The notes beneath the pieces were generated by a model. The model did no database searches. It saw only the letters and a list, made by a program, of their open reading frames with translations, and was not told where the DNA came from. The position numbers and the translations under genes are program-made. Below, piece after piece: positions 1 through 64,000 of a DNA stretch of 64,000 nt; position 1 is the stretch's first letter; each line of letters starts with the position of its first letter. Origin of the DNA: Allobosea caraganae (GTDB lineage Bacteria; Pseudomonadota; Alphaproteobacteria; Rhizobiales; Beijerinckiaceae); the NCBI RefSeq assembly GCF_003351345.1, contig NZ_QQTO01000042.1, positions 62,001 to 126,000 of the forward strand. The letters run 5' to 3'.

Positions 1-566
1 TCAACAGCGCCCTGCGCATCTCGTTTGCCGCGCCCGATGGCTTCGACCTCGAATCGGCGCGCGACATGGTGATCGGCGTCAGCAGCAACAACGCCCAGGC
101 CCTGCGCTTCGATTCCGTCACGCTCAAGCCCGGCCAGACGCTCGAATCCTATGTCGCCTCCGGCTGGATCGACGGCGTCACCACCGGCCCGGTCGAGACG
201 CTCGAGGTCGGCGGCCAGCCGGCGGTGCTCGCCAGCGGCAAGGGCACCGACTGGACCTTCCGCCTCGCCGCGATCCAGGCCGGCTCGCGGGTCTACCGCT
301 TCATCCTCGCGGCGCGCGGCGCGGCCGATCCCGAGCGGCCGATGCGCGCCGTGCTCGACAGCTTCCGCACCCTGACCGCGGCTGAGGCGCAGGCGACGCG
401 GCCGCTGCAGCTGCGCCTCGTCGCCGCCGACGGCGACAACCTCGCCTCGCTCGCCGGGCGCATGGCCGTGCAGGACCGCCCGGTGGAGCTCTTCCTGCTG
501 CTCAACGGCCTCGAGCGGGGCAGCAAGCTGACGCCGGGCCAGCGCTACAAGATCGTCACGGAGTAG
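1..566 (+). CDS. M48-family metalloprotease, C-terminal part (5' truncated by window)
   Basis: The reading frame is open from base 3 and stops at 564-566, so only about the last 187 residues are present. The zinc-binding HEXXH domain lies outside the window. What is visible matches the C-terminal module of periplasmic M48/Ste24-like proteases of Rhizobiales: a 'FxAPxGFxL' start, a conserved 'SRVYRFI' strand, and a LysM-like end (GDNLASLAGRM ... ELFLLLNGL ... LTPGQRYKIV) of the kind that helps bind the envelope or peptidoglycan. The family assignment rests on the C-terminal domain only. A palindromic repeat begins a few bases after the stop codon. Confidence 0.72.
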   Translation, partial: NSALRISFAAPDGFDLESARDMVIGVSSNNAQALRFDSVTLKPGQTLESYVASGWIDGVTTGPVETLEVGGQPAVLASGKGTDWTFRLAAIQAGSRVYRFILAARGAADPERPMRAVLDSFRTLTAAEAQATRPLQLRLVAADGDNLASLAGRMAVQDRPVELFLLLNGLERGSKLTPGQRYKIVTE

Positions 567-572
567 CGGGCC

Positions 573-640
573 TCAGAGGCCGCTTGAGAATTCGCTGGCG
601 TCAGCCGGCCGCGCCAATAGAATTATCAAACGAGCTCTCA
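573..640. repeat. Palindromic repeat, family R4 (short copy)
   Basis: An imperfect palindrome of about 68 bp. Its ends (TCAGAGGCCGCTTGAGAATT and the complement of the ATTATCAAACGAGCTCTCA end) pair, and the centre is GCTGGCG...CGCCAATAG. The core resembles the repeats at 47882-48031 and 59893-59966, which share the GGCCGCGCCARTAGAA box. It lies between two codirectional genes and has no coding potential of its own. Confidence 0.6.
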
Positions 641-721
641 CGGCTTCCTGACTCCCCTTTGGCTGATGGCTGCGCTTTACTGCCGGCGCCGGCGCTCGCC
701 GGCCCTCGCAGGGAGATTGCC

Positions 722-1591
722 ATGGCCCTCGATCGCCGCATCGTCGAACTCTACGACGAATACACCCATAGGCCGCTCGACCGCCGCGTCTTCATGAACC
801 GCCTGCTCGCGATCGCCGGCACGGCCACGGCGGCGGAAGCCGCGCTCGCCCTGCTCGAACCGAACTACGCCCACGCCCAGCAAGTCGCGGCGGACGATGC
901 CAGGCTGAGCGCGAGCCGTCTCGACGAGATCGTCGGCGGAGTCAGGCTGAAGGGCTATCTGGTGGTGCCCAAGACTGCGGCCAGGCGCGGCGGCGTGCTG
1001 GTGATCCATGAGAATCGCGGGCTCAACCCGCATATCGAAGATCTGACGCGCCGGATGGCGCTCGCCGGCTTCACCGCGCTCGGGCTCGACTTCCTGACGC
1101 CGCTCGGCGGCACCCCGGCCGATCCCGACGCCGCCCGCGCGCTCTTCCCGCAACTCCCGGCGGAGCAGGTCGTGGCGCAGGGTCGCGCCGCGCTGGCCTT
1201 CCTCGCGGCCCGGCCCGACGCGACCGGCAAGACCGGCGCGATCGGCTTCTGCTGGGGCGGCGGCGCGGTCAACGACCTCGCGGTCTCAGCGCCCGAGCTG
1301 GCGGCCGGCGTCGTCTTCTACGGCCGCTCGCCCGATCTTGCCCTGGTGCCGCAGATCAAGGCGCGGCTGCTGATCCAGCACGCCGCGCGCGACACGCGCC
1401 TCGTTCAGCAGGTGCCGGATTACGAGAAGGCGCTGAAGGCCGCCGGCATCCGCCACGAGATCATCATCTACCCGGATGTCGACCACGCCTTCCTGAACGA
1501 CACCAGCGCCGAGCGCTACAACGCCGCCGCGGCCAAGCAGGCCTGGGAACGCTCGCTCGCCTGCCTCGCCGCGGAGACAGGCGCGGTCTGA
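722..1591 (+). CDS. Dienelactone hydrolase family protein
   Basis: A 289-residue alpha/beta hydrolase of the dienelactone hydrolase (carboxymethylenebutenolidase-like) family, which cleaves lactone or ester bonds. The catalytic triad is visible: Cys177 in GFCWGGG, Asp224 in HAARD and His255 in DVDHAF, with the HENRG motif at 96-100 that shapes the active site. A paired Arg (21-22) before a hydrophobic Ala-rich stretch and an A-x-A-Q site near 49-53 suggests Tat export. The ATG at 722 is preferred over a more upstream in-frame codon because it has GGGAGA just upstream, whereas the extension runs through a repeat. The substrate cannot be told from sequence. Confidence 0.88.
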   Translation: MALDRRIVELYDEYTHRPLDRRVFMNRLLAIAGTATAAEAALALLEPNYAHAQQVAADDARLSASRLDEIVGGVRLKGYLVVPKTAARRGGVLVIHENRGLNPHIEDLTRRMALAGFTALGLDFLTPLGGTPADPDAARALFPQLPAEQVVAQGRAALAFLAARPDATGKTGAIGFCWGGGAVNDLAVSAPELAAGVVFYGRSPDLALVPQIKARLLIQHAARDTRLVQQVPDYEKALKAAGIRHEIIIYPDVDHAFLNDTSAERYNAAAAKQAWERSLACLAAETGAV

Positions 1592-1600
1592 GCGGTCAAC

Positions 1601-1628
1601 AAAAAACCCGGCGGTCGCCCGCCGGGTT
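1601..1628 (-). terminator. Rho-independent terminator of carD
   Basis: A perfect 10-bp stem (1605-1614 with 1619-1628, AACCCGGCGG) closes a TCGC loop. On the minus strand it is followed by a run of six T, so it ends the leftward carD transcript. It sits between the converging dienelactone hydrolase and carD genes and may also slow rightward transcription. Confidence 0.88.
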
Positions 1629-1654
1629 CTCGACTTCGCAATGTGGAGGAGGCC

Positions 1655-2260
1655 TCAGGCCGCCTCTTCCTGCATATCGTCGTTGTCGCTTTCGAGATCG
1701 GCATCCGCCTCGGCCTCGGCTTCCGAGCCCTTGGCGGCGCGGCGCGGCGACTTGGCGAGCTGGCCTTCGATCTTCTTCAGGGCTTCCGTCTCGGTGACGT
1801 CGTCGACGACCGCGATCTCGCGGGTCATGCGGTCGACAGCCGCCTCGTAGAGCTGGCGCTCGGAATAGGACTGCTCCGGCTGCGCCTCGGACCGATAGAG
1901 ATCGCGGACCACCTCGGCGATGGCGACGAGATCGCCCGAGTTGATCTTCGCCTCGTATTCCTGGGCGCGGCGCGACCACATCGTGCGCTTGATCCGGGCG
2001 CGGCCGGTCAGCGTGGTCAGGGCCTTGGTGACCTGCTCGGCATCGGCGAGCTTGCGCAGGCCGACGCTGGCGGCCTTGGCGGTCGGCACGCGCAGGGTCA
2101 TCTTGTCCTTGGCGAAGCTGACGACGAAGAGCTCGAGTTTGAAGCCAGCGACTTCCTGCTCTTCGATGGCCGTGATCTGGCCAACGCCATGGGACGGGTA
2201 GACGACGAACTCGCCCGTCTTGAACCCAAGGCGCACAACAGCTTTCTTCACAGTGGACAT
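1655..2260 (-). CDS. carD: CarD/CdnL-family transcriptional regulator
   Basis: 201 residues. The N-terminal RNA-polymerase-interaction domain (about 10-70, FKTGEFVVYPSHGVGQI, KLELFVVSF) binds the beta subunit, and the helical C-terminal domain contacts the upstream edge of the transcription bubble. CarD stabilises open complexes, especially at rRNA promoters. The last 35 residues are an acidic, Ala/Glu/Asp-rich tail, longer than in minimal CarD proteins. The ATG at 2260 follows CAGGAG at good spacing; an in-frame extension to 2443 has no family similarity and is rejected. A strong terminator follows the stop codon. The order fdxA-carD is usual in Rhizobiales. Confidence 0.93.
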   Translation of the reverse strand: MSTVKKAVVRLGFKTGEFVVYPSHGVGQITAIEEQEVAGFKLELFVVSFAKDKMTLRVPTAKAASVGLRKLADAEQVTKALTTLTGRARIKRTMWSRRAQEYEAKINSGDLVAIAEVVRDLYRSEAQPEQSYSERQLYEAAVDRMTREIAVVDDVTETEALKKIEGQLAKSPRRAAKGSEAEAEADADLESDNDDMQEEAA

Positions 2261-2723
2261 GCCGTTACGACTCCTGATTGGCCCGCTTGGCGCGAGCCCG
2301 CAATTGTCAGCCCCCGGCCGGATGACCGAAGACACTCTGCCTGATGCGATACGGACCTGACCCTTCGGTCTCGATCCCGGCGCCTCACGCTCCCTCAGCC
2401 GACAGCTTCTTGCTAACCACCCGACACAGAAAACACCTCGCACCGGCGTTCGGCCGGTCGCTCATGATCCGTATCGAAGGGGGCGCCCCGTTATGAAAAA
2501 CCTCGCAGGGGCAAGCGGAATGAAATTCGACTGTGTTGTTCTTCTAACACAAAAAACACGCCGAATCAAAGGTAAACGCGGCATTACACCAGGGCTGCTT
2601 GCCGCAGGGCCGGTTTGGTTAACGCGCTAACCGCATGCCGATGCGGCAGATTTGCCGGGTCGGAGGCTGCATTTCGACCTCTCTGACGCCGGGTAACATC
2701 AGGCCGTCGCGGCGACGGAAGGC
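2261..2723. other. carD-fdxA intergenic region with long carD leader
   Basis: 463 bp without a convincing gene. It holds a candidate leftward promoter at 2541-2569, which would give carD an untranslated leader of about 270 nt. An inverted repeat TGTGTT-N8-AACACA (2532-2551) overlaps the -10 box, and a near-palindrome GGTTAACGCGCTAACC lies near 2617-2632. A GC-rich inverted pair at 2703-2717 just after the fdxA stop lacks a T tract, so no clear fdxA terminator was found. Confidence 0.45.
2541..2569 (-). promoter_or_regulatory. Candidate sigma-70 promoter for carD
   Basis: Read on the minus strand: TTGATT (2569-2564), a 17-bp spacer and TAGAAG (2546-2541). The -10 box lies inside the inverted repeat TGTGTT-N8-AACACA, which could be an operator. 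The match is moderate and no start site is known. Confidence 0.4.
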
Positions 2724-3059
2724 TCAGTCGCCCTCGCCCGGTTCCGGCGACAGCATGTCGAGCTTGCCGGCGACGCCGTCGAACGCCTTCGCGTCGGCCG
2801 GAGCCTCTTTCTTCTGGGTGATGTTGGGCCAGCTCGACGCGAACTTGGCATTGAGCTGCAACCAGCTCTCGAGGCCCGGCTCGGTGTCGGGCTTGATCGC
2901 CTCGGCCGGGCATTCCGGCTCGCAGACGCCGCAATCGATGCACTCGTCGGGATGGATGACGAGCATGTTCTCGCCTTCGTAGAAGCAGTCGACCGGACAG
3001 ACCTCGACACAGTCCATGTACTTGCACTTGATGCAGTTTTCGGTGACCACATAGGTCAT
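2724..3059 (-). CDS. fdxA: 7Fe ferredoxin FdxA
   Basis: A 111-residue soluble ferredoxin with one [3Fe-4S] and one [4Fe-4S] cluster. The ligand pattern is complete: Cys9, Cys17 and Cys50 for the 3Fe cluster and Cys21, Cys40, Cys43 and Cys46 for the 4Fe cluster, by analogy with Azotobacter FdI. The C-terminal half (55-111) is the extended tail typical of this family in Alphaproteobacteria. It acts as a cytoplasmic low-potential electron carrier. The start ATG follows AAGGACTGG. The region upstream carries an AT-rich palindrome (3161-3175). Confidence 0.95.
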
Positions 3060-3160
3060 GTCGCCAGTCCTTCCAGGTCGGCTCCATCGGTCATGAGGAC
3101 CGCGAAGCCGGGTGTTTCAAGGCCGATACCAGGGCCGCCACAGGAAGAAAAATCTCTTCC

Positions 3161-3175
3161 CTTATTTAGAATAAG
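3161..3175. promoter_or_regulatory. AT-rich palindrome upstream of fdxA
   Basis: CTTATT-TAG-AATAAG, a 6-bp inverted repeat with a 3-bp centre, lies about 100 bp upstream of the fdxA start in an AT-rich patch that stands out from the GC-rich surroundings. It could be an operator or part of the fdxA promoter; the regulator is not identifiable from sequence. Confidence 0.3.
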
Positions 3176-3234
3176 AAAATCCTTTTACGCGCCGAAACCC
3201 TGCTTGCCACAGCGCTTCCAGCGAGTTCCGCGCT

Positions 3235-3546
3235 CTATCCGGTCGGCTCGTCATCCGCAAGCGGCGCATCGCCGCGCGCGCCCTCGTCGAGGCGCTCGTA
3301 GAGCAGCCGCGCCTCCTCATAGGGGCCGCGCCGCTCGCCCAGCGCCACGAGCCGCACCACCACCGTCGCATGCGGCAGGGCGAGCGTCAGCACGTCGCCG
3401 AGCTTCAGGCCATGGGCGGCATTCTCGACCCGCCGCCCGGCGACACGGACATGGCCGTCATCGACCAGACGCACAGCAGCGGAGCGCGTCTTCGCGAAGC
3501 GCGCGAACCAGAGCCATTTGTCGAGGCGCTGACGATCGTCCCGCAA
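3235..3546 (-). CDS. S4-domain RNA-binding protein (Hsp15-like)
   Basis: 103 residues. The S4 RNA-binding fold fills positions 6-55 (QRLDKWLWFARFAKTRSAA, then VRVAGRRV). This resembles HslR/Hsp15, which in E. coli binds stalled 50S subunits carrying peptidyl-tRNA; the role here is by homology. The start appears to be TTG at 3546, preceded by GAGAGGCGG; no ATG gives the complete S4 domain. It lies 15 bp downstream of the helicase gene and is probably cotranscribed with it. Confidence 0.85.
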   Translation of the reverse strand: MRDDRQRLDKWLWFARFAKTRSAAVRLVDDGHVRVAGRRVENAAHGLKLGDVLTLALPHATVVVRLVALGERRGPYEEARLLYERLDEGARGDAPLADDEPTG

Positions 3547-3561
3547 AAGCCGCCTCTCAGA

Positions 3562-6500
3562 TCAACGCTTGCCTTCGAGCTGCGCTTTCAACGCCGCGAG
3601 CTTGGCGAAAGGTGAATCCGGATCGGGCTCGCGCTCGGCCGGGCGCGGCTTGGCCGGCTGCTGGAAGCGCTCGCCGCGCTCCTCGCGGCGCGGTCCCCGC
3701 TGGCCGTCGCGGTCGCGCTTGAAGTCCGGGCGCGGCCCGCGGTTCTGCTGGTCGGGGCGGCCATTGCGCTGCGGCCGGTCTTGCTGCGGCCGATCCTGCC
3801 GCGGCTGGTCCTGCCGAGGTGGCCGCTCCTGCTGCGCTGGCCGCTCCTGGGCGGCAACGGCGGGCTGCACCTCTCCTGGCACGGCTGCGGGCCGATCGCG
3901 CCGGCGCTCGTCGGGACGCGGGCCACGGTTCGGACGGTCGCCGCGCTCACCGCGGTTGAAGCCCGGCTGACGCTCGCCAGGCGGGCCGTCGCGCCGGCCA
4001 CGATTGGCCTGGTCGGGCCTGCGCCCGCCGCCCTGGTGGCGATGCGGCCGCCAGATCTCGATCTGCTCCGGCTCGGCCGGGGCAGCAGCCTCCTCCGCAG
4101 CGGTGACAGCCTCGGCCTCGGCCACCGGCTGGGCCTCGTCGGCGACGGCCTCCGCCGTAGCGGCAGGAGCCTCGTCCGCGACGGGTGGCAGCGCCTCCAC
4201 AGCCACCTCGGCAGCGGCTTCGCCCTCGGCCGGCGGCAAGGCCGACATCATGTCGGCCGGCACCGGCTGCGGAATCTGAACCAGTTCGGCTTCGGTCAGG
4301 ATCGGCACGTCGGCCGTCTCCGGCGCAGCCGCATCGGCAAGCACTGGCGCGGCATCCTCCGCGGTAGCCGGCACCTCGGCCTCGGCAGCGACGCTCTCGC
4401 CGGCGGCTTCAGCGGCTTCCGCAGCAGCGGCGGCTTCAGGCGCTTGCGCCTCGTCGGCAGCAGCCTCGGCACTCGCCGGAGCCTCGCCATCGGAAGCCGG
4501 CGCAGCAGCCTCGACAACCTTCACCGGCTCGGTCGCGGCCGGAGGCGGTGCCAGCGCCACGGTGATCGCCGGGCCCGCACGCTTGACCGAGACATAGCCG
4601 AGCGAACGCAGGATCGAGGCGAAATCCTCGCCGGCGCAGCCGACGAGCGAGGTCATCGCGCCGGTGACGACGAAGCCGTCCTGATCGGCCGTGCCGGCCG
4701 GCGGCTGGCCCTGGGTGACGCCGGGACGATAGGCGATGGCCGGGCGGATCAGGTCCGCGAGCCGCTCCAGGATGTCGACGCGCACGGCGCGCTCACCGCA
4801 GACGCGGTAGCCGGCGGCGCGGTAGAGCCCCTTGGGAACCGCCTTGTCGACGCCGAAGGAGGTGCGGCCGGAGGCGGCGAGATGGGCGATGTCGTCGAGC
4901 CCGGCCTGATCGGGCCCGCCATGCTTCAGCGTCCAGAGCTGGGCCGCGAGCGCGCGCGGCGCCGGCTTCAGCAGGGCGGGAACGTAGAGGTGGAAGGCGC
5001 CGAAGCGGACGCCGAGCTGGCGCAAGGCGGCACGCCCCTCCTGGTCGAGCGCCTTCATCTCCTCGCCGACCTTGGCGCGTTCGAGCACGCCGAGCGCCTC
5101 GGCCGCCTGATAGGCGATGCCCCGCGCGATGCCGGTCAGGCTCTCGGCATTCTCGAGCAGTTGCAGCGGCCCGAGCAGGCGGGTGATGTGATTCTTCAGC
5201 CAGAGCGTCAGGCGGGCCTCGACCTGCTCGCGCGCCGGCCCGGTCAGGTGCTCCTCGACCAGCAGGCGCAGGCGCGGCTCCAGCGCCTTCTCGCCCGCGG
5301 TCAGGCGCGCCACCGGCTCGCCGATCCAGCGGATCAACCCGTCATGCGACAGCACGAAGGCGTCGTCGCCGGCGAGCACGACGCGCGCGGCGCGCGCCTC
5401 GATCTCGCTGGCGAGCGCCTTCAGCGCAGCCATGTTCAAGGCCTTCGCCTCGGGCCCGCCGGCTTTCGGGTCCGCCGTGAAGCGAAACCCCTGCAGCATC
5501 CCGACATGCTGTCCCTCGACGAGCACATCGCCCGTCGTGGTGACCTCAGCCTCCAACATCGCATTCTCCCGCAAACGACGCATCAACACGCTCGTGCGCC
5601 GATCAACGAAACGGCTGGCGAGCCTCTCGTGCAAAGCGTCCGACAGCTTGTCCTCTACAAGACGCGCCACCCCCTGCCAATGCTCTGGATCAGGTAACCA
5701 GTCGGGACGGTTCGCCACGAAGGTCCAGGTCCGCACCTGCGCGATGCGCGCCGAGAGCGTATCGATCTCGCCATCGGTGCGATCCAGCGCGTTGAGCTGG
5801 GTGCTGTACCAGTCCGGATCGAGCCGGCCGCGGCGCATCAGGCTCAGGTAAAGCGTCGTCGCGAGCTCGGCATGCTGCATCGGCGCGATCTTGCGATAAT
5901 CCGGCAGGCCGCAGACCTCCCAGAGCCGCTCGACCGCCGGGCGGCCATGCGCCAGCGCCTTGATCTCCGGGTCGCGCGCCAGAATCTCCAGCGTCGTCAT
6001 GTCCTCGGCGATCAGCGCCCGCGTCAGCCCGGCCTCGGAGGGCAGCAGGTTCAGCGTATCGAGCAGCCCCTCGACCGAGCGCTGGTCGAGATCGGAATTG
6101 CGCCATTGCAGCTGGCGGATCGGCTCGAAGCGATGGTCCTCGATGCGCTCGACCAGCTCCTGATCGAACGGCTCACAGCGCCCGGTCGTGCCGAAGGTGC
6201 CGTCGCGGACATGCCGGCCGGCGCGCCCGGCGATCTGGCCGAACTCGGCCGGGTGCAGCTTGCGGAAATGGTGGCCGTCATACTTGCTGTCGGCGGCGAA
6301 GGCGATGTGGTCGACGTCGAGGTTGAGCCCCATGCCGATCGCGTCGGTGGCGACGAGGTAGTCGACGTCGCCGGACTGGTAGATCTCGACCTGCGCATTT
6401 CGCGTGCGCGGGCTGAGCGCGCCAAGCACCACCGCCGCCCCGCCCTTCTGCCGGCGGATCAGCTCGGCGATGGCGTAGACCTCCTCGACCGAGAAGGCGA

Positions 6501-7140
6501 CGATGGCGGTGCGCCGCGGCAGCCGCGTGATCTTGCGGTCGCCGGCGAAGGTGAGCTGCGACAGGCGCGGGCGCGTCACCACGTTGACGCCGGGAATGAG
6601 CTGCTCGATCACCGGCTTCATCGTGCCGGCGCCGATCAGCATGGTCTCGGCCCGGCCGCGCCGGTTGAGCAGGCGGTCGGTGAAGACATGGCCGCGGTCG
6701 AGATCGGAGGCGAGCTGGATCTCGTCAATCGCGACGAAGTCGACCTCCAGGTCGCGCGGCATCGCCTCAACCGTGCAGACCCAGAAGCGCGGCCGCTCCG
6801 GCTTGATCTTCTCCTCGCCGGTGACGAGCGCGACCGCGTCGGCCCCGACCTTCTCGACGACGCGGCCATAGACCTCGCGCGCCAGCAGGCGCAGCGGCAG
6901 GCCGATCATGCCCGTCGGATGCGCGATCATGCGCTCGATCGCCAGATGCGTCTTGCCGGTATTGGTGGGGCCTAGGACCGCCACGACGCCGCGCGAACGC
7001 ACCGAGGGCGGGAGGGAACGGGATGAAATCAAGTCGCGACCGATCGTGACATTCCTGCCGCTGCCGGACACCTGACGGCATCCGCCATGACGCAAGGAGA
7101 GTTTTGAACTAAGCGGCGGAACGAGTCCTGAACGAAGCAA
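3562..7140 (-). CDS. Suv3-like ATP-dependent RNA helicase with long disordered tail
   Basis: About 1190 residues. The first 650 form a superfamily-2 helicase related to mitochondrial Suv3: Walker A GPTNTGKT (57-64), DEIQ (motif II, about 135), an SPRTRN segment, and QIAGRAGRH (motif VI, about 306). From about 860 the protein turns into Ala/Glu/Pro-rich sequence and, after about 1050, an Arg/Gly/Pro/Gln-rich segment, typical of an RNA-binding disordered tail. It probably unwinds structured RNA for turnover or ribosome-related processing. The start is uncertain: the frame opens at TTG 7140, with a GTG at 7071 and other non-ATG codons before the core begins near residue 50. No ATG precedes the core. 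Confidence 0.88.
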   Translation of the reverse strand: MLRSGLVPPLSSKLSLRHGGCRQVSGSGRNVTIGRDLISSRSLPPSVRSRGVVAVLGPTNTGKTHLAIERMIAHPTGMIGLPLRLLAREVYGRVVEKVGADAVALVTGEEKIKPERPRFWVCTVEAMPRDLEVDFVAIDEIQLASDLDRGHVFTDRLLNRRGRAETMLIGAGTMKPVIEQLIPGVNVVTRPRLSQLTFAGDRKITRLPRRTAIVAFSVEEVYAIAELIRRQKGGAAVVLGALSPRTRNAQVEIYQSGDVDYLVATDAIGMGLNLDVDHIAFAADSKYDGHHFRKLHPAEFGQIAGRAGRHVRDGTFGTTGRCEPFDQELVERIEDHRFEPIRQLQWRNSDLDQRSVEGLLDTLNLLPSEAGLTRALIAEDMTTLEILARDPEIKALAHGRPAVERLWEVCGLPDYRKIAPMQHAELATTLYLSLMRRGRLDPDWYSTQLNALDRTDGEIDTLSARIAQVRTWTFVANRPDWLPDPEHWQGVARLVEDKLSDALHERLASRFVDRRTSVLMRRLRENAMLEAEVTTTGDVLVEGQHVGMLQGFRFTADPKAGGPEAKALNMAALKALASEIEARAARVVLAGDDAFVLSHDGLIRWIGEPVARLTAGEKALEPRLRLLVEEHLTGPAREQVEARLTLWLKNHITRLLGPLQLLENAESLTGIARGIAYQAAEALGVLERAKVGEEMKALDQEGRAALRQLGVRFGAFHLYVPALLKPAPRALAAQLWTLKHGGPDQAGLDDIAHLAASGRTSFGVDKAVPKGLYRAAGYRVCGERAVRVDILERLADLIRPAIAYRPGVTQGQPPAGTADQDGFVVTGAMTSLVGCAGEDFASILRSLGYVSVKRAGPAITVALAPPPAATEPVKVVEAAAPASDGEAPASAEAAADEAQAPEAAAAAEAAEAAGESVAAEAEVPATAEDAAPVLADAAAPETADVPILTEAELVQIPQPVPADMMSALPPAEGEAAAEVAVEALPPVADEAPAATAEAVADEAQPVAEAEAVTAAEEAAAPAEPEQIEIWRPHRHQGGGRRPDQANRGRRDGPPGERQPGFNRGERGDRPNRGPRPDERRRDRPAAVPGEVQPAVAAQERPAQQERPPRQDQPRQDRPQQDRPQRNGRPDQQNRGPRPDFKRDRDGQRGPRREERGERFQQPAKPRPAEREPDPDSPFAKLAALKAQLEGKR

Positions 7141-7509
7141 GCCCGAATCGCTGACTCCGGCAGAATCGGGATTCGTTCACGGCGAGATGTCGCGGCATCG
7201 GCCGCGAACACCACCATATCTGGAATCGGGACACCGGCATGATTCCGCCTTTGTTCGCGAAGGCGCTGGCAGCGCAGGGCTGCCGCTCCGCGTCCTATCT
7301 AAGCATGTCCTGCGACGAAACGAGAGGGGGCAGCGTCATCCCGTGCGCGCCGCGGCGCGCAGTGCCGCTGCGCAGACACGGGACCGTCCTCAGGAAAGGT
7401 CGCCTTATCCGGAACGGCTCAGGGTAGAGCGCCTTCTCGTCATGCGATCCCGCATCTGCGCCCGGCACTTCGCGCCGCAGCGCGTGCGGGATGACGCCCA
7501 GTGCGGCCC
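7141..7509. other. Intergenic region between helicase and DUF3108 gene
   Basis: 369 bp. About half is the long inverted-repeat element at 7335-7495. The remainder (7141-7334) should contain the helicase leader and promoter, but no confident boxes were found. Rightward frames across it have no recognisable protein similarity. Confidence 0.4.
7335..7495. repeat. 161-bp element with ~50-bp imperfect inverted arms (GTCATCCCG ends)
   Basis: It begins GTCATCCCG and ends CGGGATGAC. The two arms of about 50 bp pair with roughly 80% identity (e.g. GCGGCGCGCAGTGCCG against the complement of CGGCACTTCGCGCCGC), around a central stretch of about 60 bp. The GTCATCCCG termini are shared with the 105-bp repeats at 37855 and 59757, but the interior differs. 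It looks like a non-coding MITE- or REP-like repeat. Confidence 0.65.
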
Positions 7510-8340
7510 CTACCGCTTGGCGCTCGCCGTCGTGCCGGGATCGACCTTGAAGCTCGACGCCTCGATCACCGCCGTGCCGATCATCGTCTTCACCGAGATG
7601 CGCACCGGCACCATCATGTTGGTGCCCGCGACCGGCGCGAGCCAGGCGCTGATGTCCTTGTTCTCGCGCATGAACTTGGTGCTTGGGCGCAGTTCCCGAT
7701 GCCCGGCGATCGGCACGTAGCGCGCCTGGCAGACCGCGACCGGGCCGCTATAGCCTTCGAGCTGGACCTGCTTCGAGCCGGCATAGCTCAGCTTGATGTC
7801 GTAGCGCGCCGCGCCGTCGAAGATCGGCAGCGTCCGGTTGCAGGCCGCAGCCCCGGTGCCGCCCTTGCCGTCGCCCGGCATCAGGAAGGCGCTGATCGGA
7901 TCGACGATGTTGCGCTTGTGGCTGTCGTTGAGCGGCACGCGGTCGGGCTTGGCGTCGATCGGCGGCTCGACATCGACGGCCTGCACGGCATTGCCGTCAA
8001 GCGCCATGCGCACGGTGCGGCTCTCGCTGGAGCTTGCCGAGGTCACCGCGAAGGTCGAGGGCGAGAGCCGGCTGCCGTTGAGGTTGCCGGTGGCGGCGCC
8101 CGAGCCGCGCCCGCCGGTGAAGCCGCCGACGAGGCCGGTCAGCTTGGCGACCATGTCGATCTTGTAGCTGCCCGAATCGATGCCGCCCACGAGGTTGGCG
8201 GTGCCGAGCGTCATGCCGAGCAGCGAGATCTCGTATTTCGCGTCGAGCGAGGCGGCGGAGGCAGGGGCGGCGAAACCTGCGGCGAGAACGAGCGCGGCGA
8301 GGCCAAGTCCGGCCAGGGACGGCACGATGGCGGGCTTCAT
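7510..8340 (-). CDS. DUF3108 domain-containing exported protein
   Basis: 276 residues with an N-terminal signal peptide (hydrophobic 7-25, cleavage likely after ASA at about 29). The mature part matches DUF3108, a beta-rich periplasmic family found in Proteobacteria: YEISLLGMTLGTANL near the start and DIKLSYAGSKQVQLEGY in the middle. The function is unknown; the fold resembles lipoprotein-carrier-like envelope proteins. The ATG at 8340 follows GGAGGAGC. Its position between the helicase and rpmB is a common Rhizobiales arrangement. Confidence 0.85.
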   Translation of the reverse strand: MKPAIVPSLAGLGLAALVLAAGFAAPASAASLDAKYEISLLGMTLGTANLVGGIDSGSYKIDMVAKLTGLVGGFTGGRGSGAATGNLNGSRLSPSTFAVTSASSSESRTVRMALDGNAVQAVDVEPPIDAKPDRVPLNDSHKRNIVDPISAFLMPGDGKGGTGAAACNRTLPIFDGAARYDIKLSYAGSKQVQLEGYSGPVAVCQARYVPIAGHRELRPSTKFMRENKDISAWLAPVAGTNMMVPVRISVKTMIGTAVIEASSFKVDPGTTASAKR

Positions 8341-8726
8341 CCGGCTCCTCCAGGCTGCGGGTTCAAAACGCGATAGCGAGAACTAAGCACCGATCTTCGG
8401 GCGCATCATGCTCAAGATTTCGTTAACAGACGGCTTCCGGGGCGAAATCGGGCGGCGATCTCCATCCCTGCGCCACGGCCACGGCATGCACTGCGAATCG
8501 GTCTGAATCGTGGCCTCATTTGCTGCCATTGGCGAGAGGCCATCGTATCGAGGCGGCCCGTGACGCCGCAGCGACAGGTTCGTCACGCACCGGTGACGCT
8601 TGTCCTTGACGCGGCAGTCCCCCTTGGCTATAGACCCGCGACTTCAATTTGACTTCCGGTGCTCGTGTCCGGCACGTCGCGTGTCGGCATTTTTGTTTGA
8701 GCGAACCGGATAAAGGGAATGATATC
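8341..8726. other. DUF3108 / rpmB divergent intergenic region
   Basis: 386 bp between divergent genes. It carries the rpmB promoter (8606-8634) and an inverted repeat CGTCAC-N6-GTGACG (8581-8598) just upstream of it, which could bind a regulator. No small gene with a ribosome binding site was found in the rest. Confidence 0.45.
8606..8634 (+). promoter_or_regulatory. Strong sigma-70 promoter of rpmB
   Basis: TTGACG (8606-8611), exactly 17 bp, then TATAGA (8629-8634). This is close to the housekeeping consensus of Alphaproteobacteria and typical of ribosomal genes. It implies a leader of about 85 nt before the rpmB start. Confidence 0.82.
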
Positions 8727-9014
8727 ATGGCTCGCCGTTGCGAACTGACCGGGAAGGCCACCCTCACCGGCCACCTCGTCAGCCACTCGAACCGTAAGAC
8801 GAAGACCGTCTTCCGGCCGAACCTCGTCAATGTCACGCTGCAGTCCGACGCGCTCGGCCGCTCGGTCCGCCTGCGCGTCTCGGCCAATGCGCTGCGCACG
8901 GTCGACCATCGCGGCGGCCTCGACGCCTTCCTGGTCAAGGCTCCGGCCGGCGACCTCTCGGTCGGCGCCCTCGCCCTGAAGCGCGACATCGAGAAGAAGC
9001 TCGCCGCCAACTGA
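8727..9014 (+). CDS. rpmB: 50S ribosomal protein L28
   Basis: A 95-residue ribosomal protein L28 of the large subunit. It begins [10 protein letters not shown], followed by the [14 protein letters not shown] basic stretch that is the family hallmark. Its length is normal for Alphaproteobacteria. The ATG at 8727 follows AAAGGGAA; an in-frame GTG or ATG further upstream would add residues foreign to the family. It is a single-gene unit with its own promoter and a strong terminator. Confidence 0.98.
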
Positions 9015-9036
9015 GCGCGGGTTTCCAGATCGATTG

Positions 9037-9068
9037 AACGAAGCGGCCGCGAGGCCGCTTTTTTCGTT
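9037..9068 (+). terminator. Rho-independent terminator of rpmB
   Basis: An 8-bp stem AAGCGGCC/GGCCGCTT (9041-9048 with 9053-9060) closes a GCGA tetraloop and runs into TTTTTT. It lies 25 bp after the rpmB stop. Confidence 0.93.
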
Positions 9069-9086
9069 TGGACCAACCCCTCTCCC

Positions 9087-9174
9087 GTCATGGTCGCCCT
9101 TGTGGCGACCATCCACGTCTTTGCCTGCGGTGAACGTTCAAGACGTGGGTACTCGGCACAAGGCCGAGCATGAC
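9087..9174. repeat. Dispersed repeat family R3, copy 1
   Basis: An 88-bp element starting GTCATGGTCG and ending GAGCATGAC, with internal inverted pairs (GTCGCCCTTGTGGCGAC). It is highly similar to the element at 49799-49889, in the same orientation, sharing ACCATCCACGTCTT and CGGCACAAGGCCGAGCATGA. It is non-coding. Confidence 0.75.
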
Positions 9175-9196
9175 GTCGAGGGTCAGACCTCAGACC

Positions 9197-10201
9197 TCAG
9201 GCCAGCTCAAATTCCAGCAGCAGCGTCCGCTGCAAAAACGAGAAATTATCGTCCGAGACCAGGGTCAGGATCGTCCTGCCCTGGGCTTGATGGACGCTGA
9301 GCCCCTCCATGTTGTCGATCTCCTGGCCGAGATCGGCCTCGATCAGATAGGGGCCGTCGAGCAGCGCGCCTGGCTTCACGCTCGCGCCCGGCACCCGCCT
9401 GATCCGCATGCCGACGCCGCTGAGCGGCTTGTACCAGCGCTCCAGCAGCAGGAGGTCGCCGCCGGGCAGGAAGGCGAGGTCGGTGATGTCGAACCCGTCA
9501 TGGCGGCGGACCTGGAACAGGCCCGGCTGGCGCCCACCGATGATGAAGCCGGCGGTCGGCTCGTCCTCCTTGCCGGAGCGCTCGGCGATGGCGATCAGCG
9601 CGCCGGCCAGCGGATGGCCCGCAGGCGCGATGCCGAGCGCCTCCAGCCCGCGGTTGTTCGGCAGGCGCTTGACCTCGCGCGGCACGGACAGGATCCGCGC
9701 CCGCGCCTCGACGCCCTCCTTGCCCCAGTCGAAGCGCAGGATGTCGTGGGTGCGCTCGACACCGATATAGGCGATGCCGTCGCCGATGCTCAGGCTCTCG
9801 GTGTCGTAGTAGCGCGAGCGGTGCAGCGGCCGGCCGGAGACGCCGAGGATCGGCGCCAGCTCCGCCTGCTCCAGCCCGGCAAGGCGGCCATCGCGGCTCG
9901 CGACCTTGGCGGTCAGCCAGAAGCCGTTATCGGTGACGGCGACGAGGTCGGCGCCATCGCGCGAGCGCCATAGCCCGGACAGGCCGCCGAAGCGCGGATG
10001 GCTGCCGGAAAGCGCCAGGCCACCGCGAAACACGAGCTGTCCGAAGCGGCTCTTGCCCGGACTGCGCGGCTCGAAATGCTCGATCGGCCGGGCCGAGACC
10101 GCAATCGGAATGCGCCCCGGCTCGACGCTCTGCGCCAGCGCCGGCGCGCCGGCAGCAGCCGCACCGAGGCCGGCGAGCAGGCCGCGCCGGGTCAGCCTCA
10201 T
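9197..10201 (-). CDS. Esterase-like activity of phytase family protein
   Basis: 334 residues. The N-terminus has a Tat-type signal ([20 protein letters not shown], about 5-24). The rest is a beta-propeller-like domain known as 'esterase-like activity of phytase': [35 protein letters not shown] and EGLSVH are its recurrent acidic strands. The protein is predicted to be periplasmic; substrate unproven. Its start codon overlaps the cobT stop (ATGA), so it is the last gene of the cobS-cobT operon. Confidence 0.85.
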
Positions 10202-12105
10202 TGCAGGCGGCGCGACCTACGCGATCCCGAGCCCTTGCCAGAGCCGCCGGCATCCTCCTCGAACAGCTCGGCGAGCTTCTCGGTCATCACGCCGCCGAGC
10301 TCCTCGGCATCGACGATGGTGACGGCGCGGCGATAGTAGCGCGTCACGTCATGGCCGATGCCGATGGCGATCAGCTCGACCGGCGAGCGCGTCTCGATCT
10401 CGGCGATGATATGGCGCAGGTGCCGCTCGAGATAATTGCCGGCATTGACCGAGAGGGTTGAGTCGTCGACCGGCGCGCCATCCGAGATCACCATCAGGAT
10501 CTTGCGCTGCTCCGGCCGCGCCAGCAGGCGCTTATGCGCCCAGTCCAGCGCCTCGCCGTCGATATTCTCCTTGAGCAGCCCCTCGCGCATCATCAGCCCG
10601 AGATTTTTCCGCGCCCGCCGCCACGGCGCATCAGCCGCCTTGTAGATGATGTGGCGGAGATCATTGAGCCGGCCCGGATTGGCCGGCTTGCCCGATTGCA
10701 GCCAGGATTCGCGGGCGAGACCGCCCTTCCAGGCCCGCGTCGTGAAGCCGAGCAGCTCGACCTTGACGCCGCAGCGCTCCAGCGTCCGGGCCAGGATGTC
10801 GGCGCAGGTCGCCGCGACCGTGATCGGCCGTCCGCGCATCGAGCCGGAATTGTCGATCAGCAGCGTCACCACCGTGTCGCGGAAATTCGTGTCCGATTCC
10901 TGCCGGAACGAGAGCGGTTGGAACGGGTCGATGATGATGCGCGGCAGGCGCGAGGGGTCGAGCGCGCCCTCCTCCAGGTCGAACTGCCAGGAGCGGTTCT
11001 GCTGCGCCATCAGCCGGCGCTGGAGGCGGTTGGCGAGCCTGGCCACCACGCCCTGCAAATGCGCGAGCTGCTTGTCGAGATAGGCGCGCAAGCGGGTCAG
11101 TTCCTCGGGATCGCACAGCTCCTCGGCCGTGACGATCTCGTCGAACTTCACCGTATAGGCCTTGTAGTCGGTCAGCGGCCGGTCGTTATGGCGGCTCTCG
11201 CGCGGACGCGGTGCCTCGCCGGCCTCCTCGGATTCGGAATTCTCGTCCTCGTCGTCCCAGTCGCCCGCCGGCGCGTCGGCCGCCTCGGAGGCGCCCTCCT
11301 GCAAATCCTCGGTCGCGTCGTCGCTGACCTCGACCTCGGAGCGCTCGCCGCCGCTGTCCTGCTCGGCGTCGCCGTCTTCCTGCTGCTGGTCGTCGGAGGA
11401 CTGGTCCTGGCTGTCCTCGTCTTCTTCCTCGTCCTGGCCCTGGGTGCTCTGCTCGGCCATGTCGAGCGAGACCAGCATGTCGCGCACGGTGCGGGCGAAG
11501 GCGCGCTGGTCCTCGACCGCCCCAGTGAGCCGATCGAGATCGGGCCCGGCCTTGCTCTCGATCACCTCGCGCCAGAGGTCGACCAGCTTGGTCGCGGCCT
11601 GCGGTGGCTTCAGGCCGGTCAGGCGCTCGCGCACCATCAGCGCCAGGGCGTCTTCCAGCGGCGCGTCGGCGCGGTCGGTGATCTCCTCGTAGCGGCCGCC
11701 GCGATGGTAGCGGTCCTCCAGCATGGCGCTGATATTGCCGGCCATGCCGCTCATCCGGCGCGAGCCGACGCATTCGACGCGCGACTGCTCGACCGCGTCG
11801 AAAACCGCGCGGGCGGCGTCGCCCTCGGGCGCGGCGCGGCGGTGGATGGTGGCGTCGTGGCAGGCGAGCCGCAGCGCCATCGAATCGGAATGGCCGCGCA
11901 GAATCGCGACATCCTGCAGCGTCAGCTTGCGCGGCGGCTCGGGTAGGCGCGCACGCTCGCCGACGAGCGAGGGCTTGTCCGCCGCGAAGACGATTTCCAT
12001 TTCGGGCCGGCGCGCGATCGCCTTCATCGCGCTCGAGATCGCGCGCTTCAGCGGCTCGGCCGGCGCTTCCTTGGGTTGCCCAGGCTTGCGATTGGAGATG
12101 CTCAT
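10198..12105 (-). CDS. cobT: Cobaltochelatase subunit CobT
   Basis: 635 residues. CobT with CobS forms the AAA-type chaperone that drives cobalt insertion into hydrogenobyrinic acid a,c-diamide by CobN in the aerobic B12 pathway. The N-terminal domain (1-215) is followed by a very acidic linker (about 224-300, Asp/Glu/Gln/Ser) and a C-terminal von Willebrand A domain with MIDAS DNSGS (418-422). The ATG at 12105 overlaps the GNAT stop codon (ATGA). An in-frame extension to 12345 is rejected because it overlaps the GNAT gene. Confidence 0.95.
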
Positions 12106-12578
12106 AGCGCCTTCGTCAGCCAGAAACGCGAATGCCCGACAGGGAAATTCTCGAGTTCGCCAAAAATACGATAGCCGCGCTTCTCGTAGAAGCCCGGCGC
12201 CTGGAAGCTGAACGTGTCGACATAGGCGTGGGTCGCACCGACCGCCCGCGCCTCGTCCTCCAGCTTGCCGATCAGCTCCGTGCCGCGATCCCCGCCGCGA
12301 AACGCCTCGTCGATCCAGAAGAGCTGGATGAACAGCCAGCCGCACCAGACCTGCCCGACCACCCCGCCGACGATGTCGTCGCCCTCGCGCAGCGTGACCG
12401 CGACCTCCTTGAAGATGACCTTGCCGAGCTTGTCGCGGTTATAGCCGCGCAGGCCCTTCATGATCGCCCGCCTCGCTGGGCCGACGACGCGCTCCACTCC
12501 GACCGAAGCCGGCCCACCAGCCACCCGCGCGGCGGATGCCGTCTCGGGCTTGGCAAGTTTGCGGCTGGCACTCGGCAA
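12102..12578 (-). CDS. GNAT-family N-acetyltransferase
   Basis: 158 residues, single GNAT domain: GYNRDK near the start of the fold, [20 protein letters not shown] (beta4), [10 protein letters not shown] as the acetyl-CoA pyrophosphate loop (normally R/QxxGxG/A), and [22 protein letters not shown] at the end. The substrate is unknown. The start is probably TTG at 12578, preceded by GGGAG; the ATG at 12461 would cut off the first strand. It sits between the GFA gene and cobT in one operon. Confidence 0.82.
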
Positions 12579-12593
12579 GATGCGCTCCCGGCC

Positions 12594-12944
12594 CTAGCGC
12601 GAGCGCCCGTCGAACAGCGTCGGCTCCAGCTCCGCCGGCTCGACGCCGCTCAGGCAGCGCACGTTGACCGCGACCGTCGGCGTCCCGTCCGGCATCGAGC
12701 CGCGCGCAAAGGATTCGATGCCGCAGGTCGCGCAGAACAGGTGCTGGATCTTCTGCGTGTTGAAGCGGTACTCGGTCAGCGCGTCCTCGCCCTTGTCGAG
12801 GGTGAAGGACGTCGCCGGCGCGAAGGTCAGGATCGAGCCGCGGCGCTGGCAATAGGAGCAGTTGCAGGTGATCGTATGGTCGAGGCTGGCCTCGACCGTG
12901 TAGGCGACCCGCCCGCAGTGACAGCCGCCCTCGAAGCGTGCCAT
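12594..12944 (-). CDS. GFA-family (glutathione-dependent formaldehyde-activating) protein
   Basis: 116 residues with the zinc-binding GFA fold: GGCHCGRVAY at 6-15, CNCSYCQRRG at 27-36 and FCATCGIESF at 71-80 supply the Cys ligands. The family includes glutathione-hydroxymethyl lyases and many members of unknown substrate. It lies 13 bp after cobS and 15 bp before the GNAT gene, so it is embedded in the cobalt chelatase operon. Confidence 0.9.
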   Translation of the reverse strand: MARFEGGCHCGRVAYTVEASLDHTITCNCSYCQRRGSILTFAPATSFTLDKGEDALTEYRFNTQKIQHLFCATCGIESFARGSMPDGTPTVAVNVRCLSGVEPAELEPTLFDGRSR

Positions 12945-12957
12945 GGCTCGCCCCGCC

Positions 12958-13944
12958 TCAGCTCAGCACGACGTTGACGGCGCTCTCCGGCAATTCCTTG
13001 CCGAAGGAGCGCTGGAAGAACTCCGCGACCAGCGCCCGCTCCATCTCGTCGCACTTGTTCAGGAAGGTGACGCGGAAGGCGAAGCCGACATCGCCGAAGA
13101 TCGCCGCGTTCTCGGCCCAGGTGATGACCGTGCGCGGGCTCATCACGGTCGAGAGGTCGCCGTTCATGAAGGCGTTGCGGGTCAGGTCGGCGACGCGGAC
13201 CATCTTGTTGACGGTATCCTTGCCCTCCGGCGAGGTCTGGTAGTGCTTCGACTTGGCGAGCACGATCGCGACCTCGTTGTCATGCGGCAGGTAGTTCAGC
13301 GTCGTGACGATCGACCAGCGGTCCATCTGGCCCTGGTTGATCTGCTGCGTGCCGTGATAGAGGCCCGACGTGTCGCCGAGGCCGACCGTGTTCGCCGTGG
13401 CGAACAGGCGGAAGGCGGGGTGAGGCCGGATGACGCGCTTCTGGTCGAGCAGCGTCAGCTTGCCCGACTGCTCGAGCACGCGCTGGATCACGAACATCAC
13501 GTCCGGGCGGCCGGCATCGTACTCGTCGAAGACCAGCGCGATGTTGTTCTGCAGGGCCCAGGGCAGGATGCCGTCCTGGAACTCGGTGATCTGCTTGCCT
13601 TCCTTGAGCACGATCGCGTCCTTGCCGACGAGGTCGAGGCGCGAGACGTGGCTGTCGAGGTTGACGCGGACGCAGGGCCAGTTCAGGCGGGCGGCGACCT
13701 GCTCGATATGGGTCGACTTGCCGGTGCCGTGATAGCCGGAGATCATGACGCGGCGGTTATGCGCGAAGCCGGCGAGGATCGCGATCGTGGTGTCACGATC
13801 GAAGCGATAATCGACATCGAGATCGGGCACATGCGCTTCGGGCTGGGAATAGGCCGGCACTTCGAGGTCGGAATCGATCCCGAAGGTCTGGCGCACCGAC
13901 AGCTTCATGTCGGGAAGGCCCGGGGCAGTCGTCGTCGTCATCAT
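12958..13944 (-). CDS. cobS: Cobaltochelatase subunit CobS
   Basis: 328 residues, the usual CobS length. An AAA+ ATPase with Walker [10 protein letters not shown] (70-78), Walker [10 protein letters not shown] (about 136-144) and a sensor-1 region LFATANTVG. It forms a hexameric complex with CobT that energises cobalt insertion by CobN; no cobN is in this window. Two ATGs are adjacent (13944, 13941), with CCCGGAGAC upstream. It is the first gene of the operon cobS-GFA-GNAT-cobT-phytase-like. Confidence 0.96.
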
Positions 13945-14135
13945 CTTGTCTCCGGGCGCGGGACAGGGCCGGGCGAACCACCGGTTGTCCCACTGCCGAC
14001 CAAAAGGGGAGGCGTATCCAAACCTAATTAGAGCGAAAGTCGCGGAGCGGCAATTCGCAAACAGTGAAGCCGGCAATTCGCAATAGGCATGCCAGGTTCC
14101 CGAGGCATGCGCCGGAAGAGGGGACCGACCCGCTT

Positions 14136-15293
14136 TCAGGCGGTCTTTCGCCGCTGATCCGCCAGCAATCGCATGACGATTCCCGCGACCTTGCCCATGC
14201 CGTTGCGGTCGATCGTCGCGCTCGTCACCGAGCCCATGCGCAATTGCTCGTCGACGGCAGCGCCCAGCACCTCCGGCGTCAGCGGCTCCTCGCCCGACAG
14301 GCGCAAGCAGCGCGCAAGCCCGGCGCGCTCCATCGCCGCGGCGCGCACCGCCTGCTCGGTCTCGGCGCCGGCATCGAAGGGCACGACGATCGCGGGCCTG
14401 CCGGCGCGCACAAGGTCGAGCACCGTGTTGTAGCCGGCCTGGCTGATCGAAAGGGCGCAGCCCGCCAGCAGCGCCGGAAAATCCGGCCGCGCCCGCTCGA
14501 CCACGACATGATCCGGCGCCAGCCCTTGCAGCCGCGCGAACTCGGCCGCGGCGATGCCCTGCCCCGCCAGGATGCGCCAGCGCCTGTCGCCTCTCGATGC
14601 GGCAGCGGCAATCGCCAGCTCGAACAGCGGCAGCGAAGCCGCCGAGCCGCCACCGGAGACGATGACCTCGCCATGATCGACGACCGGGACGTCTTCCTCC
14701 GGCGCGGTGAGGTAGCCGGTATAGCACAACACCTTTGCCAGTTCTGACGAGACCGGCCAGGAGGCGTCCAGCGGCAGGAAAGCCTCGTCGCCATGGACCA
14801 GCACCGCGTCGAAATGCTCGGCGATTCGCCGCTCGGCCTCGACGATGCGATCGGCGCGCGGCGTCACCAGCACGTCGCGGATCGAGGACAGCGCGATGCT
14901 CTCCCGATTGGCCGCCTTGGCCGCGGCGATCAGGCCGAGGAACTCGTCGGCGAGCTGCCGGCGCCCGAACGGGAAATGCTCGGTCACAACCACGTCCGGC
15001 CGGATGTCAGCGGCCAGCTCGGCCAGCATCGCCTTGCGCAGAGGCCGCCTGACATCGTCGATCGGCCTGCCGTCTTCGTCGAGCAGGGTGCGGAAATCGG
15101 TGCCCTCGGTCTTGATCGGCGGCAATTGCACGAAGGCGATGCGGGCATCCGGCGCAGCGCGCAGCTTGGTGCCGCCGCTGGCGAGCGTGACCTCGAAGCC
15201 GCCTTCGACGAGAGCACGGCCAAGATGCATCGCCCTGACCAGATGGCCACTGCCGAGCAGATGCGTCACCGCGATCAGCGCGCGCGGCCTCAC
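14136..15293 (-). CDS. GT28/MurG-like glycosyltransferase
   Basis: 385 residues with a GT-B fold. The N-terminal half starts [24 protein letters not shown], as in MurG- and EF-like transferases that scan 'GxGHxxR'. The C-terminal half has the nucleotide-sugar region [21 protein letters not shown] and [15 protein letters not shown]. The start codon is GTG at 15293, overlapping the stop of the upstream GT4 gene (GTGA). The acceptor is unknown. It is the last of three translationally coupled genes (methyltransferase, GT4, this). Confidence 0.85.
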
Positions 15294-16546
15294 GGCCTGC
15301 CCTCACCGATCGAGCGCAGCAGCGCCGCATGGATGCGGTCGAGCCCGGCATCGGCCGAGAAATCCTCGCGCAGCCGCTTATAGGCGGCTCCGCCCAGCGC
15401 CATCCGGCGGGCCGGATCGACGGCCAGCCCGGCAAGCCCCTGGGCAAGCGCGGCGACGTCTCCCGGCGCGACCAGAACGCCTTCGACGCCCTCGCGCACG
15501 AATTCGGGAATGCCGGCGAAATCGCTGGCGACGATCGGCAAAGCCTGGCTCGCCGCCTCCATCACCACGTTGGGCAGGCCGTCGCGGTCGCCGTCCCCCG
15601 CCTGCTTGGAGGGCAGCACGAAGAGGTCGGCCGCACGCAGGGCCGTGATGACATCCTGCTGCGCCTTCGGTCCGGCCCAGGTGATGCGCTCGGCAAGGCC
15701 GAGCTGATCGGCCTGCGCCTTCAGCACCTTCAGGAGATCGCCGCCGCCAATATGGGTCAGCGTCCAGTGCAACCCCGTGGGCAGCTTGGCCAGCGCCGCC
15801 AGCAGGTCGTCAAAACCCTTCTTCTCGACGGCGCGGCCAATCGTGACGAAGCGCACCGGATCGGCCGGGTCACCGCCGTCGCGCGGCAGACGGTCCTCGG
15901 GCGGAACCGGAAAACGGGCGAGATCGAGCCCGTGATAGACCAGCGCCACCTTGTCCGGCCTGTCGGACAGGCGCTCGAGCTCGCGGTGGCCATCGACCGT
16001 GCAGGTCACGCCCCAGGCGGCATCCGCGATCTTCTCGCGCTTCTCCCAGTCCGGCGTGGTCCAGATGTCCTTGGCATGGGCCGAGAAGGAGAAGCTCAAG
16101 CCGCGCATCAGCGCCGCATAGCGGATCACCGAGGCCGGCGTGTGCAGGTAGTGAACGTGCAGATGCGTCACGCTTGGCGGAAGCTCGCGCGCCATCACGC
16201 AGGCTTGTCCGAGCCGACGGACGCGATTGCGCGAGGGATCGCGGGTCAGGTCGCGCAGGAAGACGCCAGCGACACGGAAGAAGGAGCCGTTCAGCAGCGC
16301 CCGCCCGAAACCCTTGAGCACGCGCAAGGGCGCATCGTGCAGGTATTCCGGCAGGTAATGCACCGGAGACGTAATCTCCTTGTGCATCAGATGCCGGGCC
16401 GCGTCGGTCGGCTGGCGCAGCGACCAGATCGCGAAAGGCAGACCCCGCCGCTGCAGGCCGAGCAGCTCCTGCGCGATAAAAGTCTCCGACAGGCGCGGAT
16501 AGCCCTTCATCGCGATCGCGACCCGCGGTTGCGGCTCCGCGCTCAT
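15290..16546 (-). CDS. GT4-family glycosyltransferase
   Basis: 418 residues, GT-B fold. The N-terminal half contains GYPRLSETFIAQELLGL, typical of exopolysaccharide transferases such as WcaL/AmsK, and HLHVHYLHTPA. The C-terminal half has TIGRAVEKKGFDDLL and the GT4 signature around E-x7-E (DGLPNVVMEAASQALPIVAS). It transfers a sugar from an activated donor to a growing envelope polysaccharide or glycolipid. It overlaps both neighbours by 4 bp, so the three genes act together. Confidence 0.88.
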   Translation of the reverse strand: MSAEPQPRVAIAMKGYPRLSETFIAQELLGLQRRGLPFAIWSLRQPTDAARHLMHKEITSPVHYLPEYLHDAPLRVLKGFGRALLNGSFFRVAGVFLRDLTRDPSRNRVRRLGQACVMARELPPSVTHLHVHYLHTPASVIRYAALMRGLSFSFSAHAKDIWTTPDWEKREKIADAAWGVTCTVDGHRELERLSDRPDKVALVYHGLDLARFPVPPEDRLPRDGGDPADPVRFVTIGRAVEKKGFDDLLAALAKLPTGLHWTLTHIGGGDLLKVLKAQADQLGLAERITWAGPKAQQDVITALRAADLFVLPSKQAGDGDRDGLPNVVMEAASQALPIVASDFAGIPEFVREGVEGVLVAPGDVAALAQGLAGLAVDPARRMALGGAAYKRLREDFSADAGLDRIHAALLRSIGEGRP

Positions 16547-17205
16547 CGCCGGCCGATCAGCATGAACCGGGTGTAGTTTTTGCTCGGCAGCGCCCCGGCA
16601 TAGAGCAGCTCGGACAAATCAGCCTGCGCCTTGAAGGCATCGAGCGACGCAACGCAGCTGCGATGGTCGGGCTCACGGAAATAGTCGTTCGATTGCAGCA
16701 GCAGCGGCAGGCCCGATGGCAGAGCGGCGAGCCAGGCGGGCACATCGTCGAGATGCTCGCAGCTCGTGTTGACGACGAGGCCGGGCGCAACCGGCTGGCT
16801 GGCGAAGTCGAGCGCCATCATGTCGGTCGTGATCGTGCGGAAGCGCCCTTCCGCGACATGCCGGCGGTTCAGCCGCTCGGCCACGGGCGCGCAGCCGGCG
16901 TCGATGTCGAGGCTGACGATCTCGCTGAGGCTGAGCCGCTCGTCGTCGAGCAGCATCGCGCCGAGCACGCCATACCAGGCGCCGAGCACCCAGACCGGCC
17001 CCTCCGGCCGCGGCATGGTCTGCGCGAGAGCATCGACCAGCCAGCGCTTCGAGGCGATCTGCTTGTGGTTGAACGCGACCCAGAGATCATCGGGCATCCC
17101 GTCGCCGACCAGCTTGGCGAGATCGGCCACGACCTTGCTGCCGGTCAGGGCCGCGACGCCGCGCAGGATGTCGTAGAAGGCGTCCGGTGGCGGGGCGGTG
17201 GTCAT
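16543..17205 (-). CDS. Class I SAM-dependent methyltransferase-like protein
   Basis: 220 residues. A Rossmann-type methyltransferase is suggested by VWVLGAWYGVLGA (about 71-83; a loose motif I), SLDID (motif II acidic end) and VVNTSCEHLDDVPAW (motif IV region). The glycine-rich loop is not canonical, so SAM binding is inferred from fold pattern. It is first in the overlapping trio with GT4 and GT28-like genes and may methylate a sugar or lipid made there. Confidence 0.68.
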   Translation of the reverse strand: MTTAPPPDAFYDILRGVAALTGSKVVADLAKLVGDGMPDDLWVAFNHKQIASKRWLVDALAQTMPRPEGPVWVLGAWYGVLGAMLLDDERLSLSEIVSLDIDAGCAPVAERLNRRHVAEGRFRTITTDMMALDFASQPVAPGLVVNTSCEHLDDVPAWLAALPSGLPLLLQSNDYFREPDHRSCVASLDAFKAQADLSELLYAGALPSKNYTRFMLIGRR

Positions 17206-17280
17206 GCCGTTTCGCGAGCTAGGGGTGCGAGGTCGAGTGAGTGCGCCGGGACCATAGGCAAGCGAACCCGCAAACGCCAG

Positions 17281-19140
17281 CTAGACGTCTTCAGCCTCGG
17301 GCTTCGCCTTCGCCGGCCGCGCGCGGCTGCGCTTGGCGGGCTGGGGTGCTTCGGTCGGCTCGGGTGCGGCAAAGGTCTTCGCGACGGTCTCGGCCGCGCT
17401 TGGCTCGGCGGCGGCATCCGCTGCGACGGCTTCCGGCTCGTCCTCGCCCAGCGGAATCTGCGGCGCCCGCGCGAAGCCATAGGCCGCCATCGGCTTGTCG
17501 CGCCCCTTGATCGTGACCTTGAGCGCGGTCGCGCTGCTGAAGCTGCGGCCGGTGGCGGCGATGGTCGCCTCCGAGACGACGATGTCGGCAAGCACGCGCC
17601 TTGTCGCCGCCTCCATCTGCGCCGCGATCATCACCGTCTCGCCGACCGTGATCTCGTGCCGGCCGAGATTGTCGCTCTGGACGGCGCCGACCACGGCCTG
17701 GCCGCTATGGATGCCGATGCCGATCCTGAGCGGCAGCGGCAGGGCCGCGCCGTATTCACGGTTGAGCGCCTCGACCGCGAGCACGATGTCGCCGGCCGCC
17801 GCGATCGCCGAGACGCCGGCCCGGGCCGGGCTGCCCTCGAGCCCGAACACGGCCATGAAGCCATCGCCGTAGAACGCGTCGATGCGCCCGTCATGGGCGG
17901 TAATCGCCTGGCCCATCTCGTCGAAGAAGCGGTTGAGCAGGCCGATCAGCTCATGCGGCAATTGCCGCTCGGACAGCGCCGAGAAGGCGCGCAGGTCGGC
18001 CACCATCACGGTGAGCCCGCGCCGGCCGATGCTGCTGTCGAGCGCGAGGCTGCCCTGCGCGGCGCCGCCGAGCTTGGAGGCGAGCAGGATCTGGACCTGA
18101 AGGTCGTGGCGGGGCCTGATCTGGCAGGCGAGGCGGACGCGGTCCGGCGCCGAAATGCGGCGCAGCAGCTTGGCCTCGTTCGGCCCCGGCGAGGGCAGGC
18201 TCTCGGCCCCGTCGAGCACCAGCACGCGGCAGGTGGCGCAGCGCGCCCGGCCGCCGCAGAGCGCCGCGTGGGGAATGCCGAAGCGCCGGAACATCTCCAG
18301 CACGGTCAGGCCCGGCGCGATCTTGCGCACGCCATGGCCGACGAAGCGCACGGTGATGGCGCGCGTCGTGCGCATCCGGAACTCGCGCCAGCCGACGAAC
18401 AGCACGAAGCAGCCGACCAGGCCGAAGAAGGCCGATTTCGCCCAGAGCACGTTGCGCTCCAGCGTGTGGCTCTGCACCTCCGTCATCACCTCCGGCGGCA
18501 GCGCCATGCCCGCCGCCTCGCGCCCGCCGACGGCGAAGCCGATCAGGGCGAGCAGCGGGATCAGGATCGCCGCCAGCAGGAACGGGTCGCGCCAGCGCGC
18601 ATAGCCGTCGCGCCCGCGCAGCGTGAAGTGCAGGCCGATGATGCCGTGGACCCAGACCAGCAGCAGCAGCAGCGACTGCCCGCCGGCATAATGCGGCCAG
18701 AGCCGGCGCAGGACGGTGTGGTAGCTCTCGTCGAGATGGAACAGGCTGCCCATCACGCGGGTGTTGACGATGTGGTCGACCAGCAGCAGCGGGATGGCGA
18801 GGCCGAGCGCGATCTGCAGCATCTCACGCATTGGCATGCGGAAGGTCCGGCGCTGCGCCACCCGCAGCAGCGCGAAGACCGGGTGCACGATCAGCGCGCC
18901 GTAGAGCGCGACCGTGCCCGGCCAGGAATGCCAGAGCGCATAGCGCCAGTTCTGCACAGCCTCCATCGCCTCGAGCCCGGCGATGCCGGCGGCGTGGTTG
19001 ATGAAATGCGTCGTCGCGAAGACGAGCAGCACCAGGCCCGAGACCAGCCTGATGTCGCGGCTCCAGGAGGAGGCCTGCTCCATCCCGGCGCTGATGCCCG
19101 AATTGCCGCGCCTTGAACCGGCGCCCTGGGGCAGGCTCAT
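17281..19140 (-). CDS. Membrane 2Fe-2S / class III cyclase-like protein with altered catalytic residues
   Basis: 619 residues in three parts. (1) Six membrane helices within about 32-250, with buried His45, His49, His86, His123, His165 and His171, resembling the diheme-b anchor described for Sinorhizobium CyaC. (2) A [2Fe-2S] ferredoxin domain, about 260-355, with Cys295, Cys301, Cys304 and Cys339 (Cx5Cx2C...C). (3) A class III nucleotidyl cyclase domain, about 370-560. Metal-binding Asp382 and Asp426 are kept, but the adenine-selecting Lys is Ala422, the transition-state Asn is Met504 and the Arg is Gln508. The C-terminal 60 residues are Ala/Pro/Glu/Lys-rich. It is last in an operon after the pseudo-ABC and cNMP-binding genes. 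It is likely a redox-sensing protein; cyclase activity is doubtful. Confidence 0.82.
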   Translation of the reverse strand: MSLPQGAGSRRGNSGISAGMEQASSWSRDIRLVSGLVLLVFATTHFINHAAGIAGLEAMEAVQNWRYALWHSWPGTVALYGALIVHPVFALLRVAQRRTFRMPMREMLQIALGLAIPLLLVDHIVNTRVMGSLFHLDESYHTVLRRLWPHYAGGQSLLLLLVWVHGIIGLHFTLRGRDGYARWRDPFLLAAILIPLLALIGFAVGGREAAGMALPPEVMTEVQSHTLERNVLWAKSAFFGLVGCFVLFVGWREFRMRTTRAITVRFVGHGVRKIAPGLTVLEMFRRFGIPHAALCGGRARCATCRVLVLDGAESLPSPGPNEAKLLRRISAPDRVRLACQIRPRHDLQVQILLASKLGGAAQGSLALDSSIGRRGLTVMVADLRAFSALSERQLPHELIGLLNRFFDEMGQAITAHDGRIDAFYGDGFMAVFGLEGSPARAGVSAIAAAGDIVLAVEALNREYGAALPLPLRIGIGIHSGQAVVGAVQSDNLGRHEITVGETVMIAAQMEAATRRVLADIVVSEATIAATGRSFSSATALKVTIKGRDKPMAAYGFARAPQIPLGEDEPEAVAADAAAEPSAAETVAKTFAAPEPTEAPQPAKRSRARPAKAKPEAEDV

Positions 19141-19168
19141 TCACGCACCTGCATGGGCCTGGAACCTG

Positions 19169-19621
19169 TCAATGAACCTTCTCGCCGCCATGGAGCACCG
19201 AGTCGGCCAGCCTGTAGAGCCGCGAGGCGAGGTCGCGCGAGAGCGCGATGCTGAAGTCGGGAATCGTCTCCAGCAGCTCGAAGAACAGGTCCTTCGGCAG
19301 CCTCAGCACGACGAGGTCGGTCTTGGCGGTGAGCTCGCCGATATAGCGCTGGCCGCTGAGCAGCGGCACGTCGCCGAACAGGCTGCCGGGCCGGAACGTG
19401 AAGCGCCTGGCGTTGCCGTTGGCGCCCGGCTCCGCCAGCTCGGCCTCGCCCTCCAGCATGAAGTACACGCCTTCCGGCTGCTCGCCCTCGGCCAGGATGA
19501 TGCTGCCAGCGTTGAAATGCAGGCGCTCGCCCATCAGCGCCACGAGCTTCAGCCGCGGCCCCGGCAGGCTGCGGAACAGCGGAACGCTCCTCAGGCAGGA
19601 GAGATCGCTTTCGAGCGTCAT
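19169..19621 (-). CDS. Cyclic-nucleotide-binding domain protein (stand-alone)
   Basis: 150 residues, essentially a single cNMP-binding domain: LFRSLPGPRLKLVALMGE, then the beta-roll (AGSIILAEGEQPEGVYFMLEGEAEL) and a phosphate-binding cassette region LFGDVPLLSGQRYIGELTA. The canonical cassette FGEhALL-x-RxA is loosely kept: Glu becomes Asp and the Arg sits in QRY. There is no HTH DNA-binding domain, so it should act by protein contact. Its ATG overlaps the stop of the ABC gene (ATGA), and the cyclase-like gene follows 28 bp on. Confidence 0.87.
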   Translation of the reverse strand: MTLESDLSCLRSVPLFRSLPGPRLKLVALMGERLHFNAGSIILAEGEQPEGVYFMLEGEAELAEPGANGNARRFTFRPGSLFGDVPLLSGQRYIGELTAKTDLVVLRLPKDLFFELLETIPDFSIALSRDLASRLYRLADSVLHGGEKVH

Positions 19622-22389
19622 GGTCGCGCCTCCATCCGTTCGGCGACCGGGCGCGGCGGCGACACGATGTCCCGTTCCGCCTGCTCTTCCCCGTTGCCGT
19701 CCTCGATCACGCCGGAGGTGCCGTGGAATACGATCCTCGGCGTGATGTCCTTGGCAAGACTAGCATCTCCAAGAAGTAGGAACAGTGTCACTCCAGCGCA
19801 ATGTTCGCGCAACCGGCGCACGATATCTGGGCCCTTGCTCGTCGTGGCCAGCAGGGCGGTGGGATCGAGCACCGCGATCTGCGGCGTCTTGATCAGCGCC
19901 TGGGCCAGCGGCACGGCGAATCTGAGCCGGGGCGGCAGGTAGCGCCCGCGGTTGCCGCAATCGGTGTCGAGCCCGAGCCGGTAGAGCTCCGCCTCCAGCC
20001 CCGAGCGCGCGAGCGCGGCCCGGATGATCTGCGCCACCTTCTTGCCGGCATCGGCGACGCCGAAGCCGATGCGGCCGAAGAGCAGGTTATCGCGCACGCT
20101 GGCGCCGTGCATGATCTTCTCGGGATCGTAGAACTCGATGTCTCCGGCGGCATCGCCCGGCAGATGCGCCTTGAAGCTGGCGCGCGCCCTGAGCAGGCGC
20201 CGCCGCAAGGGCTCGCCGACGAGGTTCAGCCTGTGCTTGGGCTCGATGTAGCCGAGCGCGAGCGCGACGAGGTCCCGCTCCGTCTCCGGATCGAGCGGCT
20301 GGCGCATGTCCTGCTTGGCCAGCGTCGCGGCGAGCTCGTTCAGCTTCTCCAGGTCGAAGCTCGCGCCGAAGGCGTAGCGCTCGAACAGCGCGTGGCCCTG
20401 CGGCAGGCCCTCGAAGATCTCGACCACGGTCGAGACGATCCTGGCGCCGACCTCGGCCAGCGGCTCGATCAGCGCCTCCGCCTGCAGGATGGCGCGGGCA
20501 TAGGGTTCGGTCAGCAGGCTCTCGTTGGCGAAGCGCCCGCTCTTGCGCGTGCCGAAGATCAGGTTCTCGCTGATCGTGGCGTTGGCGTTGTAGCTGTCGG
20601 GGTCGAAGGCCTGGACGATGCCCGCGACCTTGCTCTTGGCGAGCTCGGCGGCGACGGCCTGGCGCGCCTCGATGATGCTGTCGCGGACATGCGGGTCGAG
20701 CGGGGCGTGGAGCTTGCCGTCGAGGCCGAGCTCGTAGACGTCCTCGGCGACGCCGAGCACCTCCAGCACCTTCCTGATATGGGCTTCGAGATCGTCGCCG
20801 TCGGCGAGGCCGGCGCCCGCGTAGTCGGTCCAGTCGGCAGTGAACGGCACCGGCGTGTTGCCCGAGCGCAGCGCCTCGATGAAGCGGTGGTGCTCCTCGG
20901 GCGTCAGCCTGCCCTCCGGCCTGGCGCTCGGCCGGTGCCGCTTCAGCGGCAGCAGGATGTTGTCGCGCAAGGTGCCGTTGATGATCTCGCCGTCATGGCC
21001 GGCATAGCCGATGAGGTGGCTGGCGCGCTCGACCGAGAGCCGCCCGAGGTTGAGCCGGTCGATCATCACCCGGCCGGAATAGGACATGACCTGCCGGCCG
21101 AGGATGTGGCCGAGCACGTCGCGGGCGCCGCCATCGGGCCCGATGATCGCGACCGTGCCGGGCCGCGGCACGCGCAGCGTCAACGGCGTCAGCAGCGGCT
21201 GGCCGCGATTGTCGAGCAGCTCGACGTTGTCGAAGCGGATCTCGCCGGTCTCCGGCAGCCGGACGACGCCCTCGTCCTCGTCCAGGACCAGCGTCTCGTC
21301 GCTGTTGAACTGGCTGATCACCTGCTCGTACTTGATGGTGACGTCGTTGCGCTGCTGGTCCCAGTCGATCAGCTCCTTGATCGGCGGCGGCAGGTCGCGA
21401 TAGGCGGCGACGACCGCGACGAGCTGGCCGATGTCGAGCCGCCCCTGCAGCGCGAAATAGCCGCCGACCGCGTAGAAGAAGAACGGCGTGATCTGGGCGA
21501 GCAGGTTGTTCAGGAACTTGACCGCGAACTTGCGCTTGTAGAGCGAGTAGCGGATGTCGAAGAGCGTCCCGAGCCGCCCGGCGATGTCGGACTGGACATA
21601 GGCCGTCGCGCCATGGCCCTGGATGGTCGGCCCGGCATCGACCACCTCGCCGATGCGCCCGGCGAGCTGGCGCGAGACGATCTGCCGCTCGCGCCCGAGC
21701 CTGAGCTGCTCCTTGCGCAGGATCGGGATGATGATCGCCTGCGCGATGACGATGATGAGCGCGATCGAGCCGAGCCAGACGCTCTGCGCCATGATGAAGA
21801 CCAAGGCCGTCATCGCCTGGCTGAGCAGGAAGATCGGCTGGATGAAGGCGTCGCCGACGAAGCTGCCGATCGGCTCGACCTCGTCCTTGATCATGCTGGC
21901 GACCTCGGCCGGCTTGACCGAGCGGATCTCCTCCGGCCGGAAGCGCATCAGCTGGCTGAACAAGTCGTAGCGCATGCGCCTGAGCATGCGCTCGCCCAAG
22001 ATGCCCTTGCGCAGGTTGATGACGTATTTGAAGGCGCCGTTGATCAGCACCAGCAGCAGGAAATACAGGCTCAGGCCGAGCAGCAGCCCGAGCTGGTTAA
22101 CCTGGAAGCCGTCGAACAGGTGGACGCGCGCGCCGCCGAGGAACCCCGGCAGGTGGAAGCTGAGGTCCAGCAGCGTCGCGGTCGTCTTGCCGTCCTTGAA
22201 CGCGCCGCCCTGGATCGCGTCGTTGACGATGCGCTTGGGCACGTCGAACGAGATCCAGTTGAACGGGATCGAGGCGAAGATGATCAGCAGGACGACGATC
22301 TGCTCGCCGCGGCTCTTCTGCCAGACATAACGGAAGAGGTTCGGCTCCAAGGGGTGGTCCTGTCTGGCGGCGCGTGCCCCCGCGCCCAT
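19618..22389 (-). CDS. ABC-type membrane protein with degenerate, expanded ATPase domain
   Basis: 923 residues. The first 360 are an exporter-type transmembrane domain (helices near 31-48, 101-122, 183-223, 297-330). The nucleotide-binding part (about 382-900) is about twice normal length and every catalytic motif is changed: Walker A is GPDGGARD (417-424, Lys to Arg, Ser/Thr to Asp), the Q-loop Gln is His465, the signature LSGGQ is LPPRL (818-822), Walker B is IAVLDPT without the Glu, and the H-loop His is Asp875. The motif after the Q-loop occurs three times (472, 604, 763). ATP hydrolysis is unlikely. ATG at 22389 follows AGG at good spacing. First gene of the three-gene operon. Confidence 0.83.
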   Translation of the reverse strand: MGAGARAARQDHPLEPNLFRYVWQKSRGEQIVVLLIIFASIPFNWISFDVPKRIVNDAIQGGAFKDGKTTATLLDLSFHLPGFLGGARVHLFDGFQVNQLGLLLGLSLYFLLLVLINGAFKYVINLRKGILGERMLRRMRYDLFSQLMRFRPEEIRSVKPAEVASMIKDEVEPIGSFVGDAFIQPIFLLSQAMTALVFIMAQSVWLGSIALIIVIAQAIIIPILRKEQLRLGRERQIVSRQLAGRIGEVVDAGPTIQGHGATAYVQSDIAGRLGTLFDIRYSLYKRKFAVKFLNNLLAQITPFFFYAVGGYFALQGRLDIGQLVAVVAAYRDLPPPIKELIDWDQQRNDVTIKYEQVISQFNSDETLVLDEDEGVVRLPETGEIRFDNVELLDNRGQPLLTPLTLRVPRPGTVAIIGPDGGARDVLGHILGRQVMSYSGRVMIDRLNLGRLSVERASHLIGYAGHDGEIINGTLRDNILLPLKRHRPSARPEGRLTPEEHHRFIEALRSGNTPVPFTADWTDYAGAGLADGDDLEAHIRKVLEVLGVAEDVYELGLDGKLHAPLDPHVRDSIIEARQAVAAELAKSKVAGIVQAFDPDSYNANATISENLIFGTRKSGRFANESLLTEPYARAILQAEALIEPLAEVGARIVSTVVEIFEGLPQGHALFERYAFGASFDLEKLNELAATLAKQDMRQPLDPETERDLVALALGYIEPKHRLNLVGEPLRRRLLRARASFKAHLPGDAAGDIEFYDPEKIMHGASVRDNLLFGRIGFGVADAGKKVAQIIRAALARSGLEAELYRLGLDTDCGNRGRYLPPRLRFAVPLAQALIKTPQIAVLDPTALLATTSKGPDIVRRLREHCAGVTLFLLLGDASLAKDITPRIVFHGTSGVIEDGNGEEQAERDIVSPPRPVAERMEARP

Positions 22390-22774
22390 CGCTTAACCTG
22401 CTCTGCGCCATATGTGTGTCAGGACCGGCCCCAGCGCAATGTCGCACTGCGGCAAGCGTGACGCTTGCGTGACCCGCGCCTTGCGTGGTTCGATCACGCC
22501 CGGTGGAGGAGTATCGATGGATCAGGGTCTTGCGGGACGCTGGCGCGCGCCAGCCCAGGGGTCTCGGCGGCGAGCCGGCCGGCGGAGTGCCGGCCGTCGG
22601 GACCGGCGCTCCCGCGTTGCGCCGATGTCATGGGGAACGGGCAAGCTCCGCCCGATTGAGAGCCACTAACAGCAGCTGCAAAAAGACGAGGATTGGCAAG
22701 GCCTGGCTTTCCACGTCTAGTAACAACATCCCGCCAGGCGGGAGCCAAACAGGGTTTTCGGACGTTAGCGGCTC
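22390..22774. other. Divergent intergenic region between pseudo-ABC operon and peptide importer
   Basis: 385 bp. It contains the perfect palindrome at 22452-22468, 63 bp upstream of the pseudo-ABC start, and a GC-rich hairpin (GGCCGGC-N5-GCCGGCC, 22577-22595) without a T tract. Promoters for both operons must lie here, but no boxes close to consensus were found. No coding gene is supported. Confidence 0.45.
22452..22468. promoter_or_regulatory. 17-bp palindrome, candidate operator
   Basis: GCAAGCGTGACGCTTGC: two perfect 8-bp arms around a single G. It lies between divergent operons, 63-79 bp upstream of the degenerate ABC gene, where a dimeric repressor or activator could act on either direction. 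Confidence 0.45.
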
Positions 22775-24658
22775 ATGGACATCTTGCGGATCAGCGATTT
22801 GCGGATCGGCTTCACCGTGCACGGGTTCGCTCGCGACGTTGTGAAGGGCGTGAGCCTGCGCGTGCCGGCGGGCAAGACCGTCGCGCTCGTCGGCGAGTCC
22901 GGCTCGGGCAAGTCGGTGATCTCGCAGGCGATCATGGGCCTGCTGCCGCGCGCCGGCGGCATCACCGGCGGCGAGATCCGCTTCCGCGACCCGCTTGCGC
23001 CGGAGAACGTGATCGATATCGCCGCACTGGAGTCCGAGGGCCGCGCGATCCGCGACCTGCGCGGCGGCCGCATCGGCATGATCTTCCAGGAGCCGATGTC
23101 CTCGCTCTCGCCGGTCCACACGATTGGCAACCAGATCGAGGAGGCGCTGCAGCTGCACCGGCCGACGCCGAAGGCGCAGGCGCGCGCGCTGATCGAGGCC
23201 ATGCTGAAGCGCGTCGGCTTCAAGGACCCGCCGCGCGCCTACGGCACCTACTCCTTCGAACTCTCCGGCGGCCTGCGCCAGCGCGCCATGCTCGCCATGG
23301 CGCTGATCTGCCAACCGGCGCTGCTGATCGCCGACGAGCCGACCACCGCGCTCGACGTCACCATCCAGGCCCAGGTGCTCGACCTGATGCGCGATCTCCA
23401 GGCCGAGATGGGCATGGCGATCCTGCTCATCACCCATGACCTCGGCGTCGTCGCCAACATGGCCGACGAGGTCGTGGTGATCTACCATGGCGAGATCATG
23501 GAGAGCGGCCCGGTCGAGGACATCTTCCGCCGCCCGCGCCACCCCTATCTCAAGGCCCTGCTCAAGGCCTCGCCGCATTTCGACATGCGGGAGGGCGAGC
23601 GGCTGGTGGCGCTGCGCGAGGCCCGCCCGCGCCCGAAGGCGGCGATGCGCATCGCTCCGCCGCCCACTGCCAAGGTGGAGGCCACCCCGCTGCTCAGCGT
23701 GCGCGACCTGCGCAAGACCTACACGACCGGCTCGCGCAGCTTCTTGGGCAAGGGCACGCTCTCGACCATCACCGCCGTCGACGGCGTCAGCTTCGACATC
23801 GCGCGCGGCGAATGCCTCGGGCTCGTCGGCGAGTCCGGCTGCGGCAAGACCACGGTCAGCAAGATCATCATGCGCGCCGTCACGCCGAACGCCGGCTCGG
23901 TCACCTTCGACGACGGGCACGAGCGCCGCGACATCCTCGCGCTCAAGGGCGAGGAGCTCCGCCGTTTCCGCCAGAAGGTCCAGATGATCTTCCAGGACCC
24001 GGTCTCGTCGCTCTCGCCGCGCATGACCGTGATGAACATCCTGCGCGAGCCGCTGGTCATCCACGGCCGCGGCGACGGCGACGAGCAGTTCGCCCGCGTG
24101 CGCAGCCTGATGGAGGATGTCGGGCTCGACCCGCGCTTCCTCAGCCGCTACCCGCATTCCTTCTCCGGCGGCCAGCGCCAGCGCATCGGCATCGCCCGCG
24201 CGCTTGCGCTCGACCCCGGCCTGATCATCTGCGACGAGCCGGTCTCGGCGCTCGACGTCTCCGTGCAGGCGCAGATCCTCAACCTGCTCAAGGACCTGCA
24301 GTCCGAGCGCGGCCTGACCTTCCTGTTCATCTCGCACAACCTCGCGGTGGTGAACTACATGGCCGAGCGGATCGCGGTCATGGCCAATGGCCGCATCGTC
24401 GAGATCGCGCCGCGCCACCTGCTCTTCACCGCCCCGGCCCATCCCTACACCAAGGCGCTGCTGCGCTCGGTGCCCTTCGCCGACCTCGACCGCAAGCTCG
24501 ACTTCAAGCTGGCGGCGCCCGGCGGCGCTTCCGACATGGCCCATTGGGGCCCGGCCTTCCGGCCGGAGCCGAACGGCGCGGGACTGGCGCCGCTCTCCCT
24601 CGGCGACGGCCATTACGTGCTGGCGCGGCCGAGCGCCGACATCCGGGAGGTGGCATGA
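22775..24658 (+). CDS. Peptide ABC transporter, fused double ATPase
   Basis: 627 residues with two complete ABC ATPase domains of the oligopeptide class (DppD- and DppF-like, fused as in YejF/GsiA). Domain 1 has GESGSGKS near 40 and LSGGLRQR near 170; domain 2, after about 300, has GESGCGKTT near 350 and FSGGQRQR near 465. Both have DEP(T/V) Walker B and intact H-loops. It powers the importer encoded by the next three genes. Its stop overlaps the start of the binding-protein gene. Confidence 0.92.
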
Positions 24659-26616
24659 CGATCTCGCGTCCCTCGCGCCGTTCGGCGCTGAAGCTCGGCG
24701 CCGCCGCCCTGACCGCCGCCGGGCTGCCCAAGCTGGCGCTGGCCCAGGACGCCGCCGCCAAGCCGGCAAGCTATATCGACAGCCCGTTCTGGGCCGCGAA
24801 GGTCGCGTCCGGCCAGATGCCCTCGGTCGAGCAGCGCCTGCCCGCTCTGCCGCGGATCGTCCAGGTCGTCGCGCCGGAGCACGAGCCGGGCCGCCATGGC
24901 GGCACGATACGCACGCTGATGGGCGACCAGCGCGACATCCGCATGATGACGATCTACGGCTACACGCGCCTGCTCGTCTATGACGACAAGCTCGATCTCG
25001 CCCCCGATCTGCTCGAATCCGTCGCTGTCAAGGAAGGCCGCATCTTCACGCTCAAGCTGCGCGCCGGCCATCGCTGGTCCGACGGCAGCCGCTTCACCAC
25101 CGAGGATTTCCGCTACTGGTGGGAGGATGTCGCCAACAACAAGCGCCTTTCGCCCGGCGGCCCGCCGCAGCAGCTGCTCGCGGCCGGCGAGAAGCCGACC
25201 GTCGAGATCCTGAGCGAGACCGAGATCCGCTACAGCTGGAGCACGCCCAACCCGGTCTTCCTGCCCTCGCTGGCCGATCCGCAGCCGACCTATATCTACA
25301 TGCCCTCGGCCTATCTGCGGCAGTTCCACGAACGCTACGCCGACAAGGAGGCGCTGCACGCCCGGGTCAAGTCCGTCAGGGTCAAGGACTGGGGCTCGCT
25401 GCACGAGCGCTTCTCGCGCATGTACCGGCCGGAGAACCCGGAGCTGCCGACGCTCGACCCCTGGCGCAATCTGACGCCACTGCCGGCCGAGCAATTCACC
25501 TTCCAGCGCAACGCCTATTTCCACCGCGTCGACCAGAACGGCCGGCAGCTGCCCTATGTCGACCAGGTCACGATGACGCTCGGCACCGCCGCCTTGGTTC
25601 CGGCCAAGACCGCCGCCGGCGACAGCGACCTGCAGGCGCGCTACCTCCAGTTCGACAACTACACCTTCCTGAAGGACGCCTCGAAGCGGATGAACTTCGA
25701 GGTCAAGCTCTGGAAGCGGGCCGAGGGCGCCTGGTTCGCGCTGATGCCGAACCTGAACGCAATCGACCCGGTCTGGCGCGACCTCAACCGCAATGTCGGC
25801 TATCGCCGCGCGCTCTCGGTCGCGATCAACCGCAAGGACATCAACAAGGTCATCTTCTTCGGCCTGGCCAAGGAGGGTAACAACACCGCCCTGCCGGAAA
25901 GCCCGCTCTACGATGCCGAGAATGCGACCATGTGGACGCAGGCCGACCCCGCGCTGGCCAACCGCCTGCTCGACGAGATCGGCCTCGACAAGCGCGACAC
26001 GGACGGCGTGCGCCTGCTGCCGAACGGCCAGCGGCTGGAGTTCACCATCGAGACCGCCGGCGAGAGCACCGAGGAGACCGACATCCTCGACCTGATCAAG
26101 CAGGACTTCTACCATGTCGGCATCAAGATCTACCCGCGCTCGACCCAGCGCGACGTCTTCCGCCGCAGGATCACCGCCGGGCAGACGATCATGTCCGCCT
26201 CCAACGGCCTGGACAACGCGCTGGTCTCGGCCGAGATGGAGCCCGACGCGCTGGCGCCGACCTCCCCGGCCCAGTTCAACTGGCCGCGCTGGGGGCAGTA
26301 TTTCGAGAGCGGCGGCCACGAGGGCGAAGAGCCCGATGATCCCCAGGTCAAGGAGCTGGTCAGGCTCTACAAGGCCTGGCGGGTGAGCGCGACCCATGAG
26401 GAGCGCAGGGCGATCTGGCAGAAGATGCTGCGCATCAACGCCGAGCAGCTCTTCACCATCGGCGTGATCAACAGCACGCTCCAGCCCGTCGTCGTCTCGC
26501 GCCGCCTGCGCAACGTGCCGGATGTCGGGTTCTTCAGCTTCGAGCCCGGCGCCTTCTTCGGCCGCTACATGCCCGATACGTTCTGGTTCGACGACGAGCG
26601 GCAGGTCAAGAGCTGA
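24655..26616 (+). CDS. Peptide ABC transporter substrate-binding protein (family 5)
   Basis: 653 residues. It starts with a Tat-type signal ([24 protein letters not shown] region, about 8-31) and belongs to SBP family 5 ([44 protein letters not shown]). It is longer than typical DppA (about 535), with an insertion in the middle, as in the large binding proteins of some rhizobial importers. It binds peptides or related solutes in the periplasm. The ATG at 24655 overlaps the ATPase stop (ATGA). Confidence 0.9.
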
Positions 26617-26618
26617 CG

Positions 26619-27620
26619 ATGCTGCTGAAATACATCTTCAAACGCATCCTGCTGATGATCCCGACGCTGTTCGTCACCAGCGTCCTGATCTTCACCGTGA
26701 TCAACCTGCCGGAGGGCGATTATTTCGAGACGCTCGCGGCCGAGATGCAGGCCCAGGGCGAGAAGGCGGACATGAGCCGCATCGAGTTCCTGAAGCAGGA
26801 ATACGGCTTCGACAAGCCGCCGCCGGAGCGCTACCTGCACTGGGTCGCCGGCCTGCTCCAGGGCGACATGGGCTATTCCTTCGAGTACCAGCGCCCGGTC
26901 CGCGACATCGTCGGCGACCGGCTGCTGCTGACGATGGTGGTCTCCTTCGTCACCATCATCTTCACCTGGATCGTCGCCTTCCCGATCGGGATCTACTCCG
27001 CCACGCACCAGTACAGTTGGGGCGATTACGGCCTGACCTTCCTCGGGCTGATCGGCCTGGCGGTGCCGCACTTCCTGCTGGCGCTGGTCTTCATGTATTT
27101 CGCCAACGTCTGGTTCGGCACCTCGATCGGCGGGTTGGTCGATCCGCAATACCTCAACCAGCCGATGAGCTGGGCCAAGTTCATATCGGTGCTTGAGCAC
27201 CTCTGGATACCCGTCATCATCATCGGCGCCGGCGGCACGGCGGGCATGATCCGCTCGGTGCGCGCCAACCTGCTCGACGAGTTGCAGAAGCAGTATTTCG
27301 TCACCGCCCGCGCCAAGGGGCTGCCGCCCGGCAAGGCGCTGCGCAAGTACCCGCTGCGCATGTCGCTGAACTTCTTCGTCTCGGATATCGGCGACATCCT
27401 GCCCTCGATCGTCTCCGGCGCCGAGATCGTGGCGATCGTGCTCTCGCTCCAGACCACCGGGCCGCTGCTGATCCGCGCCCTGCAGAGCCAGGACATGTAC
27501 CTCGCCGGCTCCTTCCTGATGTTCCTCTCGACCCTCACCGTGATCGGCGTGCTGATCTCCGACATCGCGCTGGCGATCCTCGATCCGCGCATCCGCCTGC
27601 AGGGAGGCGAGACCAAGTGA
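26619..27620 (+). CDS. Peptide ABC transporter permease (DppB-type)
   Basis: 333 residues with six predicted membrane helices and the binding-protein-dependent transport motif in the loop ARAKGLPPGKALRKYPLRMSL (EAA-like, about 228-248). The first helix starts at residue 8. It pairs with the next permease to form the channel. It starts 2 bp after the binding-protein stop. Confidence 0.92.
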   Translation: MLLKYIFKRILLMIPTLFVTSVLIFTVINLPEGDYFETLAAEMQAQGEKADMSRIEFLKQEYGFDKPPPERYLHWVAGLLQGDMGYSFEYQRPVRDIVGDRLLLTMVVSFVTIIFTWIVAFPIGIYSATHQYSWGDYGLTFLGLIGLAVPHFLLALVFMYFANVWFGTSIGGLVDPQYLNQPMSWAKFISVLEHLWIPVIIIGAGGTAGMIRSVRANLLDELQKQYFVTARAKGLPPGKALRKYPLRMSLNFFVSDIGDILPSIVSGAEIVAIVLSLQTTGPLLIRALQSQDMYLAGSFLMFLSTLTVIGVLISDIALAILDPRIRLQGGETK

Positions 27621-28792
27621 AGCCCGCTCTCCCCGCAGAAGGCGCGCCCCTGCCGCACACCGTCTCGACCGCGCCGTTCGAGCCCTACGCGGTCGAGCAG
27701 ATGACGGCGAAGCAGGAGCAGGTCTTCCTCGCCTCGCAATGGCAGCTGATGTGGTGGAAGTTCCGCCGCCACAAGCTCGCGGTCATCTCCGGCATCGTCA
27801 TCCTGCTGATGTACGGCGCGGTCGCGTTCTGCGAGTTCCTGGCGCCCTACCACTACACCACGCGCAACACCGACTTCATCCGCGCCCCGCGCCAGGAGCT
27901 GCACTTCTTCCACGAGGGCAGGCTGGTCGGGCCCTTCGTCTACCCCTATGCCCAGCGCCTCAACATGGAGAACCTGAAGCGGGAATACGATGTCGACCGC
28001 ACCAGGCCGCAGCCGATCCGCTTCTTCTGCCGCGGCGACGACTACACCTTCTGGGGGCTGGTCCCGGGCAACCTGCATCTGTTCTGCCCGCCCGAGGGCG
28101 GCACGCTCTTCCTGCTCGGCTCCGACCGGCTCGGCCGCGACGTGCTCTCGCGCATCCTCTATGGCGGACGCATCTCGCTCAGCATCGGCCTGCTCGGCGT
28201 CGGCGTCAGCTTCGTGCTCGGCGTCATCATCGGCGGCATCGCCGGCTATTATGGCGGTAGGGTCGACCTCATCGTCCAGCGCCTGATCGAGATCGTGCAG
28301 TCGCTGCCGCATATCCCGCTCTGGCTGGCCCTGGCCTCGATCATGCCGCCCTCCTGGAGCCCGCTGCTGGTCTATTTCGGCATTACCATCATCCTCGGCC
28401 TGATGGACTGGACCGGGCTCGCCCGTGCCGTGCGCTCCAAGCTGCTCTCGCTGCGCGAGGAGGACTACGTCGTCGCGGCGCAGCTGATGGGGGCGAAGCC
28501 CGCCCGCATCATCGGCCTGCACCTCATCCCCGGCTTCATGAGCCACCTCATCGCTGCCGCCACCATCACCATCCCCAAGACGGTGCTGGGCGAGACGGCG
28601 CTGAGCTTCCTCGGCCTCGGCCTGCGCCCGCCGATCACCAGCTGGGGCGTGATGCTGAACGAGTCGCTCAACGTCAACGTGGTGGCGCTTTACCCCTGGT
28701 TGCTCTATCCGGTCATCCCGGTGATCCTGATCATCCTGGCCTTCAACTTCCTCGGCGACGGCTTGCGCGACGCGGCCGACCCCTACCGCTGA
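27617..28792 (+). CDS. Peptide ABC transporter permease (DppC/YejE-type)
   Basis: 391 residues, longer than standard DppC (about 300). About 80 extra residues between helix 1 (about 55-78) and helix 2 form a periplasmic domain, as in YejE-like permeases. The EAA loop is seen in AAQLMGAKPARIIGLHLIPG. The start is GTG at 27617 with AGGGAGG upstream, overlapping the previous stop (GTGA). It ends the importer operon; a hairpin repeat follows at 28834. Confidence 0.92.
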   Translation: MKPALPAEGAPLPHTVSTAPFEPYAVEQMTAKQEQVFLASQWQLMWWKFRRHKLAVISGIVILLMYGAVAFCEFLAPYHYTTRNTDFIRAPRQELHFFHEGRLVGPFVYPYAQRLNMENLKREYDVDRTRPQPIRFFCRGDDYTFWGLVPGNLHLFCPPEGGTLFLLGSDRLGRDVLSRILYGGRISLSIGLLGVGVSFVLGVIIGGIAGYYGGRVDLIVQRLIEIVQSLPHIPLWLALASIMPPSWSPLLVYFGITIILGLMDWTGLARAVRSKLLSLREEDYVVAAQLMGAKPARIIGLHLIPGFMSHLIAAATITIPKTVLGETALSFLGLGLRPPITSWGVMLNESLNVNVVALYPWLLYPVIPVILIILAFNFLGDGLRDAADPYR

Positions 28793-28833
28793 ATGTCCGC
28801 CGCGTCGTGCCAGAGCCGGATGATTTCAAAGAG

Positions 28834-28888
28834 TTAGAGCATGATGTCGCCCGAAAGCCGGTTCCCACTTTTCGGCATCATGCTCTAG
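28834..28888. repeat. TAGAGCATG palindromic repeat (family R1, single hairpin)
   Basis: A 55-bp element TTAGAGCATGATG...CATCATGCTCTAG with 12-13 bp arms, and an inner pair CCGAAAG/CTTTTCGG around CCGGTTCC. It starts 41 bp after the dppC-type gene and could act as a 3' hairpin. It shares CCGGTTCC/ACTTTTCGG with the R1 copies at 32191 and 49900. Confidence 0.75.
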
Positions 28889-28902
28889 CGGACTGACACT
28901 CG

Positions 28903-30018
28903 GTGCGGATCGCATTCCACACGCCCCTCAACCTGTTCGAAGATGCGCGGATCTCAGGCGACCGCCGCATGGCGCATCAGCTCGTCGAGGCCATGGCAGG
29001 GCTTGGCCATCGCGTCGAGCCCATCCTCAACGCCCGCACCTATATGCGCCAGCCCGATCCGGAGGCGCTGATCTGGCATCTCTGCGAGGCGCAGGCGCGC
29101 CGCGACGCCCTGCTCGCGGAATGGCGGCGCGACGGCACGGCTCCCGAGCTCTGGTTCACCTATCACAGCTACTACAAGGCGCCCGACCTGCTCGGCCCGC
29201 AGCTCTCGCAGCAGCTCGGCATCCCCTACATCATCGCCGAGGGCAGCGATTCCGAGCGCCGCGCCGCGGGCGAATGGGCCGAGCATGTCGCGCTCGCGCG
29301 CCGGAGCTTCGGCCTGGCCGACCTGCACGTCTACTTCACCGCCCGCGACCGCCAAAGCGTCGAGCCCTGGCGCGGTCCGCACGCCCCGCTCCTCTGGCTG
29401 CCGCCCTTCATCCGCAGCGTACCGCCCGCCGCGGCCCGCACCAGCGGGACGGGCTCGCCCCGGCTGCTGACGATCGCGATGATGCGGCCCGGCAAGCTCG
29501 GCAGCTATCGCGCGCTTGCGGCCGCGCTCACCCCGCTGCTCGACGAGCCCTGGTCGCTGACCATCATCGGCGACGGCCAGATGCGCGCCGAGGTCGAGGC
29601 CGCCTTCGCCGGCATCCCGGCCGACCGCCTGCGCTGGCTCGGCGCCATCGGCCACGAGGCGGTGAAGGCCGAGCTCGCCACCCATGACGTCTTCTTCTGG
29701 CCCGGCGTCCGCGAGGCCTACGGGCTGGTCTACCTCGAAGCCCAGGCCACCGGCCTCGCCGTGCTCGCCTTCGACAGCGGCGGCGTCTCGGCCACGGTGA
29801 AGGCCGGCGAGACGGCGCTGCTGGTGCCCGACGGCGACATGCCCGCACTGACCGCCGCCCTCGCGCGCCTGCTCAAGGAGCCGGGCCTGCGCCAGCGCAT
29901 GGGCGAAGCCGCCCGCGGCTTCGTCGCCACCGAGCGCACCCTGGAGCGCGCGACCGGAACCATCGCCACGGCGCTGGAACTCGCCGTCTCCAGCCACGCC
30001 GCCCGGATGGCCTCATGA
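28903..30018 (+). CDS. GT4-family glycosyltransferase
   Basis: 371 residues, GT-B fold. The N-terminal half starts RIAFHTPLNLFEDARISGDRRMA and the C-terminal donor-binding half has MMRPGKLGSYRAL and the GT4 signature REAYGLVYLEAQATGLAVLAFD with the E-x7-E pair. The start is GTG at 28903, without a strong ribosome site; the preceding repeat ends 14 bp before it. It overlaps the next gene by 4 bp. It is first in a three-gene glycosylation cluster; substrates are unknown. Confidence 0.86.
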   Translation: MRIAFHTPLNLFEDARISGDRRMAHQLVEAMAGLGHRVEPILNARTYMRQPDPEALIWHLCEAQARRDALLAEWRRDGTAPELWFTYHSYYKAPDLLGPQLSQQLGIPYIIAEGSDSERRAAGEWAEHVALARRSFGLADLHVYFTARDRQSVEPWRGPHAPLLWLPPFIRSVPPAAARTSGTGSPRLLTIAMMRPGKLGSYRALAAALTPLLDEPWSLTIIGDGQMRAEVEAAFAGIPADRLRWLGAIGHEAVKAELATHDVFFWPGVREAYGLVYLEAQATGLAVLAFDSGGVSATVKAGETALLVPDGDMPALTAALARLLKEPGLRQRMGEAARGFVATERTLERATGTIATALELAVSSHAARMAS

Positions 30019-30779
30019 GCGACGCGATCTGGCAGCCCCTCCACGCGGAACTCGACGCCTGGGCCGGCGCAGGCCGCCGCGTCCGGCTCTGGCTGCGCGA
30101 TGACGACGCCGTCGCGCCCAGCCCCCAGCTCGACGCACTCGCAAAGCTGAGCGAGCGCCACGACCTGCCCGTGCTGCTGGCGGTGATCCCGTTCCTGGCC
30201 GAGCCGGCCCTTGTGGAGCGGTTGCGCAGCGCTCCGTTGCTACTGCCGAGCCAGCACGGCGCCTGGCATCGCAATCACGCGCCGCAGGGCGAGAAGAAAT
30301 CCGAGTTCGGCCGGCACCGCCCGATGGAGGCCGTCCTCGCCGACATTGACGCGGCTAAGCAGCGGCTGGGCGACCTCTTCGGCCCCGCCCTGCTTCCCGT
30401 CTTCGTGCCGCCCTGGAACCGCATCGACCCCACTATTGCGGCTAAGCTGCCGGCGCTCGGCTTTGCCGGCCTGTCCTGCTTCCGCAATTTCGCGCTCGGC
30501 CCCGATGGCGGCCCCACCCTCGGCAATACCGACATCGACATCATGGACTGGCACGGCGGCCGCATCGGGCGGCCGGTGGCTGTGCTGGTGGAGGAGATCC
30601 GCGCCCAGCTGGAGCAGCGGCGGCTGTCACGATCGCGCGACGAGGCCGTGCTCGGCCTGCTGCTGCACCACCGCGACCACGACGAGAGCGCCTGGGCCTT
30701 TCTCGAAGGATTGCTTGGGCTTTCAGTCCGTCATCCCGCGGTCGCGTTCGGCGATCCCCGGGTGTTATTTAAGGCTTGA
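30015..30779 (+). CDS. Polysaccharide deacetylase (NodB-like) family protein
   Basis: 254 residues. The carbohydrate esterase 4 motifs are recognisable: LRDDDAV (about 27-33, metal-binding Asp pair), HGAWHRNH (about 80-87, metal-binding His), PPWNR (about 134-138) and LLLHHRDHD near 217-225. Such enzymes remove N- or O-acetyl groups from polysaccharides. No signal peptide is visible, so it may act on a cytoplasmic lipid-linked sugar, consistent with its coupling (ATGA) to the GT4 gene. Confidence 0.84.
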   Translation: MSDAIWQPLHAELDAWAGAGRRVRLWLRDDDAVAPSPQLDALAKLSERHDLPVLLAVIPFLAEPALVERLRSAPLLLPSQHGAWHRNHAPQGEKKSEFGRHRPMEAVLADIDAAKQRLGDLFGPALLPVFVPPWNRIDPTIAAKLPALGFAGLSCFRNFALGPDGGPTLGNTDIDIMDWHGGRIGRPVAVLVEEIRAQLEQRRLSRSRDEAVLGLLLHHRDHDESAWAFLEGLLGLSVRHPAVAFGDPRVLFKA

Positions 30780-30910
30780 TGCCGTTAGATCAGGCCAAGC
30801 CGGGGTTGGAGCACGCTGCTTGAGGCGCTATGCTCCTTCTCCTGTACAGTCCAGGTGCGTTCGTCCTCGCTCAGAGGTCGTTTGGCCTTTCCGTGGAGGG
30901 CGGCGCGTCC

Positions 30911-32194
30911 ATGTCGTTCAATGTCGTCGACCTCAGCGGCGCCGAGCGCACGCCGCGTGGCCCGCATGCGCCGCGCGTGCTGATCTATAGCCACGACACC
31001 TTCGGCCTCGGCCATATCCGCCGCTGCCGCGCGATCGCCAATTCGCTGGTTGCGAACTACTCTCATATATCAGTGATCATCGTCTCCGGCTCGTCGGTGA
31101 TCTCGAGCTTCCAGTTCGGCGACGGCGTCGACTACGTCCGCATCCCCGGCATCGAGAAGCAGAGCGACGGGCGCTACGTCCCGCACCACCTCAACATCGA
31201 CCTCGGCGACACGATCCGGCTGCGCACCGACCTGATCAAGCAGGTCGTGCTCTCCTTCGACCCCGACGTCGTGATCGTCGACAAGGAGCCGATCGGCCTG
31301 CGCGGCGAGCTCGAGCCCTCGCTCGAGATCCTGCGCCGCCGCGGCGCCCGCATCGTGCTCGGCCTGCGCGACGTGCTCGACGAGCCCGCCAAGCTGCACG
31401 AGGAATGGCGCCAGAGCGGCGCCATCGATGCGCTCGCCCTCTATGACGACATCTTCGTCTACGGGCTCGAAAGCATCTACCAGCCGCTTGCCGGCCTGCC
31501 GAACCAGCATCTCTTCGCCGACAAGGTGCAGTATACCGGCTACCTGAAGCGCGCCGTGCCCAGCCCGATGCCGCCCAACCGCTACCCGCGCATCACCAAG
31601 GGCCCGTTCATCCTGGTCACGCCCGGCGGCGGCGGCGACGGCATCGGCCTGATCGACTGGGTGATCTCGGCCTACGAGGCCGATCCGACCATCGAATTGC
31701 CGGCCCTGATCGTCTTCGGCCCGTTCATGTCGCGCGAGAAGCGCAAGGACTTCGCCGAGCGCATCGCCCGCGTGCCCAAGCTCGAGAGCCTCGGCTTCGA
31801 GCCCCGGCTCGAACTGCTGATGAACCGGGCCCACTGCGTCGTCGCCATGGGCGGCTACAACACCTTCTGCGAGGTGCTCTCCTTCGACAAGCCGGCGCTG
31901 ATCGTGCCGCGCGTCAGGCCGCGCCTGGAGCAGGCCATCCGCGCCGAGCGGGCCGACCATCTCAAGCTCGTCGACATCCTGCACGACCCCGTCGAGACCG
32001 GCGCCAGCACGGTGCGCGATCCCATGCTGATGGCGGCCGCGCTCCGCGCCCTGCCCAAGCGCCTGCCGCCCTCGCAGGCCTTCGTCCAGGGCCTGCTCGA
32101 CGGCCTGCCGGCGATCAGCCGGGCGCTGGCCAGCGACCTCTCCACGCCGATCCGCGGCCGGGCCCTGGCCCAGAACGCGACCATCACCGGCTAG
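30911..32194 (+). CDS. GT28-like glycosyltransferase
   Basis: 427 residues, GT-B fold: VLIYSHDTFGLGHIRRCRAIANSL at 23-46 (the GxGHxxR loop), TPGGGGDG in the middle and MGGYNTFCEVLSFDKPALIVP near 313-333, as in MurG-like donors. It belongs to a family of about 400-residue transferases found in Proteobacteria beside GT4 genes. The start ATG is 30911 (GGAGGGCGG upstream). The stop codon TAG is made by the first bases of the adjacent R1 repeat. It is the third gene of this cluster, 131 bp after the deacetylase. Confidence 0.85.
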   Translation: MSFNVVDLSGAERTPRGPHAPRVLIYSHDTFGLGHIRRCRAIANSLVANYSHISVIIVSGSSVISSFQFGDGVDYVRIPGIEKQSDGRYVPHHLNIDLGDTIRLRTDLIKQVVLSFDPDVVIVDKEPIGLRGELEPSLEILRRRGARIVLGLRDVLDEPAKLHEEWRQSGAIDALALYDDIFVYGLESIYQPLAGLPNQHLFADKVQYTGYLKRAVPSPMPPNRYPRITKGPFILVTPGGGGDGIGLIDWVISAYEADPTIELPALIVFGPFMSREKRKDFAERIARVPKLESLGFEPRLELLMNRAHCVVAMGGYNTFCEVLSFDKPALIVPRVRPRLEQAIRAERADHLKLVDILHDPVETGASTVRDPMLMAAALRALPKRLPPSQAFVQGLLDGLPAISRALASDLSTPIRGRALAQNATITG

Positions 32195-32299
32195 ATCGCC
32201 ACTGTGCGTCCTATCGGACGCACAGTGGCGATCTAGGCTTTTGTTATTGCATCGGATCTTTCCGAAAACCGGATTCCACTTTTCGGTCCGATGCTCTAG
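32191..32299. repeat. Two-hairpin repeat element, family R1, copy A
   Basis: 109 bp, starting and ending with CTAG. The first hairpin pairs CTAGATCGCCACTGTGCGTC with its complement (20 bp); a spacer GGCTTTTGTTATTG follows; the second hairpin carries CATCGGA...TCCGATG and CCGAAAA...TTTTCGG. The inverted copy at 49900-50005 is nearly identical. Its first CTAG provides the TAG stop of the GT28-like gene. Confidence 0.88.
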
Positions 32300-32605
32300 C
32301 TGCCCAATATACTCTCAATCCCGCCTTCCGGGATGCCAGGCAGCCATATCGCCAGCTGCGGCGCAGTGCGTGGCAATGGCGAGATTTCAAGACCGCCGCC
32401 CGCGATCCGAGCCGCAGAAACCCCGATTCGACGCCCCTTGCGAGCACATGGCCGCCCTTTCGCGTGCGCGCTAAAAAGGCAGCAAAGCCAGCCTATAAAA
32501 AGTGCTCAAAAGAAGGGCTGACAAGCAAGTGAAAACCTCGCAATATATCAGTCATGGGAGATGGACGGCGCTGCCCTGCCGTCGCCTCGTGGGAGATTAT
32601 TTCCG
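32300..32605. other. Intergenic region upstream of amidohydrolase
   Basis: 306 bp after the repeat, with a notably AT-rich part at 32470-32560 (runs of A, CTATAAAAAG, CAATATATCA) that probably holds the promoter of the amidohydrolase-ABC operon. A CTGACA at about 32517 and ATATAT at about 32542 are too far apart for a good promoter, so no site is called. No gene is supported. Confidence 0.4.
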
Positions 32606-33841
32606 ATGGCTCAGCTGCTCTTCAAGAATTTCGCGATGCTCGAACCGGACCACGGGGAGTTGCGCCGCGGCTACGAGATTCTGGTCGAGGGCGAGACCAT
32701 TCGCGAAGTCTCCGACAAGCCGATCAAGGCCGACGCCGCCGACGTGATCGATTGCGGCGGCCGCACGCTGATGCCCGGCCTGATCGACAGCCATGTCCAC
32801 GTCATGCTCTCCGAGGTCTATATCCGCGCGCTCGAAAGCGTGCCGCTGACGCTGGCCACCGCCCGCGCCGCCCGCCTGATGAAGGGCATGATCGACCGCG
32901 GCTTCACCTCGGTGCGCGACACCGGCGGCGCCGACTGGGGCATCAAGGAAGCGGTCGAGAAGGCAGACATCGCCGGCCCGCGCCTGTTCATCGCCGGCGC
33001 CGCGATCGGCCCGACCGGCGGCCATAGCGACCCGCGCCGCCGCACCGATTTCGGCGCGCGCTGCCATTGCTGCAACGCCATGGCCTATACGATGAACGTC
33101 TCCGACGGCGTCTCCGCCGTGCGCAAGTCGGTGCGCGAGCAGATGCGCCTGGGCGCCGACCACATCAAGATCATGATGTCGGGCGGCGTCGCCTCGCCCT
33201 ACGACCCGCTCGACTCGCTTCAGTTCAGCCTCGACGAGGTCCGCACCGCCGTCGAGGAGGCCACCGCCTTCGGCCGCTACGTCTGCGCCCACGCCTACAC
33301 GCCCGAGGCGATCACGCGGGCCGCGCAATGCGGCGTCCGCGCCATCGAGCACGGCAACCTGATCGACGAGGCTTCGGCCAAGCTGATGGCCGAGAACAAG
33401 ATGTTCCTCACCGCCAACCTCGTCGCCTACTACGCGATGAAGGAGCGCGCCGCCGAGTTCGGCATGAACGCCGACATGCTGGCCAAGAACGACCTCGTCA
33501 TCGATGGCGGCCTGCGCTCGCTGGAGATCTGCAAGCGCGCCGGCGTGCCAGTCGCCTATGGCAGCGACCTGCTCGGCCAGCTCCAGGTCGAGCAGTCGCG
33601 CGAGTTCATCCTGCGCAGCGAGGTCCTGTCCCCGATCGAGATCATCCGCTCGGCCACCACGACGGGCGCGCAATTGCTGCGCATGGAGGGCAAGCTTGGC
33701 ACATTGCGTGCAGGCGCGTTCGCCGACATCATCCTGATCGACGGCGACCCGCTCAAGGATCTGGGCCTGTTCCAGAACCAGGGCGCAGCCTTAGCCGTGA
33801 TCATGAAGGGTGGCGCCTTCCACAAGAACACGCTGCACTGA
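32606..33841 (+). CDS. Amidohydrolase family protein (metal-dependent hydrolase)
   Basis: 411 residues, TIM-barrel amidohydrolase of the imidazolonepropionase/prolidase-like group. Metal ligands are visible: HVH after DS (about 65-67), Lys in HIKIMMSGG (about 194), His in CAHAYT (about 231), His in EHGNL (about 253) and Asp in YGSDLL (about 328). It probably cleaves an amide or peptide-like bond in the cytoplasm. The ATG at 32606 has GGGAGA upstream. It precedes a PotABCD-like importer, suggesting that the importer feeds it. A paralogue of equal length lies at 46598. Confidence 0.88.
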   Translation: MAQLLFKNFAMLEPDHGELRRGYEILVEGETIREVSDKPIKADAADVIDCGGRTLMPGLIDSHVHVMLSEVYIRALESVPLTLATARAARLMKGMIDRGFTSVRDTGGADWGIKEAVEKADIAGPRLFIAGAAIGPTGGHSDPRRRTDFGARCHCCNAMAYTMNVSDGVSAVRKSVREQMRLGADHIKIMMSGGVASPYDPLDSLQFSLDEVRTAVEEATAFGRYVCAHAYTPEAITRAAQCGVRAIEHGNLIDEASAKLMAENKMFLTANLVAYYAMKERAAEFGMNADMLAKNDLVIDGGLRSLEICKRAGVPVAYGSDLLGQLQVEQSREFILRSEVLSPIEIIRSATTTGAQLLRMEGKLGTLRAGAFADIILIDGDPLKDLGLFQNQGAALAVIMKGGAFHKNTLH

Positions 33842-33916
33842 GAAGCCTGACGAGACCATGATGCAGAGCGGCAAGACCAGTCCAGCAGCGCCCCGGCTCC
33901 TCACCGGAGCCGGCGC

Positions 33917-34735
33917 TTGAGCGCCGCCGCCCGCCCGAGCCTGGGTCGCCTGGCGCTGAACGGCGCCGCCGGCCTGTCGCTGCTCTTCATCCTGCTGCCG
34001 CTGATCTTCGTCACCTGGCTCGCCTTCTTCCGGCAGGAGATTCCCTCCTTCCCGCCGGAGGGCTATTCGCTGAAATGGTTCGCCGCCGTTCCCGGCCAGA
34101 AGGCCTTCGTCGACGGCTTCGTGCTCAGCCTCGAGGTCGGCGTGCTGGCGACGCTGATCGGCCTCGTGCTCGGCGTGCCGGCGAGCCTCGCGCTCGTCCG
34201 CCATCGCATCGTGCTCGGCCCGGCCGTCAACACGCTGCTGCTGTTGCCGCTGGTGATGCCCGGCATCGTGCTCGGCACCTCGCTCTACGTCTTCCAGATC
34301 GAGACCGAAATCGCCACCGGCTGGCCGATGCTGGGTTCGCTCGGCGGGCTCGTCGCAGCGCATACGCTGGTCGTCGTGCCCTGGGTGGTCCGGCTGGTCA
34401 CCGCCAGCCTCGCCGGCTTCGACCGGACCATCGAGGAAGCAGCGCAAAATCTCGGCGCCGGTCCCTGGACCACCTTCTGGCGCGTCACCCTGCCGAGCAT
34501 CCGCTCCGGCATCGTCGCGGCCGGGCTGTTCGGCTTCGTCACCTCGTTCGGCAATCTCGAGATGAGCCTGTTCCTGGTCGGACCAGGCCGCACGACCTTG
34601 CCGATCGCCATCCTGCAATATCTCGAATGGAAGATCGATCCGACGGTCGCTGCCGCCTCCGTGATCCAGATCGTCCTGATCGGCGCCGCGATGATCATCA
34701 CCGACCGTTACGTCAAGCTGAGCCGGGTGGTCTGA
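33917..34735 (+). CDS. ABC transporter permease (PotC-like)
   Basis: 272 residues with six predicted helices and the EAA loop EEAAQNLGAGPWTTFWRVTLPSI (about 174-196). It is of the spermidine/putrescine and 2-aminoethylphosphonate class. The start is probably TTG at 33917, with GGAG 8 bp upstream; no nearer ATG leaves helix 1 intact. It is transcribed with the amidohydrolase (75-bp gap) and the following ATPase. Confidence 0.87.
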   Translation: MSAAARPSLGRLALNGAAGLSLLFILLPLIFVTWLAFFRQEIPSFPPEGYSLKWFAAVPGQKAFVDGFVLSLEVGVLATLIGLVLGVPASLALVRHRIVLGPAVNTLLLLPLVMPGIVLGTSLYVFQIETEIATGWPMLGSLGGLVAAHTLVVVPWVVRLVTASLAGFDRTIEEAAQNLGAGPWTTFWRVTLPSIRSGIVAAGLFGFVTSFGNLEMSLFLVGPGRTTLPIAILQYLEWKIDPTVAAASVIQIVLIGAAMIITDRYVKLSRVV

Positions 34736-34739
34736 ACCC

Positions 34740-35798
34740 ATGGCCAGGCTTTCGATCGACACCCTCAAGAAGGTCTATGGCGACTTCAACGCCGTCGACA
34801 ACGTCACCATCGACATCGCCGATGGCGAGTTCCTCGTCCTGCTCGGCCCCTCCGGCTGCGGCAAGACCACGACCCTGCGCATGGTCGCCGGCTTCATAGC
34901 CCCAAGTGCGGGCAAGATCGCGATCGGCGAGCGCGACGTCACCAACCTGCCGCCCTGGAAGCGCAATTGCGGCCTGGTCTTCCAGAGCTACGCGCTGTTC
35001 CCGCACATGACGGTGGCCGAGAACGTCGCCTTCGGCCTGGAGATGCGCAAGCTGTCGCCCGCCGACCGCGCCCCGCGCGTCGCCGAGGCGCTCAGGCTCG
35101 TGCGTCTCACCGGCTTCGACGAGCGCTATCCGCGCCAGCTCTCCGGCGGCCAGCAGCAGCGCGTTGCGCTCGCGCGCGCGCTCGCCATGCAGCCCGACGT
35201 GCTGCTGCTCGACGAGCCGCTCTCGAACCTCGACGCCAAGCTGCGCCAGGAGGTCCGGGTCGAGATTCGCGACCTCCAGCGCAAGCTCGGCCTGACCACG
35301 ATCATGGTCACCCATGACCAGGAAGAGGCGCTCACCATGGCCGACCGGCTGGTGGTGATGGAGAAGGGCAAGGTCCGGCAGATCGGCAGCCAGCGCGAGC
35401 TCTACGAGAAGCCGGCCGATCGCTTCGTCGCCGGCTTCATCGGCCGCAGCGCCTTCCTCGACGGCGAGATCGCCGCGCCCGGCCGCTTCCGCACCGCCGG
35501 CGGGCTGGAGATCACCTCCACTGCGGCCAAGGGCACCGGCCCCGCGACGCTGGCGCTCCGGCCCGAGCGCATCGCGGTCGCGGGCGACGCCGCCGCCAGC
35601 GCCAACCGCTTCGAGGCCCGCGTCGAGCACGTCTCCTATCTGGGCGCGCTGCTTGATGTCGACGTCAAGCTCTCCGGGCACGACCGCATGCTCCTGCAGA
35701 TCCCTAACCGGCAGGGCGGCGTCGAGCCGAAGCCGGGTGAGACCATCACCATAGGCTGGGCCGAAGACGCCGGGCTCGTCTATCCGCGCGAGCCGTGA
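34740..35798 (+). CDS. ABC transporter ATP-binding protein (PotA-like)
   Basis: 352 residues: ATPase domain 1-240 with GPSGCGKTT (about 38-46), Q-loop FQSYALFPHMTV, LSGGQQQR signature, LLLDEPLSNLDAKLR Walker B and THDQEEAL, then a TOBE regulatory domain (about 275-350, LALRPERI). Complete and probably active. It energises uptake with the flanking permeases and binding protein. It starts 4 bp after the PotC-like stop. Confidence 0.92.
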   Translation: MARLSIDTLKKVYGDFNAVDNVTIDIADGEFLVLLGPSGCGKTTTLRMVAGFIAPSAGKIAIGERDVTNLPPWKRNCGLVFQSYALFPHMTVAENVAFGLEMRKLSPADRAPRVAEALRLVRLTGFDERYPRQLSGGQQQRVALARALAMQPDVLLLDEPLSNLDAKLRQEVRVEIRDLQRKLGLTTIMVTHDQEEALTMADRLVVMEKGKVRQIGSQRELYEKPADRFVAGFIGRSAFLDGEIAAPGRFRTAGGLEITSTAAKGTGPATLALRPERIAVAGDAAASANRFEARVEHVSYLGALLDVDVKLSGHDRMLLQIPNRQGGVEPKPGETITIGWAEDAGLVYPREP

Positions 35799-35829
35799 GG
35801 CTCCGGGCGTCCAACAGGGGAGTTTAGTC

Positions 35830-36888
35830 ATGACGAAGATTCACAGGCGCGATGTGCTCAAGGGCATGGGCGCGGCGGCCGGCGCAGCAGTGCTTGCGCC
35901 CTCGCTCGGCGGCGCGGCCCTCGCCCAGTCCGGCGGCAAAGTCGTGGTCGGCACCTGGGGCGGCGACTATGCCGCGCTGCTGACCAAGAACATCGAGAAC
36001 CCGCTGCTGAAGCCGAAGGGCATCGAGGTGGTGCAGGATCAGGCCGGCGACGCGCCGCGCCGGACCAAGATGGTGGCCGAGAAGCGCCTGCCGCGCGGCA
36101 CGGTCGACATCCAGGGCCTCTCGGCCGCGAATATGTTCGAGATGAACGAGGCCGGCGTCACCGAGACACTCGACTACTCGAAGATCCCGAACGCCAAGAA
36201 CATCCTGCCGACGATGCGGTACCCATACGGCATCGGGCACATCTATTCGGGCAACGTCGTCATCTACAATCCCAAGCTGATCAGCCCGGTGCCGACCGGC
36301 TTCAAGGATTGGCTCGACCCGAAATGGGGCAACAAGATCGGCTTCATCGACATCCAGTATCAGTCGGTCTTCATCGCCGCCTCGATGGCCGCCACCGGCG
36401 GCGCCAGCATGAACGACATCGAGAAAGCCAAGGAGGTCTTGCTCGCGGTCAAGAAGGCCGGCGCTCGCATCTACCCGACCAACGAGGCCTTCGCCCAGGC
36501 GATGAAGAACGAGGAGATCGGCATCAGCGCGATCTGGAAGGCCCGCGTCGTCCAGTGGCAGAATGCCGGCATCCCCTGCGAGGCCGTGTCGCCGGTCGAA
36601 GGCATTCCGACCTATGTCTCGGGCTTCGTCATCGCCAAGAACGCGCCGAACAAGGACAACGCCTACGCCTACATGAACGCCATGTTGGAGAAGGCGCCGC
36701 AGGAGGCCTTCGCGGTCGACATGGGCTATAACGGCACCGTCACCGGCCTCGCCGTCGCGCCCGACCTGCAGAAGCGCATCGGCTTCACGGCGGACGAGGA
36801 GAAGCGCCTCAAGGACCTCGACTACGCTTTCCTCGCCAAGAACGACTCGGCGATGAAGGAGTGGTGGGACAAGGTCTTCAAGGCGTGA
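35830..36888 (+). CDS. ABC transporter substrate-binding protein (PotD-like)
   Basis: 352 residues. The Tat-type signal (RRDVLKGMGAAAGAAVLAP, about 6-24) is followed by a family 1/8 extracellular binding-protein fold: VVVGTWGGDYAALL at the mature start, YSGNVVIYNPKLI and YVSGFVIAKNAPN. It binds a small cationic or polyamine-like solute; the exact ligand is unknown. It has AGGGGAG upstream of the ATG. Confidence 0.9.
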   Translation: MTKIHRRDVLKGMGAAAGAAVLAPSLGGAALAQSGGKVVVGTWGGDYAALLTKNIENPLLKPKGIEVVQDQAGDAPRRTKMVAEKRLPRGTVDIQGLSAANMFEMNEAGVTETLDYSKIPNAKNILPTMRYPYGIGHIYSGNVVIYNPKLISPVPTGFKDWLDPKWGNKIGFIDIQYQSVFIAASMAATGGASMNDIEKAKEVLLAVKKAGARIYPTNEAFAQAMKNEEIGISAIWKARVVQWQNAGIPCEAVSPVEGIPTYVSGFVIAKNAPNKDNAYAYMNAMLEKAPQEAFAVDMGYNGTVTGLAVAPDLQKRIGFTADEEKRLKDLDYAFLAKNDSAMKEWWDKVFKA

Positions 36889-36967
36889 TGCTGCGGGCCG
36901 GCACACTCGACCCTGGGACAGCGCGTCCTCCCGTCAAGCCCGAGGACGACCATGACGGGGTGAGCCC

Positions 36968-37840
36968 ATGAGCACCATCGCACCCGAACCGGTCGCCGGC
37001 GGCCGTACCCATCTCGCCGGCGCGCTCGTCGTGCCGGCGACGATCTTCGTCGCGATCGGGCTGCTCGGCCCGATCGCGATCCTGTTCCGCTATTCGCTGA
37101 ATTACTTCGTGCCCGGCCAGTTCATGGTCGACGGGCTGACGATCGAGAACTACGTCAAGTTCTTCACCGATTCCTATTACCTCAACGTGCTCTGGCGCAC
37201 CGTCCGCGTCTCCGTGATCTGCACCATCGCCTGCCTGATCATGGGCTTCCCGCTCGCCTATGTGCTGGCGCGCACCCAGAGCCGCTTCAAGAACCTGATG
37301 GTCATCGCCGTGGTGCTGCCGCTCTTCGTCGGCAACGCCGTGCGCTCCGCCGGCTGGATGACCGCCTTCGGCAGCAGGGGCGCGCTCAACGCCTCGCTGA
37401 TGGGCCTGGGCATCATCGACCAGCCGCTCGAGATCATGTTCACCGAAACGGCCGTGATCATCGGCATCATCGCGGTCAACCTGCCCTTCATGGTGCTGAC
37501 GCTGCAAAGCGTGATCGAAGGCATCAACCGCAATGTCGAGGAGGCCGCCTTCAGCCTGGGCGCCGGGCCGGCCGCGATGTTCCGCCGCGTGCTCTGGCCG
37601 CTCGCCATGCCCGGCATCCTCGCCGGCACGATCCTGACCTTCATCCTGGCGATGAACGCCTATGCCACGCCGGTCCTGCTCGGCGGACCCAAGTTCCAGA
37701 CGATGGGACCGCTGGTCTACGGCCAGTTCGCTCAGCAGAACAACTGGCCCTTCGGCGGCGCCATCTCCTTCATCCTGATGACCGCGACGATTCTGCTCAC
37801 CGTGGCCGCCAACCTGATCGTCCAGCGCCGCTACCGCTGA
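36968..37840 (+). CDS. ABC transporter permease (PotB-like)
   Basis: 290 residues with six predicted helices, the first at about 20-42, and the EAA loop EEAAFSLGAGPAAMFRRVLWPLA (about 186-208). It is the partner of the PotC-like permease; having the second permease after the binding protein is a common rearranged order in Rhizobiales. A 105-bp palindromic repeat follows the stop. Confidence 0.9.
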   Translation: MSTIAPEPVAGGRTHLAGALVVPATIFVAIGLLGPIAILFRYSLNYFVPGQFMVDGLTIENYVKFFTDSYYLNVLWRTVRVSVICTIACLIMGFPLAYVLARTQSRFKNLMVIAVVLPLFVGNAVRSAGWMTAFGSRGALNASLMGLGIIDQPLEIMFTETAVIIGIIAVNLPFMVLTLQSVIEGINRNVEEAAFSLGAGPAAMFRRVLWPLAMPGILAGTILTFILAMNAYATPVLLGGPKFQTMGPLVYGQFAQQNNWPFGGAISFILMTATILLTVAANLIVQRRYR

Positions 37841-37854
37841 TCTCCCCACCCCGT

Positions 37855-37959
37855 GTCATCCCGGACAAGCCGCTTTAGCGGCGCCGCTCCGGGATCCATC
37901 ATAGGGCTCAGCGCTCCACGATGGATCCCGGCGCTCCGCTTCGCTACGGCCGGGATGAC
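37855..37959. repeat. 105-bp palindromic repeat, family R2, copy 1
   Basis: It starts GTCATCCCGG and ends CCGGGATGAC, with internal GGGATCCATC/GATGGATCCC. It folds into a long branched hairpin. The element at 59757-59861 has identical length and about 85% identity in the opposite orientation. It lies 14 bp after the PotB-like stop. Confidence 0.88.
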
Positions 37960-38051
37960 GTCGAGTTTTTTGGAGGCGGAGCGGCACGTTGCCGCTTCCC
38001 TGCCCTTGGCTTTCGCTGGCCAAGCCACGACGGCCGCATTACATCTCGCGC

Positions 38052-38240
38052 ATGAGCTTCTCCGCATACCTCGTGCCTATCGCCGTCGGCGCCGTCGCAA
38101 TCGTCCTGGTGCTTGGCCTCATCAACATGTTGCGCGGCGGCAGCGCCAACACCTCGCAGAACCTGATGCGGCTGCGCGTCGTGCTGCAATTCATCGCGAT
38201 CCTGGTGATCGTCGGCGTGCTCTGGTGGCGCGGCGGTTAA
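38052..38240 (+). CDS. Small twin-transmembrane protein (HIG1-like)
   Basis: 62 residues with two membrane helices (about 5-26 and 42-59) joined by a short polar loop MLRGGSANTSQNLMRLRV. The MRxRV pattern in the loop resembles HIG1-domain proteins, small factors of respiratory cytochrome oxidase complexes. In Rhizobiales a gene of this type often precedes the cobalamin adenosyltransferase, as here after one intervening gene. The ATG at 38052 is chosen because the upstream extension lies in the repeat-flanking region. Confidence 0.8.
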   Translation: MSFSAYLVPIAVGAVAIVLVLGLINMLRGGSANTSQNLMRLRVVLQFIAILVIVGVLWWRGG

Positions 38241-38248
38241 CCTTACCT

Positions 38249-38265
38249 AACGATAAACAATCGTT
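38249..38265. promoter_or_regulatory. Inverted repeat upstream of PagL-like gene
   Basis: AACGAT-AAACA-ATCGTT, perfect 6-bp arms with a 5-bp centre, located just after the twin-TM gene and 150 bp upstream of the PagL-like gene in a locally AT-rich stretch. It may be an operator. Confidence 0.35.
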
Positions 38266-38414
38266 GCCTTCGCAAGCGCCCCCAGCGTAAGCTGTTGATA
38301 AAGAACGGGGCGCCTGCGCGGAAACGGGCGGCGGCACGGTCCTTGCCACACTCTCGACATGAGTCTGTGTGCTCAGTTAACGCCCACTCCGCCGACAAGA
38401 AGACTCGTCAATTC

Positions 38415-38999
38415 ATGATACGCGTCGCGTTGCTGCTTCTCGCCGGCCTCATGGTTGCGGCGCCTCTCCAGGCGCAATCGCTGCCTCCCGGCGTCACCAG
38501 CTACGCTCCGGCGACGGATGCTCCGCTCCCCTCATGGGAGGCCCGCCTCGGCATCGCCGCCGCCAATCCGGCCGGGCGCGAGGGCGGCCTGCTCAACTTC
38601 AACGGCGAGTTGGTGACGCCGCGCGTGCTCACCCTGAACGACCGCATCGCCTCGGCCTTCGTGCCCCGCTTCCACCTCGGCTCCAGCGTCAACTTCAACG
38701 GCACGCGCTTCGCCTATGCCGGCGCGACCTGGACCCTCGACATCACCAAGACCGTCTTCGTCGAGGGCAGCCTCGGCGCCGCGATCAATGACGGCAAGAC
38801 CGGGCTGGTCGTTCCCGAGGACCGCCTCAATCTCGGCTGCAACGCCGGCACGCGCGAGGCGGCCGCGCTCGGCTTCAAGCTCAACGACCGCTGGAGCCTG
38901 ATCGCCTCGCTCGAGCATTTCAGCACGACCGGCTGCTCCGACCGGAACAACCCGCGCGGCCCGGCCAATTTCGGCGCCCGTCTCGGCTATACGTTCTGA
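38415..38999 (+). CDS. Lipid A 3-O-deacylase (PagL-like acyloxyacyl hydrolase)
   Basis: 194 residues. A signal peptide (2-20, ending APLQAQ) precedes an outer-membrane beta-barrel with alternating hydrophobic strands and a C-terminal aromatic residue (GARLGYTF). The PagL catalytic His-x-Ser is seen as EHFS, near residue 168, followed by the usual Gly/Asn-rich loop (NNPRGPANFG). It is predicted to trim the 3-O acyl chain of lipid A. The extra Cys pair (NLGCN, TTGCS) could form a disulfide. The ATG at 38415 is the first that gives a clean signal peptide. Confidence 0.78.
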   Translation: MIRVALLLLAGLMVAAPLQAQSLPPGVTSYAPATDAPLPSWEARLGIAAANPAGREGGLLNFNGELVTPRVLTLNDRIASAFVPRFHLGSSVNFNGTRFAYAGATWTLDITKTVFVEGSLGAAINDGKTGLVVPEDRLNLGCNAGTREAAALGFKLNDRWSLIASLEHFSTTGCSDRNNPRGPANFGARLGYTF

Positions 39000-39047
39000 C
39001 GTCAGAAGACCGCTTTCGTTGCCGGAACGCCGCGCTATAAGCGGGGC

Positions 39048-39629
39048 ATGGTCAAGCTGAACCGCATCTACACCCGCACCGGCGATGACGGCACGACGGG
39101 GCTCACGACCGGGCCGCGCCGGCTGAAATCCGACCTGCGCGTCGAGGCCTACGGCACCGTCGACGAGACCAATGCCTGCATCGGCATAGCGCGCCTGCAC
39201 GCAGCGACGGAAGATGCCGATCTCGACGCGATGCTCAGCCGGATCAGCAACGACCTGTTCGACCTCGGCGCCGACCTCTCGACCCCCGATACCGGCGAAA
39301 AGCTCGCCTTCGAGCCGCTGCGCATCATCCAGGCGCAGGTCGACCGGCTTGAGGCCGAGATCGACCGGCTCAACGGCACGCTCGCGCCGCTGCGCTCCTT
39401 CGTGCTGCCGGGCGGCACGCCGGCCTCAGCGCATCTGCACCTCGCCCGCACCATCAGCCGCCGGGCCGAGCGCCTGATGGTTGCGTTGTCGCAGAGCGAG
39501 GGCGAGAGCGTCTCGAAGCCCGCGCTGAAATACATCAACCGGCTGTCGGATTTCCTCTTCGTCGCCTCCCGCCACCTCAATGCCAAGGCCGGGGGCGACG
39601 TGCTCTGGGTGCCCGGCCAGAACCGCTGA
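39048..39629 (+). CDS. Cob(I)yrinic acid a,c-diamide adenosyltransferase, PduO-type
   Basis: 193 residues. It converts cob(I)alamin plus ATP to adenosylcobalamin. The N-terminal ATP-binding segment RIYTRTGDDGTTGLTTG (5-21) and DLRVEAYGTVDETNA are diagnostic, and the C-terminal helix pair contains ISRRAERLMV and the YINRLSDFLFVASR motif. Complete four-helix-bundle length. It complements CobST at 9-14 kb in cobalamin metabolism. Confidence 0.95.
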   Translation: MVKLNRIYTRTGDDGTTGLTTGPRRLKSDLRVEAYGTVDETNACIGIARLHAATEDADLDAMLSRISNDLFDLGADLSTPDTGEKLAFEPLRIIQAQVDRLEAEIDRLNGTLAPLRSFVLPGGTPASAHLHLARTISRRAERLMVALSQSEGESVSKPALKYINRLSDFLFVASRHLNAKAGGDVLWVPGQNR

Positions 39630-39641
39630 TCAGGATTTACG

Positions 39642-40337
39642 ATGTTCGTCCCGCTGCATGACGGCGTCCCGCTCCGCTTCATGCGCGCGCCCTATGTCAC
39701 CTACGCGCTGGTCTCGGGCTGCATCGGCATCCACATCGCGCTCTGGTTCTGGCATGGCTCGTCCGGCGATGTGGCCATCATGGCCGGCTTCGGGCTCATC
39801 CCCTCCGTGCTGCTCGGCGCCGCGCAGTTGCCGGAGGGCCTGGCCCATGCGCCGGCCTGGGCGACGCTCTTCACCAACATCCTGCTGCACGCCAGCTTTG
39901 CGCATTTGCTCGGCAACATGCTGTTCCTCTGGGTCTTCGGCGACAATGTCGAGGATTCGATGGGTCATGTTCGTTTCGTGCTGTTCTTCTTCATTTGCGG
40001 GCTCGCCGGCTCGCTGCTGCACACGCTGATGTATCCCGAATCGGAGCAGCCCCTGATTGGCGCATCGGGCGCGATCTCGGGCGTCATCGCCTCCTATCTG
40101 ATGATCTACCCGAACGTGCGGATCTGGGGCCTCGCCTTCAAATGGATCCCCGTCCACATCCCCGCCATGTACGCGCTCGGCGCCTGGATCCTGTTCCAGC
40201 TCGCCTCCGCCTATGTCGATCCGCAGGGCAATGTCGGCTGGTGGGCCCATCTCGGCGGGCTCGGGGCCGGCGCGGCGCTGACGCCGCTTTTCATCCATCG
40301 CGGCGTCAAGCTCTTCGGCCGTCGTCCCGGCCTGTGA
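39642..40337 (+). CDS. Rhomboid-family intramembrane serine protease
   Basis: 231 residues, six to seven helices. The catalytic Ser is in GASGAISG (about 141-148) and the His in WWAHLGGLGAG (about 199-209), in the right helices; LLHASFAHLLGNMLFLWVFG is the conserved HxxxHxxxN region. It cleaves membrane proteins within the bilayer. Only 12 bp separate it from the adenosyltransferase gene. Confidence 0.92.
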   Translation: MFVPLHDGVPLRFMRAPYVTYALVSGCIGIHIALWFWHGSSGDVAIMAGFGLIPSVLLGAAQLPEGLAHAPAWATLFTNILLHASFAHLLGNMLFLWVFGDNVEDSMGHVRFVLFFFICGLAGSLLHTLMYPESEQPLIGASGAISGVIASYLMIYPNVRIWGLAFKWIPVHIPAMYALGAWILFQLASAYVDPQGNVGWWAHLGGLGAGAALTPLFIHRGVKLFGRRPGL

Positions 40338-40406
40338 GTCCCGCCTTCGATGGTGCACTGCGATTTCTTGCCGGCGTGATGCCGCTTGGTCGCGACTTTC
40401 GCGGCG

Positions 40407-40436
40407 TTGACAAGCGCAAACGGCCATCGCTACGGT
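40407..40436 (+). promoter_or_regulatory. Candidate promoter for etfBA
   Basis: A perfect -35 box TTGACA (40407-40412), an 18-bp spacer and TACGGT (40431-40436). It is 95 bp upstream of the etfB ATG in a 193-bp gap. The -10 match is weak, so this is tentative. Confidence 0.45.
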
Positions 40437-40530
40437 CCCTGCGCATTCCAGCCGAGAGCCGCGATGCCGTCCCCCTGCCAATAGAGCGGCACGGCTCAAG
40501 TCGCATCTCTCCCGAACGGTGACGCAAACG

Positions 40531-41280
40531 ATGAAGATCCTGGTGCCCGTCAAGCGGGTTGTCGATTACAACGTGAAGATCCGCGTCAAGGCGGACGGCT
40601 CGGGCGTCGAGCTCGCCAATGTCAAAATGTCGATGAATCCGTTCGATGAGATCGCCGTCGAAGAGGCGCTGCGCCTGAGGGAGGCCGGCAAGGCGACCGA
40701 GGTCGTCGTCGTCTCGATCGGCCCGGCGCAGGCCGCCGAGACCATCCGAACCGGCCTCGCCATGGGTGCCGACCGCGGCATCCTGGTCAAGGTCGAGGGA
40801 CTCACCGAGCCGCTCGCCGTCGCCAAGCTCCTGCAGAAGCTGGTCGAGCAGGAAGCTCCCGGGCTCGTCATCCTCGGCAAGCAGGCGATCGACGACGACT
40901 CGAACCAGACCGGCCAGATGCTCTCGGCCCTGCTCGGCTGGCCGCAGGCCACCTTCGCCTCGAAGGTCGTCATGGGCGACGGCTCGGTCGACGTCACCCG
41001 CGAGGTCGATGGCGGCCTGCAGACATTGACCCTCAAGCTGCCGGCGATCGTCACCACGGACCTGCGCCTCAACGAGCCGCGCTACGCCTCGCTGCCCAAC
41101 ATCATGAAGGCCAAGAAGAAGCCGCTCGACGAGACCTCGGCCGAGACGCTGGGCGTCGACGTGACGCCGCGCCTCAAGGTGCTGAAGACCACCGAGCCGC
41201 CCGGCCGTTCCGCCGGCATCAAGGTCGGCTCCGTCGCCGAACTGGTCTCGAAGCTGAAGAACGAAGCAGGGGTTATCTGA
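40531..41280 (+). CDS. etfB: Electron transfer flavoprotein beta subunit
   Basis: 249 residues, AMP-binding subunit. [18 protein letters not shown] at the start, [11 protein letters not shown], and the C-terminal [29 protein letters not shown] recognition-loop segment match EtfB. With EtfA it accepts electrons from acyl-CoA and related dehydrogenases and passes them to ETF-ubiquinone oxidoreductase. ATG at 40531 preferred over an upstream GTG at 40519 because it gives the family N-terminus. Confidence 0.96.
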
Positions 41281-41282
41281 TC

Positions 41283-42230
41283 ATGACGACGCTGCTTCTC
41301 GCCAAGCACGACAACGCGACCCTCAACGAGGCCACCCGCAAGGCGCTGACCGCCGCCAAGCAGCTTGGCGCGCCCGTGCACGTCCTCGTCGCCGGCCACA
41401 ACGCCAAGGCCGTCGCCGACGCTGCCGCCAAGCTCGACGGCGTCGAGAAGGTGCTGCTCGCCGAGGACGCCGCCTACGAGCACCGCCTTGCCGAGCCGCT
41501 CTCGGCCCTGATCGTCTCGCTCGCCGGCCCCTATGACGCCATCGTCGCGCCAGGCACGACTACCGGCAAGAACGTCATGCCGCGCGTCGCCGCCCTGCTC
41601 GACGTGATGCAGGTCTCGGAAGTGACCAAGGTCATTTCGCCCGACACGTTCGAGCGGCCGATCTATGCCGGCAACGCCATCCAGACCGTGCAGGCGACCG
41701 ACGCCAAGAAGGTCATCACCGTGCGCGGCGCCTCCTTCCAGGCAACCGGCGACGGTAGCGCCACCGCGCCGGTCGAGAGCGTCGCCAGCGCCGGCGATGC
41801 CGGCCTGTCGAGCTTCAAGGGCGAGGAGGTCGCCAAGTCCGACCGTCCGGAGCTGGCCTCGGCCAAGATCATCATCTCCGGCGGCCGCGCGCTCGCCTCA
41901 ATGGAGAACTTCACCAAGATCATCGAGCCCGTCGCCGACAGGCTCGGCGCCGCCATGGGCGCCTCGCGCGCCGCGGTCGACGCCGGCTACGCCCCCAACG
42001 ACTGGCAGGTCGGCCAGACCGGCAAGGTCGTGGCGCCCGACCTCTACATCGCCGTGGGCATCTCCGGCGCGATCCAGCATCTCGCCGGCATGAAGGACTC
42101 GAAGGTCATCGTCGCCATCAACAAGGACGAGGAGGCGCCGATCTTCCAGGTCGCCGATTACGGCCTCGTCGGCGACCTCTTCACGATCATGCCCGAGCTC
42201 GAGGCCGAGCTCGCCAAACTCGGTCGCTGA
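41283..42230 (+). CDS. etfA: Electron transfer flavoprotein alpha subunit
   Basis: 315 residues. The C-terminal FAD domain (about 190-315) shows [51 protein letters not shown] and [21 protein letters not shown], all hallmarks of EtfA. Starts 2 bp after etfB. Functions as the EtfAB heterodimer. Confidence 0.97.
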
Positions 42231-42308
42231 AAAAACTGCTATGATACGGCGTCGGGCCGCCCTTGCGGCGGCCCAGATCGCGTCCGCGAGCGGGCGCTGA
42301 CAGGAAAG

Positions 42309-43205
42309 ATGGATCGGGACATGTCGGACCAGGCGATCAAGACGATCGGCATCATCGGCGCCGGGCAAATGGGCAACGGCATCGCCCATGTCGCCGCGAT
42401 CGCGGGGTTCACTGTCAAGCTGCACGATGTCGCCGAGGAGCGCATCCACGCCGCCCTGGCGACGATCGACGGCAACATGGCCCGCCAGGTCGCCAAGGGC
42501 GCGATCGGCGACGAGATCCGCCGCGACGCCATCGCCAAGATCAGCGCCTCGCCGAAGCTCGAAGGCCTCGGCGAATGCGACCTGATCATCGAGGCCGCGA
42601 CCGAGAGCGAGGAGGTCAAGCGCAAGATCTTCACCGCCGTCTGCCCGCATCTGAAGCCCGAGGCGATGCTGGCCTCGAACACCTCCTCGATCTCGATCAC
42701 GCGGCTTGCCGCCGCGACCGACCGGCCCGAGCGCTTCATCGGCATCCACTTCATGAACCCGGTGCCGCTGATGCAGCTCGTCGAGCTGATTCGCGGCATC
42801 GCCACCGACGACCACACCTTCGAATCGGCCCGCGCCTTCATCGGCAAGCTGCACAAGACCGTGACGGTCTCGGAGGATTTCCCGGCCTTCATCGTCAACC
42901 GCATCCTGCTGCCGATGATCAACGAGGCCGTCTACACGCTCTACGAGGGCGTCGGCTCGGTCGAGGCGATCGATACCGCGATGCGGCTCGGCGCCAACCA
43001 TCCGATGGGCCCGCTCCAGCTCGCCGACTTCATCGGACTCGATACCTGCCTCTCGGTGATGCAGGTGCTCCATGACGGCCTGGCCGATTCGAAGTACCGC
43101 CCCTGCCCGCTGCTGGTGAAATACGTCGAGGCCGGCTGGCTCGGCCGCAAGACCAAGCGCGGCTTCTACGACTACCGCGGCGAGAAGCCCGTCCCGACGC
43201 GCTGA
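42309..43205 (+). CDS. 3-hydroxybutyryl-CoA dehydrogenase
   Basis: 298 residues (or 294 from the ATG at 42321). N-terminal Rossmann NAD(P) domain [17 protein letters not shown]; the catalytic pair lies in [17 protein letters not shown] (His and Glu); [11 protein letters not shown] and [19 protein letters not shown] in the C-terminal helical domain. It interconverts acetoacetyl-CoA and 3-hydroxybutyryl-CoA in fatty-acid or butanoate metabolism. A hairpin (GGGCCGCC-N5-GGCGGCCC, 42254-42274) without T tract lies between it and etfA; the three genes are often one unit in Rhizobiales. Confidence 0.95.
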
Positions 43206-43388
43206 ACGCATCCGCGCCTCTGCCTTTCTCCTCCTGCGAGAGAGGGGAAATCCGGGCCGCCGGCTCACCAATGGCCATGGCGGCTAAGCATGCGCGGCAA
43301 TGTGCATCTTCACATTCCTGTCGTCTCGCGCTTACATTGATTCGTGAGCAGGATTCGTCCTGCTTCGATCAGCGGAGGTGCGACGGGT

Positions 43389-43961
43389 TTGACGGCGCAT
43401 GTGATGCATCCGATGGCGTCGCCGGACGGCTGTCCGGCACTCGTGCTCAATGCCGACTTCCGGCCTCTGAGCTATTACCCTCTCTCGTTGTGGAGCTGGC
43501 AGGACGCGATCAAGGCGGTCTTCATGGACCGCGTGAACATCGTCTCCGAATACGACACCGTGGTGCGCAGCCCGAGCTTCAACATGAGGCTGCCTTCGGT
43601 GGTCTCGCTGAAGACCTACATCAAGCCTTCGCGCACCCCGGCCTTCACCCGCTTCAACGTCTTCCTGCGCGACCGCTTCTCCTGCCAGTACTGCGCCGCG
43701 CGCGAGGAGCTGACCTTCGACCACGTCATCCCGCGCGCCAAGGGCGGCCTGACGACCTGGGAGAACGTCGTCGCGGCCTGCTCGCCCTGCAACCTCCGCA
43801 AGGCCGACAAGCTGCCCGCCATCGTCGGCATGCTGCCGCTGCAGAAGCCCTACGCCCCGACGGTCAACGACCTGCACCGCAACGGCAAGCTCTTCCCGCC
43901 GAACTACCTGCACGAAAGCTGGCTCGACTATCTCTACTGGGATTCCGAGCTGGAGCCGTAA
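43389..43961 (+). CDS. HNH endonuclease
   Basis: About 190 residues. The HNH core is FNVFLRDRFSCQYCAAREELTFDH, then ENVVAACSPCN: zinc Cys pairs CxxC and CxxC with DHVIPRAKGG supplying the catalytic His. This small HNH protein is widespread and highly conserved in Rhizobiales, with no known target. The start is proposed as TTG 43389 because GGAGGT lies 10 bp upstream; GTG 43344 and ATG 43404 are alternatives and do not change the domain. Confidence 0.87.
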   Translation: MTAHVMHPMASPDGCPALVLNADFRPLSYYPLSLWSWQDAIKAVFMDRVNIVSEYDTVVRSPSFNMRLPSVVSLKTYIKPSRTPAFTRFNVFLRDRFSCQYCAAREELTFDHVIPRAKGGLTTWENVVAACSPCNLRKADKLPAIVGMLPLQKPYAPTVNDLHRNGKLFPPNYLHESWLDYLYWDSELEP

Positions 43962-43998
43962 GGCCGGCGGCGCAAGCCGTCGCCGCAACGAGCGGGCG

Positions 43999-44514
43999 TC
44001 AGCCTCTCAGTGCGCGCTTCAAGCCCAGCAGCGCCACGACCAGCAGCCCGAACGAGATCAGGCAGTTCCAGCCGGCGAGCGAGATGCCGAGGAAGCGCCA
44101 GGCGGCTTCCGTGCACGAGACGATGCGGGTGGTCTGGAGCTGGTTCAGCAGATCGCCGACCGCGCCCGCGACCGGCGGCGCACCGCCGCCGCAATCGTTC
44201 GGGCCGAGGAACCAGCCCCATTCAACGCCGGCATGGTAGAAGCCGAGCCCGGTGCTCCAGGCCAGCAGCAGCGCAAAGCCGATCAGGGCGGCGATCTGCA
44301 GGCTGCGCGTCCGCGCCACCAGCGAGGCGACGACGGCGAGCGCGATCACGGCATAATGCGGCTGGCGCTGCTCCAGGCAGAGCTTGCACGGCAAGAGGTG
44401 CCAGACCAACTGCGACCACCAGGCGCCGGCGATCAGCATGGCGGAGCCGAGGCCGAGCAGCAGGATCAGCCGCGGCACGACCCTGTCGGGAGCGCGTTCG
44501 GGCAGGGCGGTCAT
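43999..44514 (-). CDS. Disulfide bond formation protein B family
   Basis: 171 residues, four membrane helices. The first periplasmic loop has the quinone-proximal CxxC (PCKLCLEQRQPHY, Cys43/Cys46), and the second loop a Cys pair in NDCGGG and VSCTEAAW. It reoxidises DsbA-like thiol oxidases with ubiquinone. It ends converging with the HNH gene, and its start lies 13 bp from the stop of the YqaA-family gene in the same direction. Confidence 0.9.
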   Translation of the reverse strand: MTALPERAPDRVVPRLILLLGLGSAMLIAGAWWSQLVWHLLPCKLCLEQRQPHYAVIALAVVASLVARTRSLQIAALIGFALLLAWSTGLGFYHAGVEWGWFLGPNDCGGGAPPVAGAVGDLLNQLQTTRIVSCTEAAWRFLGISLAGWNCLISFGLLVVALLGLKRALRG

Positions 44515-44527
44515 GATGCCTCCAGTG

Positions 44528-45136
44528 TCAGCAGGACAGCATCGCCCCGGAACCGGCGAAAACCTTCACGGCGAAATAGAGCACGATCAAGGCGGCCGCA
44601 GTGCCTGCGGCAACGAACTTCAGGCGCTTCTCGATGAACAGCCGGATGGTCTCGCCATAGCTGCGCAGCAGCCAGGCCAGCGCGAAGAAGCGGGCGCCGC
44701 GCGCGATCAGGCAGGACAGCACGAAGAAGCCGAAGCCGACATGGACGACGCCGGCCAGGATGGTGACGACCTTGATCGGCGGCAGATGCGCCAGGCCGGA
44801 GGTGACCAGCAGGATCGCGGTGGTGTCCGGGCCGGCGCAGGCCCTGATCTGCTGGAAGGCGTCGAGCTTGCCGTAGAATTCCAGCACCGGCCGGGCCAGC
44901 GCCTCGAAGGCGTAATAGCCGAGGAAATAGCCGGCAATGCCGCCCAGCGTCGAGAACACCGTCGCGATCAGCGCCAGCCGATAGGCGCGCTGCGGCGTCG
45001 CCACCGCCATCGGCACGAACAGCACGTCGGCCGGGATCAGGAAGAACGAGCTCTCGACGAAGGCGATGACCGCGAGCCAGACCTCGGCCGATTTCCTAGC
45101 CGCGAGCGACAGGGTCCAGAGGTAGAGGCGCTTCAA
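44528..45136 (-). CDS. YqaA family (DedA-related) membrane protein
   Basis: About 202 residues from a TTG at 45136 (AAGGT upstream); another TTG at 45181 would add 15 residues. LYLWTLSLAARKSAEVWLAVIAFVESSFFLIPADVLFVPM at the start contains the conserved F-x-E-S-x3-P-x-D motif of the family; further helices at GGIAGYFLGYYAFE and VHVGFGFFVLSCLIARGARFF. DedA-related proteins are flippase-like membrane proteins. A longer frame to 45382 runs into a repeat and is not used. Confidence 0.82.
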   Translation of the reverse strand: MKRLYLWTLSLAARKSAEVWLAVIAFVESSFFLIPADVLFVPMAVATPQRAYRLALIATVFSTLGGIAGYFLGYYAFEALARPVLEFYGKLDAFQQIRACAGPDTTAILLVTSGLAHLPPIKVVTILAGVVHVGFGFFVLSCLIARGARFFALAWLLRSYGETIRLFIEKRLKFVAAGTAAALIVLYFAVKVFAGSGAMLSC

Positions 45137-45434
45137 CGCGCCGACCTTGCGCGACGGCTGGTCGAGTTCCGTGCTGGACAATGCCGAGATCCGCTGCGTT
45201 CGAGGAAGCTTCAAGCATGGCGACGCCCGGCTTCTAGAGCATGCCGCCTCACCGCGAAACCGGTTTCGGGCGATGCCCTCACCGAATAGTGAAGGGCCGG
45301 CGCCGGACAACGGTCGGATCGGTGGCGGCGTTTTCGGCGCGTTGGCAACCCAAGTCCGCGATTGACCGGGATCACGCCGCAATGATATCGCCTGAGGCGT
45401 TGAAGCGAGCTCCGCATGCGGCGTTCAGGCTTCG
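45137..45434. other. Region upstream of tRNA-Leu with repeat and candidate promoter
   Basis: 298 bp. It contains an R1-like palindrome at 45234-45280 (CTAGAGCATGCC...GGCGATGCCCTC, with CGAAACCGGTTTCG inside). Further right is a possible tRNA promoter: TTGACC at 45362-45367 and GATATC at 45384-45389, 16 bp apart. No protein gene is supported. Confidence 0.45.
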
Positions 45435-45519
45435 GCCCCTGTGGCGGAATTGGTAGACGCGCTCGACTCAAAATCGAGTTCCGCAAGGAGTGCTGGTTCG
45501 ATTCCGGCCAGGGGCACCA
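45435..45519 (+). tRNA. tRNA-Leu (CAA)
   Basis: An 85-nt cloverleaf. The acceptor stem GCCCCTG (45435-45441) pairs with CAGGGGC (45509-45515). The anticodon stem CTCGA/TCGAG encloses the loop CTCAAAA with anticodon CAA at 45469-45471. The T-arm is GGTTCGATTCC, and the long variable arm is typical of class II tRNA-Leu. The 3' CCA is encoded (45517-45519). It reads leucine codon TTG. Confidence 0.96.
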
Positions 45520-45606
45520 TTCTCCGCATGCCGGCCTTGCGCATGCGCCATTCCCAACGCCGCCTTCAAAGCCCATCGATGATGCCGTGCCATTTCGGAG
45601 GATGCG

Positions 45607-46578
45607 ATGGATTACGTCAAATTCGGCAAGACCGGTCTCGAAGTCTCGCGCCTATGCCTGGGCTGCATGACCTATGGTGAGTCGAACCGCGGCAACCACG
45701 CCTGGACCATGGGCGAGGAGGCGAGCCGGCCGCTGATCAAGCAGGCGCTCGAGCTCGGCATCAACTTCCTCGACACCGCCAACGTCTACTCGGACGGCTC
45801 CTCCGAGGAGATCGTCGGCCGCGCCATCAAGGACTTCAGCCGGCGCGAGGAGGTCGTGCTCGCGACCAAGGTCTTCAACCGCATGCGCCCCGGCCCCAAT
45901 GGCGCCGGCCTGTCGCGCAAGGCGATCTTCGCCGAGATCGACGCCAGCCTGAAGCGGCTCGGCACCGATTACGTCGACCTCTACCAGATCCATCGCTGGG
46001 ACTACGCCACGCCGGTCGAGGAGACGCTCGAAGCGCTCCATGACGTCGTGAAGGCCGGCAAGGCCCGCTATATCGGCGCCTCCTCGATGTATTCCTGGCA
46101 ATTCGCCAAGGCGCTCTACGTCTCGCGCCTGGAAGGCTGGACCGAGTTCGTCAGCATGCAGAACCATCTCAACCTGCTCTACCGCGAGGAAGAGCGCGAG
46201 ATGCTGCCGCTCTGCGCCGACCAGACTATCGCGGTCATCCCGTGGAGCCCGCTGGCGCGGGGCCGCCTGACCCGCGACTGGAACGAGAGCACCCACCGCA
46301 CCGAGACCGACGAGTTCGGCAAGACGCTCTATGGCGAGCAGGACCGGGCCGTGGTCGATGCGGTCGGCAAGATCGCCAAAGAGCGCAGCGTGCCGCGCGC
46401 CCAGGTCGCGCTCGCCTGGTTGGCACAGAAGGGCGGCGTCACCGCGCCGATCATCGGCGCCTCCAAGCCCGATCATTTGACCGACGCCGTCGCGGCGCTG
46501 TCGCTCGGCCTGAAGCCCGAGGAGATCGCGGCGCTGGAGGCGCCCTATCAGCCCCACCGCGTCGCCGGCTTCAAATAG
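45607..46578 (+). CDS. Aldo/keto reductase
   Basis: 323 residues, NADPH-dependent TIM-barrel oxidoreductase of the YajO/YghZ-like group. The catalytic tetrad is visible: Asp in FLDTANVYSDG, Tyr in NVYSDG, Lys in VVLATKVF and His in DLYQIHRWD. C-terminal NADPH-binding segment IIGASKPDHLTDAV. Substrate unspecified. GGAGGATGCG precedes the ATG. It converges with the amidohydrolase gene 20 bp away. Confidence 0.93.
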   Translation: MDYVKFGKTGLEVSRLCLGCMTYGESNRGNHAWTMGEEASRPLIKQALELGINFLDTANVYSDGSSEEIVGRAIKDFSRREEVVLATKVFNRMRPGPNGAGLSRKAIFAEIDASLKRLGTDYVDLYQIHRWDYATPVEETLEALHDVVKAGKARYIGASSMYSWQFAKALYVSRLEGWTEFVSMQNHLNLLYREEEREMLPLCADQTIAVIPWSPLARGRLTRDWNESTHRTETDEFGKTLYGEQDRAVVDAVGKIAKERSVPRAQVALAWLAQKGGVTAPIIGASKPDHLTDAVAALSLGLKPEEIAALEAPYQPHRVAGFK

Positions 46579-46597
46579 CCGGCGCCCGCGGCCCGGC

Positions 46598-47833
46598 TCA
46601 GTTCAAGCCGCCGCGCTTCACGAAGGCACCGCCCTTCATGATCAGCGGCATGTGCCGGCCCTGGCGGGTCAGCAGCGCCAGGTCCTTCAGCGGGTCGCCA
46701 TCGACCACGATCAGGTCGGCATGGGCGCCCGGCGCGACCGTGCCGATCTTGCCTTCGAGCTTGAGCAGCTTCGCCGCGACATGGGTCGCTGAGGCGATGA
46801 CCTCATGCGCCGGCAGCGCCCGGCCGCGGATGACGAACTCCTCCGACTGGTGCCGGTGCATCTCGCCGAGCAGGTCGCTGCCATAGGCCATGGCGAGCCC
46901 GGCCTTGCGCATGATGCCGAGTGAATCCATGCCGGCGACGCGGACGCTCTCGACCTTCGCGACCGAATCCGGCGGGAAGCCGAGCTTGCCGCCCTCGCTG
47001 GCGAGCTTGTCGTAGGTCACCAGCGTCGGCACCGCGACGAAGCCTTTTGAGGCCGCGAGCTTGGCCGTGTCGGCCTGGATCAGGTTGCAATGCTCCAGCG
47101 AATGCACGCCGGCCTCGACGCAGCGCCTTATCGCCTCGTCGGTATAGACATGGGCGGAGACATAGGTGCCGGCCATCTTCGCCTCCTCGACGATCGCCTC
47201 CAGCTCGCTCCTGGAGAAGCCGAGGAAATGGATCGGGTCGGTCGGCGAGGCGCAGCCGCCATTGGCCATGATCTTCACGAAATCGGCCCCGCCCTTGATC
47301 TCCTCGCGGGCGGCGCGGCGGACCTCGTCGAGCCCATCGCAGAGCCGGCCGAGCGAGCCCAGCTTGTGGCCGGTCTTAGCCGCAGGCCTGTCGTCGAAGC
47401 GGCCGCGGAAATCGCAATGGCCGCCGGTCTGGCTCAGCGCCTTGCCGGAGATGACGAGGCGCGGCGTCGGGAAATGCCCCTCCTCCGTCGCGACCTTCAG
47501 GCCGTAATCGGCGCCACCGACGTCGCGCACGGTGGTGAAGCCGCGCCGCAGCATCTCGCCCATGATGGTGAAGGCCCGCGCCGTCACCAGCGAATCCGGC
47601 AGCATGGCGTTGCGGCCGAGATCGGCGATGCCGGCGACGACATGAACGTGAGCGTCGATCAGGCCAGGCATCAGCGTGCGGCCCTTGAGGTCGACCACCT
47701 TGGCCTTCTCGGCCGAGACGCGCTTGCCGACCTCTTTGATCTCGCCGCCCTCGACCAGCACGGAGACCGGGTCGCCGCGTTCGGCCTTCGTGCCGTCGAC
47801 GATGCGGGCGTTGGTGAAGAGCGTGCTGGCCAT
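46598..47833 (-). CDS. Amidohydrolase family protein (paralogue of 32606 gene)
   Basis: 411 residues, the same length and layout as the gene at 32606: RTLMPGLIDAHVHV (HVH metal site about 64-66), a TVRDVGGADYG segment, Lys in FVKIMANGG, His in SAHVYT, His in LEHCNLI and Asp in YGSDLLGE. It probably hydrolyses a cyclic amide or peptide-like substrate. It is a stand-alone gene; an R4 repeat lies in the gap on its upstream side. Confidence 0.88.
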   Translation of the reverse strand: MASTLFTNARIVDGTKAERGDPVSVLVEGGEIKEVGKRVSAEKAKVVDLKGRTLMPGLIDAHVHVVAGIADLGRNAMLPDSLVTARAFTIMGEMLRRGFTTVRDVGGADYGLKVATEEGHFPTPRLVISGKALSQTGGHCDFRGRFDDRPAAKTGHKLGSLGRLCDGLDEVRRAAREEIKGGADFVKIMANGGCASPTDPIHFLGFSRSELEAIVEEAKMAGTYVSAHVYTDEAIRRCVEAGVHSLEHCNLIQADTAKLAASKGFVAVPTLVTYDKLASEGGKLGFPPDSVAKVESVRVAGMDSLGIMRKAGLAMAYGSDLLGEMHRHQSEEFVIRGRALPAHEVIASATHVAAKLLKLEGKIGTVAPGAHADLIVVDGDPLKDLALLTRQGRHMPLIMKGGAFVKRGGLN

Positions 47834-47881
47834 GACAGGTTCCGTGGTGGGTTGGGAAAGGCGACGTGAATCTCAGAGGCT

Positions 47882-48031
47882 CTCAGAGACCGTTTGAGAC
47901 TTCGCTGGCGTGAGCTGGCTGGCGTGGCTGGCGAGAACCGGAGCGGAGCGGACTTCATGTCCGTGAGCACCGGACGCGCAGATAGTCGCGTCAGACGGCC
48001 GCGCCAGTAGAATTCGCAGACGGTCTCTCAG
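47882..48031. repeat. Palindromic repeat, family R4 (long copy)
   Basis: About 150 bp. End arms CTCAGAGACCGTTTGAGACTTC and the complement of GAATTCGCAGACGGTCTCTCAG pair over about 24 bp. The segment from ATGTCCGTGAGCACCGGA (47957) to 48030 is about 80% identical to 59893-59966. A short direct repeat TCTCAGAG precedes it (47871, 47881). The last bases form the TGA stop codon of the DUF2938 gene. Confidence 0.78.
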
Positions 48032-48507
48032 CGGATCAGCATGGCGGTGCCATACATCCCGATGGCGAAGACGGTGTGCCCGACGATGTTGAGCAGGCGC
48101 AGCTGGTTGGCGTTGGCCCGCTTCGAGGCGGCGATGCCGGCGCCCATGCCGGGCTGCAGGATGAACCAGCCGCAGCCGACCGTGACGAGCCCGACGATCA
48201 GCGCCGGCAGGAAGCTGGGATTGCGGGCCCAGTCGAGCCCCCAGATCAGGAGCAGGGCGGCGGCGAAGACGATGCCGACGACATAGTGCATCACCCAGCC
48301 GATCGTCAGTTCGTTCGGCACCGGCGCGGCCTTGCCGATATCCTCGTGCGCGAAGCGCCCCTGAGGCAGATGCCCGAACCAGCGCCCGACCATGGCCCAG
48401 TTCGGCGCCGGCAGGCCGACGACGCGGTGCAGGAACTGCGCCCAGAGATCGAGCAAAGCCGTGGCACCCGCGCCGATCAGCACGGACTTGATGATGAACT
48501 CCAACAT
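48028..48507 (-). CDS. DUF2938 family membrane protein
   Basis: 159 residues, four predicted helices (about 5-22, 72-95, 104-124, 140-157). The family pattern TALLDLWAQFLHRVVGLPAPNWAMVGRWFGHLPQGRF near the N-terminus and GWVMHYVVGIVFAA in helix 2 identify DUF2938, a proteobacterial inner-membrane family of unknown role. The ATG at 48507 follows GGGGGA. The stop codon lies in the end of the R4 repeat. Confidence 0.82.
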   Translation of the reverse strand: MLEFIIKSVLIGAGATALLDLWAQFLHRVVGLPAPNWAMVGRWFGHLPQGRFAHEDIGKAAPVPNELTIGWVMHYVVGIVFAAALLLIWGLDWARNPSFLPALIVGLVTVGCGWFILQPGMGAGIAASKRANANQLRLLNIVGHTVFAIGMYGTAMLIR

Positions 48508-48680
48508 ATGTCCCCCGAGACGTTTTTCGGCAATTCTACTCACGCCTTGCCGGCAATGGAGGGGAAAGATCGCCGCAAGGTCAACCGCGTCCGGACGCAT
48601 GGCGCGCCTGCGGCAGCGGGGCGGGGGAACCCGACCCGTCGCCGCCCGTTCCTTCCCGAGCAAAGCGGGGGAAGCATCTC

Positions 48681-49763
48681 ATGGCAGTCGAGGCAGTTGC
48701 GAAGGCGCGTCCGGTCGGTCCTCACGGAGCGGAGGAACTGCCATCCGTGCTGGTCACCAGCTACAATCTCGAAGTCCGCGATGAGGAGGGCTTCATCGGC
48801 GACAAAGCCAAGCGCGGCGCCTTCCTCGAGCATTTCGAAGCCCTGCGCGCGCATCTGCGCCGCAGCGGCGACGACCCGATCGACCTCGCCAGCGACAAGA
48901 TCGGCAAGAAGGAGCTCGACGCGCTGCTGAGCGACGGCGCGCCGCACGAGGCCGCCCTCGTCCTCAGCGCCATCGAGCGCTATGCTCAGTCGCTCGCATT
49001 CGTCATCCGCCGCTTCGCCCGGCTCAAGGCCTGGAACCCGGTCGAGCGCATCGTCGTCGGCGGCGGCTTCCGCCAGAGCCGCGTCGGCGAACTCGCTATC
49101 GGCCGCGCCGGCATCATCCTGCAGACCGACGGGCACGAGGTCGACCTGGTGCCGATCCGGCATCATCCCGACGAGGCCGGGCTGATCGGCAACGCCCATC
49201 TCGCGCCGAAATGGATCTTCGAGGCCTATGACAGCCTGGTCGCGGTCGATATCGGCGGCTCGAACATCCGAGCCGGCATCGTCGAGCTCAGGCAGGACAA
49301 GGCCTCCGACATGAGCAAGGCCAAGGTCTGGGACTTCGAGCTCTGGCGCCATGCCGACGAGGAGATCAACCGCGACCACGCGATCAAGCGCCTCGGCAAG
49401 ATGCTCGACAACCAGATCGCCCAGGCGGCGAAGGCCGGCCTGCGCGTCGCGCCCTTCATCGGCATCGGTTGCCCCGGCCTGATCGAGCCCGACGGCACGA
49501 TCGACCGCGGCGCCCAGAACCTGCCCGGCAACTGGGAGGGCAGCCGCTTCAACCTGATCGACTGCGTCCGCGAGATGGTGCCGATGATCGGCGAGCACGA
49601 GACCATGGTGACCATGCACAACGACGCCGTCATCCAGGGCCTGAGCGAGACGCCCTTCATGCAGGACGTCGCCCACTGGGCCGTGCTGACGATCGGCACC
49701 GGGCTCGGCAATGCGAGCTACGAGAACCGGACAAAGCCGAAGGCCAGGAAGGCGAAGAAGTGA
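48681..49763 (+). CDS. ROK-type sugar kinase-like protein with circularly permuted domain order
   Basis: 360 residues. The ROK/ASKHA parts are present but swapped. Residues about 92-178 look like the C-terminal half of a ROK kinase (helix AIERYAQSLAFVIRRFARL, then RIVVGGGF, then AGLIGNAHLAP). Residues about 185-350 look like the N-terminal half: phosphate loop VAVDIGGSNIRAG (187-199), IGIGCPGLIEPDG (260-272), catalytic Asp in HND (313-315) and TIGTGLGN at 338-345. The ROK zinc motif CxCGxxGCxE is absent. The key active-site residues exist, so the fold could still close. Residues 1-90 are unlike known domains. The substrate is unknown. Confidence 0.75.
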   Translation: MAVEAVAKARPVGPHGAEELPSVLVTSYNLEVRDEEGFIGDKAKRGAFLEHFEALRAHLRRSGDDPIDLASDKIGKKELDALLSDGAPHEAALVLSAIERYAQSLAFVIRRFARLKAWNPVERIVVGGGFRQSRVGELAIGRAGIILQTDGHEVDLVPIRHHPDEAGLIGNAHLAPKWIFEAYDSLVAVDIGGSNIRAGIVELRQDKASDMSKAKVWDFELWRHADEEINRDHAIKRLGKMLDNQIAQAAKAGLRVAPFIGIGCPGLIEPDGTIDRGAQNLPGNWEGSRFNLIDCVREMVPMIGEHETMVTMHNDAVIQGLSETPFMQDVAHWAVLTIGTGLGNASYENRTKPKARKAKK

Positions 49764-49798
49764 CGCCCCTCGGCGTTCTGGCAAACCGTACCTCCTGC

Positions 49799-49889
49799 GT
49801 CATGGTCGGCCTTGTGCCGACCATCCACGTCTTCGCTTCTCCTGGGCGGCGTTCAAGACGCGGGTGCTCGGCACAAGGCCGAGCATGAC
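49799..49889. repeat. Dispersed repeat family R3, copy 2
   Basis: A 91-bp element GTCATGGTCGG...GAGCATGAC, closely matching 9087-9174 in the same orientation, including CGACCATCCACGTCTT and CTCGGCACAAGGCCGAGCAT. It sits directly before the R1 copy at 49900. Confidence 0.78.
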
Positions 49890-49899
49890 GTCGAGGTAA

Positions 49900-50005
49900 C
49901 TAGAGCATCGGACCGAAAAGTGGAATCCGGTTTTCGGAACAATCCGATGCAATAACAAAAGCCTAGATCGCCACTTTGCGTCCGATAGGACGCACGGCGA
50001 TCTAG
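49900..50005. repeat. Two-hairpin repeat element, family R1, copy B (inverted)
   Basis: 106 bp, the inverted counterpart of 32191-32299: CTAGAGCATCGGACCGAAAA hairpin, spacer CAATAACAAAAGCC, then the CTAGATCGCC...GGCGATCTAG hairpin with a small deletion in one arm. The last CTAG (50002-50005) forms the TAG stop of the leftward esterase gene. Confidence 0.88.
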
Positions 50006-50919
50006 CGCCTTACCGACAGCGCCCATTGCAGCCCGTGCGTGATCACAGCCGGGAAGACGCTGAGATGGTCCTCGTCGGGGATGATCTCGCTCTTGAGCTT
50101 CAGGCCGGGATAGTTCCGCCCCTTCAGGGCCTTCTCGAAGGCCTGCAGGTCGCCGATCATGTCGAGGTTGCGGCTGTAGCGCGGGTTGTTGGCATCCTTG
50201 TTCACGGTCTCGAACGAGCCGATCGCCAGGAACAGGTTGGCCGGCAGGTCGGCATGCGCCTCGGCGTAGTCCTGCTCGCGCTTGAACATGACGCGCTGGT
50301 CGAACCAGAGCGACGGGCTGCCGAGGATGTAGTGCGAGAACATTTTTGGGTCGGTCAGCAGCACGTGCAGCCCGAACAGCCCGCCATAGGAATGGCCGGC
50401 ATAGATCTTCCGGCTCATGTCGACCCGGTACGTCTTGGCGATGAACGGGAAGACGTCGTCGTTCAGGAACAGCCGGAAGGCCTCCGCCTCGCCGAAGACC
50501 GGCTTGCGGCCGGGCATGTCCGAGCGCTTCTCCAGCCGGCTCGGCGTCGGCGTGTAGTCGCGCCGCCGGCTGAACTCGGGCGTATCGCCGACGGCATGGG
50601 AGATGCCGATCAGGATGAAGTCCTCGAGGTCGCGGCCGCGACGGCCGACGCGCCCGGCAATGCTGCGCACCAGCGGAAAGGCGTAGTCGGCATCGGTGAC
50701 GAAGAGCAGCGGGTAGCGCCGCCCGCCCTCGCGGTAGGATTCCGGCAGGCTGACATAGAGCTGGTAGCTGCGCTCGAGCTTCGGCGCGCGGATGGTCCAG
50801 ACCTCGGTGTCTTTGAGCGTGTAGGGCGCCGGCTCGGACACGGACGCCTCCGGCACCTGCTGCGCCAGAGCGGGAAGAACCAGACAAAGGCCGATGAGCA
50901 GGAAGCAGAAACGCAGCAT
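50002..50919 (-). CDS. Exported alpha/beta-hydrolase esterase (IroE/Fes-like)
   Basis: 305 residues. A signal peptide (about 2-20, ending PALAQQ) leads to a putative esterase domain: YQLYVSLPESYREGGRRYPLLFVTDADYAF, the nucleophile elbow GHSYGGLFG and a late His in DEDHLSVFP. The family includes periplasmic esterases that open trilactone siderophores, but other esters are possible. The stop codon is contributed by the R1 repeat. A long inverted repeat separates it from soxA. Confidence 0.84.
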   Translation of the reverse strand: MLRFCFLLIGLCLVLPALAQQVPEASVSEPAPYTLKDTEVWTIRAPKLERSYQLYVSLPESYREGGRRYPLLFVTDADYAFPLVRSIAGRVGRRGRDLEDFILIGISHAVGDTPEFSRRRDYTPTPSRLEKRSDMPGRKPVFGEAEAFRLFLNDDVFPFIAKTYRVDMSRKIYAGHSYGGLFGLHVLLTDPKMFSHYILGSPSLWFDQRVMFKREQDYAEAHADLPANLFLAIGSFETVNKDANNPRYSRNLDMIGDLQAFEKALKGRNYPGLKLKSEIIPDEDHLSVFPAVITHGLQWALSVRR

Positions 50920-50949
50920 GATACCAGCGGCCTTTGAGAGAGCCTCTAT

Positions 50950-51026
50950 CGTCATTGCGAGCGCAGCGAAGCAATCCAGGGCCGGTGCGCGACGCTCTGG
51001 ATTGCTTCGCTGCGCTCGCAATGACG
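50950..51026. repeat. Perfect 30-bp inverted repeat (family R5)
   Basis: CGTCATTGCGAGCGCAGCGA... (50950-50979) is exactly complementary to 50997-51026, with a 17-nt loop. The GTCATTGCGAGCGCAGCGAA sequence is a common alphaproteobacterial REP-like motif. It lies between soxA and the esterase gene and may form a strong 3' mRNA hairpin for soxA. Confidence 0.88.
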
Positions 51027-51062
51027 CCGATGGAACCGTACCGGTCAATCTCAAAAAGACGG

Positions 51063-51821
51063 CTAGCGCCGTATCCCCGGCGTTTCCACAGGCAGGCCCT
51101 TGGCGCGTCCCGCGAGGAAAAGCTCCAGCGCCAGGTATTCCGGCGAGCCGTAGTCGAACTGCGTTGCCCTGACCCCGAGCGAGCAGGCCCGCAGGCGCCG
51201 GTGCAGCGAGCCGACGTCGTTCCATTCCAGCCGGTAGGCGGGATAGCCGGTGCCGGCACCGTAGCTGATCGTGTCGCCGCGCAGCTTCTGGCCGACCATG
51301 CCGTCATGGCATTGCTGGCAGGAGAGGTTGAGCTGACCCTGCCTTCGCTCGAAGAAGGCCTTGCCGGCCTCGTAATAGGGCTTTGCCGCACCATCGGTCT
51401 TCACCTCGACCGGCAGGCCGCGCGAGAGCGAGGCGACATAGGCCGTCATCGCCAGCATCTCGGGCGTCTCGTAGCCGAAACCCGGCTGCTTCTGGCGCTC
51501 GATCCGGCATTGCTCGATCCGCCCTTCGAGGTTGAGCAGCTTGCCCGAGGCCGCATCGACCTGCGGGTAATGCGTCGCCGCGCCGCGCAGGCTCTGCTTC
51601 GGCTCGGCATGGCAGGAGATGCAGGCCGCGCCAGTCTGCGGCTTGCGGCTGAACAATTCCTCACCCTGCTCGACCCAGAACCAGGCGGGATTGCGCGTCT
51701 CGTCGGCCTGCTGCCGGCGCATCTCGGGCGAGAGGAACTCGCTGCCGGACTTGATCTCGGCCGTAGCCGGGGCGGCCGCGAGTGCGATCACGGTCAGGGC
51801 GAGCACGGCCCTCCAGCGCAT
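51063..51821 (-). CDS. soxA: Sulfur oxidation diheme c-type cytochrome SoxA
   Basis: 252 residues. Signal peptide 1-21 (ATA). Two c-type heme sites, CISCH and CQQCH, plus the conserved Cys in RRLRACSLGVRA, which in SoxA carries the catalytic cysteine persulfide. SoxAX joins thiosulfate to the SoxYZ carrier in the periplasm. The ATG shares its A with the soxZ stop (TGATG). The upstream in-frame extension to 52211 is read through soxZ and is rejected. Confidence 0.95.
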   Translation of the reverse strand: MRWRAVLALTVIALAAAPATAEIKSGSEFLSPEMRRQQADETRNPAWFWVEQGEELFSRKPQTGAACISCHAEPKQSLRGAATHYPQVDAASGKLLNLEGRIEQCRIERQKQPGFGYETPEMLAMTAYVASLSRGLPVEVKTDGAAKPYYEAGKAFFERRQGQLNLSCQQCHDGMVGQKLRGDTISYGAGTGYPAYRLEWNDVGSLHRRLRACSLGVRATQFDYGSPEYLALELFLAGRAKGLPVETPGIRR

Positions 51822-52144
51822 CACGTCACGACGAGCCTTGCCGTGCGCGTATAGGTCGCCCCGCCATCCTCGCGCCATTCGAAGACGATGTCGCCGCTCG
51901 CGACCGCGCGCGTCGTGAAGGAGACGAAGGGGTTGGCCGAGATGCCGGTGTTCATGTCCAGGCGGAAGACCTGCTCGCCGGAATAGGTCGCGGTCAGGCG
52001 GTTCAGGATCATGCGCGGCACGGTGCCGCCCTTGCCGTCCGATTGGCCGCCGCGATCCATCGGATGGCGCGTCAGCACGCGGATCTCGATGATGTCGCCG
52101 GCGCGGGCCTCGGCCGGCATGGTGATGCGGGCGTTGAACGGCAT
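51821..52144 (-). CDS. soxZ: Sulfur carrier partner SoxZ
   Basis: 107 residues. It is the beta-sandwich partner of SoxY: RITMPAEARAGDIIEIRVLTRHPMDRG at the start, GEQVFRLDMNTGISANPFVSFTTRA, and a C-terminal FEWREDGGATYTRTA. No signal peptide, as is usual for SoxZ, which is exported with Tat-targeted SoxY. GGGAGAGCG precedes the ATG. Confidence 0.95.
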   Translation of the reverse strand: MPFNARITMPAEARAGDIIEIRVLTRHPMDRGGQSDGKGGTVPRMILNRLTATYSGEQVFRLDMNTGISANPFVSFTTRAVASGDIVFEWREDGGATYTRTARLVVT

Positions 52145-52214
52145 GTCGCTCTCCCTGCGCGCTTTCCGTTCGGCCGAACCGGTCGAACGACAAGAATTCG
52201 CGCAAAATCAATAC

Positions 52215-52273
52215 CTAGAGCATGTTCTTATCGCAAAAGTGCATGCCACTTTTGCGATAAGAACATGCTCTAG
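52215..52273. repeat. Near-perfect 59-bp palindrome (R1-like) at the soxY stop
   Basis: CTAGAGCATGTTCTTATCGC... pairs with its complement over 27 bp, with the 5-bp centre CATGC. It occupies most of the soxY-soxZ gap. Its right-hand CTAG supplies the soxY TAG stop (52270-52272). A hairpin this strong should affect translation or mRNA decay between soxY and soxZ. Confidence 0.9.
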
Positions 52274-52761
52274 CCCCCGTCGATGCAGGCGCTCAGCGTC
52301 ACCACGACATCGCCATCGGCGACGACATAGCCGCCGGTGCTGAGCGCGGCGACCGCCGTAACCTTCTGCGACGCGGCAAGCCGTAGCGTGGTCGCGACCT
52401 CGGCCCGGCCGCAGCGCGGCCCGAGATGGAAGCGCGCCATGTCCGGGAATGGGTTCTTATCGGCGATCAGGTGAATCCAGCGGACATGGTCGGCCTCGGT
52501 CATCGGGCTCTCGACCGTGATCTTCACGTCGACCGAATTGCCGTTCTCGACCAGTTGCGGGATGTCGAGCGTGATCTTGCCGCGCTTCGGCACGGCACCC
52601 TCGGTGATCCGCGCGATCAGCTCCGCCAGCGGCTGCAGGTCCTCGGCCTGCGCGCGCGGCGGCAGGGCGGCGAGGCCGACGGCTGCGACGCCGCCAGCGA
52701 CGACGGCGCGCCGGCTCAGGCCCTCAGGGCGTCTTGAGTGAGGCGAGATAGGCGACGACAT
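52270..52761 (-). CDS. soxY: Thiosulfate carrier protein SoxY
   Basis: 163 residues. Tat signal (SRRAVVAGGVAAVGLAALPPRAQA, about 16-39). Conserved SoxY strands GKITLDIPQLVENGNSV and IHLIADKNPFPDMARFHLGP. The sulfur-carrying Cys is four residues from the C-terminal end, in SACIDGG, instead of the classic GGCGG. The start overlaps soxX by 38 bp. Its stop codon belongs to the palindrome at 52215. Confidence 0.92.
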   Translation of the reverse strand: MSSPISPHSRRPEGLSRRAVVAGGVAAVGLAALPPRAQAEDLQPLAELIARITEGAVPKRGKITLDIPQLVENGNSVDVKITVESPMTEADHVRWIHLIADKNPFPDMARFHLGPRCGRAEVATTLRLAASQKVTAVAALSTGGYVVADGDVVVTLSACIDGG

Positions 52762-53176
52762 CCTCGATCTCCTGAGCCGACAAAGCCGGCTTGCCTCGGT
52801 ATTGCGGGCTTACGTCTCGCAGCCCTTCGGTCCGAAAATAGGGCGGCATCACCGTCTCCGGATTGAGCCGCGAGGCGTCAACCAGTTTGAGCCGGATCTG
52901 CCCGGCATCGAGCCTGGCCCCGACGCCTGCGAGCGGCGGCCCGATCGTGCCCTGGAACGGCTCGCGCGGATCGGCGCCCTGATGGCATATCAGGCAATTG
53001 CCGCGCTCGCGGTCCCGCACCAGCTGCTCGCCATGGGCGGGATCGCCGGTGAAGCCGCCGAGCGGACGCGGAATCGCATCGCCGACGACCTCATAGGGTT
53101 CGAGCGCCAGAGCCGTACCTGGGCCGCAGACACTCAAGAGCAAAGCTCCCACAACCACCGCTTCTCCCAGCAGCAT
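52724..53176 (-). CDS. soxX: Sulfur oxidation c-type cytochrome SoxX
   Basis: 150 residues. Signal peptide about 1-24, one heme-c site CLICH and a distal Met in ETVMPP near 120; DVVAYLASLKTP at the end is typical. It partners SoxA. The ATG at 53176 is chosen; the frame stays open to 53386, but that extension runs through the hairpin repeats at 53189-53335 (translating as PPPQTPPRKGEG, a hallmark of this repeat), so it is not protein. First sox gene, order soxX-Y-Z-A. Confidence 0.93.
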   Translation of the reverse strand: MLLGEAVVVGALLLSVCGPGTALALEPYEVVGDAIPRPLGGFTGDPAHGEQLVRDRERGNCLICHQGADPREPFQGTIGPPLAGVGARLDAGQIRLKLVDASRLNPETVMPPYFRTEGLRDVSPQYRGKPALSAQEIEDVVAYLASLKTP

Positions 53177-53188
53177 GAGGCGCGGGAG

Positions 53189-53335
53189 CCCCTCCCCCTT
53201 GCGGGGAGGGGTTTGGGGTGGGGGGCGGAAAGTCGAGGCGACGACCGCCGCTCCTGCCCGATCCGCCAGTACAGGCATCGCCGCACCCGGTCGTTCGCCC
53301 CCCATCTCCCTACCCTTCCCCACAAAGGGGAAGGG
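53189..53335. repeat. Pair of GC-rich hairpin repeats upstream of soxX (family R6)
   Basis: Two hairpins: CCCCTCCCC-N5-GGGGAGGGG (53189-53211) and CCCTTCCCC-N5-GGGGAAGGG (53313-53335), 100 bp apart. Both are of the widespread alphaproteobacterial 'CTCCCC(T)T...GGGGAGGG' type. They fill the 213-bp gap between the molybdenum hydroxylase gene and soxX. Confidence 0.7.
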
Positions 53336-53389
53336 AGACGCCTTTCGCGCAACAGCGACGGCCATGCACGACGCCTGCCTTCGCAAGCC

Positions 53390-55579
53390 TCACGCCCTGC
53401 GCAGGTCGGTGTTGCGCATCGGGATCGCCCGCACGCGCTTGCCGGTCGCGGCGAAGATCGCGTTGAACACCGCCGGCGCCGCGACCGCGATGGTCGGTTC
53501 GCCGACGCCGCCCCAGAACCCGCCGGAGGGCACGATCACCGTCTCGACCACCGGCATCTCGTCCAGGCGCAGCACGTTGTAGGTGTCGAAATTCTCCTCG
53601 ACGATGCGGCCGTCCTTGACGGTGCATTCGCCATAGAGCGCCGCCGACAGGCCGTAGACGAAGGAGCCCTCGACCTGGCGCGCGATCTGCGCCGGGTTGA
53701 CGGCGTGACCGGGATCGGTCGCCGCGACGATGCGGTGGATCTTGAGCTTGCCGTCCGTGCTGACCGAAACCTCGGCCACGGAGGCAACGTAGGAGCCAAA
53801 GCCCATGGTCTGGCAGATGCCGCGGAAGACGCCGTCCGGCAGCGTCTTGCCCCATTCCGCCTTCTCGGCGGCGGCGTTGAGCACGGCGAGGTGCTTGGGG
53901 TGGTTCTTCATCAGCGCCCGGCGGAATTCGAGCGGGTCCTTGCCGGCCGAATGAGCCAGCTCATCCATGAAGCATTCCAGGTAGATCGTGTTCTGGTTCA
54001 AATTCACGCCGCGCCAAAAGCCCGGCGGCACGTGCGGGTTGCGCATGGCGTGGTCGATCAGCAGGTTCGGGATGCCATAGCCGATCGAGGCCTCCGGCCC
54101 CGGCGGGTTGAGGCCCTGGAACACCACGGGGTCGCGCCCGTTCTGGATGTTCTGCGGGAAGAGCCCGGCGACGATCGACTGGCCGGAGATGCGCATGTGC
54201 AGGCCGGTCAGGTTGTTGTCCTTGTCGAAGGCGCCGACGAGCTTGCATTGCGTGGTCGGGTGGTAGCGGCCATGCGTCATGTCCTCCTCGCGCGACCAGA
54301 GCAGCTTGATCGGCGTGCCCGGCACCTGCCTGGCGATCAGCACGACCTGCCGCACCCAGTCATGCGTCGCGCCGCGCCGGCCGAAGCCGCCGCCGAGGTC
54401 GATCTTGTAGGCCTCGCATTTGGCCAGCGGCAGGCCGGATGCCTCGGCGGTCGCGGCCAGCGCCGCCTCGCCGTTCTGGGTCGGCGTCCAGACCTCGCAG
54501 CGCTCCGGCGTCCACAAAGCCGTGGCGTTCATCGGCTCCATCGTGGCGTGGTTCTGGAACGGGTAGGAATAGACCGCCTCGACCGTGCGGGCCGCGCCGG
54601 CGATCGCCGCCTTGACGTCGCCGACCTGGTTGCCGACCACGGCTTGCGGAGCGTCGAGCCCTTCCTTGAGCCAGGCCGCGATGCTCTCGCTCGAGACCTT
54701 GGCGTTCTCGCCCTCGTCCCAGACGATCGGCAGCGCGTCGAGCGCCGTCTTGGCCTGCCACCAGGTCTCGGCCACGACCGCGATGGCGGTGTCGCCGACG
54801 GGGAGCACATGCTTCACGCCCGGCATGGACGAGATTTTGGCGGCATCGAAGCTCTTCACCTTGCCGCCGAAGACCGGGCAATCCTTGATCGCGGCGTTGA
54901 GCATTCCCGGCATCTTGAGGTCGGCGCCATAGATCTTGGTGCCGTTGGTCTTCGGCACCGTATCGAGCCGCGGCAGCGGCTTGCCGGCGATGGTCCAGTC
55001 CTTCGGATCCTTGAGCGCGACCTCCTTCGGCGCCTCCAGCTTGGAGGCGGCCTCGGCCACCTGGCCGTAGCGCAGCGAGCGGCCCGAGGCCTTGTGGGTG
55101 ATCACGCTCTTCTCGGCCGCGCACTCGGCCGCCGGCACGTTCCATTGCGCCGCCGCGGCCTGGATCAGCATGGTGCGCGCGGCAGCGCCGCCCTTGCGGA
55201 CATAGTCGTGCGAGCTGCGGATGCCGCGGCTGCCGCCGGTCGAGAAATCGCCCCAGACCCGGTTGCGCGCGACGTTCTGGCCCGGCGTCGGATATTCCGT
55301 GGTGACCTTCGACCAGTCGCAGTTCAGCTCCTCGGCGACGAGCTGGGCGAGGCCGGTCAGGGTGCCCTGGCCCATCTCGGAGCGGGCGATGCGGATCACC
55401 ACCGTGTCGTCGGGCTTGACCACGACCCAGGCATTGATCTCCTTGACCGTATCAAGCGCCTGCGCCTTCGCCTCACCGGCAAAGGGAATGCTGAAGCCGA
55501 AGGTGAAGGCGCCGGCAGCAGCGGCAGAGCCGGCGAGCAAGGTGCGGCGGGAAGGCTTGGTCAGCGAAGCGGATGTCAT
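53390..55579 (-). CDS. Molybdenum hydroxylase large subunit (IorB/aldehyde-oxidase type)
   Basis: 729 residues. Tat signal (SRRTLLAGSAAAAGAFTFG region, about 10-40) and two tandem halves of the xanthine-oxidase-family molybdopterin-binding subunit. Conserved cofactor regions include GGGFGRRG, and the catalytic Glu is in GGVGEPTIAV near 688. It binds molybdopterin cytosine dinucleotide and hydroxylates an aldehyde or N-heterocycle in the periplasm. No FAD subunit is present, so the enzyme is the two-subunit type, and electrons probably go to a cytochrome. GVWGDFSTGG near 107 is typical of this subgroup. Confidence 0.92.
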   Translation of the reverse strand: MTSASLTKPSRRTLLAGSAAAAGAFTFGFSIPFAGEAKAQALDTVKEINAWVVVKPDDTVVIRIARSEMGQGTLTGLAQLVAEELNCDWSKVTTEYPTPGQNVARNRVWGDFSTGGSRGIRSSHDYVRKGGAAARTMLIQAAAAQWNVPAAECAAEKSVITHKASGRSLRYGQVAEAASKLEAPKEVALKDPKDWTIAGKPLPRLDTVPKTNGTKIYGADLKMPGMLNAAIKDCPVFGGKVKSFDAAKISSMPGVKHVLPVGDTAIAVVAETWWQAKTALDALPIVWDEGENAKVSSESIAAWLKEGLDAPQAVVGNQVGDVKAAIAGAARTVEAVYSYPFQNHATMEPMNATALWTPERCEVWTPTQNGEAALAATAEASGLPLAKCEAYKIDLGGGFGRRGATHDWVRQVVLIARQVPGTPIKLLWSREEDMTHGRYHPTTQCKLVGAFDKDNNLTGLHMRISGQSIVAGLFPQNIQNGRDPVVFQGLNPPGPEASIGYGIPNLLIDHAMRNPHVPPGFWRGVNLNQNTIYLECFMDELAHSAGKDPLEFRRALMKNHPKHLAVLNAAAEKAEWGKTLPDGVFRGICQTMGFGSYVASVAEVSVSTDGKLKIHRIVAATDPGHAVNPAQIARQVEGSFVYGLSAALYGECTVKDGRIVEENFDTYNVLRLDEMPVVETVIVPSGGFWGGVGEPTIAVAAPAVFNAIFAATGKRVRAIPMRNTDLRRA

Positions 55580-55673
55580 CTCGTTCTCCAGAGGCTCGTA
55601 CGCAGGGGAGCGAAGGCGTCATGGCCTGTCGGCTCGGACCCGGCGCGGCGGGGAAAGGGAAACCGGGTTCGGC

Positions 55674-56141
55674 TCAGCCGCGGCCCAGCGTGCCGCTGGC
55701 GGCGACGTCGAGGATCGCCGCCTTGACGCGGGGATAGGTCCCGCAGCGGCAGATATTCGTCATCTCGTTGGCGATATCGGCCTCGGTCGGCTTCGGATTG
55801 GCCTGCAGCAGGGCGGCGGCGGCCATGATCATGCCGCTTTGGCAATAGCCGCATTGCGGCACGTCATGCGCGATCCAGGCCTTCTGCACCGGGTGCGAGC
55901 CATCGGGCGAGAGCCCCTCGATGGTGACGATCTTCTGGTCTTCGGTCACCGCGCTGATCGGCAGCGCGCAGGAGCGGGTCGCGACCCCGTCGATATGCAC
56001 CGTGCAGGCCCCGCATTGGGCGACGCCGCAGCCGTATTTCGTACCGGTCAAGCCGATCTGCTCGCGGATCACCCAGAGCAGCGGGGTGTCGCCGTCTACC
56101 GCAATATCGAGCGTCTTGCCGTTCAGATTGAGCTTCGCCAC
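55674..56141 (-). CDS. Molybdenum hydroxylase [2Fe-2S] small subunit
   Basis: 155 residues with two [2Fe-2S] clusters. N-terminal plant-type: [15 protein letters not shown]... and Cys in RSCALP; C-terminal: [10 protein letters not shown] and [11 protein letters not shown]. It carries electrons from the molybdenum centre. The start is GTG at 56141 with GGGAGG upstream. A 94-bp gap precedes the large subunit. Confidence 0.93.
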
Positions 56142-56613
56142 CGTAAACCTCCCGGTATCGGTTCAAGAAGGACGACGAGAGAGCCAGCGCGCCTCGTCGG
56201 GATTTTTCGGCATGCCCACTGGCATGCGCGCAGACTTTCCTTGGAAGAGATTGAAACTCAGATGACGGCGCGAGCCAACGCCTGGAAAAACGCGATCACG
56301 GCGCGTGATCGCGCTTGTCCGTTGGACGCGAATGGGAGTTTTCCGGGTGCAAGCGGCGCGAAAAAGCGGGTTAGGCGATGCCCTTGCCATGTTCGCGTCC
56401 TGATTGTCGTTGATCAGAGCCGCGAAGATCGGGGGTTTCGCGGCGGGACCTCTCACAGCAATGTGATGAAACCTCTGCCGTCCCATGCTTTCCCGCAAGA
56501 AGGTTCCGCATTTGCCGGCTACGACGCATCCTCCGTTCTGTTCTTGCCATCCGGGTGCCCGGGAGGCGAGGTTCGGTTCCGCACCGAATCACCCTCAGCG
56601 AAACGGGACCGGA
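56142..56613. other. Divergent intergenic region between Mo hydroxylase and MscS genes
   Basis: 472 bp. It contains the leftward terminator-like hairpin at 56286-56313. An in-frame extension upstream of the MscS ATG is not supported. No other gene or clear promoter was identified. Confidence 0.45.
56286..56313 (-). terminator. Orphan rho-independent terminator (leftward)
   Basis: Perfect 10-bp stem CGCGATCACG/CGTGATCGCG (56291-56300 with 56304-56313), loop GCG. On the minus strand it is followed by TTTTT (complement of 56286-56290). No annotated gene reads into it from the right, so it may end a small RNA. Confidence 0.6.
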
Positions 56614-59208
56614 ATGGCTGCGCAGAAGCCCCTTTCTCCAGCTCCCGATCTATGGCGCGGCCTGCTGGCCGCGCTCGCCCTGCTCGCCGTCCTGCTGGTC
56701 TCCGGCCATGGCTGGGCGCAGGCGCAAACCGCCGACACCATGCCGCCGCGGGCGCGGCTCGAAAACGCGCGCGGCGAGCTCGCGCAGATCGAGGGCACGC
56801 TCGCCAATGTCGAGGCGACCGATGCCGACCTCCAGCGCCAGCGCGGCCGCCTGCAGCCCCTGCTGGTGCAGCTGCGCCGCATCGTCGACGAGCAGACGCC
56901 GCGCGCCGAGCAGGCCAAGCTCAGGCTGGAGCAGCTCGGCGTGAAGCCGGACGCCAAGGCGCCGCCCGAGAGCGCCGACGTCGCCGCCGAGCGCGACCTC
57001 CGCGAAAAGGCCTTCGCCGATGCCGACGACATCCTGAAGATCGCCCGCGCCGCGCTGCTGCAGACGACCCAGATCGAGACCGAGATCAGCGACCGCCGCC
57101 GCGAGATCTTCGCCAAGGCGCTGTTCGCGCCCGGCTCGTCGATCCTCAGCCCGGAGCTGTGGCGCAACGCCCTGACATCGCTGCCGGACGATCTCCGCGC
57201 ATCCGGGCTCATCCTCGGTGACTGGCTCGGCGTGGTCGGCGGCACGCTGCTCGATGAGCGCGGCCTGCTGCTCGGCCTCGCTTTCCTCGGCGCGATCCTT
57301 CTCTACGCCGCCCGCGCCCGCTACCTGCCGCGCTTCACGGCGCGGCTCGACGCCAGCACCGACACCAGCAGCCTGCATTGCCTGCGCGTCGCCATTGCCC
57401 ATCTCGTGGCCGGCGCCGCCCCGCCGGCGCTCGCAAGCTGGCTGATCTACCGCGCGCTCAGCACCGCCGGCCTGCTGCCGCCGCGCGTCCAGCCGGTCAT
57501 CTGGGCACTCGTCGTCGGGCTCGCGCTCTTCGCCTTCGTCCAGGCGCTGGTCGATGCGGTGTTCGCGCCGAGCACCCCCCAACGCCGCCTCACCAGCGTG
57601 ATGGATTCGACTGCGCGCATCGTGGTCTGGATGGGCGGCTCGCTCGCCGCCGTGCTCGCGGTCGGCAAGGTCTTCGAGGCCTGGCTCCAGGCGATCGCCG
57701 CCGGACTGCCGATCTCGATCATCGTGCGCGGCGCGGTCGCAATCGTCTTCGCGATCATCCTGATCGTCGCACTCTACCAGCTACGCGACGACGAGGAGGT
57801 CGAGGAGGAGGCCAATCTCGGTCCCTATGTCCCGGTCGACGGGGCCAGTCTCGGGCCCGTCCGCATCCTCGGCTGGATCGTCGGCCTAACGATCGCTGCT
57901 GCCGCCCTCGCCGGCTACGGCGTCTTCGCCTCTTTCCTGACCGAGCAGGTGATCTGGCTCGGCATCCTCGCCTGCCTCTTCATGCTGGCCTTCCAGCTCG
58001 CCGACCTCGGCGTCACCGAGATACTGACCGGAAAGGGCCGCCTCGCGCTGACGCTGAAGGCTGGCATCGGCATTCACAGCGCCACGTTGCAAAAGATCGC
58101 CGTCATCCTCACCGGCTTGCTCAAGCTCGTGCTGATCGTGATCACGCTCATGCTGGTGCTGGCGCCCTGGGGCCTGGAATCCTCCGATGTCCTCTCGTCG
58201 CTGCGCGCCGCCTTCTTCGGCTTCCAGGTCGGCGGCGTCACCATCTCGCTGTCCTCGATCGTCGTCGCCGGCCTGGTCTTCGCGCTCAGTCTCGCTGCGA
58301 CACGGGCCTTCCAGAGCTGGCTCGACGGCAAGTTCCTGCCGACGACGCATATGGACACCGGCCTGCGCAACTCGATCACCACCGCCGTCGGCTATCTCGG
58401 CTATGCGGCTGCGGTCACACTTGCGGTCTCTTCGCTCGGCTTCAGCCTGGAGCGGCTGACCATCGTCGCCGGCGCGCTCTCGGTCGGTATCGGCTTCGGC
58501 CTGCAGTCGGTGGTGTCGAACTTCGTCTCCGGCCTGATCCTGCTCTGGGAGCGGCCGATCCGGGTCGGCGACCAGGTCGTCGTCGGCGACGCCGAAGGCA
58601 TCGTCAAGCGCATCAACGTCCGCTCGACCGAGATCGCGACCTTCGACCGCTCGACCGTCGTCGTCCCCAACTCGAACCTGATCACCGGCGTCGTGCGCAA
58701 CCGCGTCCGCACCGACCGCACCGGCCGCGTGCTGATCTCGATCACGGTCTCGCGCACGCTCGACCCGACCGATGTGCGGACCATGCTGACCGACGCCGCC
58801 GCAGCCCATGGCGACGTGATGCAGAAGCCGCCGCCGACGATCCTGTTCAAGAAGATCGGCACCTCGACGATGGATTTCGACCTGATCTGCGTCGTCGCTG
58901 ACGTCGACATCGTCGGCCGCGTCACCAGCGACCTCAACTACGTCATCCACAAGCGGCTGACCGAGATGGAAGAGGCCCCGCCGGCTCCCGAGCTGATGGT
59001 CCGGGGCCTCGAGGGCGTCGAGCAGTCGCTCGGCGACATCGCCGCCGCCGTCAGCCGCGAGGCCGGATCGCCCCGGCGCGCCAAGACGGCGGCCGCAGCC
59101 CGCAAATCCGCCGCACGGCCGGCGCAGGACGAAGCGGCCGACGAGGCCGCCCCCGAACCGCCCCCCGCGCCCGCCGCCGAGCCGGCCAGGGACGACAGCA
59201 AGGAATGA
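56614..59208 (+). CDS. MscS-family mechanosensitive channel (DUF3772-type, large)
   Basis: 864 residues. Signal peptide or first helix about 14-40, then a periplasmic coiled-coil DUF3772 domain (about 45-190: RARLENARGELAQIEGTL...), about ten membrane helices, and the MscS core near 600-780: VGIGFGLQSVVSNFVSGLILLWERPIRVGD, TVVVPNSNLI. The last 100 residues are Ala/Pro/Glu-rich and cytoplasmic. It releases solutes upon hypo-osmotic shock. ATG at 56614 with CGGGACCGG upstream; an upstream in-frame start is not convincing. Confidence 0.9.
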   Translation: MAAQKPLSPAPDLWRGLLAALALLAVLLVSGHGWAQAQTADTMPPRARLENARGELAQIEGTLANVEATDADLQRQRGRLQPLLVQLRRIVDEQTPRAEQAKLRLEQLGVKPDAKAPPESADVAAERDLREKAFADADDILKIARAALLQTTQIETEISDRRREIFAKALFAPGSSILSPELWRNALTSLPDDLRASGLILGDWLGVVGGTLLDERGLLLGLAFLGAILLYAARARYLPRFTARLDASTDTSSLHCLRVAIAHLVAGAAPPALASWLIYRALSTAGLLPPRVQPVIWALVVGLALFAFVQALVDAVFAPSTPQRRLTSVMDSTARIVVWMGGSLAAVLAVGKVFEAWLQAIAAGLPISIIVRGAVAIVFAIILIVALYQLRDDEEVEEEANLGPYVPVDGASLGPVRILGWIVGLTIAAAALAGYGVFASFLTEQVIWLGILACLFMLAFQLADLGVTEILTGKGRLALTLKAGIGIHSATLQKIAVILTGLLKLVLIVITLMLVLAPWGLESSDVLSSLRAAFFGFQVGGVTISLSSIVVAGLVFALSLAATRAFQSWLDGKFLPTTHMDTGLRNSITTAVGYLGYAAAVTLAVSSLGFSLERLTIVAGALSVGIGFGLQSVVSNFVSGLILLWERPIRVGDQVVVGDAEGIVKRINVRSTEIATFDRSTVVVPNSNLITGVVRNRVRTDRTGRVLISITVSRTLDPTDVRTMLTDAAAAHGDVMQKPPPTILFKKIGTSTMDFDLICVVADVDIVGRVTSDLNYVIHKRLTEMEEAPPAPELMVRGLEGVEQSLGDIAAAVSREAGSPRRAKTAAAARKSAARPAQDEAADEAAPEPPPAPAAEPARDDSKE

Positions 59209-59212
59209 CGCG

Positions 59213-59740
59213 ATGCTCAGCTTTCCGCAGGTGCGCGACACGGTGCGCCACGTCATGACCTGCCCTGCCCTCCTCGCCGGGGCGCTCGCCGCCTTCGGCC
59301 TCGCCGGCTGCGCCGACGAGCCGGCCCGCACCCAGCCCGTCTTCTACCGCGACCTCGGCTCGCCCTCGGCCCGCGTCGACGCCAACGAGGCGCGCGCGAT
59401 GATCTCGGCCTACCGGCTGAACCATGGCCTGGGCACGCTCAAGCTCGACCCCGCGCTGAACGAGGCGGCCGAGCGCGAGGCCGCCGCCATGGCCGCCGCC
59501 GACAAGCCGGCCCAGGCCGACGCGGTGAAGGCCCGCCTCGCCCGCGAGGGCCAGCCGGGCGCCGAGGCCAACCTCTCCGCCGGCTACCGGCGCCTGGCGG
59601 AAGCCTTCTCCGGCTGGCGCGACTCGCCCCAGCACGACCGCGTCATGAAGATGGCCGGCGCCACCCGCATGGGCATCGGAACGGCCTACGCGCCCGGCTC
59701 GAAATATCAGGTCTACTGGGCGTTGATCATGGCGCCGTGA
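59213..59740 (+). CDS. CAP-domain lipoprotein
   Basis: 175 residues. A lipobox LAGC with Cys33 as lipid-modified residue, then a CAP (SCP/PR-1) domain: EARAMISAYRLNHGLGTLKLDPALNEAAEREAAAMAA at about 58-95 and WRDSPQHDRVMKMAGATRMGIG at about 133-155. The role is unknown; CAP proteins are often secreted or envelope-bound. It starts 4 bp after the MscS stop, so the two are likely cotranscribed. Confidence 0.83.
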   Translation: MLSFPQVRDTVRHVMTCPALLAGALAAFGLAGCADEPARTQPVFYRDLGSPSARVDANEARAMISAYRLNHGLGTLKLDPALNEAAEREAAAMAAADKPAQADAVKARLAREGQPGAEANLSAGYRRLAEAFSGWRDSPQHDRVMKMAGATRMGIGTAYAPGSKYQVYWALIMAP

Positions 59741-59756
59741 GCAGCTTCAACACGGC

Positions 59757-59861
59757 GTCATCCCGGCTGGAGCGAAGCGGAACGCCGGGATCCATCGTAG
59801 GGCTCGACGCTCTACGATGGATCCCGGAGCAGCGCGGCTAAAGCCGCTTGTCCGGGATGAC
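59757..59861. repeat. 105-bp palindromic repeat, family R2, copy 2 (inverted)
   Basis: GTCATCCCGG...CCGGGATGAC with internal GGGATCCATCG/CGATGGATCCC-type pairing. It is the reverse complement of 37855-37959 at about 85% identity and identical length. It lies 16 bp after the CAP gene, between converging genes, where it can act as a bidirectional hairpin. Confidence 0.88.
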
Positions 59862-59892
59862 GAAGAGGGTGAAACCTACGGCTTCGCCCCAA

Positions 59893-59966
59893 ATGTCCGT
59901 GAGCACCGGAAGCGCAGACAACCGCGTCAGACGGCCGCCCCAGTAGAAATATCGATAGATTTCTTA
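59893..59966. repeat. R4 repeat segment adjoining the motB stop
   Basis: 74 bp, about 80% identical to 47957-48030: ATGTCCGTGAGCACCGGA, then GCGTCAGACGGCCGC, then CCAGTAGAA. It ends at the TAA stop of the motB-like gene. A 14-bp direct repeat TACGGCTTCGCCCC flanks it (59877-59890 and 59965-59978, the latter coding the end of MotB), as expected if insertion duplicated the site. Confidence 0.7.
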
Positions 59967-60788
59967 CGGCTTCGCCCCGAACGGCAGAGGCGGCGCATCC
60001 GCCTTCAGCACGATGCCAACGCGCCGGTTGAAGGCGAGATACGGATTGTCCTTCACATAGGGCTCGGTGTCGGCCTTGCCGGTGACGGAGGTGAAGCGCT
60101 CGTCCGGCACGCCGGCATTGGCCAGGATCTCGCGCACCGCCATGGCGCGGCCGACCGAGAGCGTCCAGAGATCGCCCTCGGGCGCCGTGCCCGGCCGCGG
60201 CGAGGCGGTGTGGCCGGTGATCGCGACCTTGTTCGACATGCGCCGCAACGTCGGCGCGACCGCCCCGAGCAGCTTGCGCATGCGCTCGTTCGGCTGGACC
60301 GAGCCCTCTGCGAACATCGCCCGGCCATCCTGGTCGACGAGCTGGATGTCGATGCCGGCCTCGGCGACCTCGACGATGATGTTGCGCGAGAGCTCGGCGA
60401 TCTCCGGCATCTCCTTCAACGCCTGCCTGAGCGAGGCGGCGGCGAGCGCGAAGCCGCGGTCATGCGTCGCCGAGACCAGCCCGTCTTCCTTCTGCTGGTT
60501 ATGGTTCGGCGCTGTGGTGTCGGAGGCGTCGCTGAGCGGGCGGATATAAGCATTCTTGATGTGGGTCTTGGTCGGGATGCCGTCGACCTCGATGATGCCG
60601 GCGAGCCGCATATCGGTCTGCGTGCCGAAGGCCTCGCGCATCGAGCCGGCGACGATCTGGAGCTTGTTCTTGTCCTGGCTCGAATAGGCCGCGATCATGA
60701 CGAAGAAGCTCATCAGCAGCGCCATCAGGTCGGCGAAGGTCACGAACCAGCCGTGACCGCCATGGGCTCCGCCCTTCTTGCGCGCCAT
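59964..60788 (-). CDS. MotB-like stator / OmpA-domain protein
   Basis: 274 residues. One N-terminal helix FVTFADLMALLMSFFVMI (about 15-32) with the proton-carrying Asp20, then a plug/linker region, and a C-terminal OmpA peptidoglycan-binding domain (about 165-265: ITGHTAS, RAMAVREIL, FNRRVGI). With the upstream MotA homologue it forms a proton-driven stator. There are no other flagellar genes in view. Its stop abuts the R4 repeat. Confidence 0.86.
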   Translation of the reverse strand: MARKKGGAHGGHGWFVTFADLMALLMSFFVMIAAYSSQDKNKLQIVAGSMREAFGTQTDMRLAGIIEVDGIPTKTHIKNAYIRPLSDASDTTAPNHNQQKEDGLVSATHDRGFALAAASLRQALKEMPEIAELSRNIIVEVAEAGIDIQLVDQDGRAMFAEGSVQPNERMRKLLGAVAPTLRRMSNKVAITGHTASPRPGTAPEGDLWTLSVGRAMAVREILANAGVPDERFTSVTGKADTEPYVKDNPYLAFNRRVGIVLKADAPPLPFGAKP

Positions 60789-60802
60789 CGTTCAGGCGCC
60801 CT

Positions 60803-61573
60803 TCAGGCTGCTTCCGCCATTTCTGTCCGATGATGGTCGGGCAGATAGGCGAGCAGCATTTCGCGCACGAGGGTCGCGCTCTTGGAGTCGCGCATCTGCA
60901 GCACGCCGTCGATGATCAGCGTGCGCGAGATCTCCTCTTCCTCCAGCTTGATGTGGAGCTTGTCGGCCAGCGGCAGCGTGATCATGTTGGCGATCACCGC
61001 GCCATAGAGCGTCGCCAAGAGCGCCGTCGCCATGGCCGGGCCGAGCTTCGACGGGTCGGACATGTTGGCGAACATCGTCACCATGCCCAGGATGGTGCCG
61101 ATCATGCCCCAGGCCGGGGCGCAGTCGCCGATGGCGCGATAGACCTTGGAGCCCTCGTCGAGCCGCTGCAGGAAGTTGTCGCGGTCGCGCTCCATCGTGT
61201 CGCGGATGAATTCCTTGTCGTAGCCGTCGGCGATGTAGCGCAGCCCCTGGGCCAGGAACGGATCGGAGACCTCGGCGCTTTCGAGCGCGACCGGGCCGCT
61301 CTTGCGGGCAAGTTCGGCGACGCGGGTGATCTCGTCGATCAGCTCGCGGGGATGGACCGTGCGCATGGTGAAGGCGAAGCGCAGGCCCATCGGCAGGCCG
61401 TGCATGATAACCGAGAACGGAAACCGGACCATCGTGGCGGCCGTGGCGCCGCCAAAAATCACGATCACCGCGTGCTTGTCGAAATAGGCGGCGAAGTTGC
61501 CGCCGTCGATCATGATCAGGCCGATGATGACGCTGATGCCGGACAGAATGCCGACGCCAGTTGCGATATCCAT
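60803..61573 (-). CDS. MotA-like stator / proton channel protein
   Basis: 256 residues, four helices (about 4-22, 33-50, 146-168, 180-200). Typical MotA features: IGLIMIDGGNFAAYFDKHAVIVIFGGATAATMV, and GMIGTILGMVTMFAN with Pro-containing PAWGMIGT in helix 3. The ATG at 61573 has AGGGTGG at ideal spacing; a GTG three codons earlier is inside that ribosome site. It lies 14 bp before the motB-like gene. Divergent from ndvA (133 bp). Confidence 0.87.
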   Translation of the reverse strand: MDIATGVGILSGISVIIGLIMIDGGNFAAYFDKHAVIVIFGGATAATMVRFPFSVIMHGLPMGLRFAFTMRTVHPRELIDEITRVAELARKSGPVALESAEVSDPFLAQGLRYIADGYDKEFIRDTMERDRDNFLQRLDEGSKVYRAIGDCAPAWGMIGTILGMVTMFANMSDPSKLGPAMATALLATLYGAVIANMITLPLADKLHIKLEEEEISRTLIIDGVLQMRDSKSATLVREMLLAYLPDHHRTEMAEAA

Positions 61574-61706
61574 GAAAGCCACCCTGATCCGGTCGATCGC
61601 GTCGCTGCCGCAGCGTCAGACTGCCGTTACGATAGGGGTTTGCGATTGAAGGAAGCGTTAAGGTTGAGGCCTTGCTCACGGCTCCCGCTCGGATAAAGCT
61701 CACGCC

Positions 61707-63524
61707 ATGTCTTTATTTGCGATCTATGCCCGCGTCCTTGGTGAGGTCGGCTCCGAAAAGCGGCTCGGCCTCATCCTGGCTTTGGCCAATGTCCTGCTCG
61801 CGGCCGCCGCCTTCGCCGAGCCGATGCTGTTCGGCGCGCTGATCGACCGGCTGACCAGCTTCCAGGGCTCAGGCGTGCGCCCGACCTGGAGCTCGATCAA
61901 CACCCTGATCGCCGCCTGGGTCGGCTTCGGCCTGTTCAACATCGGCGCCGGCGTCTTCGTCGCCTTGCATTCCGACCGGCTCGCCCATCGCCGGCGCCTC
62001 GCGGTGATGGCGAACTACTTCGAGCACGCCCTGACGCTGCCGCTCGCCTATCACACGCAGACCCATTCCGGCCGCGTGCTCAAGGTGATGCTGGAGGGCA
62101 CCAGCGGCATGTGGGCGCTCTGGCTCTCCTTCTTCCGCGAGCATTGCGCCAGCTTCGTCGCGCTCTTCATCCTGCTGCCGTTCACGCTCTGGAAGAACTG
62201 GCAGCTCGGCCTGCTGCTGATCTCGCTCGTCGTGCTGTTCGGCTCGCTGACGGCCTATGTGCTGCGCAAGACCGACAAGCTGCAGAGCAATGTCGAGGCC
62301 TATCACTCCAACCTCGCCGAACGCGCCTCGGACGCGCTCGGCAACGTGCCGGTGATCCAGAGCTTCACCCGCATCGAGGCCGAGGTGCGCGGCCTGCGCT
62401 CGACCATCGCCAACCTGCTGGAGGCGCAGCTCCCGGTCCTGTCCTGGTGGGCGATCGCGACCGTCGCGACCCGCGCCTCTGCGACGCTGACGGTGCTCGC
62501 CATCTTCGTCGTCGGCACCTGGCTCCTGATGCAGGGCCAGACCACCGTCGGCGAGATCGTCACCTTCATGGGCTTCGCCACCATGCTGGTCGGCCGGCTC
62601 GAGCAGATCGTCTCCTTCGTGAACTTCATCTTCATGCAGGCGCCGAAGATGCGCGAGTTCTTCGAGGTGCTGGACACGCTGCCGGCCGTGCGCGACCTGC
62701 CCAGCGCCAAGGATATCGGCCGCCTCGAAGGGCGCATCGCCTTCGACGACGTCTCCTTCTCCTATGACGGCAAGCGCGCCGCCGTCACCGATGTCTCCTT
62801 CACGGTCGAGCCGGGCGAGACCATCGCCATCGTCGGCTCCACCGGCTCGGGCAAATCGACCACGCTCGGCCTGCTGCACCGCGCCTTCGACCCGCAATCG
62901 GGCCGCATCCTCGCCGATGGCAACGACATCCGCGACATCTCGCTGCTCTCGCTCCGGCGCAACATCGGCGTCGTCTTCCAGGAGCCGATGCTCTTCGCCC
63001 GCTCGATCCGCGAGAACCTCACCGTCGGCAAGCCGGATGCCACCGACGCCGAGATGATGGAGGCGCTCGACCGCGCCCAGGCGACCGAGGTGATGGCCCG
63101 CCAGACCGACGGGCTCGACACGCTGGTCGGCGAGCGCGGCCGCACGCTCTCCGGCGGCGAGCGCCAGCGCCTCTCGATCGCCCGCGCCTTGCTCAAGAAC
63201 CCGCCTATCCTGATCCTCGACGAGGCTACCTCCGCGCTCGACGCCGCGACCGAGGTCAAGCTGCAAAAGGCGCTCGACGAGGTGATGAAGGGCCGCACCA
63301 CCTTCGTCATCGCCCACCGCCTCGCCACCATCCGCAACGCCAACCGCATCCTGGTCTTCGAGCAGGGCCAGGTCATCGAGATGGGCAGCTTCGACGAACT
63401 CGTCGCCAAGGGCGGCCGCTTCGCGGCGCTAGCCCGGGCGCAGTACCTCGTCGCCGACAAGCCGGCCGCAGTACTGCCCCCGGAGGGCGCGAGCCCGCTG
63501 GCCCAGAAGATCGGCAGCGAGTGA
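61707..63524 (+). CDS. ndvA: Cyclic beta-1,2-glucan exporter NdvA/ChvA
   Basis: 605 residues, ABC exporter half-transporter. TMD 1-310 with the family-specific stretches [32 protein letters not shown] and [29 protein letters not shown]. ATPase with [10 protein letters not shown]-loop [34 protein letters not shown] and IAHRLATI, all intact. NdvA exports cyclic beta-1,2-glucan to the periplasm for osmoadaptation and host interaction. The beta-glucan synthase gene is not in the window. Confidence 0.93.
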
Positions 63525-63603
63525 GCCGCGCCTCGGCTCCGATGTGATCGCGGAGCTGTGAACCGCCCGTCTTCTAAGGCTGGTTGATCCTGCCGGCACA
63601 CGA

Positions 63604-63640
63604 TTGTACCAATCGGTCCTATCTTTACCAATTGGTACAA
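63604..63640 (+). promoter_or_regulatory. Double TetR-like operator upstream of DUF1348 gene
   Basis: Two palindromic sites: TACCAATCGGTC (63607-63618, imperfect) and TACCAATTGGTA (63626-63637, perfect), centres 19 bp apart. The outer ends TTGTACCAAT (63604) and ATTGGTACAA (63631-63640) form a larger inverted repeat. It ends 15 bp before the ATG, so a bound repressor would block transcription or initiation. Confidence 0.72.
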
Positions 63641-63655
63641 ACACAGGAGAGACCG

Positions 63656-64000
63656 ATGTCGGAATCCCGCCCGCCATTCCCGCCCTTCACCGAGGAGACC
63701 GCGGTCAAGAAGGTCCGCGGCGCCGAGGATGGCTGGAACAGCCGCAATCCCGAGCGCGTCTCGCTCGCCTACACGCCGGATTCGCTGTGGCGCAACCGCG
63801 CCGAGTTCCTGCAGGGCCGCCCGGCCATCGTCGCCTTCCTGACCCGCAAATGGGTGCGCGAGCTGGACTATCGGCTGATCAAGGAGCTCTGGGCCTTCAC
63901 CGGCAATCGCATCGCCGTGCGCTTCGCCTATGAGTGGCACGATGATTCCGGCCATTGGTATCGCTCCTATGGCAACGAGAACTGGGAATTCGATGGGAAC
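63656..64000 (+). CDS. DUF1348 (NTF2-like) protein, 3' truncated by window
   Basis: 115 residues present, open at the window end. The opening [50 protein letters not shown] is the signature of DUF1348 proteins, NTF2-like alpha+beta folds of about 150 residues, often next to a TetR regulator. AGGAGA precedes the ATG. The function is unknown. The strong operator in front suggests inducible control, with the tetR gene probably just outside the window. Confidence 0.88.

Follow-up and report, generated by a model that had tools for sequence, protein, structure and literature searches.

The operon at positions 17,281 to 22,389 of the window (the whole stretch of 64,000 nucleotides of Allobosea caraganae DNA that was analysed) may be a redox-sensing and chemically silent version of a membrane switch that is itself widespread, in which signalling by contact would reach an ABC-fold protein that does not hydrolyse ATP. 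We give this reading a probability of about 0.42. It is built on gene order, gene fusions, motif states, a joint loss of motifs on one branch and purifying selection, all of them computational results. The strongest of these are the existence of a unit made of an ABC-fold protein and a cNMP-binding-fold subunit (CNB), and the disappearance of the chemistry, though not of the sensor, from the window's clade. The genes concerned and their parts are the following.

19618..22389, minus strand: candidate pseudo-ABC protein, 923 aa, with an MsbA/ABCB-like membrane domain and a split nucleotide-binding domain (ORF, Pfam ABC_membrane, profile match to ABCB structures, AlphaFold2)
21295..22350, minus strand: ABC membrane domain, residues 14-365 (dN/dS 0.06-0.23, seven Bosea-type pairs)
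20935..21258, minus strand: first half of the nucleotide-binding domain, residues 378-485 (motif comparison, family profile)
21118-21141, minus strand: Walker A remnant GPDGGARD (motif comparison)
20110..20934, minus strand: insert of about 275 residues that interrupts the nucleotide-binding domain (profile mapping)
19675..20109, minus strand: second half of the nucleotide-binding domain, residues 761-905, with LPPRL and IAVLDPT and no H-loop His (motifs, profile)
19169..19621, minus strand: stand-alone cNMP-binding-fold subunit (CNB), 150 aa (Pfam cNMP_binding 1.5e-16, motif comparison)
19325-19378, minus strand: CNB phosphate-binding cassette FGDVPLLSGQRYIGELTA, canonical Arg-Ser/Thr-Ala missing (motif comparison)
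17281..19140, minus strand: putative redox pseudocyclase, 619 aa, with a six-transmembrane (6TM) anchor, a [2Fe-2S] domain and a class III cyclase domain (ORF, Pfam Fer2 and Guanylate_cyc)
18361..19053, minus strand: 6TM anchor, His 45, 49, 86, 123 and 165 (five His invariant in 42/42)
18076..18357, minus strand: [2Fe-2S] ferredoxin domain, Cys 295, 301, 304 and 339 (Fer2; Cys in 42/42)
17461..18033, minus strand: cyclase domain (motif comparison; dN/dS 0.03-0.24, seven pairs)
16543..17205, minus strand: conserved 220-aa protein (ORF; relative in 10/11 Bosea-type loci)
15290..16546, minus strand: GT4-type glycosyltransferase (Glycos_transf_1 9e-31; relative in 10/11 Bosea-type loci)
14136..15293, minus strand: GT28-type glycosyltransferase with a MurG-like C-terminal domain (Glyco_tran_28_C 1.9e-10; relative in 10/11 Bosea-type loci)

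ORF calling places the three genes of the operon on the minus strand in the order ABC-like, CNB, cyclase-like. The CNB start overlaps the ABC stop by 4 nt and a gap of 28 nt separates the CNB stop from the cyclase-like ORF, exactly the spacing that a first-pass annotation of this DNA had given. The 220-aa, GT4 and GT28 genes follow downstream of the cyclase-like gene on the same strand; that annotation was silent on them, and also on the catalytic residues missing from the cyclase domain. The 220-aa protein has no Pfam match even at E 0.5 and looks like a methyltransferase by eye only. In the Bosea-type loci (L098-L108, two of the eleven titled only 'Rhizobiales bacterium'), the ABC, CNB and cyclase genes stand in the same order in 11/11, a peptide-ABC gene lies divergently upstream in 11/11, and relatives of the 220-aa, GT4 and GT28 genes follow in 10/11, L101 ending earlier. 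In 10/11 of these loci the CNB gene has a possible start that shares 4 nt with the end of the ABC gene, as in 37/80 of the named loci described below; the Bosea-type exception is L108 with its split ABC frame. The Ancylobacter group has a peptide-ABC gene downstream in place of the glycosyltransferase (GT) genes.

The search for relatives covered 150 genomes from the order to which the window belongs, one of them its own, at E<=1e-60 for the ABC protein and E<=1e-30 for the cyclase. An ABC relative is present in 59/150 and a cyclase relative in 50/150: 42 genomes have both, 17 the ABC protein only, 8 the cyclase only and 83 neither (Fisher p about 1e-15, uncorrected for kinship). This co-occurrence counts in favour of a shared system. 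Gene neighbourhoods were compared at 141 loci, namely 60 neighbourhoods from the 150 genomes, 80 named loci (the best 80 of at least 575 relatives) and the window; duplicate rows (L042=L136, L052=L176) were kept in the counts, and neighbourhood genes were called with a codon-usage gene finder, with approximate starts. At least 575 of at least 591 matching stretches encode an ABC relative, the closest named one among the matches listed being that of Bosea sp. LC85 (78% over residues 13-922).

In 129/141 loci the next gene after the ABC gene is a CNB gene on the same strand. In eight ORFs (L038, L042, L136, L047, L088, L090, L096 and L097), which amount to seven distinct loci given that L042 and L136 are the same, the CNB is fused to the C-terminus of the ABC protein. 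The remaining four loci are L068, at a contig end, L108, with its split ABC frame, and L169 and L166, where no CNB gene is in view; in L169, which is one metagenome assembly, a degenerate cyclase comes directly behind the ABC gene. Pfam finds the fused cNMP domain in 5/5 of the fused proteins scanned (E 6e-14 to 2e-22). The window's genome has an ABC-CNB fusion of its own, a paralogue (C22:396574) with CHASE2 cyclase and Crp genes near it; the fused CNB is canonical, and the CHASE2 cyclase keeps the metal Asp, the Asn and the Arg and lacks the Lys. In the AlphaFold model of one fusion, L136, misaligned CNB-only rows were left out, and the CNB part, for which the alignment then held no rows, has low confidence (block pLDDT 23-63). 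The fusions make it very likely that the ABC and CNB proteins are functionally linked, and the two genes belong to a mostly alphaproteobacterial family.

The cyclase is a looser associate. A class III cyclase can be seen in 67/141 loci and a [2Fe-2S] cyclase in 44/141 (33/80 named, 11/61 others). The distance from the ABC gene to a [2Fe-2S] cyclase behind it is at most 1.2 kb in 37/141, a count that includes L169, excludes L108 and is an upper figure because ORFs were taken from stop to stop. The [2Fe-2S] cyclase is often unlinked: 42 genomes have both genes, yet the cyclase was found in 11/61 of the neighbourhoods whose ORFs were clustered, the window included. The expectation that the genes would be conserved together in relatives therefore largely holds for the ABC-CNB pair, adjacent or fused, but the full trio, with its 37/141, is narrower. 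One might then suppose that a single transcript serves three separate jobs and that the cyclase merely shares a promoter. Its presence elsewhere in many genomes, and the occurrence of the ABC gene without it in 17/59 genomes and the converse in 8/50, would suit such an arrangement, but it is improbable in view of the 42/50 cyclase genomes that also have the ABC gene, the gene order kept in 11/11 Bosea-type loci and the loss of cyclase and CNB motifs on the same branch (see below).

The ABC protein has an exporter-type membrane region (Pfam ABC_membrane, 50.4 bits against a cut-off of 28) and no ABC_tran match at E<=0.001. Its best NCBIfam match is MsbA (E 5.4e-25), with 87.9 bits against a cut-off of 602. 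The family profile matches solved ABCB exporters, with a best E of 7e-63, and residues about 370-485 and 777-897 both map to one canonical nucleotide-binding domain, which means that the domain is split. The insert and its flanks hold three related segments, beginning TLRDNILL, TISENLIFG and SVRDNLLFG (hhalign pairwise E 2.6e-6, 4.1e-13 and 2.5e-8, values that are not database-calibrated), which in our reading are similar to the segment that opens the helical subdomain. The window's protein gives a good AlphaFold2 model (mean pLDDT 83.1), which retrieves ABC exporters in Foldseek, BmrCD and TM287/288 included, with E down to 9e-13; TM-scores over the query are only 0.25-0.40 among the 50 matches listed, so that Foldseek supports the ABC exporter fold in general only.

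In the Walker A remnant GPDGGARD of the window, the Lys has become R423 and the Ser/Thr D424; the Walker B segment, IAVLDPT, keeps Asp 842 and has P843 for the Glu; the signature remnant is LPPRL and the H-loop His is absent. The full set of Lys, Ser/Thr, Asp and Glu occurs in 0 of the 139 scorable ABC rows (of 141): the Walker A Lys is found in 17/139, together with Ser/Thr in one only (L088), the Walker B Asp-Glu in 4/139 and the H-loop His in 2/139. Nor is the set found in any of 30 further relatives from the class (58/190 genomes matched at E<=1e-80, the 30 being the loci listed), which have the Lys in 17 cases, the Glu in 19, the H-loop His in 14 and the Ser/Thr in 0; Lys, Glu and His are kept together in 8/30, and 24/30 combine an acidic residue at the Ser/Thr place with a non-acid at the Walker B Asp place. 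These motif states point to a rearranged Mg site across the broad family, whose members might still handle ATP; in the window's branch the loss of ATPase motifs goes further. Canonical ATPase motifs are lacking well beyond the window, in line with the earlier remark that this exporter-fold protein cannot be a normal ATPase; the window's own protein is presumably without ATPase activity.

Heterodimeric exporters with one degenerate site are known, and the operon could encode one half of an ordinary ABC exporter, the ATPase being supplied by a partner subunit. BmrCD and TM287/288 are among the Foldseek matches, and the genome has ordinary exporters, weaker matches to the ABC protein (E 1e-16 to 6e-4), as possible partners. 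But the sole other family member in the genome, the C22 paralogue (52% identical over residues 17-485), is also without the Walker A Lys, the split domain and the motif losses are family-wide, and no second such ABC gene stands in the operon, all of which makes a partner ATPase distinctly improbable. A heterodimer with the C22 paralogue as the ATPase was rejected on the missing Lys.

The CNB subunit matches cNMP_binding only (PF00027, 1.5e-16). Its fold is kept, and Pfam finds no helix-turn-helix over the 150 aa, which sets it apart from the CRP/FNR regulators and agrees with its earlier description as a domain without a DNA-binding part. Its cassette reads D-Y-I-G and departs from the canonical set of an acidic residue and Arg-Ser/Thr-Ala, a set present in 102/132 CNBs (the window's among the 132). 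The third protein matches Fer2 (1.5e-7) and Guanylate_cyc. Its 6TM part has no Pfam match and was assigned from the sequence and the conserved His; the four Cys of the ferredoxin domain and the five His of the anchor are kept in 42/42 6TM-[2Fe-2S]-cyclase proteins, the window's included, so that the fusion of intramembrane His and a [2Fe-2S] domain to a cyclase fold, as first annotated, is confirmed. The five invariant His are likely haem ligands. The available text of Beltz et al. (2016; PMC4821796) describes the architecture of 6TM anchor, ferredoxin and cyclase, and relates the anchor to haem-binding cytochrome b subunits.

The cyclase domain of the window keeps both metal Asp, 382 and 426, as do 41/42 of these proteins. 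At the catalytic positions the Lys is replaced by Ala, the Thr by Ile, the Asn by Met and the Arg by Gln. All four residues are kept in 15/42 proteins, e.g. in that of Taklimakanibacter (L161); the other 27 are degenerate, some of them retaining one or two of the four (the Arg in L039 and L110, the Asn in L128 and L140), and the replacements vary between lineages, as after release from constraint. These counts cover [2Fe-2S] cyclases of at least 400 bits and other cyclases of at least 200, the truncated L109 being among those left out. According to the accessible part of the report on CyaC of Sinorhizobium meliloti, the K410A/T484A variant has very low activity and R495A/N491A is silent (PMC10463352). 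The Bosea cyclase domain is probably catalytically silent.

The losses in the two proteins go together. The CNB cassette is canonical beside 15/15 intact cyclases and beside 0/26 degenerate ones, the 27th, L169, having no CNB. Several of these 26 cassettes, e.g. in Ancylobacter, keep the Arg and lose only Ser/Thr-Ala; in all 12 Bosea-type CNBs, the window's included, the Arg is lost too. Where no [2Fe-2S] cyclase was counted, 87/91 cassettes are canonical, the others being L058, L067, L069 and L109, the last with a truncated [2Fe-2S] cyclase at a contig end. The 27 degenerate loci form one clade (SH-aLRT 96 in a quick tree of the ABC membrane domain with 62/141 loci), and the joint loss of cyclase and CNB motifs therefore counts as a single event: on that tree there are no independent repeats of it, and the paired test has n=1. 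The first-pass annotation had suggested that a small nucleotide controls the ABC protein. With cassettes and catalytic residues canonical in most relatives outside the clade, the idea fits the family, but the chemistry looks lost in Bosea, and control by a cyclic nucleotide is not supported for the window.

Over seven Bosea-type pairs, which share sequences, dN/dS spans 0.03-0.24 in the cyclase domain, 0.12-0.40 in the 6TM part and 0.04-0.38 in the CNB; the tail at the C-terminus of the cyclase protein, with values from six pairs, has 0.29-1.17. Purifying selection on a silent cyclase domain implies that the domain is kept for something. With catalytic motifs gone from all three proteins, the operon could be taken for a decaying relic, but the dN/dS values of the cyclase domain and the CNB, the retention of all Cys and His, and the three genes in order in 11/11 Bosea-type loci, with the ABC frame split in the L108 assembly only, make this scarcely credible; decay was rejected on dN/dS, the selection test largely refuting it.

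The main rival is that a nucleotide still signals in Bosea, the cyclase domain binding or making another one and the CNB having changed its ligand, as in HetC. The two metal Asp, kept in 41/42 cyclases, would allow nucleotide binding by the cyclase domain, the CNB fold is kept, and the HetC CNB is stabilised by ppGpp, GTP and GDP and not by cAMP, as the available text has it (PMC10986499). On the other hand, none of the four substrate and transition-state positions keeps its residue in the window's cyclase, replacements of this kind leave CyaC with very low activity or silent in the mutants cited above (PMC10463352), and they differ between lineages, as after release from constraint. We regard a changed nucleotide as unlikely, though as a serious contender to signalling by contact.

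A cyclase beside a CNB also recalls a Pycsar-like phage-defence pair, with the CNB as effector. PADLOC models do match (PycC at E 2.7e-15, the CNB part of a TIR effector at about 1e-7), but the matches are confined to the general cyclase and CNB domains, the 150-aa CNB protein has no TIR domain, the cyclase is degenerate, and, in contrast to a defence island, the operon keeps its neighbours across 11 Bosea-type loci; there is very little chance that the operon is of this kind. The candidate was rejected because the matches are at domain level only and the combination of a pyrimidine cyclase with a TIR or TM effector is not what the operon encodes.

Parts of the operon resemble known systems. 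SUR/CFTR-type ABC proteins use the ABC fold as a switch, to regulate or conduct rather than to pump, and are alike in this respect; unlike the window's ABC protein, they still have canonical sites at which ATP binds, and they are not known to pair with a CNB. From MsbA-type lipid flippases the latter differs in scoring far under the MsbA cut-off, in its split domain and in having no catalytic motifs. The class IIIb 6TM-ferredoxin cyclases of cluster 1 in Beltz et al. (2016), e.g. Q132R4 of Rhodopseudomonas palustris, have the same domain order, with intramembrane His and the ferredoxin between membrane and catalytic domain, but the window's clade has lost the catalytic residues; the available text mentions no link of cluster 1 cyclases to ABC and CNB proteins (PMC4821796). 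CyaC of S. meliloti is alike in being a 6TM diheme protein, quinone-responsive and complexed with a CNB protein; unlike the window's protein, it is active, its partners Clr and CycR are transcription regulators and not an ABC-fold protein, and the accessible text mentions no ferredoxin domain (PMC10463352). HetC of Nostoc PCC 7120, an ABC exporter whose CNB domain is required for function, shares the combination of ABC and CNB. According to the available text (PMC10986499), HetC carries its CNB at the N-terminus, has a C39 peptidase and depends on the catalytic Glu of its ATPase, whereas in the window's family the CNB is separate or C-terminal, the ATPase motifs are lost and Pfam gave no peptidase match.

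A literature search, weak in that it covered titles and the starts of abstracts and few subscription journals, found no ABC-CNB-cyclase system of such make-up. The earlier statement that no such system had been described thus stands for the unit and not for the cyclase architecture, which has been published (PMC4821796, available text); the ABC-CNB family and the pseudocyclase form would be what is new.

How the switch might work can be sketched as follows. The core of the family would consist of two parts, an ABC-exporter-fold protein whose nucleotide-binding domain is split and non-canonical, and a CNB adjacent to this protein or fused to it C-terminally. In most lineages the ABC-fold protein probably takes its state from cAMP or a related nucleotide synthesised close by, since the CNB is canonical in most of them and a cyclase is in view in 67/141 loci. 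In Bosea and sister lineages the cyclase would have become a pseudocyclase and the CNB non-canonical. The haem anchor and the [2Fe-2S] domain of the Bosea protein may read the quinone or redox state, which would most likely be relayed by protein contact from pseudocyclase to CNB to ABC-fold protein; the haem, the sensing of quinone and the signalling by contact are all proposals. The adjoining GT4 and GT28 enzymes may make a lipid-linked glycan, and a possible role of the operon would be to have the ABC-fold protein gate its handling or act as a scaffold for it. Taken to its end, this gives a line made of pseudoenzymes throughout, from haem and [2Fe-2S] redox sensor to dead cyclase, dead cyclic-nucleotide receptor and dead ABC protein, by which respiration would directly gate a step of glycan export at the membrane; it would need no second messenger and no ATP hydrolysis, contact having replaced the ancestral cAMP in one clade. 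We hold this extended version to be doubtful.

The family is large and uncharacterised, and in it the ABC fold is apparently run by a cyclic-nucleotide-type domain instead of by ATP hydrolysis. The window's clade would be a natural experiment in which a second messenger was replaced by protein contact and in which intact and silent versions can be compared; the Bosea genome itself carries a second version, the ABC-CNB fusion with a canonical CNB. If the proposal is true, the respiratory redox state is tied to envelope glycans.

A relative of the GT4 or GT28 genes occurs in 104/141 loci, and in 87/112 of those with more than 6 kb on both sides, leaving 25 of these 112 fully flanked loci where no such relative is seen. 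Because the first 61 neighbourhoods served to build the GT models, counts there are partly circular; the named set is fairer, with 47/62, or 37/52 without the Bosea-type loci. For rough comparison, the window's own genome (6.17 Mb), searched with single proteins, gave 2 GT28-type and 12 GT4-type matches, the operon's own included. Chance is a poor explanation for the GT genes near the ABC-CNB loci. A metallo-beta-lactamase-fold gene is in view in 39/112 loci (31/50 unnamed, 8/62 named), and a metallophosphoesterase gene of one cluster lies near L073 and L085, the L085 copy being confirmed by Pfam. Such genes would fit a turnover of nucleotides in the canonical lineages.

The genome that harbours the operon also encodes a relative of its pseudo-ABC protein, in C22:

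C22:396574 (L038:6536-9604 in the extracted neighbourhood), pseudo-ABC paralogue with a fused cNMP-binding-fold (CNB) domain

The fused CNB domain is canonical. The paralogue, whose divergent neighbours are a CHASE2 cyclase gene and the gene of a Crp-type regulator, is a second version within the same genome and may use a nucleotide. At another locus, present twice in the set (L042 and L136), an ABC-CNB fusion is adjoined by a CHASE2 cyclase and by an ion-transport protein carrying a CNB domain.

In lineages where no [2Fe-2S] cyclase adjoins ABC-CNB (several loci of the series L051-L095), the pair is often followed by a gene of the metallo-beta-lactamase fold and by a class III cyclase of another type. 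At L169:7923-12473, from one metagenome assembly, a search for a CNB gene found none, and the degenerate cyclase gene directly follows the ABC gene.

Among 30 further relatives of the ABC family, drawn from the class (L182-L211), 24 loci have both an acid in place of the Walker A Ser/Thr and a non-acidic residue where the Walker B Asp would stand. Judged from these motifs, the Mg site is rearranged in the wider family.

Further neighbours were also recorded:

window 22775-26616, plus strand, divergent from the operon: peptide-type ABC ATPase and family 5 solute-binding protein
L075:14457-15215: conserved protein of ~250 aa, neighbour of glycosyltransferases

The peptide-type ATPase contains two ABC_tran stretches, and in each of the 11 Bosea-type loci its gene has a relative upstream, in divergent orientation. 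The ~250-aa protein, whose sole match is a weak one to DUF2334, is present in 22 of 61 clustered loci.
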